Assembly (NCBI GenBank): GCA_021786825.1
Contig: JAJYMS010000111.1
Span: forward strand, 1-51,779
Reading direction: 5' to 3'
From: Bacillota bacterium
GTDB taxonomy: Bacteria; Bacillota; Sulfobacillia; JAMDAP01; JAJYMS01
DNA: 51,779 nt
In this document: positions 1-51,779 of the stretch, in pieces
Numbering within the stretch: position 1 is the first letter of the stretch
How the letters are laid out: each line of letters starts with the position of its first letter
Made by a program: the position numbers and the translations under genes
The notes under the pieces: generated by a model
Told to the model about the DNA's origin: nothing
What the model saw: the letters and a program-made list of their open reading frames with translations, nothing else
Database searches by the model: none

Positions 1-402
1 GACGATACCCTCAAGGTGCGGGGCCTGGAGAACCTGTTCTGCGGGGGAGAGAAGGCGGGCCCGCTGGTCGGCCACACCGAGGCCATCGTCACCGGTACCC
101 TCGCGGGCCACAACGCGGTGCGCTGGGCCCTTGGGGTGGAGCCGCTGGTGCTGCCGCGGACCCTGGCCATCGGCGAGGCCGTCGCCCACGTGGGCGAGCA
201 GGTGCAGACGGTACAGGGGCTGCACAAAAAGTACACTTTCTCCGGCTCGGTCTTCTTCCAGCGGATGCAGCAGTTAGGGCTGTATACCACCGATCGCAAG
301 CTCGTTCGGCGGCGCGTGAAAGAGGCCGGCTTGAGTGGCGTCTATGCCCGGGAGCTGGTCAGCGCCGGCCGCCGCCCGGCGGCTGTGGGGGACTACGACT
401 GA
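1..402 (+). CDS. FAD-dependent oxidoreductase, GidA/TrmFO-like (C-terminal part)
   Basis: This is the 3' end of a gene that begins before the window; the frame is open from base 1 and stops at 400-402. The visible 133 residues start just before a motif with ENLFCGGEKAGPLVGHTEA and a following GTLAGHNAVR. That pattern matches the C-terminal FAD-contacting segment of the GidA/MnmG and TrmFO flavoproteins (NLFFAGQ...GYVE...G..AGINA). The tail is rich in Arg and Lys and has no recognised domain. Clostridial lineages carry TrmFO-like paralogues of unknown role, so a tRNA-methylating function should not be assumed. The N-terminal dinucleotide-binding motif lies outside the window. Confidence 0.7.
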   Translation, partial: DDTLKVRGLENLFCGGEKAGPLVGHTEAIVTGTLAGHNAVRWALGVEPLVLPRTLAIGEAVAHVGEQVQTVQGLHKKYTFSGSVFFQRMQQLGLYTTDRKLVRRRVKEAGLSGVYARELVSAGRRPAAVGDYD

Positions 403-523
403 GCCCAATCGCAGATGTCCGTCACCCGACCACCGATTAGTCACGGGGGTGATGACCTAGACTGGGGGTCATGGGGGTTTCCTGCTTTTGAGAACGAAGC
501 GTAAGCCTAAAAGGAGGATTGGA

Positions 524-1630
524 ATGTTCCGTAAGAGTCTAGCCTTGGTGACGATCGTATTGCTTATGTTCGCGCTGGTGCTGACCGCCTGCGGCAAGAC
601 CGAGACCAAACCGGCTCCGGCTCCGTCCACCCAGCCCGCCGCCTCCGGCTCCGGTTCCGCGGGTGCAGTCACCCCGCTGAACCCTCCGGTTACGGTCAAG
701 GTCGCCTTTGACAACGCCCCCTCGGAGGCGGGGATCATCCTGGGGGACAAGCTAGGCTACTTCAACGATCTGGGGATCAAGATCGATTACGTGAAGTTCA
801 ACTCCGGAGCCGATGAACTGGCCGCCATCGCTTCCGGCAAGGTGGACATCAGCCGCGGCATCATCAACGCCGGCCTGTTCAACGCGGTCGCCCAGGGGAT
901 CGACATCAAACTCGTGGCCGACGGCGGCCACAACGTCCCCGGCAAGAGCTACTTCGAGCTGGCCCTGAAGAAGGGGCTGGGGGCGAGGGTGAAGGACTAC
1001 AAGGACCTCAAGGGACTCAAGATCGCCATTGCTTCCACCGGCTCGATCAACCAGTTGATGCTGGAGAAGGCCCTCGTCAAGGGCGGCCTCACCTCCAAGG
1101 ATGTCAAGCTGGTGGTGGTGGACTCCTTCCCCGACATGTTGACGGCCGTCGCCAATGGCAGCGCGGATGCCACCATGCAGATCGAGCCCCTGATCACCAA
1201 GGGCGTGGACCAGAGCATCCTGGAGTTCTGGAAGGACGCCAGCGAATACGCTCCGGACGAGGAAGTCTCGGTCCTCATGTACAGCCCGCAATTCAGCAAG
1301 AAGACCGACGTCGCCAGCCGGTTCATGGTAGCCTACCTCAAGGGCGTGCGCGCTTACAACGACGCCCTGGTGCAGGGCCATAAGGATCGGGACAAGATCA
1401 TTAACATTCTCACCAAGACCACCTTCGTGGACGACCCGAAGATCTTCGAGAAGATGAACCCGCCCGGGCTTGACCCTGACGGCACGGTGGTGAAAACCGG
1501 CGTCGTTTCCGACCAGGATTGGTACGCCGCGCAGGGGCTGGTCAAGAAGAAGGTGGATGTCGACAAGATGATCGACAACTCCTTTGTCCAGTTCGCGCTG
1601 AAGGCCATTGGCAAGTACCAGAAACCCTGA
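524..1630 (+). CDS. ABC transporter substrate-binding lipoprotein, NitT/TauT (NMT1/SsuA-like) family
   Basis: The ATG at 524 is preceded by AAGGAGG at 511-517; an upstream in-frame start at 488 lacks such a site. The 368-residue product has a lipoprotein signal with hydrophobic core 5-20 and lipobox LTAC, making Cys23 the lipidated residue, followed by a Pro/Ala/Ser linker to about residue 50. The rest is a type II periplasmic-binding fold: the AFDNAPSEAGIILGDKLGYF segment resembles the first strand and helix of NMT1/SsuA-like proteins that bind sulfonates, nitrate, taurine or pyrimidine precursors. The permease and ATPase follow directly. The ligand cannot be inferred from sequence. Confidence 0.9.
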   Translation: MFRKSLALVTIVLLMFALVLTACGKTETKPAPAPSTQPAASGSGSAGAVTPLNPPVTVKVAFDNAPSEAGIILGDKLGYFNDLGIKIDYVKFNSGADELAAIASGKVDISRGIINAGLFNAVAQGIDIKLVADGGHNVPGKSYFELALKKGLGARVKDYKDLKGLKIAIASTGSINQLMLEKALVKGGLTSKDVKLVVVDSFPDMLTAVANGSADATMQIEPLITKGVDQSILEFWKDASEYAPDEEVSVLMYSPQFSKKTDVASRFMVAYLKGVRAYNDALVQGHKDRDKIINILTKTTFVDDPKIFEKMNPPGLDPDGTVVKTGVVSDQDWYAAQGLVKKKVDVDKMIDNSFVQFALKAIGKYQKP

Positions 1631-1645
1631 TGTCAATGTGAGCCA

Positions 1646-1680
1646 AGCCGGTGGCGGGTGGACCCTGCCCGCCGCCGGCT
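1646..1680 (+). terminator. strong hairpin between binding-protein and permease genes
   Basis: A 13-bp stem (AGCCGGTGGCGGG at 1646-1658 pairing with 1668-1680, one G-T wobble) closes a 9-base loop. No T-run follows. It lies 15 bases after the binding-protein stop and upstream of the permease ribosome binding site. Hairpins here commonly protect the binding-protein mRNA or attenuate downstream transcription so that the lipoprotein outnumbers the membrane subunits. That role is inferred. Confidence 0.55.
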
Positions 1681-1707
1681 CCAATCCCTTGGGAGGGAGG
1701 TTACAAT

Positions 1708-2460
1708 TTGGAAGATTCTCGTCGCCGTTGGCTGTCCGTAGCCTCGCCGGTCGGACTGCTGGTGATATGGGAGATCCTGGTCCGCACTCAGATGTTGGAT
1801 TCCCGCTTCTTCCCCGCGCCCACCCGGGTGATGATCTCCTTTTGGGAGATGGCGGTGTCCGGCCAACTCTTCACCGACCTGGGGATCAGCCTGTTGCGGA
1901 TCATCGGCGGATTCTTGCTGGGCGCCATCCCCGGGTTGGTCATCGGGCTGACGATGGGCTTGTTCCCCCTGGTTCGCGCCGCCCTGGAGCCGGTCGTGGC
2001 CGCCACCTATCCGATTCCCAAGCTGGCGCTGATGCCGTTGATCATGCTGATCCTGGGGCTGGGTGAGCTGGAGAAGGTAGTGGTGATAGCCCTGGGAACC
2101 TTCTTCCTGGTGCTGATCAACACCGTGGCCGGGGTGGTGAACCTCGATAAGATCTACCTCGAGGTGGCCAAGAACTTTGGCGCCTCCAAGCGCGACTACT
2201 ACCTGACGGTGGCCTTGCCCGGAGCGATGCCGCTGATCTTCACCGGTCTCAAACTCGGCATGGGGATGGCCCTGCTGCTGATCGTGGCGGCGGAGATGAT
2301 GGGCGCCTCCGCGGGGATCGGCTACCGAATCTGGGAATCCTACTCGATCTTTAATATTCCCGAGATGTTTGTTTCCTTTGTGATCATGTCGGTACTGGGC
2401 TTCCTGTTCACCGTCGGCCTGGATGAACTGGAGCGCCTCGTCATCCCCTGGAAGCACTAG
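1708..2460 (+). CDS. ABC transporter permease, SsuC/TauC-like (BPD_transp_1)
   Basis: I chose the TTG at 1708 because GGGAGGGAGG at 1691-1700 sits 7 bases upstream; the earlier in-frame ATG at 1651 lies inside the hairpin. The 250-residue product has about six membrane segments. The permease-ATPase coupling (EAA-type) loop sits near residues 140-175, around AKNFGASKRDYYLTVALPGA, with the conserved Gly and AlaLeuPro positions. It is the membrane channel of the importer formed with the flanking lipoprotein and ATPase. Thirteen bases separate its stop from the ATPase ATG, so the genes are cotranscribed. Confidence 0.9.
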   Translation: MEDSRRRWLSVASPVGLLVIWEILVRTQMLDSRFFPAPTRVMISFWEMAVSGQLFTDLGISLLRIIGGFLLGAIPGLVIGLTMGLFPLVRAALEPVVAATYPIPKLALMPLIMLILGLGELEKVVVIALGTFFLVLINTVAGVVNLDKIYLEVAKNFGASKRDYYLTVALPGAMPLIFTGLKLGMGMALLLIVAAEMMGASAGIGYRIWESYSIFNIPEMFVSFVIMSVLGFLFTVGLDELERLVIPWKH

Positions 2461-2472
2461 GAGGCGGATCGC

Positions 2473-3285
2473 ATGTCAGCCCCCGAGATCAAGGTCAGCA
2501 TCGACAAATTGGCCAAGCAGTTCAAGACCCGGCGGGGAACCGTTACCGCGGTGGAAGAGGTATCGTTGCAGGTTCGCGAAGGCGAATTCCTGGTGATCGT
2601 CGGGCCCAGCGGCTGCGGCAAGACCACCCTGATCCGCGTGCTGGCGGGCCTTGAGCAGGCCAGTTCGGGGAAGATGGATCTTGCCCACCGCGACCCGAAG
2701 CGGCCGCTGAACTCAATGATCTTTCAAGAGCAGTCGATCTTCCCCTGGATGACGGTGCGCCAGAACATCGGCTATGGCTTGCGCATGCGCCGGGTGGAGC
2801 CGGCGGTGCGGGATGAGGTAGTGGAGAGGCACATGCGGATGGTCGGCCTGACCAAGTTCGCCGACGCCTTCCCACACCAACTTTCCGGGGGGATGAAGCA
2901 GCGCGTCAGCATCGCCCGCGCCTTCGCCAACGACCCCGAAATCCTTTTCATGGACGAGCCCTTCGCCGCCCTGGACGAGCAGAACAAGATCCTCCTGCAA
3001 CAGGAACTCCTGAAGATTTGGGAGGGCAGCAACAAGACCGTCGTTTACATCACCCACAGCATCGACGAGGCCTTGAACCTGGGTGACCGGGTGATGGTGA
3101 TGACCGCCCACCCGGGCCGGGTTAAGTCGGTGATCGACATCGACCTGCCGCGCCCGCGCTCGATTACCGATGTTCGCGGCAACCCGCGCTTCATGGAGCT
3201 GTTCCAGCAAATCTGGGGCCACCTGCGCGAAGAGGTGCTGCGGGCCAAGCAGGAGGAGGGCTTGGTGCTGGACGGCACCGGGTGA
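2473..3285 (+). CDS. ABC transporter ATP-binding protein, SsuB/TauB-like
   Basis: The 270-residue cytoplasmic ATPase energises the importer encoded just upstream. Walker A GPSGCGKT is at residues 44-51, the Q-loop at IFQEQ near 85, the signature LSGGMKQR at 137-144, Walker B ILFMDEP at 157-163 and the switch His in ITHS near 195. Length and motif spacing are those of the NitT/TauT ATPase family. The ATG at 2473 follows AGGAGG at 2459-2464. The operon ends here; the next gene starts 70 bases later and has its own ribosome binding site. Confidence 0.93.
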   Translation: MSAPEIKVSIDKLAKQFKTRRGTVTAVEEVSLQVREGEFLVIVGPSGCGKTTLIRVLAGLEQASSGKMDLAHRDPKRPLNSMIFQEQSIFPWMTVRQNIGYGLRMRRVEPAVRDEVVERHMRMVGLTKFADAFPHQLSGGMKQRVSIARAFANDPEILFMDEPFAALDEQNKILLQQELLKIWEGSNKTVVYITHSIDEALNLGDRVMVMTAHPGRVKSVIDIDLPRPRSITDVRGNPRFMELFQQIWGHLREEVLRAKQEEGLVLDGTG

Positions 3286-3355
3286 CGCAGGTCACGGCGG
3301 GTGTTCTGCGCGTGGGGGTATGCTGATCTCGACTCGATGAGGAGGGATCAGCCGG

Positions 3356-4141
3356 ATGAAACCGGTGCTGCCCCGCGAACATGGCGCCTGGGGAATGCTT
3401 TACACGCCGCTGGCGATGGCCGCGGCCACCCTGGGGTTCGGTCCGCGTGGATTGTCGCTTAGCCTTGCGGCCACCTTTCTTTACCTGGCCCACGAGCCGC
3501 TGGACCGTTTGGTGAACTACCGAACGGCCAACGGTCAGAGCCCGGCGTCGGGCGTTCAGGGCCGGGAAATGAGGAGGTGGCTCTGGCTTTACCTGGGCCT
3601 CGGGCTGCTGGCCGCGCTTCCGCTGCTGGCCGGTCCGGGGGCGGCGGCGCTGCTGGGGGTGGGTTTGGCCACCCTGGCCGTGCTTGCGGCGGTCATGTGG
3701 CTCTCCGGCCACGGCCACCGCTACTCTCTGGGGACCAGGGCTCTCGCGGCGGCGGGGCTGTCGCTCGGCGCTCCGGCTTACGCGGCCGCGCAGACGGGCG
3801 AGCTTCCGCGGGCCGCCTGGATGGTGGCCCTTTACTCCTTCTTCTTCTTTTTAGGCAGCATCTACCGGGTGCGGGTACACATCCGCGCCCAGGGGAAGGA
3901 GGAGTTCCGGGCGACCTCCCTGTGGAGTCACGTCGGGATTCTCACCGCGGCCGCCGCGACCGCGGCCCTGCGATGGGCGCCCGTCCTGGCCCCGCTGTCG
4001 CTGATGCCCGGCCTTCTGCAGGCCCTGGTGTTGTGGCGGCGGGGACCCGACGCCCTCGTCCCGAAAGCTCTGGGGATGCGCGAACTTCGGCTCAACCTGG
4101 CCTTCTTCGGGCTCCTGGCCGCCGCCTACTGGCTCGGCTGA
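3356..4141 (+). CDS. YwiC-like integral membrane protein
   Basis: The 261-residue protein opens with the PREHGAWGM motif diagnostic of the YwiC-like family (PF14256), followed by seven or eight hydrophobic segments. Family members are membrane proteins of unknown function, first named in Bacillus subtilis near nitrate respiration genes. The ATG at 3356 is preceded by GAGGAGGGA. A charged loop around residues 58-72 and an Arg/His-rich loop near 120 probably face the cytoplasm. It points toward the DUF362 gene on the opposite strand, with about 145 bases between the stops. No function can be assigned. Confidence 0.8.
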   Translation: MKPVLPREHGAWGMLYTPLAMAAATLGFGPRGLSLSLAATFLYLAHEPLDRLVNYRTANGQSPASGVQGREMRRWLWLYLGLGLLAALPLLAGPGAAALLGVGLATLAVLAAVMWLSGHGHRYSLGTRALAAAGLSLGAPAYAAAQTGELPRAAWMVALYSFFFFLGSIYRVRVHIRAQGKEEFRATSLWSHVGILTAAAATAALRWAPVLAPLSLMPGLLQALVLWRRGPDALVPKALGMRELRLNLAFFGLLAAAYWLG

Positions 4142-4285
4142 GGCGAGTGGACCCGTTGCGGTGGGTGAGCGTTGCCGGGAAATCGACCAGGAGTTTGAAG
4201 AACTTAGGGACCAGTGTGAAGAACTCAATGAGTACGCGGTGTCGGCCAGGTATCCGGGCCTCTGGGAGGAACATCCTACGGACCG

Positions 4286-5281
4286 TCAAGGAGTTCCTTC
4301 ACCGTCCCGCGTTGCCCGCGCGATGGCCTCGTCGTCCCACCGACCGAAGACCGGGGCCGCCGCCCGCACGAGGTCGCGGTGGCGGAGGTCGATCCCGAAG
4401 AGCTCGGCACAGGCGACGTCCAGCTCCACCGGGTTGGCGTCGCAGGCCACCAGGCCCCGCCCCTCCAGCACGTCGTAGCTCCCCCAGGCCACCCGGTGCC
4501 TGCCGGCCGGATGGTACCAGAGCATCTCATGGAGGGCCTCCGCCAGATCCACCACCGTGAAAAGGCTGCGGTAGACCAGGTTGATGTCGATGATGCTTCG
4601 AGGCAGGTCCCGGTGGTAGCGGTGGCGGTCGGGATCGGGGACGAGGCCAAAGATGTTTTTCAGCGGCGGGCTCCAGGGCCCGTCGCCCGTTTTCGGCAGC
4701 TTTAATTTGGCGAAGTTGAGGAAGGTGGCGTCGCGCCACTCCAGCAGTGCCGCGGGGATGCAGGCATAAAACTCCGGGTGCCGCAGGGGATCCCCGGCGT
4801 CCAGCCCCCCGGCGGCGCCGAAACGGGCCCGAACGGCCGCCCGCACCTCCTGGGCCGGGATTGTCCGCCCGCTCCAGAGCTCCTCGGTGACCGAGAGGTA
4901 GCGCGCCCCGTGGCGATCCAACACCTCCCCCAGGCCGGTGTGCTGCAGGAACCACCGGTCCTGGGCGCGGATCCAGTCGCGGTGGCGGTCAACCTGGCTG
5001 GCGAAGAGCCGCCGGCTCCCATCGTTGCGGGCGTGGCTGTAGCCTTCAACCACCAGTTTCTCTCCCGGTAACGCCGAGAGGAGCAGATCAAGGGTCCGGG
5101 CAGAGGTATAGTACCCCGGCAGCGGGGCGTACCAGTTGACCTTGATGACGAAGCGTTCTCCGCCCGGTTGACCGTCCGGCCGGGTGTCGGTTGGGGGCCG
5201 GAGCACGATTCCCGCCCGGCCCAGGAAATCCCGCAGATCGATCGGCCCCGTCACCCGCCCGAACAGGGGTCCAGCCTGCAA
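4286..5281 (-). CDS. DUF362-family protein
   Basis: An in-frame ATG at 5287 abuts the ribosome binding site GGGAGGG with no spacing, so the TTG at 5281 (6-base spacing) is the likelier start, giving 331 residues. The pattern fits DUF362: FVIKVNWYAPLPGYYTSAR near the N-terminus (family: IKPN...), a central KLPKTGDGPWSPPLKNIFGL (family: K.KTH...GaiKN.fG) and a C-terminal VACDANPVELDVACAELFG (family: as.dpvaldavaa...G). No ferredoxin domain or cysteine cluster is present, unlike many DUF362 proteins that carry 4Fe-4S domains. The function is unknown. It is transcribed away from the MarR gene. Confidence 0.65.
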   Translation of the reverse strand: MQAGPLFGRVTGPIDLRDFLGRAGIVLRPPTDTRPDGQPGGERFVIKVNWYAPLPGYYTSARTLDLLLSALPGEKLVVEGYSHARNDGSRRLFASQVDRHRDWIRAQDRWFLQHTGLGEVLDRHGARYLSVTEELWSGRTIPAQEVRAAVRARFGAAGGLDAGDPLRHPEFYACIPAALLEWRDATFLNFAKLKLPKTGDGPWSPPLKNIFGLVPDPDRHRYHRDLPRSIIDINLVYRSLFTVVDLAEALHEMLWYHPAGRHRVAWGSYDVLEGRGLVACDANPVELDVACAELFGIDLRHRDLVRAAAPVFGRWDDEAIARATRDGEGTP

Positions 5282-5399
5282 CGCCATCCCTCCCGACGAC
5301 CATTGGCACTGACAACCAGTTCGCCTGTGGGGGCTCCCAGTCCTGCCGCCGGTTTGGCCGATCCGTCACCACACTTATGGACTTAGAGCCAATTAAGGA

Positions 5400-5465
5400 T
5401 TGACAGGGACGAGCGGCGGCAGTAATCTCTTCCAAGGTCGATATTTCGAACCCTACATATTAGTA
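5400..5465 (+). promoter_or_regulatory. candidate promoter and operator region of the marR-efflux operon
   Basis: A perfect -35 TTGACA at 5400-5405 is followed after 17 bases by TAATCT at 5423-5428, a weak -10. Further down, TACATATTAGTA at 5454-5465 is an AT-rich imperfect palindrome (8 of 12 positions) standing out from the GC-rich surroundings. MarR regulators usually bind a palindrome near their own promoter, so it is a possible operator. The assignment rests on position and composition only. Confidence 0.3.
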
Positions 5466-5497
5466 CACGAAACAAACTGAGTGAGAGGTGAACCGGT

Positions 5498-5974
5498 TTG
5501 ACGCTGGAGGATCGACAAAGGGGAGAGCGGATCGCCACCCATTTGCGCCACATCAGCCGTGCCGCCTATCGCTGGGTGTTGGCCCACGGGGGGAAGCAGG
5601 CTACGACCCTGCCCCAGGCCCACCTCATCGTGCACGTGCTGAGGCAGCCCGGTTTGACCCTGAGGGAGGCCAGCGGCCTGATGGGATTGGCCAACAGCAC
5701 GGTCTCGGGCATCGTCGATCGGCTGGAGCGGGACGGCCTGCTGCGGCGCGAGCCCAACCCTGACGACCGGCGTTCGGTGCGCATCTATCCAACCGAGCGG
5801 ACCGGCCGGCTGAAGATCCAGGTGGTCCAACTGGTGCACGATTACTTCGCCAAACTGCTTTCCAACCTTACTCCCCCGGAGGCGGCCGCGCTCGAGGAGA
5901 CCCTGGCGAAGCTCTCCCGGGCGGCCGAGGCGGGGGCGGGAGAAGGGGGGCGCTCCGCTGGAAGACGCGCTTGA
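5498..5974 (+). CDS. MarR-family transcriptional regulator
   Basis: The 158-residue winged-helix DNA-binding protein starts at TTG 5498 behind GAGAGGTG. The recognition region is ASGLMGLANSTVSGIVDRLE, followed by the wing with DPDDRR-like NPDDRRSVRIYPTE, both standard for MarR proteins; helices at each end form the dimer interface. The 3' end overlaps the N-terminal coding region of the efflux pump gene in another frame. Such regulators normally repress an adjacent multidrug pump until a phenolic or other lipophilic ligand binds, and that arrangement is present here. Confidence 0.9.
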   Translation: MTLEDRQRGERIATHLRHISRAAYRWVLAHGGKQATTLPQAHLIVHVLRQPGLTLREASGLMGLANSTVSGIVDRLERDGLLRREPNPDDRRSVRIYPTERTGRLKIQVVQLVHDYFAKLLSNLTPPEAAALEETLAKLSRAAEAGAGEGGRSAGRRA

Positions 5975-6020
5975 ACGCCAACAGCTTGCGGCCGAACCCC
6001 ACCCCGGGCGCTGGGCGGCC

Positions 6021-7535
6021 ATGTTCAGCTTGCTCCTCGGGGTGCTGATGGCCATTCTTGACACCACCGTGGTCAACATCGCCATCCCCAAGATGATGTC
6101 GGTCTTCAACGCCCCGACCGACAAGATCGAATGGGTGCTGACCGGCTACATGCTCACCATCGGTGTGCTGGTGCCGATCACCGGCTTCCTGCAGGACACG
6201 TTTGGTTCGAAGCGGCTGTATCTCTTCGCGCTGACCGTCTTCACCGCCGGTTCCGCCCTTTGCGGCCTGGCCTGGAGCGCCGACGCGATGATCGTCTTTC
6301 GGGTGATGCAGGCGGTCGGCGGCGGTATGATGATGCCGCTGACCATGTCGATGTTCTACCGGCTGATGCCGCCCGAGGAGCGCGGCCTGGCGATGGGCTT
6401 CTGGGGCATTTCGATCATGTTCGCGCCGGCGTTCGGGCCGACCCTGGGCGGTTACATCGTCGAGTACCTGGACTGGCGCCTGATCTTCACCCTCAACATC
6501 CCCCTCGGGTTGATCGGGTGGATCCTCGCCTACCTGCTGATTCCGGAAATGGAGACCAAAAAGGGGCAACGCTTTGACCTGGCGGGGTTCATCTTTTCCT
6601 CCATCGGCTTCTTTACCCTGCTGTACGCCCTCAACGAAGGCACCGCCAAGGGCTGGACCTCCCTGTACATTCTGGCCCTGCTCTTCACCGCGGCTTCCAG
6701 CCTGGTCATTTTCGTGGTGCTGGAGCTGTACCAGGAGGAGCCGATGTTGGACCTGCGGCTCTTCAAGAACGCGACCTTCACCCTGGCGGTGCTGATCGGT
6801 TCAATCGACTCCATCGCCATGTTTTCCGGGGTGTTCCTGGTGCCCCTCTTCTTGCAGACGGTGATGAATCTCTCGCCGATGCAGACGGGAATGCTGCTCT
6901 TTCCCGCGGCGCTGGCGACCGGGATCGTCATGCCGATCAGCGGTAGATTGTTCGACCGCATCGGGGCCCGTCCCCTGGTGGTGGCGGGAATGGCCATGGC
7001 CACCTTCACGACCCTTCACTTTCACCGGTTGAACGTCTGGACGCCGCTCTCCACGGTAATGCTCTGGTACATGTACCGCGGCATCGGCATGGGCATGACG
7101 ATGATGCCGGCGACCACCGCCGGCCTGAATACGGTCGACCTCGCCAAGGTCAGCCGCGCCACCGCCTTGACCAACGCCGTGCGGCAGGTCGCTAGCTCCT
7201 TCGGGATCGCGATCTTCACCACCATCCTGCAGCGGCGGATCATCTTTCACGCGGCGGACTACGCGGCCGGACTCAACGCCCACTCGCCGGTGACCCAGGC
7301 GGCCATGAGCAGGATCGGCCTGCTGGCCGCGCAGGCCGGCTTGCCGTCGGCCGGCAAGGCGCTGACGGCTGTGATGATCGGTGGGGCGGTGCAGAGGCAG
7401 GCGTTTGTCGCGGCCATTGACGACGTCTTTTGGATTGCGGCCTTCTTCACGGTGAGCGGCGCCCTCCTGGGCCTGTTCCTGAAAACGCCCAAGGCCAGCA
7501 ACGGCCGGCGGCCCGCGGCGGCCATGGAAGTCTGA
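6021..7535 (+). CDS. DHA2-family MFS drug efflux transporter (EmrB/QacA type)
   Basis: From the ATG at 6021 the product is 504 residues with about 14 membrane segments, as in EmrB. Motifs include LDTTVVNIAIPKM in helix 1, the GYMLTIGVLVPITGFLQD stretch and an antiporter-type GPTLGGYI in helix 5. It is probably a proton-driven drug exporter working with the adaptor and TolC-like protein downstream. The frame stays open upstream; a CTG at 5958, 7 bases after AAGGGGGG, would add 21 residues (LEDALERQQLAAEPHPGRW...) and overlap the marR end. That longer N-terminus resembles EmrB proteins, so the true start may be there. Confidence 0.93.
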   Translation: MFSLLLGVLMAILDTTVVNIAIPKMMSVFNAPTDKIEWVLTGYMLTIGVLVPITGFLQDTFGSKRLYLFALTVFTAGSALCGLAWSADAMIVFRVMQAVGGGMMMPLTMSMFYRLMPPEERGLAMGFWGISIMFAPAFGPTLGGYIVEYLDWRLIFTLNIPLGLIGWILAYLLIPEMETKKGQRFDLAGFIFSSIGFFTLLYALNEGTAKGWTSLYILALLFTAASSLVIFVVLELYQEEPMLDLRLFKNATFTLAVLIGSIDSIAMFSGVFLVPLFLQTVMNLSPMQTGMLLFPAALATGIVMPISGRLFDRIGARPLVVAGMAMATFTTLHFHRLNVWTPLSTVMLWYMYRGIGMGMTMMPATTAGLNTVDLAKVSRATALTNAVRQVASSFGIAIFTTILQRRIIFHAADYAAGLNAHSPVTQAAMSRIGLLAAQAGLPSAGKALTAVMIGGAVQRQAFVAAIDDVFWIAAFFTVSGALLGLFLKTPKASNGRRPAAAMEV

Positions 7536-7570
7536 CCCTATCCCAGCCATCCGGCAGAAGGAGCGCGAAC

Positions 7571-8623
7571 GTGATGCAGGCAGAGACCAAAACCCGCCGG
7601 TCCCCGGTGCTGATCGTGGCGACCATCGGTGTCATCCTCCTGTTGGCCGCCGTCGCTTACGGTACCTACTACTGGATTCAACACCAGCGCTATTTCGAAA
7701 CCGAGAACGCCAAGGTCGCCGGCGACCTGGTCCAGGTGAGCGCCAAGGCCCCCGGACGCATCGCCTCGGTCAAGGTGACCGACGGGTCGGTGGTGAAGCA
7801 GGGGGACCTGTTGGCCGTGTTGGAGGACGACCTCGCCCAGGCGCAACTGGCCCAGGCCCAGGCGGGATTGGAGCGGGCCCGGGCCGAGCGCGCCCGGGTG
7901 GTGGGCGGCGCCCGGGAGCAGGAGATCAGGCGGCTGGAAGAGGCGGTGGCAGCGGCCGGCGCGCAGCGCGACCTGGCCGGCAAGGCCTTCGAGCACACCC
8001 AGGCGCTGTACCGGCAGGGGGCTGTGGCCCAGTTCCAGTTCGACCAGGCCCAGGCCCAGGACCGGGCTGCCGAGGCCGGGCTCAGCCAGGCTCAGGCCGC
8101 CCTGGACGGGATCAAGGCCGGGGCGAGCGCCAATGACCTGGCGGTCCTGGACGCGGCGGTGAAGCAGGCCGAGGCCGCCGTCAAGCTGGCCCAACTGGCG
8201 GTGGACAGCGCCCGGGTGATCGCTTCGACCGACGGGACGGTGGCCCAGATCAACGTTCACGCGGGCGAAATGGCCGCCCCGGGAGTACCCCTGCTGACTC
8301 TCGTCAATCTGAACAACCTCCGGGTGGAGGCCAACGTCGAGGAAACGGACGTCGCCCGCATCAAGGTGGGCGAGCCGGTGGACGTGTACGTGGACGCCTA
8401 TCCGGGCCGGAGCGTCGCCGGAGAGGTGGCCGAGGTCGGGGTGGCGACCGGTTCCGTCTTCAGCCTGATCCCCCAGGACAACTCCACCGGCAACTTCACC
8501 AAGATCGTTCAACGGGTTCCCGTCCGGATCAAGCTGGCCCAGACCGAGCCAGGCCTGCGCCCGGGAATGTCGGTGCTCGTCCGCGTTCACTTGCAGGGCC
8601 AAAAGGCCGTCTCGGCGAAGTGA
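7571..8623 (+). CDS. HlyD/EmrA-type membrane fusion protein
   Basis: The GTG at 7571 follows AAGGAG by 7 bases; an ATG at 7574 is an alternative. The 350-residue product has a single N-terminal transmembrane helix (about 17-37), a split lipoyl/barrel-sandwich domain (VSAKAPGRIASVKV and RVIASTDGTVAQINV) flanking a long Ala/Gln/Glu-rich coiled-coil hairpin (about 95-215), and a beta-barrel domain with LRVEANVEETDVARIKVG. This is the periplasmic-adaptor architecture linking an inner-membrane pump to an outer-membrane channel. It lies between the EmrB-like pump and the TolC-like gene. Confidence 0.92.
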   Translation: MMQAETKTRRSPVLIVATIGVILLLAAVAYGTYYWIQHQRYFETENAKVAGDLVQVSAKAPGRIASVKVTDGSVVKQGDLLAVLEDDLAQAQLAQAQAGLERARAERARVVGGAREQEIRRLEEAVAAAGAQRDLAGKAFEHTQALYRQGAVAQFQFDQAQAQDRAAEAGLSQAQAALDGIKAGASANDLAVLDAAVKQAEAAVKLAQLAVDSARVIASTDGTVAQINVHAGEMAAPGVPLLTLVNLNNLRVEANVEETDVARIKVGEPVDVYVDAYPGRSVAGEVAEVGVATGSVFSLIPQDNSTGNFTKIVQRVPVRIKLAQTEPGLRPGMSVLVRVHLQGQKAVSAK

Positions 8624-8646
8624 GGAGTCAAGGGGGAAGTCGAGCG

Positions 8647-9843
8647 ATGCAAGCGCCTGACGATAATTTGAATCAGCCTGGGGTCCCGCGGCTGCGGACG
8701 CGCGTCAGGTGGCTCACCCCGGTGGTGGCCGCCGTGGTCCTGCTCAGCCTGGCCCTGCCGGGCGACCGGCCGGGGGCGGCCGACCCGTCGTCTCCCGCCC
8801 CGCGTTCCTTCAGCCTGCCAGAGGCGATCGACCTGGCCATGGCCCAGAATCCGTCCATCGTGCGGGCCGGCCTGGCCGCCGACAAGGCGGCCATCCAGGC
8901 CGCCACCGCCGAGCGGCGCTACGAGGACGCCAGCGTCCACGACTTCACCTCGCGGATGCCTCTCGGCCCGGACCCGATGGACCAGAACACGGTGACGATG
9001 CTCAAGAGCCAGGCCGAGACGGGGCTGTCGCTGGCCCAGGCGGGGCGGCAACTGGTTGGCCAGGCGCTCCGGATGCAGGTCCAGCGCGCCTACCTGGAGG
9101 CGCGGAAGGCGCGGGAGGGGGAGAAGATCGCCCAGGCTGACCAGGCGCGGGCCGAGGCGCAGTTCAAGGTCGCTCAGGCCCGATTGGACGCCGGCATGGC
9201 GCCCAGGAGCGAGGTGCTGAACGCCCAGGCCCGCCTCACCATGGCCCGGGCCGCCGCGGCCCGGGCGGGGCGGCTGCGGAAGATGGCCGACATCACCCTG
9301 CGGCAGGTCGTGGGCCTGGACCAACATACGCCGCTGGTGCTGACCACCTCCTTCGGCCGGGGCGCGGTCAGCGCGGTGGCGGGGGTGGACCTGGAGGCCA
9401 AGATCAGCCAGGCCCTGGCGCAGCGCTTTGACGTCCTGCAAGCCCGGGACGCCCTGCAGTTGCAGCAGACCAACTTCCAGCTCATCGACCGTCGCTACCT
9501 CTCGCAGACGGACGTCTGGAAGCTGGCGGACCTGGACGTGCGCGACGCCCAAGCCCACCTGGCGGAGGTTCAGTCGCAGGTCGACGCCCAGGTGCGGCAG
9601 GCCCACCTGCGCCTCCAGATGTACGAGGAGCAGTTGCAGGCTTTCGACCAGGGCCTCGAGGCCGCCCGCGAGGGGGTCCGGCTGGCCACCGCCAGTTACG
9701 GGGTGGGGCTGGCCACGCCGGCCGACGTGACCAACGCGGAGACCGCGCTCACCCAACTGGAGGCGCAGTCGCTGCAAACCCTCTTCGACTACAACCTGGC
9801 TCGCCTGGACTTCGACACCGCGACCGGGGAGGGACTCAAGTAA
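8647..9843 (+). CDS. TolC-family outer-membrane-efflux-type protein
   Basis: The ATG at 8647, preceded by GGGGGAAG, gives 398 residues; an earlier in-frame GTG at 8620 overlaps the previous stop codon. An N-terminal hydrophobic segment (about 20-38) looks like a signal peptide ending near GAADP. Two OEP-type repeats follow, each beginning with a pattern like FSLPEAIDLAMAQNPSIVRAGLAADK, with long amphipathic Ala/Gln/Arg helices. Residues such as LDAGMAPRSEVLNAQARL and YGVGLATPADVTNAETAL match TolC helix motifs. It is shorter than typical TolC (430-490). The presence of TolC in a spore-forming lineage is notable. Confidence 0.85.
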   Translation: MQAPDDNLNQPGVPRLRTRVRWLTPVVAAVVLLSLALPGDRPGAADPSSPAPRSFSLPEAIDLAMAQNPSIVRAGLAADKAAIQAATAERRYEDASVHDFTSRMPLGPDPMDQNTVTMLKSQAETGLSLAQAGRQLVGQALRMQVQRAYLEARKAREGEKIAQADQARAEAQFKVAQARLDAGMAPRSEVLNAQARLTMARAAAARAGRLRKMADITLRQVVGLDQHTPLVLTTSFGRGAVSAVAGVDLEAKISQALAQRFDVLQARDALQLQQTNFQLIDRRYLSQTDVWKLADLDVRDAQAHLAEVQSQVDAQVRQAHLRLQMYEEQLQAFDQGLEAAREGVRLATASYGVGLATPADVTNAETALTQLEAQSLQTLFDYNLARLDFDTATGEGLK

Positions 9844-10755
9844 ATGAAGGTGCTGGTGATGGGCAGCGGGGCGGTGGGCGGCTACTTCGGCGCCAACCTG
9901 GCGCGCGCCGGGGAGGACGTCTACTTTGTCGCCCGCGGCCCCCAGCTTGAGGCGCTGCGGCGCGGCGGGCTGCGGATCAACAGCGCCGCGCGGGGGGACT
10001 TCACGGTGTCCACCCGCGCCGGGACCACCGCCGAGGCGGCGCAGGCAGGCCCCTACGACTTGGTGCTCTTCGCGACCAAGAGCTACGACACCGAGGCCGC
10101 GGCGGCCCAGATCCTTCCCGCCCTGGGCCCCGGGACGGTGGTCCTTTCCTTACAAAACGGCGTCAACAACGAAGCGGTCCTGGGGCGGATCCTCGGCAAT
10201 CAGCGGGTGATGGGGGGCGTGGCCTACGTCGAGGCCGCCCTCATTGAACCGGGCGTCATCCGGCACTCCTCGGCGGGGCGGGTGATCGTCGGGGAAATGG
10301 ACGGGAGCCTCACCTCGCGTGTCCAGGCCGTCTGCGACCTCTTCGCCCGCGCCGCGGTTCCCTGCGAACGCTCGCCCGACATCGCGGCGGCCAAGTGGGA
10401 GAAGCTCCTGTTCAACTGCGCCCTTAACCCCATGACGGCCCTCGCCCGCCAGGGGATCGCCTCCATCGTGGCGATTCCCGAGGGGCGTGACACCTGCCGG
10501 CGGGTAATGGAGGAAGTCCGTGAAGTCGCCCGGGCGGCCGGGGTGGCCCTGCCCGAGGACGCCGTCCAGCGGCTGCTGGCTTTCGCGGCTAGCCGGGACA
10601 TGCACAGCTCCATGGAGTACGACCTGCTCCATGGCCGCCGGCTGGAGCTGGAGGCGTTGAACGGGGTCATTCTGCGCCTGGGCCGCCGCCATGGCGTCCA
10701 GACCCCGGTGAACGAGGCCCTCTACGCCCTGCTGAGGGCCATCGCCCCAGGCTGA
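9844..10755 (+). CDS. panE: 2-dehydropantoate 2-reductase (ketopantoate reductase)
   Basis: The 303-residue enzyme would reduce 2-dehydropantoate to pantoate with NADPH in coenzyme A synthesis. The nucleotide-binding motif GSGAVGGYFGANLARAG is at residues 7-23, the catalytic-Lys region is AAKWEKLLFNCALNP near 177-191, and the conserved Glu lies in HGRRLELEALNG. The ATG directly follows the TAA of the TolC-like gene (9841-9843), so it is probably cotranscribed with the efflux set although unrelated in function. PanE-family proteins also include other 2-oxoacid reductases, so substrate is likely but not proven. Confidence 0.88.
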   Translation: MKVLVMGSGAVGGYFGANLARAGEDVYFVARGPQLEALRRGGLRINSAARGDFTVSTRAGTTAEAAQAGPYDLVLFATKSYDTEAAAAQILPALGPGTVVLSLQNGVNNEAVLGRILGNQRVMGGVAYVEAALIEPGVIRHSSAGRVIVGEMDGSLTSRVQAVCDLFARAAVPCERSPDIAAAKWEKLLFNCALNPMTALARQGIASIVAIPEGRDTCRRVMEEVREVARAAGVALPEDAVQRLLAFAASRDMHSSMEYDLLHGRRLELEALNGVILRLGRRHGVQTPVNEALYALLRAIAPG

Positions 10756-10774
10756 TGGCCGCGCCGGGGCCTGT

Positions 10775-11533
10775 TCACATCACCAGCCCTCCGTTGGGGC
10801 TCCACACCTGCCCGGTGATGTAGCCCGCCTGGGGGGAGGCCAGAAACGCCACCGCCTCCGCGATCTCCTCGGGCCGTCCGAGGCGTCCCAGGGGGATCTC
10901 CCGGGCCAGGGCGTCAACCTCGTCGGCGGTGAGGCTGGCGAGCATCTCCGTGCCGACCGCTCCGGGGGCGACGGCGTTGACGGTGATCCCGGCGGGACCG
11001 ACCTCCCGGGCCAGGGCCCGGGTAAAGCCGATGATCCCGGCCTTCGCCGCCGAGTAAGCCACCTCGCAGGCCGCTCCGGTGAGCCCCCAGATGGAAGAAA
11101 CGTTAATGATCCGCCCCTGCCGGCGGCTGAGCATCCCCGGCAGGATCGCCTGGCAACAGTTGAAGGCCCCCTTGAGGTGGACCGCCATGAGGCGGTCCCA
11201 TGCCGTTTCAGGGAGGTCGGTGAGGAGGCCGTAGGAGGAGATCCCGGCGTTGTTTACAAGGATATCAGGCGGGCCGAGGCGCCTGGTGACCTCGGCGACC
11301 ATTCCCTGCACCGCTCCGGGGTCGGCCACGTCCGCCGGCCAGGTCAGGGCCGCGGCTCCGAGGCAGCGCAGTTCCGCTTCGACCTCGGTGGCCGCCTCGG
11401 CTCGCCGGAGGTAGTTTACGGCAACCCGCGCCCCGGACCGCCCCAAGGCCAGGGCGACCGCCCGCCCGATTCCCCGGGAGGCGCCGGTGACGAGGGCGAC
11501 CTTCCCTTCCAGCAGCTTCTGTTTGGGCATCAT
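10775..11533 (-). CDS. short-chain dehydrogenase/reductase, FabG-like
   Basis: The 252-residue Rossmann protein has the NADP-binding TGASRGIGRA motif near residues 17-26, NNAG, the catalytic Ser in NVSSIWG and the YSAAK Tyr-Lys pair, with a C-terminal GQVWSPNGGLVM close to FabG enzymes (GQ...DGG). It probably acts as 3-oxoacyl-ACP reductase or a related ketoreductase. Start choice is uncertain: tandem ATGs at 11533 and 11530 agree with family length but have no good ribosome binding site, and the TTG at 11599 would add 22 unlikely residues. It diverges from the superoxide dismutase gene. Confidence 0.85.
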   Translation of the reverse strand: MMPKQKLLEGKVALVTGASRGIGRAVALALGRSGARVAVNYLRRAEAATEVEAELRCLGAAALTWPADVADPGAVQGMVAEVTRRLGPPDILVNNAGISSYGLLTDLPETAWDRLMAVHLKGAFNCCQAILPGMLSRRQGRIINVSSIWGLTGAACEVAYSAAKAGIIGFTRALAREVGPAGITVNAVAPGAVGTEMLASLTADEVDALAREIPLGRLGRPEEIAEAVAFLASPQAGYITGQVWSPNGGLVM

Positions 11534-11620
11534 AACCCCGACATTCTGCGGCCGGGGGCCTTCTTCCTGTAGGCTTCCACCCGGCGGGGGGTAAAACAAT
11601 TAAATAAAACAAAAACCATC

Positions 11621-11650
11621 TTTACAATGATAATGATTGTATGTTATATT
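11621..11650 (+). promoter_or_regulatory. superoxide dismutase promoter with Fur/PerR-like box
   Basis: TTTACA (-35, 11621-11626) and TATATT (-10, 11645-11650) are spaced 18 bases. Between and overlapping them is TGATAATGATTGTAT (11628-11642), which matches the 7-1-7 Fur/PerR consensus TGATAATNATTATCA at 13 of 15 positions. Regulator binding there would occlude RNA polymerase, so the dismutase is likely repressed by a Fur-family metalloregulator. The AT-rich block is conspicuous in GC-rich DNA. Confidence 0.6.
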
Positions 11651-11690
11651 GCAGACGAGGCAAACGCCCAAAAAAAGGAGGTCTGTGAGC

Positions 11691-12293
11691 ATGTCCCACA
11701 TCGCCAGGGAACTGAAGCCGGCCGGGGAACTCCGGGCTATTTCCAAGCGTCAGATCGAAGAGCACCACGACGTTCTTTACCGGGGCTACGTCAACAAGCT
11801 CAACGAAATCGAAGCTAAGCTGGCGGAAGCCAACCCGGCGGAAGGGAACCCAACCTACAGCCTGATTCGGGAGTTGAAGAAGGAAGAGGTCTTCGCCACC
11901 AACGCCCTCCGCCTGCACGAGGGCTATTTCGAAAACCTTGCCCCCGGGGGGCAGCGACCCGCCGGAGCGGCCCTGGAACTGATCATCCAGGACTTCGGGG
12001 GGTACGACGCCTGGGAGGCGGAGTTCAAGGGGATGGGCATGGCCGCGCGGGGGTGGGTGGTGCTCGCCTTCGACTGGAACGACCGGCGGCTGCACAACTA
12101 CCTGTCGGACATTCACTCGGACGGGGTGTGGAACGCGTCACCCCTGCTGATCCTGGACGTCTACGAGCACGCTTACATGATCGACCACGGCACGGCCCGC
12201 AAGGCCTACCTGGAGGCGTTCCTGCAGAACATCAACTGGGAGGCGGTGAACCGGCGGACCGAAAGCCTGCGGCTGCTGAATCACCGGCCATAG
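11691..12293 (+). CDS. Fe/Mn superoxide dismutase family protein
   Basis: The ATG at 11691 sits behind AAAAAAGGAGG; the product is 200 residues, the usual length. The four metal ligands are recognisable as His25 (IEEHHD), His76 (LHEGYF), Asp156 and His160 (LDVYEHAY). Expected role: superoxide dismutation in the cytoplasm. It is divergent: the second-shell Trp of DVWEHAY is Tyr, the usual KHH is VLY, and His142 may occupy the position held by Gln in most enzymes (His in mycobacterial Fe-SOD). The promoter carries a Fur/PerR-like box. Activity and metal need testing. Confidence 0.85.
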   Translation: MSHIARELKPAGELRAISKRQIEEHHDVLYRGYVNKLNEIEAKLAEANPAEGNPTYSLIRELKKEEVFATNALRLHEGYFENLAPGGQRPAGAALELIIQDFGGYDAWEAEFKGMGMAARGWVVLAFDWNDRRLHNYLSDIHSDGVWNASPLLILDVYEHAYMIDHGTARKAYLEAFLQNINWEAVNRRTESLRLLNHRP

Positions 12294-12329
12294 ACCCGGA
12301 GCATTGGAAGCTTGCCGCTCCCGCCGTAA

Positions 12330-12352
12330 GGGCCGCCCAACCGTGGCGGCCC
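12330..12352. terminator. bidirectional terminator-like hairpin
   Basis: GGGCCGCC (12330-12337) and GGCGGCCC (12345-12352) form an 8-bp GC stem with a 7-base loop, between the dismutase stop and the convergent DUF1540 stop. No T-run follows on either strand, so termination strength is uncertain. Confidence 0.5.
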
Positions 12353-12356
12353 GGCG

Positions 12357-12602
12357 TCATTGGGGGGCTCCGTGGCCCGGGTGGTGCCCGGCCTGGTCGA
12401 GAACGTCGCGCGCCGCGGCGGGCCGGTGCTCGGACGGGTCGAGGCGGTGATGGGCCTCTTCTTCCGGCTGGAAGCTCATGCAGTTGACCGCTTCGGTGGA
12501 GTGGGCCAGGCCGTCGTGGGCGGCGACCCGGATCGTCTCGCGGCCGCAGATCTCGCTCTCGTTGTGGAAACAGTTGGTGACGTTGCAAAAGACCTTGGAC
12601 AT
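12357..12602 (-). CDS. DUF1540 domain protein
   Basis: The ATG at 12602 follows GGAGGTG by about 6 bases. The 81-residue product begins MSKVFCNVTNC and has the small Cys pattern of DUF1540: Cys-x4-Cys-x7-Cys then a distal Cys in VNCMSF, likely a metal or Fe-S site. The tail after residue 48 is His/Pro/Arg-rich and outside the family core. DUF1540 proteins are common in clostridial spore formers and have no established function. A second, diverged copy lies at 40544-40768. Confidence 0.75.
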   Translation of the reverse strand: MSKVFCNVTNCFHNESEICGRETIRVAAHDGLAHSTEAVNCMSFQPEEEAHHRLDPSEHRPAAARDVLDQAGHHPGHGAPQ

Positions 12603-12772
12603 GACGCGCACCTCCGCACCGGTTAGTATCAGGTTGGACGCAACCGGTTATGCTCTCTTCTGATTCTTCTTGATAAGGCGAGCGGGCCGGAGCGAAGAGG
12701 ATTCCGTTTAATCGTGTGGAATGTGTACGGTTGGGAGCGTTCGTCAATATTACTGGGAAGGAGGGATACGGT

Positions 12773-13063
12773 TTGGCTCTCAAGATCACTGAGGAGTGCA
12801 TCGCCTGCGGCGCCTGCGAGCCGGAATGCCCCAACGAGGCCATCGCCGCCGGGGATCCTATCTATTTGATCGATCCCGATAAGTGCACTGAGTGCCTGGG
12901 CTATTACGACGATCAGCAGTGCCAGGCGGTGTGCCCGGTGGCGTGCTGCCCGCCGGACCCGGATCACCCGGAGAGCAAGGACGACCTGCTGAAGAAGTTT
13001 CATGCCCTGCACCCCGGCGAGGAGCCGAAAAACGTGGACACCTGGAAGGCCCCGGAGGCCTAG
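12773..13063 (+). CDS. YfhL-type 2[4Fe-4S] ferredoxin
   Basis: The TTG at 12773 follows GGAAGGAGGG; the product is 96 residues. The first cluster motif is CIACGACEPECP and the second is CTECLGYYDDQQCQAVCP, i.e. Cys-x2-Cys-x8-Cys-x3-Cys. An expanded second motif with a C-terminal extension is typical of the Alvin/YfhL class of low-potential ferredoxins. It is a cytoplasmic electron carrier, with no partner gene adjacent. Inverted repeats lie 47 bases downstream, consistent with a single-gene transcript. Confidence 0.92.
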   Translation: MALKITEECIACGACEPECPNEAIAAGDPIYLIDPDKCTECLGYYDDQQCQAVCPVACCPPDPDHPESKDDLLKKFHALHPGEEPKNVDTWKAPEA

Positions 13064-13109
13064 GACGGGACCAGGTGCTTCTGCAAGACAGGATAGGATT
13101 TTGAGGCGA

Positions 13110-13138
13110 AGCGAGGGTGGCCATCGGCCACCCTCGCT
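13110..13138 (+). terminator. perfect 13-bp hairpin after the ferredoxin gene
   Basis: AGCGAGGGTGGCC (13110-13122) pairs perfectly with 13126-13138 around a 3-base loop. The following bases are CTGTGTGG, not a T-run. It lies between the ferredoxin stop and the pilus operon, so it is a plausible terminator or insulating hairpin. The remaining 13139-13305 holds no ribosome binding site or gene I can support. Confidence 0.55.
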
Positions 13139-13305
13139 CTGTGTGGCCCGGTGGAAGGTCCGGCAGTCTTTGCGCCCCGGAAGCGCAGAATTTGCGGGAC
13201 CCCGGAGGGCTTGATTCGGTCGGGTGGCCTCCTCAGGTCCGGGAGGCTGGCACGCGTCTTGCTAGACAAGATTGGCCGGAAGAAGAGTCGGGGCAGGGCG
13301 GTGGA

Positions 13306-14982
13306 ATGATGGAACTGCCCAAGAAGCGGTTGGGCAATGTGCTGGTGGAAGCGGGGTTAATAACCCCCGAACAGTTGGCCCAGGCCTTGGAACTGCAGGA
13401 GGCAGCCGGGGTGCGGCTGGGCCAGGTACTGGTTGCCCGGGGGTTGGTCAACGACATCGATGTGGCCAAGACCGTTGCCGCCCAGATGGGTTTGTCGTTC
13501 ATTCCGGACGCCGAACTGCGGCCGGATCCCGCCGTGGCCCGGCTGATCCCGGAGAGCCTGGCGCGGCGCTTCCTGGTGTTGCCCCTGGAGGAGCGGGGAG
13601 ACCGGTTGGTCCTGGGGATGGTGGATCCCTTCAATGTTTTTGCCGCCGACGAGGTGCGAAAAATCGTCGGCCGTGAGATAACTCCGGTGGTGGTCACCGA
13701 GCGCGGCCTGAACAAGGCTGTACAGCAGGTTTACTACCTTGAGGGCCTGCCCGACGCCCCTCCTCCGGCCCGGGTCGAGAAAAAACCGGGCTACCGGGTT
13801 CGGGAGGCCGCGGAAGACGCCCCGACGGTCCGGCTGGCGAACAGCATTATCCAGCGGGCCATCGACGAACGAGCCAGTGACATCCACGTCGAGCCCCAGG
13901 CAAACGGGCTCCGGATCCGTTACCGCATCGACGGCGTCTTGCAGGAAGCCCTGGCGCTGCCCGAGGCGGCCCACGCGACCCTGGTGTCCAGGTTGAAGAT
14001 CATGGCCGCCATGGACATCTCCGAACGCCGCCTGCCGCAGGATGGGCGCATTCAGATCAAGGAATCCGACCGTGAGGTGGACCTGCGGGTCTCGACGCTC
14101 CCGACCATCCATGGAGAGAAGGTCGTCATTCGCGTGCTCGACAAGACGCGGGGCGTCATGCAACTTGCCCAGTTGGGCTTTACGCCTCAAACCCTGGAGC
14201 GCTACCTGGCCGCCATCAAGCAGCCCCACGGCACCGTGCTGGTCACGGGTCCCACCGGCAGCGGTAAAACCACCACGTTGATGGCCACGTTACAAGAGTT
14301 GAACTCCCCCGGGAAGAACATCATCACCGTCGAGGACCCGGTCGAGTACTACATCCCCGGCGTGAACCACGTGCAAATCAACCCCAAAGCCGGCCTCGGT
14401 TTTGCCAGCGGCCTGCGGGCCATCTTGCGGCAGGACCCCAACATCATCATGGTAGGCGAGATCCGCGACCGCGAGACGGCTGAAATCGCCATTCGCGCCG
14501 CGCTCACCGGCCACCTGGTTTTTTCCACCATTCACACCAACGACGCCGCGGGAGCCCTCAACCGGCTCGTCGACATGGGGGTGGAACCTTTTCTGGTGGC
14601 TTCCTCGGTCAATGCCATTCTGTCCCAGCGGCTGGTGCGGTTGCTCTGCCCGCGCTGCAAGGAGCCCTACGTACTGGCCCCCGGCGCGGCCGAGCGGGCT
14701 GGGCTGGGGCTGCCGGACCACCCCATCCGGCTCTTCCGGGCGGCGGGGTGCCCCGCCTGCAACAACACCGGCTACTCCGGCCGCGTCGGGCTGTTTGAGA
14801 TCTTGACCGTGACGCCCGCGATTCGCGGCCTGGTCACGCAGAAAGCGGTCGCCGGCGTCATCGCCGGCCAGGCGGTGGCCGAGGGCATGCGGCCTCTCCT
14901 GGAAGACAGCGTCGACAAGGCGATACGCGGCCTCACCACCCTGGAGGAAGTGCTGCGGGTGGGTTTTGCGGAGAAGTACTGA
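13306..14982 (+). CDS. pilB: type IV pilus assembly ATPase PilB (GspE family)
   Basis: The tandem ATGs at 13306/13309 follow GGGCGGTGG; the longer reading gives 558 residues. An MshEN-type N-terminal domain (about 1-150) with RLGQVLVARGLV repeats is followed by the secretion-ATPase core: Walker A GPTGSGKT at 315-322, Asp box, Walker B (IIMVGEIRD) and His box (FSTIHTNDA). Four cysteines in CPRC (448, 451) and CPAC (482, 485) form the zinc site of extension ATPases. It powers pilus polymerisation at the inner membrane. pilT and pilC follow closely. Confidence 0.95.
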   Translation: MMELPKKRLGNVLVEAGLITPEQLAQALELQEAAGVRLGQVLVARGLVNDIDVAKTVAAQMGLSFIPDAELRPDPAVARLIPESLARRFLVLPLEERGDRLVLGMVDPFNVFAADEVRKIVGREITPVVVTERGLNKAVQQVYYLEGLPDAPPPARVEKKPGYRVREAAEDAPTVRLANSIIQRAIDERASDIHVEPQANGLRIRYRIDGVLQEALALPEAAHATLVSRLKIMAAMDISERRLPQDGRIQIKESDREVDLRVSTLPTIHGEKVVIRVLDKTRGVMQLAQLGFTPQTLERYLAAIKQPHGTVLVTGPTGSGKTTTLMATLQELNSPGKNIITVEDPVEYYIPGVNHVQINPKAGLGFASGLRAILRQDPNIIMVGEIRDRETAEIAIRAALTGHLVFSTIHTNDAAGALNRLVDMGVEPFLVASSVNAILSQRLVRLLCPRCKEPYVLAPGAAERAGLGLPDHPIRLFRAAGCPACNNTGYSGRVGLFEILTVTPAIRGLVTQKAVAGVIAGQAVAEGMRPLLEDSVDKAIRGLTTLEEVLRVGFAEKY

Positions 14983-15002
14983 CAACCAGGAAGGTGGCAC
15001 CC

Positions 15003-16034
15003 GTGGAGATCCTTGAACTGCTCAGGCTGGCCGGCGAAGCCGGCGCCTCGGACCTGCACCTCACCGTCGATCTGCCGCCCGTGCAGCGGCTAAACGGCGA
15101 ACTGGTCACCCTGGCCCTGCCCCCGCTCACCGCCCGGGAGATCGCGCAGGCCCTGGAGACGATGTTACCCGACGAGGCTCAGGGCCGAAAGGTCCAGGAA
15201 ACGGGCGACCTGGATTTCGCCTTCGGGGTTGGTGGGCTGGGGCGCTTCCGCGTCAACGCCTTCCGGCAGCGGGGCAGCCTCTCCCTGGCGATTCGCGTGA
15301 TCCCTCACCAGGTACCGTCGTTGAGCCAACTGGGGGTGCCGGAGATCGTACCCGCCCTGGCGTTGAGCGGGCGCGGGCTGGTCCTGGTCACCGGTCCCAC
15401 CGGCAGCGGCAAGTCCACCACCCTGGCGGCCATGGTGGAGGAGATCAACCAGCGGCGGAGCTGCCACGTGGTGACCCTGGAAGATCCGGTCGAGTACCTG
15501 CACAAGCACGGGCTGAGCGTTATTCACCAGCGGGAGATCGGCATCGACAGCCTGAGCTTTGCCGGGGCGCTGCGGGCGGCTCTGCGCCAGGATCCAGACG
15601 TGATCCTCCTGGGTGAGATGCGCGATTACGAAACCATTTCTACCGCGATCACGGCCGCCGAGACCGGGCACCTGGTGCTGGCCACGCTGCACACGGCCGA
15701 CGCCGCCGGAACCGTGGACCGGCTCATCGATGCCTTCCCTCCCCACCAGCAGGGACAGACGCGCGGCCAATTGGCGGCGGTGCTGCAGGGGGTTATCGCC
15801 CAGCGGCTCCTCGCGCGCCGTGATGGGCGGGGGCGTGTCGCGGCGCTGGAGGTACTGGTGGGGACCCCGGCGGTGCGAAACCTGATCCGGGAAGGTAAGA
15901 CGCACCAGTTGCCTTCGGCTATCCAGACCGGGGCCAAGTACGGAATGCGCACTATGGAACAGTCCTTGCAAGACCTGGTGGCACAGGGGATCATCGGTGA
16001 AGCCGAAACCGTACCCCAAAGGCCGGTGTATTGA
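15003..16034 (+). CDS. pilT: type IV pilus retraction ATPase PilT
   Basis: The GTG at 15003 follows AGGAAGGT by 7 bases, better than the GTG at 14994. The 343-residue protein lacks the long N-terminal domain of PilB and has ASDLHLTVDLPP at the start, Walker A GPTGSGKS at 131-138, Walker B (VILLGEMRD) and the PilT-typical AAETGHLVLATLHTADA with TVDRLIDAFPP. It would drive pilus depolymerisation and twitching. It sits between pilB and pilC in one transcript. Confidence 0.93.
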   Translation: MEILELLRLAGEAGASDLHLTVDLPPVQRLNGELVTLALPPLTAREIAQALETMLPDEAQGRKVQETGDLDFAFGVGGLGRFRVNAFRQRGSLSLAIRVIPHQVPSLSQLGVPEIVPALALSGRGLVLVTGPTGSGKSTTLAAMVEEINQRRSCHVVTLEDPVEYLHKHGLSVIHQREIGIDSLSFAGALRAALRQDPDVILLGEMRDYETISTAITAAETGHLVLATLHTADAAGTVDRLIDAFPPHQQGQTRGQLAAVLQGVIAQRLLARRDGRGRVAALEVLVGTPAVRNLIREGKTHQLPSAIQTGAKYGMRTMEQSLQDLVAQGIIGEAETVPQRPVY

Positions 16035-16050
16035 CTTGGGGGGAGCATAC

Positions 16051-17268
16051 TTGCCAAGGTTCTCCTTCGATGCCCGGGACGCCGCCGGGAAGGCCGTGAG
16101 GGGCCTGATCCAGGCTGAGGACCGGCGCGAGGCGGCGGAGGTGCTGCGTGCCCGGGGGCTGGCAATTATTTCCGTCGAACTCAACAAGGATATCACCTAT
16201 CTCCTGGAGGATCAGCGGTCTCACGGGGGGCGGGTCCCGCTGCGCGATCTGGCCGTCTTCTGCCGCCAGTTCGCCACCTTGCTGGGGGCCGGCGTGCCGG
16301 TCATCGATGGCTTGCGCACGATCGCCCGCTCGGGCAGGGGGAGGCGGCTGGGCCAACTGCTGGCACGAACGGTGAAGGACCTGGATAGCGGCGAGCCCCT
16401 GAGCCGGGCTCTCGAACGCCAGGGTTCGGATCTGCCGCCGGTCATGGCGCACATGGCTGCCGCCGGCGAGGTGGGCGGGGTGCTCGAAGAGGTCTTCGCC
16501 CGGCTGGCCGACCAGTTCGAGCGACAGGACACCGTGGTCCAGAAGGTCCGTTCGGCCCTGACCTATCCGGCGGCGGTGCTGGGGATGGCGCTCCTGATCG
16601 TGACCTTTCTGGTCGCGGTGGTGGTTCCCAGCTTTGCCGCCATGTACAACCAGTCGGGGACCCCACTCCCGTGGCCGACGCGCCTGTTGCTGAGTCTCAG
16701 CCACTTCCTGCGGGCCTATTGGTACGTGATCGCGGTTGGGTCGGCGGGCGGCCTATGGGGTCTGGGGCGATCTTACCGCGGCCAGCGGGGCCGGCAACTG
16801 GTGGACCGGTTATTGCTGCGGCTGCCCCTCTTCGGGCCGCTGCTCCTGAGACAAGCCTTGGCCCTGTTTTCGCGCACCCTGGCAACCCTCCTGCGGGGTG
16901 GCATCCCCATTCTGACAGCCTTGTCGGTCGCCGGGCAGGCCGCGGGGAACACCGCCCTGGTCCCGGCCCTGGAGGAGGCCCAGGCGGCGGTTCGGGACGG
17001 CCAGAGCATCATCGGGCCGCTGCGCAGGAGCCGCCTCTTTCCGGAGATGATGCTGGAGATGATGGTCATCGGCGAGGAGTCCGGGGCCACCGACGCCCTG
17101 TTGGCCAAGGTCGCCGATTACTACGAGCGGGAGGTCAACGCCACCGTGGACCGCCTGACCTCGCTGATGGAGCCCGCCATCGTACTGGTCCTGGGGGTAA
17201 TCGTCGGATTCATCGTCCTCGCCCTGGTGCTCCCCATGTTCGATTCCTGGCAGTTGATTGGGAAATAG
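16051..17268 (+). CDS. pilC: type IV pilus inner-membrane platform protein PilC (GspF family)
   Basis: The TTG at 16051 follows GGGGGGAG; starting at 15997 would overlap pilT by 38 bases. The 405-residue product has two T2SSF repeats, about 60-185 (FCRQFATLLGAGVPVIDGL) and 270-395 (FSRTLATLLRGGIPILTAL), each followed by hydrophobic helices, with a final helix before FDSWQ. It anchors the pilus motor in the membrane. The pilB-pilT-pilC block ends here; an AT-rich promoter region precedes the pilin gene. Confidence 0.93.
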   Translation: MPRFSFDARDAAGKAVRGLIQAEDRREAAEVLRARGLAIISVELNKDITYLLEDQRSHGGRVPLRDLAVFCRQFATLLGAGVPVIDGLRTIARSGRGRRLGQLLARTVKDLDSGEPLSRALERQGSDLPPVMAHMAAAGEVGGVLEEVFARLADQFERQDTVVQKVRSALTYPAAVLGMALLIVTFLVAVVVPSFAAMYNQSGTPLPWPTRLLLSLSHFLRAYWYVIAVGSAGGLWGLGRSYRGQRGRQLVDRLLLRLPLFGPLLLRQALALFSRTLATLLRGGIPILTALSVAGQAAGNTALVPALEEAQAAVRDGQSIIGPLRRSRLFPEMMLEMMVIGEESGATDALLAKVADYYEREVNATVDRLTSLMEPAIVLVLGVIVGFIVLALVLPMFDSWQLIGK

Positions 17269-17324
17269 AGGCAGGAGATGGCGGCAGGAGATCACCCCAA
17301 ACCTCGGCACAGATTGGCAAGATA

Positions 17325-17353
17325 TTGACAAAAAGACAAACTTAGCTTAACAT
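17325..17353 (+). promoter_or_regulatory. candidate sigma-A promoter of the pilin operon
   Basis: TTGACA (17325-17330) is a perfect -35, followed after 17 bases by TAACAT (17348-17353); CATAAT at 17351-17356 is an alternative -10 at 20 bases. The region 17320-17390 is markedly AT-rich. A dedicated promoter fits the need for much more pilin than motor protein. Confidence 0.55.
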
Positions 17354-17395
17354 AATTATTACCAACGAAAAAGCAAAAAATGGAGGCTGAAAGCA

Positions 17396-17755
17396 ATGCT
17401 CAAGTTCCCGAAGTGGCTGCGAAGGGATGAGGGTTTCACGCTGATCGAGCTCCTGGTGGTAATCGCGATCCTCGGCATCCTGGCGGCGGTGGCCGTGCCG
17501 CGGGTGGCGGGGGCGGTCGACAAGGCCAAGACGTCCGAGTCCAAGGCCAACCTGGCGGTGGTCGAGAGCGCCCTGGAACGGTACTACCTGGACAACGGCT
17601 CCTACCCTGCGAACTTGACGCCCCTGGTACCCAGCTACGTCGTGGCGGTTCCCACGAACGGATGGGACCATCCCTTTACCTATACCCCCAGCCCCGCCAC
17701 TCCTCCTCACACCTCTTACACCCTGACTGACCCTGACACCAGCCTGTACAAGTAG
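17396..17755 (+). CDS. type IV major pilin-like prepilin
   Basis: The ATG at 17396 follows TGGAGG. The 119-residue prepilin has a 13-residue basic leader ending in Gly, then FTLIELLVVIAILGILAAVA, so cleavage before Phe and N-methylation are expected, with Glu5 conserved. The short C-terminal domain (KANLAVVESALERYYLDNGSYP) resembles GspG/PilA-type pilins of Bacillota. As the first gene after its own promoter it is the best major-pilin candidate. No cysteine pair is present, unlike many proteobacterial pilins. Confidence 0.9.
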   Translation: MLKFPKWLRRDEGFTLIELLVVIAILGILAAVAVPRVAGAVDKAKTSESKANLAVVESALERYYLDNGSYPANLTPLVPSYVVAVPTNGWDHPFTYTPSPATPPHTSYTLTDPDTSLYK

Positions 17756-17794
17756 TAACCAGGTGGCCCGGCACCTCCGCAAGGGGGATTTCCT

Positions 17795-18547
17795 TTGGCG
17801 GTTCCGGCGTTCCTGTTCGCGCTCTTCGGTCTGGCGGTCGGATCCTTTCTCAACGTGGTCATCTACCGGGTTCCCCGGCGGGAGTCGATCGCGGTTCCGC
17901 CTTCCCACTGTCCCCACTGCGGGGTGCGCCTGAGCCCGGCCGAACTGGTACCGCTATTGAGCTTTGCCTGGCAACGCGGGCGCTGCCGGCACTGCGGGGC
18001 GCCGATCGGTTGGCGCTACCCGGCGGTCGAAGCCCTGACCGGGCTCCTCTTCGTCCTTGCTTACCTGCGTTTCGGTTGGACAGGCCTGGCGCTGTACTGG
18101 TCGGTTTTTGCGGCCTTGCTGGTGGTCGTGGCCTGCATCGATTGGGAGTACCGGATCATTCCCAACGTGGTCCTGGGCGCCGGCCTGGCGCTGGGACTGG
18201 TCATTTCCCTGGTCCTGCGGCTCCCCTTGCCGGCGGCGGCCTTGGGGCTGGCTTCGGGCTTTGGTGTCTTCCTGCTCCTGGCGGTGGCCTGGTCCGGCGC
18301 CATGGGCGCCGGGGACGTCAAGTTGGCCGGCGTCCTGGGTTGGTACCTGGGCTGGCCGCTGGTGGTGGTGGGGCTGTTCGGCGGCATCCTGGTGGGGGCG
18401 CTGGTCGGCCTGGTGTTGCTGATCACCCGGCGCAAGGCCGCGCGAGACCAGATCCCCCTGGGGCCATTTCTCGCCCTGGGGGCGGTGCTGGCGGTCTTAT
18501 TCGGCCGGGAACTGCTGGATTGGTACCTGCCTTTGTTGAGGTGGTGA
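17795..18547 (+). CDS. pilD: prepilin peptidase (PilD/ComC family)
   Basis: The TTG at 17795 is preceded by AAGGGGGATT. The 250-residue polytopic membrane enzyme has the N-terminal methylase-type domain with two CxxC pairs (CPHCG and CRHCG), then the aspartyl-protease core with the two catalytic Asp in CIDWEYRIIP and GAGDVKLAG. It would cleave and N-methylate the prepilins encoded around it. Length and about eight hydrophobic helices match the family. Confidence 0.93.
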   Translation: MAVPAFLFALFGLAVGSFLNVVIYRVPRRESIAVPPSHCPHCGVRLSPAELVPLLSFAWQRGRCRHCGAPIGWRYPAVEALTGLLFVLAYLRFGWTGLALYWSVFAALLVVVACIDWEYRIIPNVVLGAGLALGLVISLVLRLPLPAAALGLASGFGVFLLLAVAWSGAMGAGDVKLAGVLGWYLGWPLVVVGLFGGILVGALVGLVLLITRRKAARDQIPLGPFLALGAVLAVLFGRELLDWYLPLLRW

Positions 18548-18549
18548 GA

Positions 18550-18954
18550 GTGGTGCGGGTCTTGCGCGGCGAGGGAGGGTTCACCCTCGTGGAAGCGGTA
18601 GCTGCGGTGGCCGTGGTGGCCTTGGCCGTGGCGCCTATCATGGCAGGGTTGGACGCCGCTTTGGCGGCTTCGTGGCACGCCCGGAACCTGGCCATTGCCA
18701 CGGAACTGGCGCAGCAGGAGATCGAACTGACGCGTTACCAGGCTCGCACGACCCAGGGGTTCGAGACCCTGGCCGTGGGGCCGGGGCCGGTCGAGGACAT
18801 CGCCCGCCCCGAGGGGGTGTTCCAGCGGGCCGTCACGGTCGAATCGGTGTCGGTGGGCGGCGTGGACCTGAAGCAACTGGCGGTTACCGTCAGTTGGAAC
18901 CTTCACCGCAGCCAATCGCAGGTGCGGCTGACTACGCTGCTGGCCCGGCGGTGA
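18550..18954 (+). CDS. minor prepilin (PilV-like)
   Basis: The GTG at 18550 follows GAGGTG, which overlaps the pilD stop. The 134-residue product carries a short basic leader ending GEGG then FTLVEAVAAVAVVALAVAPI, a class III prepilin signal with conserved Glu5. The following region (ATELAQQEIELTRYQ) is like PilV/GspI minor pilins. It probably initiates or caps pilus assembly. The stop overlaps the next gene's GTG in a GTGA arrangement. Confidence 0.8.
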   Translation: MVRVLRGEGGFTLVEAVAAVAVVALAVAPIMAGLDAALAASWHARNLAIATELAQQEIELTRYQARTTQGFETLAVGPGPVEDIARPEGVFQRAVTVESVSVGGVDLKQLAVTVSWNLHRSQSQVRLTTLLARR

Positions 18955-19448
18955 CGAAGATGTTGGGAGGGCCGGCCGGCGAACGCGGGCTGACGCTGGT
19001 GGAAACGCTGGTTTCCGTGGCCATCCTGGGCGTGGTCGCGGCAGCCCTGTCGGCCTTCAGCGTGGCAAGCTTTCGCCTGTGGCGTTCCGGGATGGACCAG
19101 GCCACCCTGGTCAGGGACCTGGTTCCAGCCATGGAACGGATGGAACAGGACTTGCGGCAGGCCCGGGCCCTGGTCGCGATCTCCCCGGGAAAGATCCAGT
19201 TTACCGACGCCGACGGTCAGGCGGTGGCGGTGGACCTGGCGGCCGATGGCACCGTGCGGCGACAGCCGGGCCTGAGCGGTTCCGGATCGGCGGTGCTGGC
19301 CACGGGGGTTACCCAACTGCAATTCACCCCCACCGGTCCTTACATCCAGATTCACCTGACGGGGATGTCGCCCGGTGGCCGCTCCCTGAACCTGGACTCG
19401 GGTGTCCTGATTCGCGCCTCGGGGATGGTGGTGGGCGGAGGTGGATGA
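18951..19448 (+). CDS. minor prepilin (PilW/GspJ-like)
   Basis: The GTG at 18951 overlaps the previous stop; an ATG at 18960 is the alternative. The product (165 residues) has a leader ending GERG, then LTLVETLVSVAILGVVAAAL, so peptidase processing before Leu is expected, with Glu5 kept. The rest has the ARALVAISPGKIQFTDADG pattern of PilW/GspJ minor pilins. The end overlaps the next gene by 8 bases, indicating coupled translation. Confidence 0.8.
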   Translation: MTKMLGGPAGERGLTLVETLVSVAILGVVAAALSAFSVASFRLWRSGMDQATLVRDLVPAMERMEQDLRQARALVAISPGKIQFTDADGQAVAVDLAADGTVRRQPGLSGSGSAVLATGVTQLQFTPTGPYIQIHLTGMSPGGRSLNLDSGVLIRASGMVVGGGG

Positions 19449-20505
19449 GACGAGGGTAAGCCGGGAGACCGAGCGCGGCGCGGCCCTGGTGCTGGCCGTG
19501 CTGGTCGTGGCCGTCCTCCTGCTGACCGGCCTGACCTTCCTCTCCCTGGGGAGGGCGCAACTGCACCTGGGCGCCAGTCGCCGGGATTCCCTGGCCGCTC
19601 TGGACCTGGCCGACGCCGGGATCGACGTGGCCTTGGCCCAACTGCGGACCGATCCGCAGTGGCGCGGACCGCTCTCGGACCCGCTGCGGGGGTACACCGT
19701 CACCGTCTCTGACTTGGACAATGGGCTTCTGAGCGTGCGTTCCAGCGCCAGCGCCGGGGGCATTGCCAGGGCGGTTTCGGCCACGGTCCACGTTGGGCTT
19801 CCGAGCATGTACCGGCGAGTCCTGGTCAGCGGAGGAGACTTTACTTTTCCCAACTCGTTTTCGATCGACGGTGACGTCCAGGCCAACAGTAACGCCACCC
19901 TGAGCGGCGTCGGCTCGGTTGACGGGAAGGTGCTGGTTTCCGGTCAGTTCAGCACCGAGTGGGGCTCGATCGACCCGCCGCCCACGGTGGGCGCGCCGCC
20001 GGTGCCGCTGAACCCCTTTCCGAGCCTGACCGGCACACCCCTGTTCGGTCCGACCGTGGACTTGGGGAATCTCCCCCTGAAGGGGCAGGTATACACCATC
20101 AATGGCGACGTCACCCTCCTCGCTCCCCCTTCCCGCGGCCGCAGGAGTCCGGGTGTCCAGGGCAACGCCGTGATCTGGGTGGATGGGAAGGTGCACCTCG
20201 CGGGCGACCTTGTCGACAAGCAGGCGGGGAGGCCCGAAGACCCGAACCTGTTGGCCATCATGGCGTCGGGCGACATCACCGTCGACGGCGCCGTGGTGGA
20301 CGGGGTGCTCCAGAGCCGGGGTACCATTTCTTTCACTCACCCGTCCCTGCGGTCGATCTACGGAGGCCTGTACGCCAATGCGATCACCTATCGATCGGCC
20401 CGTTTGCCGCTCCGTTATGACCGGCGCCTGGGTTCCTCGCCTCCGGCTCCCCTGCCCAGGGGCGCGGAACTGGTCAGTTGGCGCGAAGGGGGTGGACCCC
20501 AGTGA
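19441..20505 (+). CDS. PilX-type pilus assembly protein
   Basis: The GTG at 19441 has GGCGGAG just upstream. The 354-residue product begins with ETERGAALVLAVLVVAVLLL, a PilX/GspK-type N-terminus (rGaaLv..L..l.lL) rather than the GFTLIE signal, then ARRDS-like ASRRDSLAALDLADAGIDVA. A long beta-rich C-terminal region (FTFPNSFSIDGDVQANSN, VDGKVLVSG, repeated IDGDV/VDGKV/VDGAV) suggests a beta-helix or bactofilin-like repeat. It could form part of the pilus tip. Confidence is good on the family and low on the exact role. Confidence 0.7.
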   Translation: MDETRVSRETERGAALVLAVLVVAVLLLTGLTFLSLGRAQLHLGASRRDSLAALDLADAGIDVALAQLRTDPQWRGPLSDPLRGYTVTVSDLDNGLLSVRSSASAGGIARAVSATVHVGLPSMYRRVLVSGGDFTFPNSFSIDGDVQANSNATLSGVGSVDGKVLVSGQFSTEWGSIDPPPTVGAPPVPLNPFPSLTGTPLFGPTVDLGNLPLKGQVYTINGDVTLLAPPSRGRRSPGVQGNAVIWVDGKVHLAGDLVDKQAGRPEDPNLLAIMASGDITVDGAVVDGVLQSRGTISFTHPSLRSIYGGLYANAITYRSARLPLRYDRRLGSSPPAPLPRGAELVSWREGGGPQ

Positions 20506-22004
20506 GCCTTAGCCGGCGGGGACTCTGGGCTCGCCGTTCTACCGGCCTGGATGTGGGCAGCCAATGGGTGAAGGCGGTGGAACTGGAATGGCCGGGCGGC
20601 CAGCCGCGGGTCAAGCGGCTGCTGCGTTTCGCCGTCCCGGAGGGAGCCATGTCCCGGGGAGCGGCGGACGACCCCTCGGCGTTGGCCGGCGGGTTGCTCG
20701 CCAATTTGCGCCCGCAGCTATTCACAAGCCGCCACCTGGCGCTGTCGGTGGACTCGGAGCAGGTTTTCCTGCGTTCCCTGCGGTTACCGCAACTGGCACC
20801 CCGGGAACTGGCGGCGGCGGCCCGTTGGGAGGGGGAGAGCCACCTGCCCATGCCGGCGGCGGAGGTGGTGACCGACTACATCGTGCTTGGCGACGACGGC
20901 CCCGGCCGCACGGAAGTGATGATGGTGGGAGTGCCGCGCCGGGTGGTGCAGGGTTACCTGGCGGCTTGCCGGCGAGCCGGCTTGACCCCCGAGGCGATCG
21001 AGCCGGAGAGTACGGCCATCTGGCGCGCTATTCAAAGTGACGGGTCCGGGCCCCAGGCGGAGGACCGGAGCGTGGCGGTGCTGGACATCGGGGCCAGTGC
21101 CCTGCGGCTGACCATCCTGCGCCATGGCACGCCGTACCTGAGCCGAACCGTGGCTTTGGCCGGGGAAGGCACCGCCCGCACGGCGGAACTGGCCCGGGAG
21201 GTCAGGACGTCCCTGGAGTTCTTCCTTTACGACAATCGTGGCCTGCGCTTGAGCCAGGTGTACCTGGCCGGAGGAGCAGCTCGCGACCAGGGCCTGGCGG
21301 CGTTCCTGGAGGAAGCCCTGAATACCGCCTTCCTGGGCCGGGTGCCAGGAGCGGTACCGATCACCGCAAGCACGGTGAAACCGGCCTTGCTGTCCACCTT
21401 CGGGGAAGCGGGGCCGGAGTTTGCCTGTGCCCTGGGTCTGGCGCTGAGGGGAGGGCCGGCGTCGGCGCCCAAGTTCAGCCTGCTGCCGCCGCAGTTCCGT
21501 GGGCGACGCCGTCGCCACCGCCTGGTCTGGACCGCCGCCCTGGGGGCGGTGGGGTTGGTGGCCGCGATCGCGTGGCCCTACGTGAGGGAAGTAGCCGCTG
21601 TGCGGCAGGAGGCGGCGGCCGTGGCGGTAGCGGAGCGGGAAGCCCGGGCGGTGGAGTCGGTACGAGGCCGGGTCGCCCAGTTGGCCGCTGAGCGCAAGGG
21701 CTTGGCGGACCGCCTCACCGTCCTGACGGGAACACCGGGCGGGGAAGGATGGTCGCCGGTCTTGTCCTCAATCCTGACCGCCATACCGCCGGGGGTCAGC
21801 ATCAGCCAGGTGGCGGCCGGCGGCAGCGAAGTGGTGATTTCGGGGTCGGCGCCCCGCCTGGACCTGGTACGGCAGTTGGAGATCCAGTTGGGGCAAGAAC
21901 CGGGTTACCTTGCCAGGGTGGAACTGAAGTCGCTCAACCGGGTCGGGGAGGTTTATCAGTTCCAGCTTACCGTCCAGGTTGCCTGGGAGGCGACGGCACC
22001 ATGA
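20502..22004 (+). CDS. PilM-PilN fusion protein of the type IV pilus
   Basis: The GTG at 20502 overlaps the previous stop (GTGA) behind GGGGTGG. Residues 1-320 are an actin-like PilM domain: STGLDVGSQWVKAVEL at the phosphate-1 loop, IEPESTAIWRAI, VAVLDIGASALRLTILR and VYLAGGAA. Residues 325-333 (FSLLPPQFR) begin a PilN portion with a basic stretch, one transmembrane helix at 341-361, a coiled coil and a ferredoxin-like domain ending QFQLTVQV. In most bacteria these are separate proteins that bind each other, with PilM clasping the PilN N-terminus. Here they are one 500-residue chain. Confidence 0.85.
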   Translation: MSLSRRGLWARRSTGLDVGSQWVKAVELEWPGGQPRVKRLLRFAVPEGAMSRGAADDPSALAGGLLANLRPQLFTSRHLALSVDSEQVFLRSLRLPQLAPRELAAAARWEGESHLPMPAAEVVTDYIVLGDDGPGRTEVMMVGVPRRVVQGYLAACRRAGLTPEAIEPESTAIWRAIQSDGSGPQAEDRSVAVLDIGASALRLTILRHGTPYLSRTVALAGEGTARTAELAREVRTSLEFFLYDNRGLRLSQVYLAGGAARDQGLAAFLEEALNTAFLGRVPGAVPITASTVKPALLSTFGEAGPEFACALGLALRGGPASAPKFSLLPPQFRGRRRRHRLVWTAALGAVGLVAAIAWPYVREVAAVRQEAAAVAVAEREARAVESVRGRVAQLAAERKGLADRLTVLTGTPGGEGWSPVLSSILTAIPPGVSISQVAAGGSEVVISGSAPRLDLVRQLEIQLGQEPGYLARVELKSLNRVGEVYQFQLTVQVAWEATAP

Positions 22005-22543
22005 GGCTGCAATTGACCCCGCGGGAGAGAACGGCCCTGGCGGCCCTGGCGGGCGTACTGGTGCTGATGGGATTCTACCTGGGAGTGCACGAGCCCATTC
22101 AACGCTACCGGGAACAGGTCCATGCCGCGGTGCTGGCGGCGCAGACGGCCGTGTCGAAGGGCTCGGCGGCCAAGGAGCAACTGGCCAGGCTCCAGGGGCA
22201 AGTGTCGGAACTGCGGGCCCGCTACGCGGCGGCGGCGGGGCTGATACCGCCAACCCTGGATGAGCCGCGGTTCCTGGCGGAGGTGGCAGCGGCGGCCGAC
22301 CGAAGCGGGGTCACGCTGCAGGTCATTCAGTTGGGAAAAAGCGTCGCCAAGGACGGCTGGGTCAGCCGGTCGGGGTCGCTGATGGTGTCCGGGGGTTTAG
22401 GCCAGGAGGTGGCGTTCATCCGCGGCATCGAATCGCTGCCGATCCTGGTGGCGGTGCAGGCAGTCAAGCTGGACGCGCTCAACGGGCACAACACCGCGAC
22501 CGTAAACTTTCAGATCCTGGCGCAAGCCGCGGCGACTCCCTAG
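22001..22543 (+). CDS. pilO: PilO-like pilus assembly protein
   Basis: The ATG at 22001 overlaps the stop of the PilM-PilN gene (ATGA). The 180-residue product has a short cytoplasmic start, one membrane helix (about 12-30), a coiled coil (AAQTAVSKGSAAKEQLARLQ) and a small alpha/beta domain, the PilO layout. It would pair with the PilN portion upstream. The operon seems to end here; no PilQ secretin or PilP gene is in the window. Confidence 0.75.
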   Translation: MRLQLTPRERTALAALAGVLVLMGFYLGVHEPIQRYREQVHAAVLAAQTAVSKGSAAKEQLARLQGQVSELRARYAAAAGLIPPTLDEPRFLAEVAAAADRSGVTLQVIQLGKSVAKDGWVSRSGSLMVSGGLGQEVAFIRGIESLPILVAVQAVKLDALNGHNTATVNFQILAQAAATP

Positions 22544-22593
22544 CAGGGGCGGTCGTGTGACAGAATGTAAAACAGATGTCAGCAGAGTGCCTA

Positions 22594-22622
22594 TTGTGAG
22601 GTTCAAACTTCCTGGATAAACT
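22594..22622 (+). promoter_or_regulatory. possible promoter upstream of alanine dehydrogenase
   Basis: TTGTGA (22594-22599) and TAAACT (22617-22622) are spaced 17 bases in the AT-richer gap before ald. Each hexamer matches the sigma-A consensus at four of six positions, so this is a modest candidate. Confidence 0.3.
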
Positions 22623-22686
22623 GAGTTGTGAGGGCGGTCCCTGCCGGTGCGGCGGGGGCGCATGTTTTGCAAAGGGGGTAGGTGCC

Positions 22687-23796
22687 TTGATCATCGGGGT
22701 CGTGAAGGAGATCAAGGACCAGGAGTACCGGGTCGGGATGGTTCCCTCCGGCGTACGGACCCTGGTTTCGGCTGGACACCGGGTCCTGGTCCAGCAGTCG
22801 GCGGGCGAGGGCAGCGGGATCGGCGACGGTGAGTACCAGGCGGCCGGGGCGGAAATCGTCGCCGCGGCGGCCGGCGTCTACGAAGCGGCGGAGATGATCG
22901 TAAAAGTCAAGGAACCCCTCCAGCAGGAGTACGAGTTGCTGCGGGAGGGGCAACTTCTGTACACCTACCTGCACCTGGCGCCGGCCCCCGAACTCGCCGC
23001 CGCATTGCTGCGGCGCAAGGTCATCGGAATAGCCTACGAGACCATCCAGCTCGCCTCCGGGGCGCTCCCGCTCCTCACCCCGATGAGCGAGGTGGCCGGC
23101 CGCCTGTCGATCCAGGCCGGGGCGCGGTGCCTGCAGAAGAACGAGGGGGGGCGCGGGGTCCTGCTGGGAGGGGTCCCGGGGGTGCCGCCCGCCCGCGTGG
23201 TCATCGTGGGTGGCGGCGTGGTCGGCACCAACGCGGCCAAGATGGCTGTGGGCATGGGCGCCGACGTCACCTTGTTGGACATCAACCTGGACCGCCTGCG
23301 CTACCTGGACGACATCTTCGGCGGACGGCTCAAGACGATGGTTTCCAACGCTCACGACCTGGCAGAGGCGCTGGCGGGGGCGGATCTGGTTATCGGCGCG
23401 GTCCTCGTGGTCGGGGCCAAGGCTCCCCACCTGATCACCGGCCCGATGGTCGAGGGCATGAAGCCGGGGTCGGTGATCGTGGACGTGGCCATCGACCAGG
23501 GCGGCTGCGCGGAGACCTCCCGGCCGACCAGCCACAGCCATCCCACCTACGAGTATAGCGGCGTGATCCACTATTGCGTCACCAACATGCCCGGGGCCGT
23601 GGCCCGCACCTCGACCTTCGCCCTGACCAACGCGACCCTGCCCTACGCCCTGAGGATCGCCAACCAGGGGCTGAAGTCGGCGCTCCAGGACCCGGCTCTG
23701 GCCAAGGGCCTGAACGTCTACCGCGGGCAGGTCACCCATCCGGCGGTGGCACGGGACCTGGGGTATACCTACGTGGCCCCCGCGCAGGTCGGTTAG
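22687..23796 (+). CDS. ald: alanine dehydrogenase
   Basis: The TTG at 22687 follows AAAGGGGGTAGG. The 369-residue enzyme would interconvert L-alanine and pyruvate plus ammonia with NAD. It has the N-terminal [16 protein letters not shown], the substrate-binding Lys in IVKVKEPL and the catalytic His in [10 protein letters not shown], the NAD fold [20 protein letters not shown] (about 176-195), and the AIDQGG and [11 protein letters not shown] motifs. Length matches the family. The PucR regulator immediately downstream resembles the AdeR-ald pairing known in Bacillus. Confidence 0.95.
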
Positions 23797-23812
23797 ACGG
23801 GGGGGCTCCGGC

Positions 23813-25453
23813 TTGACGGTGCGAGTCCGGGACCTCCTGGAGATGCCTGCCTTCGAGGGCGCGACTGTCTATGGTGACGAGGCCGGGCTGGACAACCCGG
23901 TTCGCTGGGTCCACATCAGCGAGGTTCTGGACATCGCCCGGCTGCTCCGCGGCGGGGAACTGGTCCTGACCACGGGGATGGCCTGGAACGCTCCGCCCGG
24001 CGACCTGCGCCGTTTTGTAGGCGAGCTCGCCGAACGGGGCGTGGCCGGGCTGGTGGTGGAACTGGGGCGAACCGTCTTCGAGATCCCGGAGGCGATCGAC
24101 CAAGCAGCCAGGGAAGTCGGCCTGCCGGTGATCACTCCGGCCCGCGAGGTGCCCTTCGTCGAGGTAACCGAGGAGATCCACTCCCGCATCATCAGCCAAC
24201 ACTATACCCTCCTGAAGCGGGCCGAGCAGGCCACCCAGTCCTTCACCCGGGTCCTCCTCGGCCAGGGCGGGGTAGAGGAAATCCTGCGCAGTTGCAGCCA
24301 GCTCATCGGTGCCCCGGTACTCCTCCTGCCCAGCGATCCGGTCGAGCCACCGCTGGCCTTCCCGTCCGGCCTGGCGACCGACCAGGCCCGGTTGCAGGCG
24401 GTCCGCGGGCTGCCCCTGGAGGGGGTCGGAGCCCAGGGGGCGCAGCATTTCACCGTTTCCCTCGAGGACCGGGAGGAGGGCCTTCTGGTGGAAGCGATCT
24501 ACGCCGCGACCGAGCGCTGGGGGCACCTGGTGGTCTGGCTGGACGGCCGCCGGGCGGACGAGTACCTGCCCCTGGTGGTGGACCGGGCGGCGGTTACCAT
24601 CGCCCTGGAGCTGATGCGCCTGCGGAGCATCCGGGAGAACCGGGTACGGCTGAAGCGCGAACTGGTGGACGACCTGTACGGCGGCGAATTCCGGGACGAA
24701 GAGGAGATTTACCGGCGGGCCGCGGCGGTGGACGTACCGCTGTCGCACCGCTGGATGGCGGCGGGGGTGTTCATCCTGGCGGGGGGCCACCGCGCCCTGC
24801 CGGTGAACCATTCGGCGTGGCAGATGGCCGAGACCAACGTCCGCGTGGCGTTGAAGGGTGCCGGCCTCAGCGCGGTCACGTCGCTGCGGGAGAGCCGGAT
24901 CCTCTTCGTCGCCGCTCACCAGGACCTGGAGACCCTGCGCGGGCGGTTGAACGCCGCCCTGGAGGGGATCGTCCGGCAACTGGGAACGCACGCCCCGGCG
25001 GTGGAGGCGACCTCCGGGGTGGGGCAGTACACCCGGCACCCCCGGGAACTCGCCCGTTCCTTCCGGGAGGCGGACTTCACCGCCCGCCTGCGGGCGCAGC
25101 CGGGCGGTGGGGGGAGGTCGTCCCATTTCAGTGAGCTGGGGGTCTTCCGACTGTTCTTCGACCTGGATCCCGAGACTCTGGGGCAGTTGGTGGAACAGGA
25201 GCTGGGTCCCATCCTGCGCCACGACCGGCAGCAGGGTTCGCAACTCGCCCCGACCCTGCGTCTGACCCTCGACTGCGACTTCAACATGGCCGAGGCCGCC
25301 AAGCGGCTGGGGACCAACCGCCAGACCCTCTACAACCGCCTGGAAAGGATCCGCACCATCCTGGGCCACGACCCGTCCGAGGCGGAACGCCAGCTCGTCC
25401 TGGGGGTAGCCTTCCGGATCCTGGACTGGCTGGCTGTCGTTCGTCAGGACTAA
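23813..25453 (+). CDS. PucR-family transcriptional regulator
   Basis: The TTG at 23813 is 17 bases after ald. The 546-residue protein has the PucR N-terminal domain (about 1-125, VRDLLEMPAFEGATV...), a central ligand-type region with a GGDEF-like fold (about 285-430) and the C-terminal helix-turn-helix HTH_30 (LTLDCDFNMAEAAKRLGTNR then TLYNRLERI, about 482-515). Bacillus AdeR, a PucR protein, activates ald in response to alanine, and the same adjacency here suggests that role. The convergent two-component genes begin 19 bases after its stop. Confidence 0.88.
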   Translation: MTVRVRDLLEMPAFEGATVYGDEAGLDNPVRWVHISEVLDIARLLRGGELVLTTGMAWNAPPGDLRRFVGELAERGVAGLVVELGRTVFEIPEAIDQAAREVGLPVITPAREVPFVEVTEEIHSRIISQHYTLLKRAEQATQSFTRVLLGQGGVEEILRSCSQLIGAPVLLLPSDPVEPPLAFPSGLATDQARLQAVRGLPLEGVGAQGAQHFTVSLEDREEGLLVEAIYAATERWGHLVVWLDGRRADEYLPLVVDRAAVTIALELMRLRSIRENRVRLKRELVDDLYGGEFRDEEEIYRRAAAVDVPLSHRWMAAGVFILAGGHRALPVNHSAWQMAETNVRVALKGAGLSAVTSLRESRILFVAAHQDLETLRGRLNAALEGIVRQLGTHAPAVEATSGVGQYTRHPRELARSFREADFTARLRAQPGGGGRSSHFSELGVFRLFFDLDPETLGQLVEQELGPILRHDRQQGSQLAPTLRLTLDCDFNMAEAAKRLGTNRQTLYNRLERIRTILGHDPSEAERQLVLGVAFRILDWLAVVRQD

Positions 25454-25472
25454 AGGTCGCGCGGGCACGCCT

Positions 25473-26327
25473 TCAGGACTGCCGGCCGGTCCGCTCGCGG
25501 CGGCCGTTGAGGCCGAGGCGCTGCTTCACTTCGGCCGCCAGCGTCCGCGAGACGGGGATTTCCGTCCGCTCTTCGTCGTCCACCGCCAGGCGCAGGTGCC
25601 CCTTGAAGTAGGGGATTACCTCGCGCACCTTGCGCAGGTTGACCAAAAAGCGCCGGTGCGTGCGGACAAAGTCGAAGGGGACCAGTTGCTCCTCGAGCTC
25701 CCGCAGGGTCTGCCGGGCCAGGAGCCGCTCGCGGGGGAGCTTGACGTAGACCTCCTCGTTCAAGGCGTAGATGAAGACGATGTTCCGCACGTCGATCACG
25801 GCGATCTTGTCGGCCCGCTCCACGGCGATCCGGTCAGCGGGAGCGCGATACCGGGGCGGTTCCCTCGAGACGCCGGCGTCGCGGAAGGGCGCCGGCGCTC
25901 GGTCCGGGCGGGGAGCACGCCGGGCCGTCGCTGGTCCGGCCGGCGCGGCTGAGGGGGCGGAGGGCGCCGGGCCAATCCGGCCCAGGGCCTCGGCAAGCCG
26001 GTCCTCGTCGAAGGGTTTCAACAGGTAATCGACGGCGCCGACACGGAAGGCGTCCAGGGCAAACTCCTGGTAGGCGGTGGTGAAGATCACCCGTGGCCGA
26101 GGGGAGAGTTTCTGCAGTTCCCGCGCCAGTTCGATGCCCGAAAGGCCGGGCATCTGGATGTCCAGGAAGAGGAGGTCGTACTTCAGGGCCAGGCACAGTT
26201 GCCTGGCTTCTTCGGCGTGGGTCGCCTCCCCGACCACTTCCACCTCGGGGAAGGACGCCAGCAGCCGGCGCAGTTCCTTGCGGGCCGGGTACTCGTCGTC
26301 CACGATCAGCGCGCGCAGCTTCCTCAT
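25473..26327 (-). CDS. LytTR-family response regulator
   Basis: The ATG at 26327 follows GAGGAGA. The 284-residue product has a receiver domain (1-120) with acidic DDE at 10-12, phospho-acceptor Asp56 in LLFLDIQMPG and Lys near KPF, then a Pro/Ala-rich linker (about 121-175), then a LytTR DNA-binding domain (about 178-280: IAVERADKIAVIDV and FVRTHRRFLVNL). Its partner kinase gene ends 12 bases upstream on the same strand. It probably controls the divergent DUF485-symporter operon. Confidence 0.93.
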   Translation of the reverse strand: MRKLRALIVDDEYPARKELRRLLASFPEVEVVGEATHAEEARQLCLALKYDLLFLDIQMPGLSGIELARELQKLSPRPRVIFTTAYQEFALDAFRVGAVDYLLKPFDEDRLAEALGRIGPAPSAPSAAPAGPATARRAPRPDRAPAPFRDAGVSREPPRYRAPADRIAVERADKIAVIDVRNIVFIYALNEEVYVKLPRERLLARQTLRELEEQLVPFDFVRTHRRFLVNLRKVREVIPYFKGHLRLAVDDEERTEIPVSRTLAAEVKQRLGLNGRRERTGRQS

Positions 26328-26339
26328 GCCCGTCTCTCC

Positions 26340-27602
26340 TCACCGCATGGGGATCCGGAGATGGACCCGCGTGCCCCGGCCGGGCGCGCTGGTAATGTGC
26401 AGGCTGTATTTGCCGCCGTAAAGCCGTTTCAGGCGCTCGTTGACGTTGGAAAGCCCCATCCCGTGGTCGCGCTTCTGCCGGGCGGAGGGGCGCAGCAACT
26501 CCGGGATGCGCTCGGGATCCATGCCGACGCCGTCATCCTTGATGACGACGTTCACCTTCATGGTCAGAAAGTCTAGGTAGGAGACCAGGGAAACCGTGCC
26601 GCCCTCCGACTTGAGGGCTACCCCGTGACGCACGGCGTTTTCCACCAAGGGCTGGACGGAAAGGGCCGGAATGCTCACCTTCAGCACCTGGGGGTCGATG
26701 TCGTAGACGACCTGCAGGCGCTCGTGAAAGCGAGCCTGCTCCAGGAACAGGTAGTTACGGATGTTGCGGTACTCTTCGTAAAAGGTCACGAACTGGCCGG
26801 TGGGGCGCATGGAACCGCGGAACAACTCGGCCAGTTTGATCAGCATCCGTCGGGTCATCTCGGCGTCGTCGCGGCTGTAGGAGACGATGGTGTTGATGGT
26901 GTTGAAGAGGAAGTGAGGCTTAATTTGGGCTCGCAGGGCGTTGAGCTCGGCCTCCGTGGTGAGCTGACGCTGCCGGTCGAGTTGCCCCAGCTCCACCTGC
27001 ATGCCCAGCAGTTCAGCCACCATTTCGGCCGACCGGACCAGGGTCCGGCTGAACTGCCCGCCCGGCCAGCCCACCAGGGCGAGGCCTCCGAGCAACTCGG
27101 CGTGGCAACGCAGGGGGACGATCAACAAGGGCAGTTCCTGCCTGCCCAGGCTGGGGAGGCTCAGTGAGGTGACGGTCTGCCGCCCCTGGGCGAGGGCCTG
27201 GCTGACCCGGTTTTCGACCTCGGCCCCCAGGGCGGTGTTCTGGGAGTCCCGCCCGATGAAGGCCAGCAGCTCCGTCCCACTGGTGATGGCTACCGCCCGG
27301 ACGTCGGTCATCATCCGGAGGATGATGGTGGCGGTCTTGCGAGCGGTCTCCCGGTTGAGGCCCTGGCGCAGATGGGGCAGGGTTTCGTGCACGATTTCCA
27401 GGGCGTGGTCCTGGCTGCGCCGGCTGGGCACCGGGACGCTATTGAAGGAGAAGTATCCCACCAGCAGGCTGACGGCGAAGTTCACCCCCGCCAGCAACCC
27501 GCCCAGCAACCACCGCTCCTGGTCGGGAACCGAGAAGAGGGGCAGCAGGCTGAACTCTAGGATGGTAGCCAGCACCACCGCGGCCCCGGCGATGGCGATC
27601 AC
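26340..27602 (-). CDS. LytS/BtsS-like sensor histidine kinase
   Basis: I chose GTG 27602, preceded by GGCAGGG with 7-base spacing; longer readings would run into the divergent gene. The 420-residue kinase has two N-terminal transmembrane helices (about 2-20 and 31-50), a GAF-like central region (about 85-200), the LytS-type phospho-acceptor motif LRAQIKPHFLFNTIN with His230, and an ATPase domain with NAVRHGV and DDGVGM. This short form lacks the 5TM-5TMR_LYT sensor. It is cotranscribed with the response regulator and faces away from the symporter operon. Confidence 0.9.
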   Translation of the reverse strand: MIAIAGAAVVLATILEFSLLPLFSVPDQERWLLGGLLAGVNFAVSLLVGYFSFNSVPVPSRRSQDHALEIVHETLPHLRQGLNRETARKTATIILRMMTDVRAVAITSGTELLAFIGRDSQNTALGAEVENRVSQALAQGRQTVTSLSLPSLGRQELPLLIVPLRCHAELLGGLALVGWPGGQFSRTLVRSAEMVAELLGMQVELGQLDRQRQLTTEAELNALRAQIKPHFLFNTINTIVSYSRDDAEMTRRMLIKLAELFRGSMRPTGQFVTFYEEYRNIRNYLFLEQARFHERLQVVYDIDPQVLKVSIPALSVQPLVENAVRHGVALKSEGGTVSLVSYLDFLTMKVNVVIKDDGVGMDPERIPELLRPSARQKRDHGMGLSNVNERLKRLYGGKYSLHITSAPGRGTRVHLRIPMR

Positions 27603-27659
27603 AGACAGCCCTGCCTTTTTCGATAATTGCGAGCAGTATTTCGACGTAGCCCGGCCAAG

Positions 27660-27675
27660 TCCTGCTATGGCAGGA
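27660..27675. promoter_or_regulatory. inverted repeat in the kinase/symporter divergent region
   Basis: TCCTGC-TATG-GCAGGA is a perfect 6-bp dyad in the 130-base gap between the kinase and DUF485 starts. It is a candidate operator; LytTR proteins usually bind direct repeats, so it may belong to another regulator. Confidence 0.25.
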
Positions 27676-27732
27676 GTTTGCCGGCCGGAATGCGTAAAAG
27701 AATAGGGTATTTGAAAACAAGGGGGGAGCGGG

Positions 27733-28038
27733 TTGGAGGAACGCGAGGAGTGGGACGCGGCGAACGAGGAGTTCGACACCATTGAGGAGGTCGACGCCGT
27801 TTTCCGGGCGCAGCGCCGTCTGAGCCTGACGTACGGGCTGGTGTTCTTCCTGGTTACCCTTACCATTCCGGTGCTTTCGGTGACCTCTCCCTGGTGGGTG
27901 AACCAACCGATCTGGGGAGGCTTTACCCTCAACTACCTGCTGGTGGCGGTGCTGTACCAGGCGTTTTACCTGCTCATCGCCGTAGCCTATACCCTGCAGG
28001 CCAACCGGTTGGAAGAAGAACTGCTGGGGCGCGAGTAA
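27733..28038 (+). CDS. DUF485 membrane protein
   Basis: The TTG at 27733 follows AGGGGGGAG. The 101-residue product has a charged N-terminus (about 1-30), two transmembrane helices (about 40-60 and 72-95) and the DUF485 pattern LSLTYGLVFFLVTLTIPVLS. DUF485 proteins are small partners of ActP-type acetate symporters, as YjcH is for ActP in Escherichia coli. It precedes the symporter gene by 4 bases. Confidence 0.88.
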   Translation: MEEREEWDAANEEFDTIEEVDAVFRAQRRLSLTYGLVFFLVTLTIPVLSVTSPWWVNQPIWGGFTLNYLLVAVLYQAFYLLIAVAYTLQANRLEEELLGRE

Positions 28039-28042
28039 CCCG

Positions 28043-29845
28043 ATGTGGGCTGTTTTCTTCACCACCGGCCTGGTGCTGGCGATCGTCATCATTTCGGTGC
28101 GCAACCGCGGTTCCGCCAGCACGGCCGAATTCTACCTGGCCGGACGCCGGGTGGGTCTGCTGGCCAACGCCTCGGCCATCTGCGGGGACTACTTCAGCGC
28201 GGCCTCTTTCCTCGGCGTGGCGGGGGCGGTCTACGCCTCCGGCCTGGACGGGTTATGGTTCGGGGCCGGCTTCGGGGCCGGCTTCGTCCCGGTATTGCTC
28301 TTTTTCGCTTCGCCCATCCGCCGTTTCGGGGAATACACCCTCCCGGATTTTCTGGCGGCCCGTTTTCAGAGCTCTACCGCCCGGGTGGCGGGAGTGCTCG
28401 CCGTCCAGGCCGTTGCCCTTTCCTACTTGGCCCCCCAGATGCTGGGAGCCGGCACCACCTGGGAGGTGCTGGTGGGGCACGGTCTGGCGGGCTTGGACGG
28501 GTACAGCACGGGAGTCGTGGTGACCGCCGTGCTGATGGCCGTTTACGTGGGGCTGGGGGGAATGCGCGGGACCACCTGGAACCAGATGGTCCAGTTTTGG
28601 GTGCTGCTCTCGGCCATCGGGCTGGTGGTGTTGCTGGGGCTGGGCTACGGGTTCAGCTACGCGCGGGCCTTGGCGGACGTGTCCCGGCCGCCCCTCACCG
28701 TGCCGACCGCCTTCACCGTCCACGACTTGCTGGCGGTCGACCCCCGGAGCGGGGAACGCCCGGCCGACGCGGCCAGGCGGGTGATGTCCGAAACCTATTG
28801 GAAGGATAAGATCGCCCCCCGCCTGCAGGACCCGGAGGCGCGGGTGGTGGTGCTCATGCCCCAGCGCTCCCAGCTCACCGGGGAAGTCATGCGCTTCAAC
28901 CAGGCGGGCCACCGTTACGGCTGGCTGGACCAGTTCTCGGTGGTGCTCACCCTGGTGTTGGGGACCAGCGGCCTTCCGCACATCATGAACCGCTTCTACA
29001 CCAACCCTACCGGGCGGGTCGCCCGCCTGACGACGGTTTACGTGCTGGGTTTCGCTTCCCTCTTTTACATGCTGGCCTCAATGGTCGGGGTGATCGGAAG
29101 AGAGCTCGTTCCCGGCCTGGTCGCCGCGGGCGGGCGGGGGGCGGTGGATCAGGCGGTGAGCGGAGTGCTGGTGAACTCGGACGCCATCGTCCCCTTCCTG
29201 GGCCAGACGCTGGGCGGTTCCGCCGGCCTCGGGTACGTAGCCGCCGGCGCCTTCGCGGCGATGGTGTCAACCATCGGCGGGCTACTGATGGCCTCTGCCG
29301 CCTCCTGGGGGCACGACCTCTACGAGCAGTTCCTGGAACCGGACGCCCCGGAATGGAAGCGCATCGCCGTCGGCCGGCTGGCGGTGCTGTTCATGTCCGC
29401 GCTCGCCCTGGCGGTCGGCCTGGCGGTGCGCGCCATGGGCCTGACCAGGGCCTACCCGGCGCTGATCGCCCAGATGGTGACCTGGGCCTTTGCCATCTCG
29501 GGGAGTTCCTTCGTGCCGGTGTTGGTGACCGCCATCTGGTGGAAGCGGACCACCCTGCGCGGCGCCCTGGCGGGGCTGCTGGTGGGCGGCCTCGGGTCGG
29601 TGGGTTTCATCATCCTGAATATCCTGCGGGTGACCAACAGCGACCCGGTTTACCAGGCCACCATCTGGTACCAGGCCGGCATGCTTACTTACCCCACGGT
29701 CATCACCGCGCCTCTCGCCTTAGGGGTCGTCGTCGCGGTTTCCTCACTGGACCGGAAGCTGCCTGGAAACATCAACGAAATTTGGGTCCGCATCCACGGT
29801 ACCGCCCGCGAGCGGGCCGAGAGGCGGGCAGGGAGTGAGAGCTGA
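28043..29845 (+). CDS. sodium:solute symporter, ActP/MctP-like monocarboxylate type
   Basis: The ATG at 28043 is 4 bases after the DUF485 stop. The 600-residue SSS-family protein has about 13 helices, with STAEFYLAGRRVG at helix 1, ICGDYFSAASFLGVAG, and GLPHIMNRFYTNP. A soluble loop of about 75 residues (roughly 225-300) lies in the middle, as in long-form cation/acetate symporters. Substrates in the family are acetate, pyruvate and propionate. The divergent LytTR system may control it. Confidence 0.9.
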   Translation: MWAVFFTTGLVLAIVIISVRNRGSASTAEFYLAGRRVGLLANASAICGDYFSAASFLGVAGAVYASGLDGLWFGAGFGAGFVPVLLFFASPIRRFGEYTLPDFLAARFQSSTARVAGVLAVQAVALSYLAPQMLGAGTTWEVLVGHGLAGLDGYSTGVVVTAVLMAVYVGLGGMRGTTWNQMVQFWVLLSAIGLVVLLGLGYGFSYARALADVSRPPLTVPTAFTVHDLLAVDPRSGERPADAARRVMSETYWKDKIAPRLQDPEARVVVLMPQRSQLTGEVMRFNQAGHRYGWLDQFSVVLTLVLGTSGLPHIMNRFYTNPTGRVARLTTVYVLGFASLFYMLASMVGVIGRELVPGLVAAGGRGAVDQAVSGVLVNSDAIVPFLGQTLGGSAGLGYVAAGAFAAMVSTIGGLLMASAASWGHDLYEQFLEPDAPEWKRIAVGRLAVLFMSALALAVGLAVRAMGLTRAYPALIAQMVTWAFAISGSSFVPVLVTAIWWKRTTLRGALAGLLVGGLGSVGFIILNILRVTNSDPVYQATIWYQAGMLTYPTVITAPLALGVVVAVSSLDRKLPGNINEIWVRIHGTARERAERRAGSES

Positions 29846-29846
29846 C

Positions 29847-30659
29847 TTGAAAGATCCCTCGACTCAACCGCTGCTCTATGAGCAGGACGGCTACCGCGCC
29901 ACTATCACCATCAACCGCCCGGACCAGCACAACGCCATGTCGGAAGCCATGTGGGTCGAGCTGGGCGACCTGGCCGAACGGATCGCCGCGGACCCCGGGG
30001 TCCGCGTGGTAGTGATCCGGGGGGCAGGGGGCAGGGCTTTTGCCTCCGGGGCGGACATCGCGGAACTGGAGCGAATCAAGACCGTGGAAGCGGCGGCCGG
30101 CTTCCGGGACCATCTGGGCAGGGCCCTGGCGGGGCTGGAGGACCTCCCCGTGCCGGTGATCGCCATGATCGAGGGCTACGCCCTGGGCGGCGGGTGCGAA
30201 CTGGCGATGGCCTGCGACCTGCGGATCGCTTCCGAGGAAGCGGTCCTGGGGATCCCCTCCGGCCGGCTGGGGGTGGTGCTCTCCATGGGCGAGGTGAGCC
30301 GCCTGATCCAACTGGTGGGGCCGGCCCGGGCCATGGAGTTGCTGCTCACCGGGCGGCGGGTCGGGGCCCGGGAGGCGGCGGAGATCGGGTTGGTCAACCA
30401 GGCGGTGGGATCCGCCGAACTCCCGGCCTTTGTCGACGACCTGGCCCGGGAGATCGTGCAAAGCGCCCCGCTGTCAGTGCGGAGCGCCAAGCGAACGGTG
30501 GCCACGCTGCTAAAATTGGCCCGGGGAACGACCGAAGAGCTGCTCAAGGCCGCGCAGGAGTGCGACGATTTGTCGGTCACGGCCTTCTTGACCGCGGACT
30601 TCCGCGAGGGGGCCCGGGCCTTCCGGGAGAAGCGCCCCCCGCGGTGGCAGGGGCGCTAG
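29847..30659 (+). CDS. enoyl-CoA hydratase/isomerase (crotonase) family protein
   Basis: TTG 29847 is used; a GTG at 29835 would abut its ribosome binding site and overlap the symporter end. The 270-residue protein has the crotonase core: ASGADIAEL (oxyanion hole), EGYALGGGCELAMACD with the first catalytic Glu, then IPSGRLGVVLSMGEVSRLIQ. In hydratases the second catalytic Glu lies in PEI.LG; here that position is Ser/Gly, so it may be an isomerase or an atypical crotonase rather than a classical hydratase. It overlaps the TusA-like gene end by 4 bases on the opposite strand. Confidence 0.85.
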   Translation: MKDPSTQPLLYEQDGYRATITINRPDQHNAMSEAMWVELGDLAERIAADPGVRVVVIRGAGGRAFASGADIAELERIKTVEAAAGFRDHLGRALAGLEDLPVPVIAMIEGYALGGGCELAMACDLRIASEEAVLGIPSGRLGVVLSMGEVSRLIQLVGPARAMELLLTGRRVGAREAAEIGLVNQAVGSAELPAFVDDLAREIVQSAPLSVRSAKRTVATLLKLARGTTEELLKAAQECDDLSVTAFLTADFREGARAFREKRPPRWQGR

Positions 30660-30898
30660 GCCTTGCGGATGACGATGATCCAGTCAGTCCCGTCGACCTG
30701 TTTCACCGTCAGCACCTGATGGCCCTCCAGCCTGGTGCTGCGTGGCACGCTGACGGTGGCGGGGAGATAGTCTACGATCACCTTGAGCACCTGACCGCTT
30801 TCCATCTCCTCCAGGGCCAGCTTGGTGCGTACGAAGGTATACGGACAGATGTCGCCTCGGATGTCAAGGACGCGGTCGGCTTCCGGTTCAGGCTGCAA
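30656..30898 (-). CDS. TusA-family sulfur carrier-like protein
   Basis: TTG 30898 is 5 bases after GAGGTGG; GTG 30907 lies within that site. The 80-residue product has DIRGDICPYTFVRTKLALEE, matching TusA except that the usual CPxP is CPYT. The Cys that carries persulfide is kept. Proteins of this small CPYT subgroup occur in thermophilic Bacillota and archaea. No sulfur-relay partner is adjacent; it is divergent from an ABC exporter operon. Function in sulfur transfer is inferred from family membership. Confidence 0.78.
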   Translation of the reverse strand: MQPEPEADRVLDIRGDICPYTFVRTKLALEEMESGQVLKVIVDYLPATVSVPRSTRLEGHQVLTVKQVDGTDWIIVIRKA

Positions 30899-31007
30899 GG
30901 GGACCACCTCGAAGTCAATTGCGGCCGGGCTTTGGCTACTATGTTACCCGCTGGGGGAAAAGCTGTCTACGGCGGAGCCACGTTCCGTCCACCGAGCAGG
31001 AGGTGCG

Positions 31008-31919
31008 ATGCCGATGCAGGCGATTGCTATCAAAGGGCTGACGATGCTTTACCCGAATGGGAGGGGCATCCGCGAGATCAGCCTCGACGTGCAGGAAGGG
31101 GAGATCTTCGGCTTTCTGGGTCCCAACGGCGCCGGAAAGAGCACCACCATCCGGACCCTGATGGGGTTCCTGCGGCCGTCCGCCGGCGAGGCCAGGGTGC
31201 TGGGCCATGACGTCGTGCGGGAAAGCGTCGCGGTGCGGCGCGAGGTGGGCTACCTGCCGAGCGAGGTCACCCTCTACGACGGCCTCACGGGCGAGCAGAA
31301 CCTGGCTTTTGCCCTGAAGGTCCGGGGCGGCGTCGGGCCGGAGAAAGCCCGGGAGTTGGCCCGGCTCCTGGAGGTGGACCTCGGCCACCGCGTCAAGACC
31401 CTCTCGCGGGGTCAAAGGCAGAAGGTGGCCATTACCGTGGCGCTGGCCCACGACCCCCGGGTCCTCATCCTCGATGAGCCCACTACCGGCCTGGATCCCC
31501 TCGCCCAGGAGGTCTTCCACGCCCTCGTCCGGGCCGAGGTGGCCAGGGGCAAGACCCTCTTCATGTCCTCGCACATCCTCTCGGAGGTGGAGGAACTCTG
31601 TGAGCGGGTGGCCATCGTCCGCGACGGGCGGATCGTCACCACCGACACGGTCGCGAGCCTCAAACGGCAGCGGGTGAAGCGGGTCCGCGTCGAGTTCCGC
31701 GCGGCCGTACCCGCCCTCGGCGACCTCCGCGGGGTCACCGACCTGAAGCTGGACGGGCGCCGGGCGCGCTTCACCCTGGTGGGGGCCCTGGACCCCCTGC
31801 TGGGGCGGCTGGCCACCAACCCGGTGGTCGACCTTACGGTCCAGGACCCCTCCCTGGAGGAGGTCTTCCGCGCCTTTTACACCGGCGCGCAGGCCGGCGG
31901 GGAGGGGGCCGGAAAATGA
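31008..31919 (+). CDS. ABC-2 type transporter ATP-binding protein
   Basis: The ATG at 31008 follows CAGGAGG; ATG 31014 is an alternative. The 303-residue ATPase has Walker A GPNGAGKST at 38-46, signature LSRGQRQK at 132-139 and Walker B VLILDEP at 152-158, plus the DrrA-like C-terminal region (LKRQRVKRVRVEFRA). It powers the two permeases that follow. The stop overlaps the first permease ATG. Substrate is unknown; such systems export drugs, sodium or lipids. Confidence 0.92.
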   Translation: MPMQAIAIKGLTMLYPNGRGIREISLDVQEGEIFGFLGPNGAGKSTTIRTLMGFLRPSAGEARVLGHDVVRESVAVRREVGYLPSEVTLYDGLTGEQNLAFALKVRGGVGPEKARELARLLEVDLGHRVKTLSRGQRQKVAITVALAHDPRVLILDEPTTGLDPLAQEVFHALVRAEVARGKTLFMSSHILSEVEELCERVAIVRDGRIVTTDTVASLKRQRVKRVRVEFRAAVPALGDLRGVTDLKLDGRRARFTLVGALDPLLGRLATNPVVDLTVQDPSLEEVFRAFYTGAQAGGEGAGK

Positions 31920-32713
31920 CCGTTTTTGCCCATTTTCTCCGACTGCAGCGGTTGTCCCTGACCATCTGGACCCTGGCCGTGGTGGTCCTCCTCGCCGCGG
32001 TGGTCGGCCAAACGCCGGCGGTGACGCAGGATAACGCCTGGCAGGAACTGCTCCGGAACCTGCCACCGGCCGTGCAGCGAATCACCGGAGGCACCCTCCA
32101 CGCTTTTGCCCGTCCCGTCGACGCCTACCTCGTCGCCAAGCTCTTCAACTTCCTGCCCCTGGTGCTGGGCATCTTCGCCGCCCTGTCGGCCGCCGCGGTG
32201 GTGGCCCGGGAGCGGGACCGGGGCACCATCGAGTTCCTGCTTTCGCTGCCCCTGGACCGGCGGCGCCTAATGCGCCAGCGCCTCCTGGTGGTGGCCTTCG
32301 GCCTCGGCCTGCTTTACCTGGCAACCTGGGCCGCCCTGGTCGTGGGGCTGAAGGCGGTGGGCGTGGCCGGTTCGTACGGCCGCTACGCCGTCACCCTGCT
32401 CGGGGGATGGGCGGTCAACCTCGCCCAGGCGGGGCTCGTCACCCTCATCAGCCTCCGGGTGAAGGAGTACGTCCGGGCGGTCCGCTATGGCCTGGCCCTG
32501 GTCGTGGTGGCTTACCTGATCGACACCGCCCTGCTGGCGGCGAACGTCTGGACCTGGCTGCGTCCCTTCCTGCTTTACGGGCTGGTGAACGCCGGCGAGG
32601 TGGTCCGCACCGGCCAGGTGCCCTGGGCCGCCCTGGGAGTTGGTCTGGCGGTCGCGGGACTGAGCGCCTGGTGGGCGGGGGGAGAGTTCGAGCACCAGCA
32701 ACTACATTCCTAG
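31916..32713 (+). CDS. ABC-2 type transporter permease (first)
   Basis: The ATG at 31916 overlaps the ATPase TGA. The 265-residue integral membrane protein has six hydrophobic segments, with a long external loop after the first and the ARERDRGTIEFLLSLPL motif typical of ABC-2 permeases. It pairs with the second permease to form a heterodimeric exporter. Eleven bases separate it from the next ATG. Confidence 0.85.
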   Translation: MTVFAHFLRLQRLSLTIWTLAVVVLLAAVVGQTPAVTQDNAWQELLRNLPPAVQRITGGTLHAFARPVDAYLVAKLFNFLPLVLGIFAALSAAAVVARERDRGTIEFLLSLPLDRRRLMRQRLLVVAFGLGLLYLATWAALVVGLKAVGVAGSYGRYAVTLLGGWAVNLAQAGLVTLISLRVKEYVRAVRYGLALVVVAYLIDTALLAANVWTWLRPFLLYGLVNAGEVVRTGQVPWAALGVGLAVAGLSAWWAGGEFEHQQLHS

Positions 32714-32724
32714 GGGGTCGGAAA

Positions 32725-33525
32725 ATGTTACTGCGGCAGTACTGGCGCCAGGAAGCCCCCGGCCTCCTCGGCTGGAGCCTTGCCCTCGCGGCCAGCGTCT
32801 TCCTGATGGTGGGCCTTTATCCGGCCATCCGGGACAGCGCCGGCCTGCCCGAGGTCAACCGGATCGCGGAGCAGCTTCCACCGGCCATGAAGGCTTACAT
32901 GGGCGGCGTCACCGACCTGGCCAGCCTCGCCGGCTGGCTCCAGGTCAGCGTCTTCGGCACCGTGGCGACCGACCTGCTGCTGGTCTGGACCGCCCTGGCT
33001 TGCGCCGATATCTTGACCCGGGAAGTGGATCACCGCACGATGGAGTTCCTGCTCTCCCTGCCGGTCGGCCGGAGTCAGGTGCTGGGCAGCCGCTTCCTGG
33101 GGCTGGCGTTGAACCTGGCCGTTCTGCACGGCGTCCTGCTGGCCAGCACCGGCCTGGCGGTGACCTGGGTGGGCGGGGACGCCGATTGGCGGGCCTACGC
33201 CCTGGCAGCGCTGAACGCCTACCTGGTCCTCCTGGCCCTGGGCGGCCTGCTGCTGGCGCTGACGGTCTTCATCGACGACTACCCCCGCGGCCTGATGTCC
33301 ACCATGGGGGTGGGGATCATGGTCAACTTCCTCAACTTTGTCATCGAGCCGGGGAGCCGGCTCGCCTGGCTGCGGCGGCTGAGCTTCTTCCACTACTACG
33401 ACCCGGGCCAGGTGCTGCGCACCGCCACCGTCCCCTGGGACCGGGTTCTTTTCCTGACCCTGTCCGCCGCCGGCCTCGCCGGGCTGGCGGCATGGCTGTT
33501 CAACCGCAAGCAGCTCGCGGCCTAG
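32725..33525 (+). CDS. ABC-2 type transporter permease (second)
   Basis: The ATG at 32725 is preceded by GGGGTCGG. The 266-residue protein is a diverged paralogue of the first permease: it has the same six-helix plan and TREVDHRTMEFLLSLPVGR in place of the ARERDRGTIEFLLSLPL motif. The two genes look like an ancient tandem duplication. It converges with the glycosidase-like lipoprotein gene, 30 bases between stops. Confidence 0.85.
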   Translation: MLLRQYWRQEAPGLLGWSLALAASVFLMVGLYPAIRDSAGLPEVNRIAEQLPPAMKAYMGGVTDLASLAGWLQVSVFGTVATDLLLVWTALACADILTREVDHRTMEFLLSLPVGRSQVLGSRFLGLALNLAVLHGVLLASTGLAVTWVGGDADWRAYALAALNAYLVLLALGGLLLALTVFIDDYPRGLMSTMGVGIMVNFLNFVIEPGSRLAWLRRLSFFHYYDPGQVLRTATVPWDRVLFLTLSAAGLAGLAAWLFNRKQLAA

Positions 33526-33555
33526 CAGCTTGCCAAGGCCACGGCCCGGCTCGTC

Positions 33556-35244
33556 CTACCGCCCCTCCAACAGTCGGACCGGCGTCATACTGTTCGCCGC
33601 GTCCAGCGCTACCTGGCGCTCCCGTCCCCAGACGCGGTAGGTCACTCCGCCCTGGGTCCAGGATACCGCCACCCCGGGACCGCTGGCTTGGAGGGTCGCG
33701 TCCTGCCCGCGGGCCAGACGAACCGTTTCCTTCGGTGCCCCCGGCCGCTTCACCGCGGGGGGCCGATCCGGAAGGTTGTCGGCCGCCTCCGCTCCGGCGG
33801 CGCCGCCGGCCACCAGCCAGAGGGTGCCGCCGGTAATTCCCGCGTCGTTGGTGGGCAAGGGGTGCTCCGTAACCCACAATTCGGCGGTGTAGTCGCTGGC
33901 CCTGCCCTCGACGCGCAGGGAAAAAGCCTGTCCCTGCGCAACCTCGCCGACCTTGGCCGGCAGTTCCACCGCCAGCCGGCTGGGGATCAGGCTGTGCAAC
34001 CCCCCGAGCCACGCCGGATTGGGGGCCTTGGACGGCGTTTTGTCAATCAGGGACCAGTCCACGCCTTCCGTGTACCGGTTGCCGGCGTTCCAGACCAGAA
34101 ACGACCGGATCCCGGCGCCCGCCAGGGCCTGCAGTTCCGCCTCGACTTCCTTGGGACCATAGGGGGGCCAGCCCAGGTCGTAGTCCTGGATCCAGGGCCG
34201 CTGAACCTCCAGCGGGAGGTCGGCCGTGCGCTGCTCGGCGGCGGCGACGGTCTGCCACACCGTGTCGTAAGGGCGGGCGTTGGGGTTGGGGATGCCGAAT
34301 TCCCCCTTGGCGTAGAGCGAGGGGTAGTCCATCGGGGAGATGTAGTCCACCACACGGGCCATTTCCGGGTAGCTTTGGCCGACCCCCTGGTCGCCGGTGG
34401 TCACCGAGGTGATGCCGAAGACGTCGGCCGACACGGGCACCCCCGCCTGCCGCCGGATCGTTTTGCGCGCCTCCTTCAAGAAGCCGGTGACTTGCGCGAT
34501 CCGGTCCTGCGCCGGGGTGTTTTCGTTGTAGCCCGGCAACCGACTTTCCGGCAGCCGGATGTAGTCGTACTGGATTTCGTCAAACCCCGTCTTCGCCGCC
34601 GCCACGCCGATCTCGATGTTGTAGTCCCGCGCTTCGCGGCTCCAGGGGCTGAGCCAACTGATGCCGCGATAGTCGTGCCAAAGGCGACCGCCTTGTACCA
34701 CGGCCCACTTGGGGCTCTTGCGGGAGGCGTAGGGGTCCGCGAAGGTGACCACGCGCCCGATTACATAGACGCCGTTGGCGTGGAGCAACTGCAACATAGC
34801 CTTGATGTCGGCGATCTTGCCGGTGTCCGCGCCGATGGCGGAGGCCCGGGTGCCGGGCAGGTCGAAGGAGAGCCGCCCGTCGTCGTCCTTCACGTCGATC
34901 ACCAAGGTATTCAGGTGATTTCGTTGCACGTAGGACAACTCTTCGGCCAGGCGCCGGCTCGAGCCCGCCGTCCAGCCGGTGAGGTAGATGCCGCGCACGT
35001 GCTCCGGCGTCCTGAGGTGGAGCGGCGGAGCCGGGTGTTCAGCCGGCGGCCTGGGATCACCGACAGGCGGCGCAGAGCCCTTGGCGCCTCCGGCGGCGGA
35101 GGCTGGATCCGGGGACTCAGCGGCCACGGCCCGGGTGCCCCAGGTCACCCGCGGGGTCCTGCAACCGGAGAGTCCGGCCAGCACCGCCAGGAGCGCGATC
35201 CCCACCAAACCCGTACCGCCGAGCCGGCTGAACCAACGCTGCAT
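33556..35244 (-). CDS. glycosidase-like lipoprotein (DUF4015/GHL family)
   Basis: The ATG at 35244 follows GAGGGGG. The 562-residue protein starts with a signal ending LAGLSGC (lipid Cys28) and a low-complexity Pro/Ala linker. Residues about 80-410 are the DUF4015 putative glycosidase barrel: HVRGIYLTGW, LNTLVIDVKDDDGRLSFDLP, GFDEIQYDYIRLPE, SADVFGITS and YISPMDYPSLYAKG. The remaining 150 residues resemble a beta-rich domain with VTYRVWGRERQVALDA. It is probably anchored outside the membrane and acts on a polysaccharide or cell-wall glycan; the substrate is unknown. It is divergent from the menaquinone operon. Confidence 0.85.
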   Translation of the reverse strand: MQRWFSRLGGTGLVGIALLAVLAGLSGCRTPRVTWGTRAVAAESPDPASAAGGAKGSAPPVGDPRPPAEHPAPPLHLRTPEHVRGIYLTGWTAGSSRRLAEELSYVQRNHLNTLVIDVKDDDGRLSFDLPGTRASAIGADTGKIADIKAMLQLLHANGVYVIGRVVTFADPYASRKSPKWAVVQGGRLWHDYRGISWLSPWSREARDYNIEIGVAAAKTGFDEIQYDYIRLPESRLPGYNENTPAQDRIAQVTGFLKEARKTIRRQAGVPVSADVFGITSVTTGDQGVGQSYPEMARVVDYISPMDYPSLYAKGEFGIPNPNARPYDTVWQTVAAAEQRTADLPLEVQRPWIQDYDLGWPPYGPKEVEAELQALAGAGIRSFLVWNAGNRYTEGVDWSLIDKTPSKAPNPAWLGGLHSLIPSRLAVELPAKVGEVAQGQAFSLRVEGRASDYTAELWVTEHPLPTNDAGITGGTLWLVAGGAAGAEAADNLPDRPPAVKRPGAPKETVRLARGQDATLQASGPGVAVSWTQGGVTYRVWGRERQVALDAANSMTPVRLLEGR

Positions 35245-35373
35245 GTGCGGCCCCCTCTATCGCTTCGCGTCGAGTACTCCCGACCTTTCGACGGTATTCG
35301 CGTCCGTCGGTTCCAGCTTAGACACGTAGAAGCCAAAAGGGAATCAGTAATCCGCTGGTAAGCCGGTCACCTC

Positions 35374-35402
35374 TTGTATCAGGGCAGCCGGCGCCATATA
35401 AT
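35374..35402 (+). promoter_or_regulatory. sigma-A promoter of the menaquinone operon
   Basis: TTGTAT (35374-35379), a 17-base spacer and a perfect TATAAT (35397-35402) give a near-consensus promoter. It lies about 38 bases upstream of the first gene's GTG, leaving a short leader with the ribosome binding site GGGGAG at 35427-35432. This is the best promoter in the window. Confidence 0.7.
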
Positions 35403-35439
35403 GAACTGGAGTTCAATCTTTCCTCGGGGAGATGATCCA

Positions 35440-36318
35440 GTGTCGGACGCGCCCTTGCCCCCGGAGCGGATCCCCCGCGCCTCTCTTGCGGTGATCGGCG
35501 GTTCGGGCACCTTCTCGAGCCGATTCCCGGAGGATTTGGAGGATCCAGCAGTACGGGTGTTGGCCAAGAACCTGCGGTTTGACACGCCTTACGGCCCCAG
35601 CCCCCTCTTCAAGCTGTTCAGCCTGTCCGCGGCCGCGGGAGAGGAGAAGCTGGTGCTGACGGTCAAGATGCACGGGCGCCGTTTCGGGGTCACCGCGGCG
35701 GACGCCTCGCGGCAGGTCTTCTGGGTGTTCCAGCAGGCGGGGGTTAAGAAGATCCTGGCCGAGGGCGGCGTCGGCGGCGCCAACCACCTGCTGGAGCTGC
35801 GCGACATGGTGGTCCCCGACGACTACATCGACCTGTCCCTGCGGCGCGACGTCGATCTGGGAGGCCCCTACCTGGGGGTGATGCGCCGCCCCGTCTGTTC
35901 CCAGCTCGCCCAGGAACTGATCCGGGCGGCGAACGCTCACGCCCGCCGTCATCAGGACCGGCGCGTTTTCGGCCGCGGCGTGTACGCCGTGACCGACGGG
36001 CGCCATTTTGAGAGCGTCGCTGAGGTTGCCATGCTGCGGCGCCTGGGGGCCGACATCGTGGGGATGACCATGTGCCCGGAGGTCTACCTGGCGCGTGAGA
36101 TCGGGGCCTGCTACGCCGGCCTTTACATCGTGGTCAACTATGGCGAAGGGGTGATCCGCGAATGGAACCACGCCGACCTCGAGCAGATTTTCTACGAGGA
36201 GGCGCGGCCGGTCGGCCGCATGCTGCTGGAAGCCCTGCGCCGGACCGGCGAGGACCAGGGTTGCGGCTGCCCGGATTTGCGCAAGCCCACCCTGCTGGTG
36301 GAAAGGCCTGAGGAGTGA
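35440..36318 (+). CDS. MTAP/PNP-fold nucleoside-cleaving enzyme of the futalosine cluster
   Basis: GTG 35440 follows GGGGAG by 7 bases. The 292-residue protein has the phosphorylase fold: IGGSGTF at 19-25, MHGRRF at 77-82, the GMTMCPEVYLARE block (208-220) with ribose-binding Met209, and VVNYG at 231-235. Compared with human MTAP, the phosphate-binding Arg of RHG is Met77, the TTA segment is EGG (108-110), and Asp220 aligns with Asn233. It may therefore be a hydrolase or prefer a 6-oxopurine. Being first in the mqn operon, it likely cleaves futalosine, aminofutalosine or the by-product 5'-deoxyadenosine; MqnB is otherwise absent here. Confidence 0.75.
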   Translation: MSDAPLPPERIPRASLAVIGGSGTFSSRFPEDLEDPAVRVLAKNLRFDTPYGPSPLFKLFSLSAAAGEEKLVLTVKMHGRRFGVTAADASRQVFWVFQQAGVKKILAEGGVGGANHLLELRDMVVPDDYIDLSLRRDVDLGGPYLGVMRRPVCSQLAQELIRAANAHARRHQDRRVFGRGVYAVTDGRHFESVAEVAMLRRLGADIVGMTMCPEVYLAREIGACYAGLYIVVNYGEGVIREWNHADLEQIFYEEARPVGRMLLEALRRTGEDQGCGCPDLRKPTLLVERPEE

Positions 36319-36325
36319 AGGCGTC

Positions 36326-37420
36326 GTGACCGGGATCGCGGCGAAAGTGCGGCGAGGGGAGCGACTCTCCGCCGCGGAAGGGCTGCAACTGCTGACTTCC
36401 ACCGACCTGCTGACCCTCGGGCGCCTGGCGGACCAGGCCCGGCGCGACAAAGTCGGCGACGCGGTCTACTTCGTGGTGAACACCCACCTCAACCACACCA
36501 ACGTGTGCTGGTTGAACTGCAAGTTCTGCGCCTTCTCCCGCCGCCCAGGGGACCCCGAAGCCTACCTCATGGACCCTGAGGAGGTCGAGTCGCGGTGCGC
36601 CTCCCTGGCGGGCCGAGGATTCCGGGAACTGCACATCGTGGGGGGAGTGCATCCCGGGCTGAGGCTGGAGTACTACGAGGCCATCCTCCGCGCGGCGCGG
36701 CGCCGGTTGCCGGAGATCATGATCCAGGCCTTCACCGCGGTGGAGGTGGACTACCTGGCCGGCAAGGCCGGCCTCAGCCTTTCCGCTTGCCTGGAGCGCT
36801 TGCGCGCGGCCGGGCTGGACGCGTTGCCGGGTGGCGGGGCGGAGATTTTCGCCCCCCGGGTGCGGGAACTGGTCTGCCCCCACAAGATCGGCGCCGACCG
36901 TTGGCTGGAGGTGCACGCGGCGGCCCACGCCCTGGGGATCCGCTCCAACGCCACGCTGCTGTACGGTCACTTGGAGCGACCGGACGAGGTCGTGGACCAC
37001 CTCATCCGCCTGCGGGAGTTGCAGGACCACACGGGCGGATTTCTGGCCTTCGCCGGCTTTGCCTTTCACCCCGAGAATACCGCCCTGGCCCGGGAGTACG
37101 GGCTTTCCGGGGAAACCACCGGCTACGAGGACCTGCGCCTGCTCGCCGTCGCGCGGCTGCTGCTGGACAACTTTGCCCACGTGAAGGCCTTCTGGATGAC
37201 CATGGGGCTGAAACTGGCCCAGGTTTCGCTGAGCTTCGGGGTGAACGATTTGGACGGCACGGTGATGGAGGAGCGGATCGTGCACGCCGCGGGGGCCGAG
37301 ACCGGCCAGATGGTGCCCAAGGAGGAGTTCATCGAACTGATTCGCCAGGCCGGCCGGGTGCCGGTTGAACGCGACACGCTCTACCGCGTCATCCGGACCT
37401 ATCAGGCACCGCGCAGTTGA
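36326..37420 (+). CDS. mqnE: aminofutalosine synthase MqnE (radical SAM), copy 1
   Basis: GTG 36326 follows GAGGAG in the previous gene's end. The 364-residue radical SAM enzyme has the 4Fe-4S motif Cys61-x3-Cys65-x2-Cys68 in CWLNCKFC, LHIVGGVHPGL, FTAVEVDYLA, the LDALPGGGAEIFAPRVR block and NDLDGTVMEE. MqnE adds the 5'-deoxyadenosyl radical to the MqnA product, forming aminofutalosine. A second MqnE-like gene lies beyond mqnA, so the two are labelled copy 1 and copy 2; which is the main enzyme is unclear. Confidence 0.88.
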   Translation: MTGIAAKVRRGERLSAAEGLQLLTSTDLLTLGRLADQARRDKVGDAVYFVVNTHLNHTNVCWLNCKFCAFSRRPGDPEAYLMDPEEVESRCASLAGRGFRELHIVGGVHPGLRLEYYEAILRAARRRLPEIMIQAFTAVEVDYLAGKAGLSLSACLERLRAAGLDALPGGGAEIFAPRVRELVCPHKIGADRWLEVHAAAHALGIRSNATLLYGHLERPDEVVDHLIRLRELQDHTGGFLAFAGFAFHPENTALAREYGLSGETTGYEDLRLLAVARLLLDNFAHVKAFWMTMGLKLAQVSLSFGVNDLDGTVMEERIVHAAGAETGQMVPKEEFIELIRQAGRVPVERDTLYRVIRTYQAPRS

Positions 37421-37439
37421 TTCCGCAAGGGAGAGGGTT

Positions 37440-38291
37440 GTGACGCTTCGCCTGGGATGTATCGATTACCTGAACACCCTGCCGGTCCAGTTCGGCGTCG
37501 AGACCGGCGTGGTCCCCTGCGCCGCCCGCCTGGTGAAGGGAACCCCCGCCGAGCTCAACGAGCTCTTTGGGCAGGGGAAGGTCGACGCCGCTCCCATCTC
37601 CTCCATCCAGTACGCCCGGTTGCACCGGGAGGCCCTGGTCCTGCCGGGGCTTTGCGTGGCCGCGGCCGGCGAGGTGCGAAGCATCCTGCTCTTCTCCCAC
37701 CGCCCGCCCCGGGAGCTCGAGGGAGGTGAGGTGGCCTTGACCACCGCCTCGGCCACCTCCGTCGTCCTGGCGCGGATCCTGCTGGAGCGTTACTACCGGG
37801 TCGCGGTGGGCTATCGGGCGGCGAGGCCGATCCTGCCCGAGATGCTGGAACGGGCGGAGGCGGCCCTGCTGATCGGGGACGACGCTCTGCGCGCCGCCGA
37901 GGAGGAGCGCCGGCGGGGGGAACTGGTCATCACCGACCTGGGGGAGGCTTGGCGGGAGTGGACCGGGGAAGCGATGGTCTACGCCCTCTGGGCCGTCCGG
38001 GAGGAGGTCGCCGTCCGCCAGCCGGCCGAGTTGGCTGCCTTGGCGGGGGCCCTGGCGACCAGCCTGCAGTACGGCCGGTCGCACCGGGAGGAGCTGGTGG
38101 GCTACGGAGCCGGGCGGGCGGGGCTGCCGCTGCCCACGGTGCGGCGTTACTTTGATACCATCGAGAACGAATTAACCCCCGCTCTGGAGCGGGGACTGAT
38201 GACCTACTTCCGGTGGGCGCTGGCGGTCGGAGCGTTACCGGACCTGCCTGGGTTGCGGTTCTGGGTTCCCCGGGAGGAGATGGTCGGGTGA
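37440..38291 (+). CDS. mqnA: chorismate dehydratase MqnA
   Basis: GTG 37440 follows AGGGAGAGG. The 283-residue protein has the MqnA signature LGCIDYLNTLPVQFGVE, GTPAELNELFGQGKVDAAPISS, and the C-terminal FDTIENELTPALERGLMTYFRW. It dehydrates chorismate to 3-[(1-carboxyvinyl)oxy]benzoate, the first committed step of the futalosine route. The fold is a periplasmic-binding type without a signal peptide. It ends overlapping the next start (GTGA). Confidence 0.93.
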   Translation: MTLRLGCIDYLNTLPVQFGVETGVVPCAARLVKGTPAELNELFGQGKVDAAPISSIQYARLHREALVLPGLCVAAAGEVRSILLFSHRPPRELEGGEVALTTASATSVVLARILLERYYRVAVGYRAARPILPEMLERAEAALLIGDDALRAAEEERRRGELVITDLGEAWREWTGEAMVYALWAVREEVAVRQPAELAALAGALATSLQYGRSHREELVGYGAGRAGLPLPTVRRYFDTIENELTPALERGLMTYFRWALAVGALPDLPGLRFWVPREEMVG

Positions 38292-39418
38292 GCGGGGGAG
38301 AAGGGGTCCGGGTCAGTCCTGTCGTTCTCCGGGTCGCCCCGGAGCTGGGCGAAGTCGTCCGGAAGGTCCAGGCGGGGGAGCGCCTGGGGCCCCAGGACGG
38401 GCTCCTCCTGATGCGGACGGAGAACCTGATGGCGGTCGGCCAACTGGCCAACGAGGCGCGCCGCCGGCGGGCGGGGAACCGCGTCTATTTCAACAACAAC
38501 GCCCATATCAACTACTCCAATGTCTGCGCCATCCACTGCCGGTTTTGCGCCTTCGGCCGGGCCCGGCAGGAGCCCGGGGCCTACACCATGACCCGGGGGG
38601 AAATCCTTGAACTGGCCCAGACCTACGCCCAGGCCGGCGTCACCGAACTGCACATCGTGGGGGGTAACCACCCCGATCTCCCCCTGGAGTTTTTCGAAGC
38701 GACCCTCCGGAGCCTGCGCGAGGCCCTCCCGGCGGTGCACCTGAAGGCCCTCACGGCGGTGGAGATCGACCACCTGGCGAACCTGGCGGGAATAGGCCCC
38801 GAGGCGGTCCTGCGGCGGCTGCAGGCCGCCGGACTGGGCTCCCTGCCCGGCGGCGGGGCGGAGAATTTCAGCCCCCGCGTGCGGGCCTTGATCTGCCCGG
38901 CCAAGATCTCCGGGCGGCGGTGGCTGGAGATTCACCGCCTGGCCCACGGCCTGGGGATCCGTTCCACCGCCACGATGCTTTACGGGACGGTGGAGACCGC
39001 GGAGGAGGTCATCGATCACCTGCTGGCCCTGCGGGAGCTGCAGGACCAGACCGGAGGGTTCCAGGCCTTCGTTCCGCTGGCCTTTCATCCCCGGAACACC
39101 GGCCTGGACTACCTCCCCGGCCCGACCGGCCAGGACGACCTGCGGATGGTGGCCGTGGCCCGGCTGATGCTGGACAATTTCAAGTACCTCAAGGCCTACT
39201 GGGTGATGCTCACCCCGCGGCTGGCCCAGGTCGCCCTTGCCTTCGGGGCCAACGACCTGGACGGGACGGTGCGCCGGGAGCGCATCTCCCACGAGGCCGG
39301 GGCGACCAGTCCCCAGGAACAGACCAAGGAAGATTTCCTGCGCGCGATTCGCGAAGTCGGGCTCGTTCCCGCCGAGCGGGACACCCTCTATCGCGTCGTC
39401 CGGGAGTATCCCGCGTGA
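38288..39418 (+). CDS. aminofutalosine synthase MqnE-like radical SAM protein, copy 2
   Basis: GTG 38288 overlaps the mqnA stop. The 376-residue enzyme has Cys80-x3-Cys84-x2-Cys87 in CAIHCRFC and aligns end to end with copy 1: LHIVGGNHPDLPLEF, LTAVEIDHLANLAG, LGSLPGGGAENFSPRVR and NDLDGTVRRER. Its GGFQAFVPLAFHP is nearer the common MqnE form than copy 1's GGFLAFAGFAFHP. It could be the main enzyme, a subunit, or a paralogue with a different substrate. Confidence 0.85.
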   Translation: MSGGEGVRVSPVVLRVAPELGEVVRKVQAGERLGPQDGLLLMRTENLMAVGQLANEARRRRAGNRVYFNNNAHINYSNVCAIHCRFCAFGRARQEPGAYTMTRGEILELAQTYAQAGVTELHIVGGNHPDLPLEFFEATLRSLREALPAVHLKALTAVEIDHLANLAGIGPEAVLRRLQAAGLGSLPGGGAENFSPRVRALICPAKISGRRWLEIHRLAHGLGIRSTATMLYGTVETAEEVIDHLLALRELQDQTGGFQAFVPLAFHPRNTGLDYLPGPTGQDDLRMVAVARLMLDNFKYLKAYWVMLTPRLAQVALAFGANDLDGTVRRERISHEAGATSPQEQTKEDFLRAIREVGLVPAERDTLYRVVREYPA

Positions 39419-40512
39419 TCGGGCCGCCACGAATGCTTGGGCCTGACGCTGGCGCGGTCCTGGAGAAGGCCCTGGACGGCCGGCGGCTGGAGGTGGAGGA
39501 GGGCCTGAGCCTCTTGCAGGCGGCGGATCTGGCCGAACTGGCGGCCGCGGCCGGGGAGGTGGCCCGGCGGCGCCACCCCGACCGGACGGTCACCTTCGTG
39601 GTGGACCGCAACATCAACTACACCAACATCTGCGTGACCCGGTGCCGCTTTTGCGCTTTTCACCGTTCCGCCGGCGACCCTGATGCCTATGTGCTCCCGC
39701 TGGAGGAAATTCTGGCCAAGGTGGAGGAGGCGGTCGCCCTCGGGGCCACCCAGCTCCTGATCCAAGGCGGGCACCATCCCACGCTGAAGTTCGACTACTA
39801 CCTGGAGATGTGCCGGCGCATCCGGGACCGCTTTCCCCAGGTGGACGTGCACTCTTTCTCGCCGTCGGAGGTGCTGCACTTCTCGCGCACCTACCGGCTG
39901 CCCGTCCGCCGGGTGCTGGAGGAACTGCGGGGGGCCGGCCTGGCCTCTCTGCCGGGCGGGGGCGCGGAGATCCTGGACGACCGGGTGCGGGGGGCGGTGT
40001 CCCCGGCCAAGAACACCTGGAGTGAATGGATGGGGGTGATGGAGGCAGCCGCCGACCTCGGGTTGAAGGCTACGGCGACCATGATGTTCGGCCACGTGGA
40101 AACCCTGGAGGAACGCATCCTGCACCTGGAGCGGATCCGGCAGGTGCAGGACCGGAAGGGGGTCTTCCGGGCCTTCATTCCGTGGACGTATCAACCCGGC
40201 AACACTCGGCTGGGGGGAACCGCGGCCAGCGCCTTCGACTACCTGCGCACGGTGGCTGTTTCGCGCCTGTACCTGGACAACGTCGAGAACCTGCAGGCGT
40301 CGTGGGTCACCCAGGGGGGCAAGGTGGCCCAACTCTCCCTGGACTGCGGGTGCAACGACTTCGGAGGGACGATGCTGGAGGAGAACGTCGTCCGCTCCGC
40401 CGGGGTGAGTTTCCGCCTGAGCCAGGCGGAGGTGATCGCGCTGATCCGGGGGGCCGGAAGGCAGCCGGCGAAACGAAACACCCGCTACGAAATCCTGGAA
40501 CGGTATGACTAA
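39415..40512 (+). CDS. mqnC: cyclic dehypoxanthine futalosine synthase MqnC (radical SAM)
   Basis: GTG 39415 overlaps the previous stop. The 365-residue enzyme has DRNINYTNICVTRCRFCAF with Cys73, Cys77 and Cys80, the MqnC-typical LIQGGHHPTLKFDYY, FSPSEVLHF, and the C-terminal LDCGCNDFGGTMLEENV. MqnC cyclises dehypoxanthine futalosine and releases 5'-deoxyadenosine. A hairpin follows its stop. The next step enzyme, MqnD, is not in the window. Confidence 0.93.
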   Translation: MIGPPRMLGPDAGAVLEKALDGRRLEVEEGLSLLQAADLAELAAAAGEVARRRHPDRTVTFVVDRNINYTNICVTRCRFCAFHRSAGDPDAYVLPLEEILAKVEEAVALGATQLLIQGGHHPTLKFDYYLEMCRRIRDRFPQVDVHSFSPSEVLHFSRTYRLPVRRVLEELRGAGLASLPGGGAEILDDRVRGAVSPAKNTWSEWMGVMEAAADLGLKATATMMFGHVETLEERILHLERIRQVQDRKGVFRAFIPWTYQPGNTRLGGTAASAFDYLRTVAVSRLYLDNVENLQASWVTQGGKVAQLSLDCGCNDFGGTMLEENVVRSAGVSFRLSQAEVIALIRGAGRQPAKRNTRYEILERYD

Positions 40513-40517
40513 AGGAA

Positions 40518-40536
40518 CGGCCCCGGGGAGGGGCCG
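40518..40536. terminator. terminator hairpin between mqnC and the DUF1540 gene
   Basis: CGGCCCC (40518-40524) and GGGGCCG (40530-40536) form a 7-bp stem with a 5-base loop, followed on the plus strand by CTCTTCCTTACT, modestly T-rich. It ends the menaquinone operon and perhaps the convergent small gene. Confidence 0.6.
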
Positions 40537-40543
40537 CTCTTCC

Positions 40544-40768
40544 TTACTGCTTGGCGTTCTTGGAGACGAAAGTTCTACAGCAGGTGTGTTCCGAGGTAGT
40601 CGCCCGCGGACGTGCCGTCGATCCGACGGTGCCCACCTCCATGGTCGCGCCGCCGGGGGCGGCGGTCCGGTTGTGCTCTACCATGATTCTGTCGGCCTTG
40701 CAGCGATCCCCGCTCCCCCAGTAGTGGCAGGCGTCGACAATGCAGCCGATCTCCTGGCTACCAGCCAT
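40544..40768 (-). CDS. DUF1540 domain protein, second copy
   Basis: ATG 40768 has a perfect AAAGGAGGTGA upstream; a start at 40792 would bypass it. The 74-residue product begins MAGSQEIGCIVDACHYWG with Cys-x4-Cys-x8-Cys and a terminal HTCCRTF. It shares the metal-binding DUF1540 pattern with the copy at 12357-12602 (Cys-x4-Cys-x7-Cys) but little else. The function is unknown. It lies between the menaquinone operon and the DUF554 gene. Confidence 0.72.
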   Translation of the reverse strand: MAGSQEIGCIVDACHYWGSGDRCKADRIMVEHNRTAAPGGATMEVGTVGSTARPRATTSEHTCCRTFVSKNAKQ

Positions 40769-40915
40769 GGCTTCACCTCCTTTCCCAGGCATTATTGCCC
40801 AACCGCGGCCGGTTCATTCGGTGCGCAGCGGTGGGACGACCGCCCGGCAAAGAGGAAATCGGCCGTGGCTGTAGAATTTTCCTGGGGTTTCAGCCGGGGG
40901 AGGTAGCTTGGCCGC

Positions 40916-41593
40916 ATGACCGGTACGGTGATCAACACTTTAGCCATCGTCGCGGGTTCCCTGTTGGGCAGCTTCGTGCTGCGCGGCGTCCCGGAAGGGA
41001 TCAAGGTTACGGTCATCAAGGGCATCGGGCTTTCGGTAGCGCTGATCGGCCTTTCCATGGGCCTGGGGGGCAAGGAGCCGCTGGTGCTGATCGGAAGTCT
41101 CGCCCTGGGCGGGGTGGCGGGGGAAGGACTGCGCCTGGACGACCGCCTGAACGCCCTGGGGGAGCGCCTGCAGGCGCGCTGGGGCGGGGTGGGCGGGCAG
41201 TTCGCGCAGGGGTTCGTGACCGCCAGCCTGGTCTACTGCGTCGGGGCCATGGCGGTGATGGGAGCGCTCCAGGACGGCCTTTCCGGCGATTACAGCATCC
41301 TGCTGGCCAAGTCGATGTTGGACGGGATCACCGCCGTGTTCTTCTCCGCCGCGATGGGGGTTGGAGTGGCTTTCTCCGCGATCCCGGTGTTCCTCTATCA
41401 GGGGGGCATCGCGCTGCTGGCCGGCTGGGTCAAGGGCGCGCTGAGCGAACCGGTCGTGCGGGAGATGACGGCCGTGGGCGGGCTCCTGATCCTGGGTATC
41501 GGGCTCAACTTGCTGGAGGCGGCGAGGGTAAAGGTGGCCAACCTGCTTCCCGCCATCCTGGTCGCGGCGGCCTGGATGCGGCTCAAGGGTTGA
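40916..41593 (+). CDS. DUF554 membrane protein (YdfK-like)
   Basis: The ATG at 40916 gives 225 residues; the nearest ribosome binding site, GGGGAGG, is somewhat far upstream at about 13 bases. The DUF554 start GTVINTLAIVAGSLLGSFVLRG is clear, followed by about six more membrane segments and the LYCVGAM-like VYCVGAMAVMGALQDGL. Family members are small transporters of unknown substrate. It converges on the ger operon. Confidence 0.88.
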   Translation: MTGTVINTLAIVAGSLLGSFVLRGVPEGIKVTVIKGIGLSVALIGLSMGLGGKEPLVLIGSLALGGVAGEGLRLDDRLNALGERLQARWGGVGGQFAQGFVTASLVYCVGAMAVMGALQDGLSGDYSILLAKSMLDGITAVFFSAAMGVGVAFSAIPVFLYQGGIALLAGWVKGALSEPVVREMTAVGGLLILGIGLNLLEAARVKVANLLPAILVAAAWMRLKG

Positions 41594-41644
41594 TCGGCTG
41601 GGGGGGTGTCTCCCTGGTGCGTCCCGCCGGGCGGTGGCGGGCCA

Positions 41645-41824
41645 CTACCGGGAGATTCCCCAGATGACCAGCAGCGGAACGAAGACTACCGCCGCCGCCA
41701 GCAGGAACACCCCCACCGCGCCGCGGCGGTTTTTCTTGCGCCAGAGCAGCCAACCGAAGCTGGCCGTGTAGGTCGTAACCCAGCTTATCGTTACCAACCC
41801 CACGATGATCGATAAGGCGGCCAC
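41645..41824 (-). CDS. small two-helix membrane protein at the end of the ger operon (GerD-subunit type)
   Basis: A 59-residue frame runs from GTG 41824 to TAG at 41645. AAAGGAGGT (41844-41836 on the minus strand) overlaps the gerC stop, with 11 bases of spacing. The product has two hydrophobic segments (about 3-17 and 36-54) separated by a basic turn WRKKNRRGA. Germinant-receptor operons in Bacillus often carry a D gene coding 55-75 residues with two helices, and this matches in size, topology and position. It is below the usual gene-calling size. Homology itself is not tested. Confidence 0.6.
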   Translation of the reverse strand: MAALSIIVGLVTISWVTTYTASFGWLLWRKKNRRGAVGVFLLAAAVVFVPLLVIWGISR

Positions 41825-41843
41825 CGCGGACGCGGACCTCCTT

Positions 41844-43112
41844 TCAACGGGTCACCTCGTCGATGGGGTGGAAGTGAACGGGGGCAAAGTGGAACCCCTC
41901 CCGCCGGATGTTGACCTTAACTTCGAGGTTGAACTCCGCCTCGCCATAGTGATCCAGCCACCTGGCGGCCTTCCAGTCCGTCCAGCGCAGAAAGTTGTGC
42001 CGGGCGCGGTCACCGAAACCGAAGACGTCCGCGTTCCACTGCTGGGTCTTGCGCACCGTTTCCCGGCCGAGGTCCTGGATTTTTTGCGCCGCCGCCTGCT
42101 CCAAAAGCTTCCGATTTTCCGGCCGGGAGTAGTCCGTGGTGCCCTCGACGGAGGCCGCTTCGGCGTCAAAGACGAGCCGCACGCTGATCCGGGGCCGACC
42201 CCTTCCATCCCATTCGATGTGGATCGAGGGCCGCCTGCCGGGGCGGAGGTCCAGGGTGGCGTTCTTGCCCTCCACCGGTTCCGTCACCGTGAACATGCAC
42301 CGGCGGAATTCGCCCCGGATCATCGCGAGCGCCCGGGTCTCGTCCCCGTCCAGGGTGCCCACCAGGCGGTCGTCGTGAAAAACCGCGGTTCCCATGAACT
42401 GCACCGGGGTGACGGCGGTGGCGGGCACGTCGCCCGCTTGGTAGCTGCCTTCGTCCGGCGGGCTGCGGTCGGGCTGGCCGGTTTCCCGCGCCCTCGCAAA
42501 GGGGGCCACCAGGACGGCGATGGGGTCGTGCCCGGAGCTTTCGGTCTCCACGATGAACTGCTGGACCTGGCTGCGGAGAATGAAGCCGGTGTAGTTGTAG
42601 GAGGAGAGGATGCTGTTCAGGTACTTCGCCGGGCTTTTCTCCAGTCTGGGGCGCAAGGCACGGACGAAGTCCTCCGCCCGCCCCTTGCTGACCAGCAGGT
42701 AGGCCGTCCGGCGGAACTCCCGGAAGCGGGCGGTGGCGCCGATGTAGCGGTTCGCGTCGCCCCGGGCGAGGTCCTCGCTGATCACCAGGGCGACCAGGTG
42801 AAGGAGGGTCGCCCGGCGCGAGACGTAGGTGTTGATCATGTCGAGGGCGGCCGGAAGGGAAGGGGCCTCCACTGCCGTCACCACCACCGGGACGCCGCCC
42901 CCGTCACCACCGCCTCCACCCGCGCCCCCGCCACCCCCGCCGACGGCGGCGATCCCCGAGGGGATCGCGATCTGGGCGGTCACCCGGATGGCCTGTTGCT
43001 GGCCCCGGTCGATCCCAACCAGCAAGATGAAACCCAGGTCCTCCAGTTCGCGGCGGTCCCAGCACCCGCTCAGGAGCAGCGTCAATTGTGCGGCCAGCGT
43101 CAGGGCAGCCAA
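41844..43112 (-). CDS. spore germination protein GerC family (Ger(x)C)
   Basis: Starting at TTG 43112 the 422-residue product has lipobox LLLSGC with Cys17 and then WDRRELEDLGFILLVGID, the hallmark GerC start. The core matches the family (ALDMINTYVSRRATLLHLVALVISED, FVRALRPRLEKSPAKY). It is the C subunit of a germinant receptor, lipid-anchored on the outer face of the spore inner membrane. An upstream CTG at 43145, 8 bases after AGAGGTG, would add a basic n-region (LPARRKGLVRA), giving a more normal signal, and may be the real start. A Gly-rich insert lies near residues 52-70. Confidence 0.88.
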   Translation of the reverse strand: MAALTLAAQLTLLLSGCWDRRELEDLGFILLVGIDRGQQQAIRVTAQIAIPSGIAAVGGGGGGAGGGGGDGGGVPVVVTAVEAPSLPAALDMINTYVSRRATLLHLVALVISEDLARGDANRYIGATARFREFRRTAYLLVSKGRAEDFVRALRPRLEKSPAKYLNSILSSYNYTGFILRSQVQQFIVETESSGHDPIAVLVAPFARARETGQPDRSPPDEGSYQAGDVPATAVTPVQFMGTAVFHDDRLVGTLDGDETRALAMIRGEFRRCMFTVTEPVEGKNATLDLRPGRRPSIHIEWDGRGRPRISVRLVFDAEAASVEGTTDYSRPENRKLLEQAAAQKIQDLGRETVRKTQQWNADVFGFGDRARHNFLRWTDWKAARWLDHYGEAEFNLEVKVNIRREGFHFAPVHFHPIDEVTR

Positions 43113-43152
43113 AGCCCGGACCAGCCCTTTGCGTCTGGCGGGCAGTGCCGAA

Positions 43153-44256
43153 TCACCTCTGTTTCGCGAGTCGGCGCTCCTGCAGGGCCTTAATCGCCAG
43201 CAAGAGCAGGGGGAGGGCGAGGCCGGGAATCCACGCCCACGTTCGCACCAGGCTCTGGTCCAGGTGGACCGCCGCGGAGATATCCTTGGGCCAGAAAGAC
43301 AGGGCGAAGCTGATCACGGCCAAGGGGAAGACCAGCGGCTGGTGCATGGGCAGTTGGAGGAAGCGACCCAGGCTGGCGGCGGCGCCGTAAAGGCTGACGG
43401 ACAGCTTGATCAACCCGCCGATGACCCAGAGCAGGATGAAGATGGCCTCAATGCGTTGCACGAAGCGCCCCAGGTGGATCAGGCGGCTGAGCTGGAAGAC
43501 GGGGAACACCTGGCGTCCGGCGTCCACGACGGAAAACGTCGCCACGAGAATGGCGAGGATAGTGCTGGTGATCAGCGCGTAGGTGAGCAGCGCCAGCGTC
43601 GCCAGGCGCAACGGCCTGGCTTGAGGCCGCAGCAAGGGAAACACCAATCCCAGGATGATGACGTCCCCGAACATAGAGAACCGGAGCGTGGCCGCCAGGA
43701 CCATCCGCCGGGGGTCCGCCCCCAGCGGCGGGAAGAGGCGGTGATAATCGGCCCAGGTCAGGGACAGCGCCAGGATGACCACCACTCCGGCCACGATCCA
43801 GGGGAAGACGAGCCAGGCCATCCGGGCCATGACCTCCATCCCGGCGTACGCTCCGTAAGTGACGGCCGCCATGAAGAGCAGGGCCACCACGCTGACCGGA
43901 GTTTCCGGCAGGGTTTCGGTGACGATGCTTTCGGTGAATTGCCGGAGAATCATGGAAGTTATGCCGATGAAGGTCAGGGCGATCAGGACCGCCGCGACTC
44001 CGCCCAGCCACTTCCCGAGCAGGAGTTCCGAGGCCTCCACGATGGAGAGGCCGGGAAGGCTTCGCAGCAAGACGCAGGTGGCCCAAACGCCCGGAAAGGT
44101 TGACAGGACGGACACGATCGGCATTACCCAGGCCGACGTGCGACCGACCTCGACCATACCCTGGGGAAAGGTGAGAAACACCTTGGTGGTGATGAAGATG
44201 ATGATCAAGACCGTGATTTCGTTGGCTCCCAGGTAACCCTCGTGGGAAGGCCTCAT
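43153..44256 (-). CDS. spore germination protein GerB family (GerAB/endospore)
   Basis: The ATG at 44256 overlaps the gerA stop (ATGA). The 367-residue protein has ten transmembrane helices of the APC amino-acid-permease-like fold, starting ISxxQ-type with GYLGANEITVLIIIFITTK and continuing TFPGVWATCVLL. It is the B subunit of a germinant receptor and probably binds the germinant. It ends 41 bases before gerC, where the gerC ribosome binding site sits. Confidence 0.9.
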   Translation of the reverse strand: MRPSHEGYLGANEITVLIIIFITTKVFLTFPQGMVEVGRTSAWVMPIVSVLSTFPGVWATCVLLRSLPGLSIVEASELLLGKWLGGVAAVLIALTFIGITSMILRQFTESIVTETLPETPVSVVALLFMAAVTYGAYAGMEVMARMAWLVFPWIVAGVVVILALSLTWADYHRLFPPLGADPRRMVLAATLRFSMFGDVIILGLVFPLLRPQARPLRLATLALLTYALITSTILAILVATFSVVDAGRQVFPVFQLSRLIHLGRFVQRIEAIFILLWVIGGLIKLSVSLYGAAASLGRFLQLPMHQPLVFPLAVISFALSFWPKDISAAVHLDQSLVRTWAWIPGLALPLLLLAIKALQERRLAKQR

Positions 44257-45935
44257 CGCTTCCTTCCGCCACCTTTCGGCGCGCGCCTGGCGCCGGACCC
44301 GGTGGCGGTGGGATCCCAGCGGCGGACGATTTCCGGCTGCCGCACGTCGTCCACCGCGTCCACGTAGCCGGGTCGCAACTCCTGCGCCCAGGCGGGCGGC
44401 CGGGTGAGAAGGTCTCCCTGCCGGGGAATCCAGGGCGCCAGCGGCGCCAGGATCGGGACACCGAAGGACTTGATCTTGGACATCGCGACTGCCTGCACGA
44501 ACAGACCCAGGGAGATACCGAAGAGCCCCACCACCGCTCCCAGGAGCAGGTAGCCAAACCGCAAGACGCGGACAAACAAAGACAGGCCCTGGTTCGGGAT
44601 GGCAAAGGAGGCCAGCCCGGTGATGGCCACCGCGATCACCAGCAAGGGGCTGACGATGTTGGCCGCCACCGCGGCCTGCCCCAAGATGATCGCCCCGACG
44701 ATGCCGATGGTGGGTCCGATGACGGTGGGAATGCGTACCCCGGCCTCGCGGATCAACTCGAAGGCGCCTTCCATCAGCAGCACCTCGCCCACCAGCGGGA
44801 AGGGCACCCGCTCCCGGGAGGAGGCGATGGAAAGCAGCAGGTCGGTCGGGATCATCTCCGGGTGGTAGTTGGTTACGGCGACGTAGATACCCGGCAACAG
44901 GAGGGTCGTAAACCAGGAGACCACTCGGATCAACCGCAGGAAGGTGCCGTAGGGCCACCGGAGGTAGTAGTCCTCGGCTGAGTGCAACATCGCCCAGAAG
45001 GTGGCCGGCACCACGAGGGCAAAGGGACTGTTGTTGGCCAGAATGGCGGCGTGCCCTTCGGACAGGAAGGCGCCTACCCGGTCGGGCCTTTCGGTGGCCA
45101 GAACGGTGGGGACCAGGCTGAAGGGAGAGTCCTCGATCAGCAGTTCCAGCATCCCGCTGTCGCCTACGTAGTCGACCACCTGGGCATCTTTGACGCGCCG
45201 TCGCACCTCGTCAACCAGGTCGGGGTTGACCACGCCGTCAACGTACATGATGGCGCAGTCCGCCTGGCTCAGGCGGCCGACCTTGACCATCTCCGTCACC
45301 AACTGCTGGGTCTGCAACCGTCGGCGGACCAGGGCGGTGTTGGTGCGAAGCGTTTCGGTGAAGCCTTCCTGCGAGCCCCGCACCGCCATTTCCGTCTGGG
45401 GGCGCTGCACCGGGCGCCGGTCGAAGCCCTTGGTCTCCAGGACCAGGCAGCGGGGGTAGCCGTCGATAAAGATGGCCGTGTCGCCGGACAGGATCCCCTG
45501 CAGGACCTTCCGGCGCCGTTCGGCGATCGTGAGCTGGTGGCTGGGCAGCAGGTGGTCCCTGAGAACCTCCCAGGGGTCTCCCCGCACGCTCTCAATCCGG
45601 CTGAGCAGCATCAGCGGCTGCAGGATGGTGGCATTCACCACCAGCTTGTCGACCATCCCGTCCAGCAGCACGGCCGTCGCCCGGATCTCGGGGCGCGTGG
45701 CGAGCTTGAAGTCCCGGAAGATCACGTCGGCGTTGTCCGGGTGGCGTAAGGCCGCCTGGAGCCACCGGCGGTTGTCGTCCAGACTCCTGGACAGGGGGGC
45801 GTCGCGGTCCCATTCGGGAGCTTCCCGTTCGCGGCTGACCTCGGGTGCGCCCGGGTCCCGCAGGGTGAAGGTCTCCTGCAGGATTGAGTCGTCGACCAAC
45901 AGGAGCCGCTTTAGCCGGGGCCACAACGGCACCAT
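44253..45935 (-). CDS. spore germination protein GerA family
   Basis: The ATG at 45935 follows GGGAGGAGG. The 560-residue product has the cytoplasmic N-terminal half (NADVIFRDFKL, GMVDKLVVNATILQPL, GDTAIFIDGYPRCLVLETKG, IMYVDGVVNPDLV) and about five C-terminal membrane helices (SPFALVVPATFWAMLHSAEDYY, VAVTNYHPEMIPTDLLLSIA). It is the A subunit of a germinant receptor in the spore inner membrane. It leads the A-B-C order of ger operons. The C-terminal tail is Arg/Gly-rich. Confidence 0.92.
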   Translation of the reverse strand: MVPLWPRLKRLLLVDDSILQETFTLRDPGAPEVSREREAPEWDRDAPLSRSLDDNRRWLQAALRHPDNADVIFRDFKLATRPEIRATAVLLDGMVDKLVVNATILQPLMLLSRIESVRGDPWEVLRDHLLPSHQLTIAERRRKVLQGILSGDTAIFIDGYPRCLVLETKGFDRRPVQRPQTEMAVRGSQEGFTETLRTNTALVRRRLQTQQLVTEMVKVGRLSQADCAIMYVDGVVNPDLVDEVRRRVKDAQVVDYVGDSGMLELLIEDSPFSLVPTVLATERPDRVGAFLSEGHAAILANNSPFALVVPATFWAMLHSAEDYYLRWPYGTFLRLIRVVSWFTTLLLPGIYVAVTNYHPEMIPTDLLLSIASSRERVPFPLVGEVLLMEGAFELIREAGVRIPTVIGPTIGIVGAIILGQAAVAANIVSPLLVIAVAITGLASFAIPNQGLSLFVRVLRFGYLLLGAVVGLFGISLGLFVQAVAMSKIKSFGVPILAPLAPWIPRQGDLLTRPPAWAQELRPGYVDAVDDVRQPEIVRRWDPTATGSGARRAPKGGGRKR

Positions 45936-45965
45936 GAGGCCTGCCTCCTCCCGCGCATTTCGCCT

Positions 45966-45996
45966 TAGTGTTTGCGCCGGTGATGAGTGGCTATTC
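45966..45996 (-). promoter_or_regulatory. possible sigma-G-type promoter of the ger operon
   Basis: On the minus strand GAATA (45996-45992) matches the sigma-G -35, and AACACTA (45972-45966) partly matches the -10 (CATNNTA), spaced 19 bases. Germinant-receptor operons are classically forespore, sigma-G transcribed. The -10 match is weak and the spacing one or two bases long. Confidence 0.25.
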
Positions 45997-46064
45997 CCCA
46001 GGATTGGGCCGCCCGGGAGGAAAAGCGACGGTCGCTGTCCAAGTTCCAGGTGGGAGGAACACAC

Positions 46065-46955
46065 ATGCCTCGGCCGGAACCCCGCTGGAAGACCTCGCTG
46101 CACCTGCTGATCGCCGCCGGCCTCTTCGCCCTGGTGGGACTCAGCGGGGTGACCGGGTACACCCGCGCGGTCACCAGTTCCGCCGTGGGGATGGACCCCC
46201 GCGACGCCGGACGGGATCCCCGGGCCAGCTTCGACCTGGATGGCGACGGCGTGGCGGAGGAGGTCTTGTACCACGGCGATGCCCGGGCGGGCCTGCTCCT
46301 GGTGGTCCGGCCTCAGCGTCCGCTGCCGCTGGTCCTGGGGGAAGCGCGGGTCCAGGGCCTGTCCCGGCCCTCGGTCTGGGTGGAGTCCACCGTGCCCGGG
46401 CAGGCCGTCATTCACCTGGCGGCGCGTCCGGAGCACCGCGTTCTCCGTTATCGTGTCCAGGGGCAGAGCCTGGAGGAAATCGACTGGCGGCTTTACCTGG
46501 CTCCTCCGGCCGTCGGGCGCGAGCCCTACGCGGTGGTCGACAAGAGCGTCAACCTGGTTTACGTCTACCGGGACGGAGCGCTGCAAGAGAGCTACCGGGT
46601 CGCCACCGGCCGGGATCTCACCGGCCCACCCGGGCCCGATTCGAGCTTCACCCCGGAGGGCCGTTTCACCGTCGTGAACATGCGAAAAAACCCGCCCTGG
46701 TTCGATCGCCGCAGCGGTCGCACCGTGGCCGGGGGAGTTCCGGACAACCCTCTGGGAGCGCGCTGGATCGGCCTGGCGGTCAACGGCGACCAGGGGAACA
46801 TCTACGGCTTACACGGTACCGACGAGCCCGAATCCATCGGGCGGTACGCCTCGGACGGGTGCGTTCGCCTGGACAACCGTGACGTGGTGAGACTCTACGA
46901 CTCCCTGCCCCTGGGCTCCAAAGTGGTGATCATCAACCCCGCCGGCGAGCCCTGA
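46065..46955 (+). CDS. L,D-transpeptidase (YkuD) with calcium-loop-like N-terminal domain
   Basis: The ATG at 46065 follows TGGGAGG. The 296-residue product has an N-terminal membrane anchor or signal (about 13-34), then ASFDLDGDGVAEEVLY, an FG-GAP/EF-hand-like DxDxDG loop, and a C-terminal YkuD domain (about 145-294) with GLHGTDEPESIGRYASDGCVRL holding the catalytic Cys and upstream His. YkuD enzymes cross-link peptidoglycan with 3-3 bridges. Divergence from gerA suggests, but does not show, a link to spore cortex or germination. Confidence 0.9.
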   Translation: MPRPEPRWKTSLHLLIAAGLFALVGLSGVTGYTRAVTSSAVGMDPRDAGRDPRASFDLDGDGVAEEVLYHGDARAGLLLVVRPQRPLPLVLGEARVQGLSRPSVWVESTVPGQAVIHLAARPEHRVLRYRVQGQSLEEIDWRLYLAPPAVGREPYAVVDKSVNLVYVYRDGALQESYRVATGRDLTGPPGPDSSFTPEGRFTVVNMRKNPPWFDRRSGRTVAGGVPDNPLGARWIGLAVNGDQGNIYGLHGTDEPESIGRYASDGCVRLDNRDVVRLYDSLPLGSKVVIINPAGEP

Positions 46956-46956
46956 A

Positions 46957-47016
46957 CTGATCCGCCGCACCACCCCCGGCTGCGCCAGACTGTTGACCAA
47001 GACCCTGGCGGATCAG
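46957..47016. repeat. inverted repeat between convergent genes
   Basis: CTGATCCGCC (46957-46966) and GGCGGATCAG (47007-47016) are a perfect 10-bp dyad with a 40-base spacer. The right arm covers the stop of the minus-strand membrane protein gene. It may act as a long-loop terminator for both transcripts; no T-run is present. Confidence 0.4.
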
Positions 47017-47441
47017 GCGTCCCAGGGGTAGTGGTTGACGGGGGAAACCGGCAGGGGTGGACGGTCTGCGCGAATTTCCTCCTCATCGCGGTGCCGCTGG
47101 GCCTCGGGCCACCAGGAGCTGAAGAGCAGGGGACACAGCACCAGGGCGGTCACACCGAAGACGCGGAAGCGGGCCAGGTCCGGCAGCATCAGAAACTGCA
47201 GGGCCATGCCCGACCAGAACCAGAGCACCGCCGTCCGGGCGGCCCAGGGGGCGAGCTGGCCCCGGTAGGTCATCACCAGAAGGGGGGTGAAGAGGCCCCA
47301 GCCGACCACCACCACCACCAGCGGGGCGACCAGGTGATGCGGGATGGAGCCGGTGTACAGGAACAGGGCGAGAATAGCATAGCCACCCAGCGACATGCCG
47401 AGCAGTAATGTGGGTGTCCGCCTGGGGCTCGTCGACTTCAC
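47013..47441 (-). CDS. hypothetical four-helix membrane protein
   Basis: GTG 47441 follows GGGGGGTAGG by about 7 bases. The 142-residue product has four hydrophobic stretches (about 10-27, 34-54, 65-85 and 92-110) and a charged C-terminal tail (RHRDEEEIRADRPP). I recognise no family. Helix placement resembles small permease-like proteins of the Bacillota. It converges with the L,D-transpeptidase gene. Confidence 0.6.
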   Translation of the reverse strand: MKSTSPRRTPTLLLGMSLGGYAILALFLYTGSIPHHLVAPLVVVVVGWGLFTPLLVMTYRGQLAPWAARTAVLWFWSGMALQFLMLPDLARFRVFGVTALVLCPLLFSSWWPEAQRHRDEEEIRADRPPLPVSPVNHYPWDA

Positions 47442-47531
47442 GCTTAAACCTACCCCCCTGACCGAGATGCCCCTGGACGATTGCAAGATCCGTGCCACCG
47501 GCTGCCCCGCCTCCCTGGCCCCTGCCGGTGC

Positions 47532-47571
47532 AACCCTTGCGCGTTCACCGGTGGCGGGGCGCGCAAGGGTT
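47532..47571. terminator. long-stem hairpin in the 47442-47616 gap
   Basis: AACCCTTGCGCG (47532-47543) pairs perfectly with 47560-47571 around a 16-base loop. It follows the minus-strand DUF441 stop by 45 bases and is a plausible terminator for that gene. Confidence 0.5.
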
Positions 47572-47616
47572 CTTGGCGATGCAGGATTTGCACGCCGCCC
47601 GCCGCCGCCCGGTCGG

Positions 47617-48078
47617 TCACCGGCGATGGGCGACGCGCAGCAGCATCAGCAGGACAGCGGCCAAGCCCGAAGCCGCCAGGGGGCCGACCGGAATGCCCCG
47701 CCAAAAGATCACGCCCAGGATCGTCCCGACCATCAGGCCGATGATCACGTCCGGCCTGGACTGCAGCAACTCAACCCCCGGGCGGCTGATGGTGGAGGCG
47801 ACGGCTCCCCCGACCACCGCCGCCAGGCCGATCCAACTGCTCACCGCCCGCAGGAGGTCGCCGGCGGTCAGGCGGTCGCGCGACAGCGGAGTGAGCACCG
47901 AGAGCGTCAACAAGACCAAGCCCAGCTGCAGCGAGCGGCGCTCGAGAAAGGCGAGAACGGACGGCAGGTTGGCCGCCTTGAGCACCAGCACGATTCCCGC
48001 CGAGGTCGTGATCAACTCGTTACGGAACAGCAGGCCCAGGGTGAGGATAAAGAGCAGCGGCAGGTTTCGGTCCAGCAT
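47617..48078 (-). CDS. DUF441 family membrane protein (UPF0756, YtwI-like)
   Basis: The ATG at 48078 follows GGAAGGGAGG. The 153-residue product has four or five helices and the family-like GLLFRNELITTSAGIVLVLK and SRPDVIIGLMVGTILGVIFW with GIPVGPLAASGLAAVLL at the end. The family is of unknown function and is widespread in Bacillota. It is transcribed away from comA. Confidence 0.8.
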   Translation of the reverse strand: MLDRNLPLLFILTLGLLFRNELITTSAGIVLVLKAANLPSVLAFLERRSLQLGLVLLTLSVLTPLSRDRLTAGDLLRAVSSWIGLAAVVGGAVASTISRPGVELLQSRPDVIIGLMVGTILGVIFWRGIPVGPLAASGLAAVLLMLLRVAHRR

Positions 48079-48189
48079 CGGGCAGCCTCCCTTCCTCCTG
48101 AGTCCATGTCTATTCCCGCCGCCGGGGCCTATGTAACCGCCCACCGGCCGGGGGAATAGCCTAATCCAGACCCAACGGAGGAAGGAGCG

Positions 48190-49038
48190 TTGAAGCCCTT
48201 GAAGGAATCTGACCGCCAGAAGGCCTGGGGCGAGGCCTTTGATTTTCCGCTGGCCGGCCGGGACGCCAAGCCACGTGGCCGCGGGCTGACGATGATCATC
48301 GACAAGGGGCTGGGCCTCACCGAAACCCGCGACTTGTTGGAGCTAGCCGCCGACTACATAGACTGCATCAAGCTGACCTTCGGCACGTCCGCCTTCTACT
48401 CAACCCACCTGCTGAAGGAGAAGATCGCCCTGGTCAAGTCCTACGGGGTTGGCATCTTCCCCGGGGGCACGTTCCTGGAGATTGCCCTGATCCAGGGCAA
48501 GCTCGCCCGCTACCTCAGCCGGGCCAGGGAACTCGGCTTTACGGCGATCGAGGTTTCGGACGGCACCATCCCCATGTCTGACCAATTGCGGCGGGACACG
48601 GTACGAGCGTCCCGCGAGGCCGGTTTCGTCGTCTTTACGGAGGTGGGGAAAAAGGATCCGCAGGACCGGGTGCCCCAGAGCAAGATCCTGGAGCAGATCG
48701 TTTCCGACCTGGAGCAGGGGGCCTTCAAGGTGATCGTGGAGGGGCGGGAATCCGGCAAAGGCGTGGTCATCTACGGCGCCGACGGGTCCGTCAACCGCGA
48801 CGAACTGGAGGGCATCGCCAGGGCCGTGCCGGCCCTGGACGCGATTCTCTGGGAGGCGCCCTTGAAGAACCAGCAGGTGGTCCTGATTCAGCGCTTCGGC
48901 CCCAATGTCAACCTGGGCAACATCCACCCGGAAGACGCCCTGGCCCTGGAGGCCCTGCGGGTGGGACTGCGCGGCGACACCTTGAGGCTGAGCCTGCAGT
49001 CCATGAACGTGGCCTCCCTGGCGGCCCGCGGCCGCTAG
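48190..49038 (+). CDS. comA: phosphosulfolactate synthase
   Basis: TTG 48190 follows GGAGGAAGGAG. The 282-residue enzyme belongs to the ComA family: GLTMIIDKGLGLTETRDLLE, DCIKLTFGTSAFY, GIFPGGTFLEIALIQGK, FTAIEVSDGTI and EVGKKDPQD. ComA adds sulfite to phosphoenolpyruvate to give (R)-phosphosulfolactate. It is the first step of archaeal coenzyme M synthesis, and homologues (YitD) in Bacillota relate to sulfolactate in spores. The dehydrogenase 4 bases downstream could act on sulfolactate. Confidence 0.93.
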   Translation: MKPLKESDRQKAWGEAFDFPLAGRDAKPRGRGLTMIIDKGLGLTETRDLLELAADYIDCIKLTFGTSAFYSTHLLKEKIALVKSYGVGIFPGGTFLEIALIQGKLARYLSRARELGFTAIEVSDGTIPMSDQLRRDTVRASREAGFVVFTEVGKKDPQDRVPQSKILEQIVSDLEQGAFKVIVEGRESGKGVVIYGADGSVNRDELEGIARAVPALDAILWEAPLKNQQVVLIQRFGPNVNLGNIHPEDALALEALRVGLRGDTLRLSLQSMNVASLAARGR

Positions 49039-49042
49039 GAAG

Positions 49043-50017
49043 ATGGACCAAGTCGTCGTGGCGGAGCTCATCGACCCCCTGGGGCTGCAGATCCTGCGGT
49101 CCCACGGGGCTGTTCTTTATGATCCGGCTTTGTTCCGGGACCGGCCCGGGCTGTTCGGAGCCCTGGCTTCGGCCCGGGGCCTGGTCGTACGGAACCAGAC
49201 GGCGGTCGGCCCGGAACTGCTGGCGGCCGCTCCGCGGCTGCGGGTGGTCGGCCGGCTGGGGGCGGGGCTGGACAACGTCGACCGGCCCGCCCTCGAAGAC
49301 CGCGGTATCCACCTCGTCTACGCGCCGGACGCGGCGACCGCCAGCGTGGCCGAGTTCACTCTGGCCCTGATCCTGGCTCTTTTCAAGGACCTCGGGCGGG
49401 CCCAACGGCCGACCTTCCGGGGGGGGTGGGACCGCTCCGGCTACCGGGGCCTGGAGGCGTGGGGCAAGACCGTGGGAATCCTGGGACTGGGGCGCATCGG
49501 CCGGGCGGTTGCCGACCGGGCTGCCGCCCTGGGGATGAAGGTCACGGCTTACCACCCGCGCCTGGGCGCCGGCGCGAGGGACATCGGCGGGACGGACGCG
49601 GGTGGAACCAGGGTCGCCCTGGCACCGATGGACGAGCTGCTTGCGGGGTGCGACGTGCTGACCCTGCACCTTCCGCTGGGGCCCGCCACGCGGGGGCTGA
49701 TCGGGCGCCGCGAGCTACGGCTGATGCGGCCGGGGAGCTACCTGGTCAACACCTCCCGGGGGGCGGTCCTGGACGAGGAGGCCCTGTACGATGCCCTTGG
49801 CGCCGGGCACCTGGCCGGCGCGGCCCTGGACGTGCGCGCCCGGGAGCCACCTGGCGCCCGACCGCCCTTCGGTGAGTTGCCGAACGTCATCCTCACCCCC
49901 CATGTGGCGGCTCTGACCCGCGAGGCGCAGGAGCGGATAGCCCGGGAGGTGGCGGCGGGTGTGGTGGAGCACTTGCAGGCCGCCGGAGTCGAATCTTGCA
50001 GGGAAATAATGCCATAA
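49043..50017 (+). CDS. D-isomer-specific 2-hydroxyacid dehydrogenase (SerA-like)
   Basis: ATG 49043 is 4 bases after the comA stop. The 324-residue protein has an N-terminal substrate domain (RLGAGLDNVD), the NAD fold GLGRIGRAVADRAAALGM (about 151-168), NTSRGAVLDE with the catalytic-Arg region, and TPHVAAL with the catalytic His near 290. It lacks the C-terminal ACT domain of serine-pathway SerA, and length fits short forms. Given the comA neighbour, sulfolactate dehydrogenase is the preferred guess; phosphoglycerate, glyoxylate or lactate dehydrogenase are alternatives. Confidence 0.85.
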   Translation: MDQVVVAELIDPLGLQILRSHGAVLYDPALFRDRPGLFGALASARGLVVRNQTAVGPELLAAAPRLRVVGRLGAGLDNVDRPALEDRGIHLVYAPDAATASVAEFTLALILALFKDLGRAQRPTFRGGWDRSGYRGLEAWGKTVGILGLGRIGRAVADRAAALGMKVTAYHPRLGAGARDIGGTDAGGTRVALAPMDELLAGCDVLTLHLPLGPATRGLIGRRELRLMRPGSYLVNTSRGAVLDEEALYDALGAGHLAGAALDVRAREPPGARPPFGELPNVILTPHVAALTREAQERIAREVAAGVVEHLQAAGVESCREIMP

Positions 50018-50060
50018 AGTCGAATGTACCCCCAGATCGAAGCCGCTGGTCGGAGTGGGG

Positions 50061-51779
50061 GTGCCGCCGGTGCTGGAGACGGAAAGAGACGTTCTCAAGG
50101 GGGCCGCCGCCCGGCTGCTCAACCTGGGCCGGGCCGCCCTCATCACCATGTTTCTCGTCTTCCTGCTGATCGCCGTGCTCACCATCGTGTCCGAGTTGCT
50201 TTCCATCCGGGCGGAGCGCGAACTGAAGGAGTTCATCGAGCCGCTGAACCGGGCGGTGGAGACAACCGGTGCCATGATCGCCGCCGGCGCGCACGGGGAG
50301 GAGTTGCAGACGGTGGCGCTGGAGGCCCGTCAGAAGGCGGCGGAGGCCGGGCGGGCAGGGGGTTTGACCAGGTTGTCCGAGATGGGCGGCGAGTTTGCCA
50401 CCGCGGTGCTGGCGTTGGCGGCGGACGGAAACGAACGGGACGCCGCTCAGGCCTCGCGGAGCTGGAGCCGGCTGCGGGAGGCGGTCAAAGGTGAGGAGGC
50501 CCGGCTGGAGAAGGATCTCAGGCTGATCCAGAACAGCCAGTCGCTGTTTGTGCTGGTGCTGGGGCTGGTGGGACTTTTCGCGGGCGCCAACGTACTCTCC
50601 CTGTGGAGCAGGAACTCCTCCCTGGAGGCCGTGACCGAGGTGCAGCGGGAGCATCTCCGGGCGGTGCTTGACTCGTCCCGGGCGCAGGGCCGGGAACTGG
50701 AATCGGCGACATCTTTTCTGCGCACCGTTCTGAACAACCTGGAGGTCGGCATAGCCGTAACCCAGGGGCCTCAACACCGGATCGCGGTGGCGAACCCCGC
50801 CTTCTGCCGCGGGCTCGGCAGGAACCAGCCGGAATTACTGGGCCAGTCGCTGCTGGAGTTGTGGAAAGGCCTGGACGGCTCGCAACTCTTCTCGGTGTTG
50901 AACGGGGTTCTGGAGAGCGGAGTCCCCCGGCAGTTCGAGGACTGGGAATACGTCCAGGGGGCCAAGAAGGCCTACTGGTCGGGGCGGGTGCAACCGCTGG
51001 GAGGCGAGGGCCTGGTGGTGATGGTCGAGGACACCACCCGCCGGGTCCAGGCCCGCGAGGCGGTGCAGCAAGCTTTGCGCGCGGCACAGGGTAACGCCGC
51101 CCAGCTTCAGGCTGTGTTCGACAGCATGACCGAGGCGGTGTTCATCATTGACCTCCTGGGACGGGTCACGGACATGAACCACGCGGCCTTGCGGTTGGTG
51201 AGGATCGCCGTCAAAGAAGAGGCCCTGATCCCGCTGAGGAAGCACTTGCGGCGCCTGGAAGCCCATTTTCCCGACGGATCCCCGGTTACCCTGGGGGCCT
51301 TGCCGGCGGCCTCCGTGCTTCGCGGGGAACCCTTCCGGGACCTGGAGATGATCGTCCGGCAACCGGGGGGCCAGGAACTTCACCTGAACGTAAGCGCCGC
51401 TCCGGTGCGGGGCCCGGATGGCGGCACGACGATGCTGGTGGGGGTAGTCAGGGACGTCACCGAACTGAAGGAACTGGACCGGGCGAAGGATGAGTTCCTG
51501 GCGGTGGCCTCCCACGAGTTGCGAACCCCCCTGACCTCGGTCATCGGTTTCACCCAGCTCCTGGCCCGCCGGATGGACCGCTGCCTGGCTTGCCCTCCGC
51601 CGCACCTTTGCGCCGACGGCTGCCGGCAGGACCGTGATATCCTGGAAACGGTGCTGGAGCAGGGTCGCCGCCTGAACCGCCTGACCGCGGACCTGCTGGA
51701 CGTGTCCCGCCTGGATACCGGCCGGTTGGAGCTGCACCTGGAGCACGTCGACCTGGCCGAGTTGGCCGAGGAGGTCATC
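50061..51779 (+). CDS. membrane sensor histidine kinase with two PAS-like domains (partial)
   Basis: GTG 50061, behind GGAG, leaves 573 codons before the window ends; GTG 50070 is an alternative. There are two membrane helices (about 24-47 and 161-181) flanking an extracellular helical region, then PAS-like domains (FLRTVLNNLEVGIAVTQ, about 215-330, and LQAVFDSMTEAVFIID, about 350-470), then HisKA with ASHELRTPLTSVIGFTQLL and phospho-His485. Between the two HisKA helices is a Cys cluster, Cys508-x2-Cys511-x5-Cys517-x3-Cys521. The ATPase domain and the response partner are beyond the window. The signal is unknown. Confidence 0.9.
   Translation, partial: MPPVLETERDVLKGAAARLLNLGRAALITMFLVFLLIAVLTIVSELLSIRAERELKEFIEPLNRAVETTGAMIAAGAHGEELQTVALEARQKAAEAGRAGGLTRLSEMGGEFATAVLALAADGNERDAAQASRSWSRLREAVKGEEARLEKDLRLIQNSQSLFVLVLGLVGLFAGANVLSLWSRNSSLEAVTEVQREHLRAVLDSSRAQGRELESATSFLRTVLNNLEVGIAVTQGPQHRIAVANPAFCRGLGRNQPELLGQSLLELWKGLDGSQLFSVLNGVLESGVPRQFEDWEYVQGAKKAYWSGRVQPLGGEGLVVMVEDTTRRVQAREAVQQALRAAQGNAAQLQAVFDSMTEAVFIIDLLGRVTDMNHAALRLVRIAVKEEALIPLRKHLRRLEAHFPDGSPVTLGALPAASVLRGEPFRDLEMIVRQPGGQELHLNVSAAPVRGPDGGTTMLVGVVRDVTELKELDRAKDEFLAVASHELRTPLTSVIGFTQLLARRMDRCLACPPPHLCADGCRQDRDILETVLEQGRRLNRLTADLLDVSRLDTGRLELHLEHVDLAELAEEVI

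Follow-up and report, generated by a model that had tools for sequence, protein, structure and literature searches.

The window, a stretch of 51,779 nucleotides from a Bacillota contig, carries a menaquinone (mqn) operon on its forward strand, in which the genes run in the order mqnZ, mqnE, mqnA, a second mqnE-like gene and mqnC, followed by a hairpin:

35440..36318, forward strand: mqnZ, first gene of the mqn operon, encoding a PF01048 (MTAP/PNP-fold) protein of 292 residues
36326..37420, forward strand: mqnE (aminofutalosine synthase), first copy; TIGR03700, 477.8 bits, cut-off 434.55
37440..38291, forward strand: mqnA (chorismate dehydratase family, PF02621), the sole PF02621 gene in the genome
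38288..39418, forward strand: second mqnE-like radical SAM gene; TIGR03700, 469.2 bits
39388..40512, forward strand: mqnC (cyclic dehypoxanthinyl futalosine synthase); TIGR03699, 495.4 bits, cut-off 428.1
40518..40536, forward strand: terminator-like hairpin 3' of mqnC, a possible operon end by consensus match only, such hairpins being no commoner than chance in the scanned region (4 seen, 3.8 expected)

The mqnZ reading frame starts with the GTG at 35440, just 5' of which GGGGAGATG provides a good ribosome-binding sequence, and its stop codon ends at 36318. The second mqnE-like gene starts with the GTG at 38288 and is preceded by GGAGGAGATGG. mqnA lies between the two mqnE-like genes (36326-37420 and 38288-39418), both of which exceed the TIGR03700 cut-off; the same layout is found at a locus of an order-mate (L036), and many Selenomonas-type loci hold two adjoining MqnE-like genes ahead of mqnC.

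The name mqnZ was given in 2016 by Ravcheev and Thiele to a PF01048 gene in genomes without mqnD, for which it was proposed as the replacement (PMC4746308). In Mitsuokella, Megamonas, Selenomonas, Pelotomaculum and other genera it was reported to cluster with mqnC and mqnE; its neighbour in four genomes is the mqnEAC operon (PMC4746308). The family of the window protein is very probably the same, matched by genera and contexts rather than by the reference protein MHY_27640: common to both are PF01048, co-localisation with mqnE/mqnC (and mqnA), the absence of mqnD, and the genera Mitsuokella, Selenomonas and Pelotomaculum. In the open-access literature searched, only PMC4746308 treats MqnZ as this gene.

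Relatives and predicted fold

The sole Pfam domain found in the window MqnZ is PNP_UDP_1 (PF01048; E 6.1e-35). Against NCBIfam, the protein falls below every curated cut-off, including those of its two best-matching families, MTAP (114.8 bits, 274.85 needed) and MTIP (105.8 bits, 223 needed), and the nearest solved sequence in HMMER alignment is the methylthioinosine phosphorylase 3ozb. The AlphaFold model is a confident PNP/MTAP fold (pLDDT 91, pTM 0.91), as the sequence-only reading had supposed for the operon's first protein, and the top Foldseek matches are MTAPs and 3ozb (E about 1e-21, 22-31% identity). MqnZ belongs to the MTAP/MTIP branch of PF01048.

Its nearest relatives in fold and sequence are accordingly the MTAP/MTIP proteins (TIGR01694, NF006599; 3ozb, 1wta, 2a8y). 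MTIP has in common with MqnZ the Glu/Asn pair for 6-oxopurines, whereas the Arg of RHG, the TTA segment and the GPR segment of MTAP/MTIP are Met, Glu-Gly-Gly and Gly-Arg-His in MqnZ. The futalosine hydrolase MqnB (TIGR03664) belongs to the same superfamily and the same pathway, and its hydrolytic base removal is the activity proposed here for MqnZ; however, TIGR03664 is not among the families matching MqnZ and, one MAG aside, the two proteins occur in different genomes. MqnD, which may be functionally equivalent, has a PF02621 domain and is related to MqnZ neither in fold nor in sequence.

Phosphate and purine sites

Residues are numbered from the GTG-encoded V1. The window protein was aligned with HMMER to 3ozb, 1wta and 2a8y and with MAFFT to MTAPs and PNP-Is from the same genomes, and conservation was counted at sequence level over 105 distinct MqnZ orthologues. 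The alignments single out five segments:

35668..35670, forward strand: codon of Met77, which replaces the phosphate-binding Arg of RHG (MTAP Arg60, PNP Arg84)
35761..35769, forward strand: codons of Glu108-Gly109-Gly110, which replace MTAP Thr92-Thr93-Ala94 (PNP Thr-Asn115-Ala116)
35995..36012, forward strand: codons of Asp186-Gly-Arg188-His189-Phe190-Glu191
36064..36069, forward strand: codons of Met209-Thr210, at MTAP Met196-Thr197
36136..36147, forward strand: codons of Asn233-Tyr-Gly-Glu236

Residue 77 is Met in 103 of the 105 orthologues and Ile in the other two; residue 108 is Glu in 102 and Asp in three, and Gly109 and Gly110 are present in all. Asp186 is found in 101. Clade-specific residues further include Arg188 and His189, which are peculiar to MqnZ and lie where the MTAP GPR aligns with Gly-Arg-His, Gln209, and Glu236, which replaces the Ala of NxAAG. 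Positions 209-210 are Gln-Ser in nearly all orthologues and Met-Thr in the window protein. What is kept from the phosphate site of the phosphorylases is S22, H78 and S/T210.

The purine side is invariant: Glu191, equivalent to PNP Glu201 (6-oxopurine N1), and Asn233, at the position of PNP Asn243 and MTAP Asp220, are each present in 105 of 105 orthologues. In trimeric PNP, Glu201 and Asn243 are the pair used for 6-oxopurines (PMC9916683, PMC10911062), and adenosine compounds become substrates in the double mutant Glu201Gln:Asn243Asp (PMC2799393). An Asn at the 233 position also occurs in MTIP-like proteins and PNP-I and is not odd by itself.

MqnZ thus appears to have a phosphate site stripped of its main ligands beside a complete purine site. 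Because the changed positions are near-invariant among the 105 orthologues, the alignments point to a clade-wide redesign, old and constrained, rather than to a drifting copy, and we infer that phosphate is no longer bound. The first alignment had set Met77, Glu108-Gly-Gly and Asn233 against MTAP Arg60, Thr92-Thr93-Ala and Asp220; the HMMER and MAFFT alignments agree with it, and the whole clade has lost the Arg and the TTA segment that hold phosphate, as it proposed.

The retention of S22, H78 and S/T210 leaves some room for an MqnZ that has rearranged its phosphate site but works as a phosphorylase, its 1-phosphate product being isomerised and cleaved by MtnA-like or aldolase-like salvage enzymes, so that MqnD would be unneeded. 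Such chemistry would parallel methylthioadenosine salvage, and the window genome does have an MTAP gene adjoining an mtnA-like gene. Yet the Arg and the TTA backbone segment have given way to Met and Glu-Gly-Gly across the clade, and a carboxylate at the phosphate site should repel phosphate, which makes this reading very unlikely.

Distribution of mqnZ, mqnB and mqnD

The only PF02621 protein in the window genome is the MqnA of the operon, and the genome hence has no MqnD; the sequence-only reading overlooked that MqnD is missing along with MqnB. In a second set, exactly one PF02621 protein exceeds the cut-off in 44 of 46 mqnZ genomes, the other two being a genome with none and a MAG, G132, with two. 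A contrast set of 349 genomes of the phylum contains strong MqnZ in 59; PF02621 (the MqnA family) is present in all 59, as one strong copy in 57 and two in the remaining two, and no recognisable MqnD was found in any of them. Conversely, mqnZ is absent from 23 of the 25 genomes with two or more strong PF02621 copies (Fisher p = 3.5e-11 for mqnZ against two-copy PF02621, a statistic that ignores the relatedness of the genomes). Among these 23, MqnB exceeds its cut-off in 21, is split over contig ends in one and is absent from one, and full-length MqnB directly adjoins MqnD in 22 of 22 genomes (the 21 plus G208).

mqnB and mqnD travel as a pair, and mqnZ occurs where the pair does not. Since carriers are without MqnD and MqnB, and genomes with MqnD have MqnB beside it, mqnZ seems to stand in for the pair; that it replaces the pair genetically is highly probable.

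Assembly gaps were rejected as the cause of the missing mqnD, since a lone PF02621 protein and no MqnB are also what single-contig carriers show (e.g., G081, Pelosinus fermentans JBW45). G181 and G253, which seemed to carry mqnZ together with MqnD, were likewise set aside, their second PF02621 protein being an MqnA paralogue (42-47% to MqnA, with an insignificant match to MqnD). These extra MqnA-like paralogues lie away from the mqn operon, at L248:4501-5313(-) and L251:4960-5769(+), in G253 and G181. MqnC is missing from two further genomes with a PF02621 protein, G292 and G366, and an MqnA-like protein may therefore exist outside menaquinone synthesis. G259 (L252) and G451 have MqnE, MqnA and MqnC, with neither MqnZ nor MqnD detected; they are either incomplete genomes or hold a further solution for the last step.

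The same counts bear on the suggestion, made at the outset for MqnC and extended here to the other radical SAM enzymes, that MqnZ salvages the 5'-deoxyadenosine they release. The operon holds radical SAM genes, and the fold suits 5'-deoxynucleosides. However, every organism with radical SAM enzymes makes 5'-deoxyadenosine, and mqnZ is confined to genomes with the MqnA family in all 59 strong carriers of the 349-genome sample; salvage would, moreover, leave both the MqnB and the MqnD steps empty. The suggestion is hardly credible in the light of this distribution.

Candidate base-removing enzymes

The window genome (99% complete, 7.7% contamination) encodes four PF01048 proteins: MqnZ, one of uridine-phosphorylase type and two of MTAP/MTIP type, of which one adjoins an adenosylhomocysteinase-like gene and the other an mtnA-like gene (L002). 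A genome-wide profile search found neither MqnB (TIGR03664) nor MTAN above cut-off among them, so the absence of a base-removing hydrolase, first remarked on from the window's letters, holds for the entire genome. Across 48 mqnZ genomes, MqnB exceeds its cut-off in one (G132, where it lies beside the MqnD of that MAG) and MTAN in eight, and 39 have neither.

The other PF01048 proteins of the carriers vary by lineage, being MTAP in Sporomusa, Desulfotomaculum and Desulfofundulus relatives, DeoD-like (as judged from sequence) in Pectinatus and Selenomonas, and PNP-I in an Alicyclobacillaceae MAG. MTAP was ruled out as the common base remover, given that Pectinatus, Selenomonas and the Alicyclobacillaceae MAG have DeoD or PNP-I instead. 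MqnZ is the only PF01048 protein common to the carriers, and no other base remover is shared by them.

These observations weigh on the 2016 prediction, under which MqnZ would replace MqnD only and the base would be removed by another enzyme, such as MTAP, PNP or MTAN. The prediction is a published one (PMC4746308) and agrees with the loss of mqnD wherever mqnZ is present, with the MTAN of eight of the 48 carriers, and with an MqnC that seems unchanged, for which base removal before MqnC would be natural. It does not account for the disappearance of mqnB along with mqnD or for the lack of a single other base remover common to the carriers, nor for the retention of a complete purine-recognition pair that a purine-free substrate would make needless; we consider it improbable.

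Neighbourhoods and a sister clade

One genome collection yielded 321 MqnZ relatives, including proteins from Mitsuokella, Selenomonas and Pelotomaculum, and mqnZ is linked to mqnE/mqnA/mqnC in 56 of 80 related loci. Among the most complete operons is an eight-gene run in Candidatus Aquicultor (L046), consisting of mqnL, an mqnP-like prenyltransferase gene, a UbiX-type gene, mqnE, mqnA, mqnC, mqnZ and an amidohydrolase gene. In this run, everything from chorismate to the prenylated product is covered except base removal and the MqnD step, and mqnZ alone is left for both.

The L046 amidohydrolase is related to 5'-deoxyadenosine and aminofutalosine deaminases, scores below the aminofutalosine deaminase cut-off, and fits a futalosine (6-oxopurine) substrate for MqnZ. 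A COG0402-type amidohydrolase lies directly 3' of mqnZ there (L046:8891-10174(+)), with equivalents in L039, L043, L045, L049, L063 and L107, and these seven are candidate aminofutalosine deaminases below the curated cut-off. A dedicated deaminase was rejected as a general marker of mqnZ: the close form adjoins mqnZ in seven loci, distant COG0402 relatives occur elsewhere, and some COG0402 match is present in 46 of the 48 mqnZ genomes, which is not specific.

A diverged relative of MqnZ (244-260 bits) occurs in four genomes of one family without PF02621. In the three proteins examined, Phe replaces the Arg, while the Glu-Gly and the Glu/Asn pair are kept, and in all three loci the gene heads a BMP-type ABC transporter operon, adjoining genes for a BMP-family binding protein, an ABC ATPase and a permease:

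L243:7932-8966, reverse strand: sister-clade gene
L244:8172-9032, forward strand: sister-clade gene
L245:8193-9362, reverse strand: sister-clade gene

BMP-type ABC transporters should, by family, import nucleosides. The Glu and the purine pair kept in the sister clade, and the operons of this type that it heads, suggest a purine-nucleoside substrate, and its protein is possibly a purine nucleoside hydrolase. They also suggest that the common ancestor of both clades used purine nucleosides and already lacked the phosphate Arg.

The sister clade would also suit an MqnZ that replaces MqnB only, that is, a futalosine hydrolase as first read, with an unrelated enzyme outside the operon performing the MqnD step. 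The fold, the purine pair and the lost phosphate site all point to N-glycosidic hydrolysis, and the carriers are without MqnB. Nevertheless, this arrangement gives no reason why MqnD is missing from all 59 carriers. It also calls for a second replacement enzyme that spread together with mqnZ, and the most complete operons offer no candidate for one; the arrangement is, on balance, rather unlikely.

Proposed role and order of steps

MqnZ probably does the work of MqnB, of MqnD or of both. Base removal is its likely activity. Whether it also carries out the MqnD step, a claim drawn from gene content only, could go either way, and the combined proposal, a phosphate-independent enzyme of the futalosine route that takes the place of mqnB-mqnD with both steps included, appears to us evenly poised. 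In the best reading, MqnZ either performs the MqnD step or makes it unnecessary.

Under this proposal, MqnA and MqnE would produce aminofutalosine, which a COG0402-type deaminase may convert to futalosine. MqnZ would bind the 6-oxopurine through Glu191 and Asn233. Since Met77 and Glu108-Gly-Gly are predicted to remove the phosphate site and to place a carboxylate near C1', it would use water rather than phosphate to cleave the N-glycosidic bond. The notion of a phosphorylase-derived hydrolase acting on futalosine or aminofutalosine survives in narrower form. A futalosine nucleosidase is the most natural reading given the lost phosphate ligands, Glu191/Asn233, the mqn linkage, and the absence of any other MqnB and mostly of MTAN, whereas aminofutalosine is the less likely substrate, the Glu/Asn pair being that of 6-oxopurine enzymes. 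For the conversion of cyclic dehypoxanthinylfutalosine to 1,4-dihydroxy-6-naphthoate, too, MqnZ is the best candidate.

MqnD chemistry comprises an aldose-ketose isomerisation and a retro-aldol cleavage. A single phosphorylase-fold enzyme that combines N-glycosidic hydrolysis with isomerisation/retro-aldol chemistry, with Glu108 and Asp186/Arg188/His189 as new catalytic groups, and so replaces two different folds, is conceivable if somewhat doubtful. We know of no PF01048 active site with isomerase or retro-aldol chemistry, which speaks against the combined proposal, as do the S22, H78 and S/T210 still present from the phosphate site and the two genomes (G259, G451) that have MqnC but neither mqnZ nor MqnD.

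The position of MqnC constrains the order of steps. An MqnZ acting solely after MqnC would require MqnC to accept a nucleoside, yet MqnC shows no matching change. mqnZ and mqnD genomes are intermingled in the MqnC tree, with at least five changes between them, and no MqnC residue was found to switch with mqnZ/mqnD status, the most discriminating columns following the tree. A changed MqnC substrate in mqnZ genomes was rejected on this ground. The comparison speaks for an MqnC that is unchanged and for removal of the base ahead of it; MqnZ would then act twice or share the work with another enzyme.

Implications

The role proposed in 2016 was that of an MqnD replacement only, whereas the present analysis adds the mqnB-mqnD pair as the unit replaced, together with a phosphate site that appears lost and a purine site that appears kept. 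The futalosine route serves as a narrow-spectrum drug target and figures in arguments about the early history of respiration, and under present annotation it looks two steps short in Sporomusa, Pelosinus, Selenomonas, Desulfofundulus, Pelotomaculum, Ca. Aquicultor and others. If MqnZ fills both steps, the pathway closes and the annotation of hundreds of genomes changes; MqnZ would then show clearly how a phosphorylase can become a hydrolase, one that possibly also cleaves carbon-carbon bonds.
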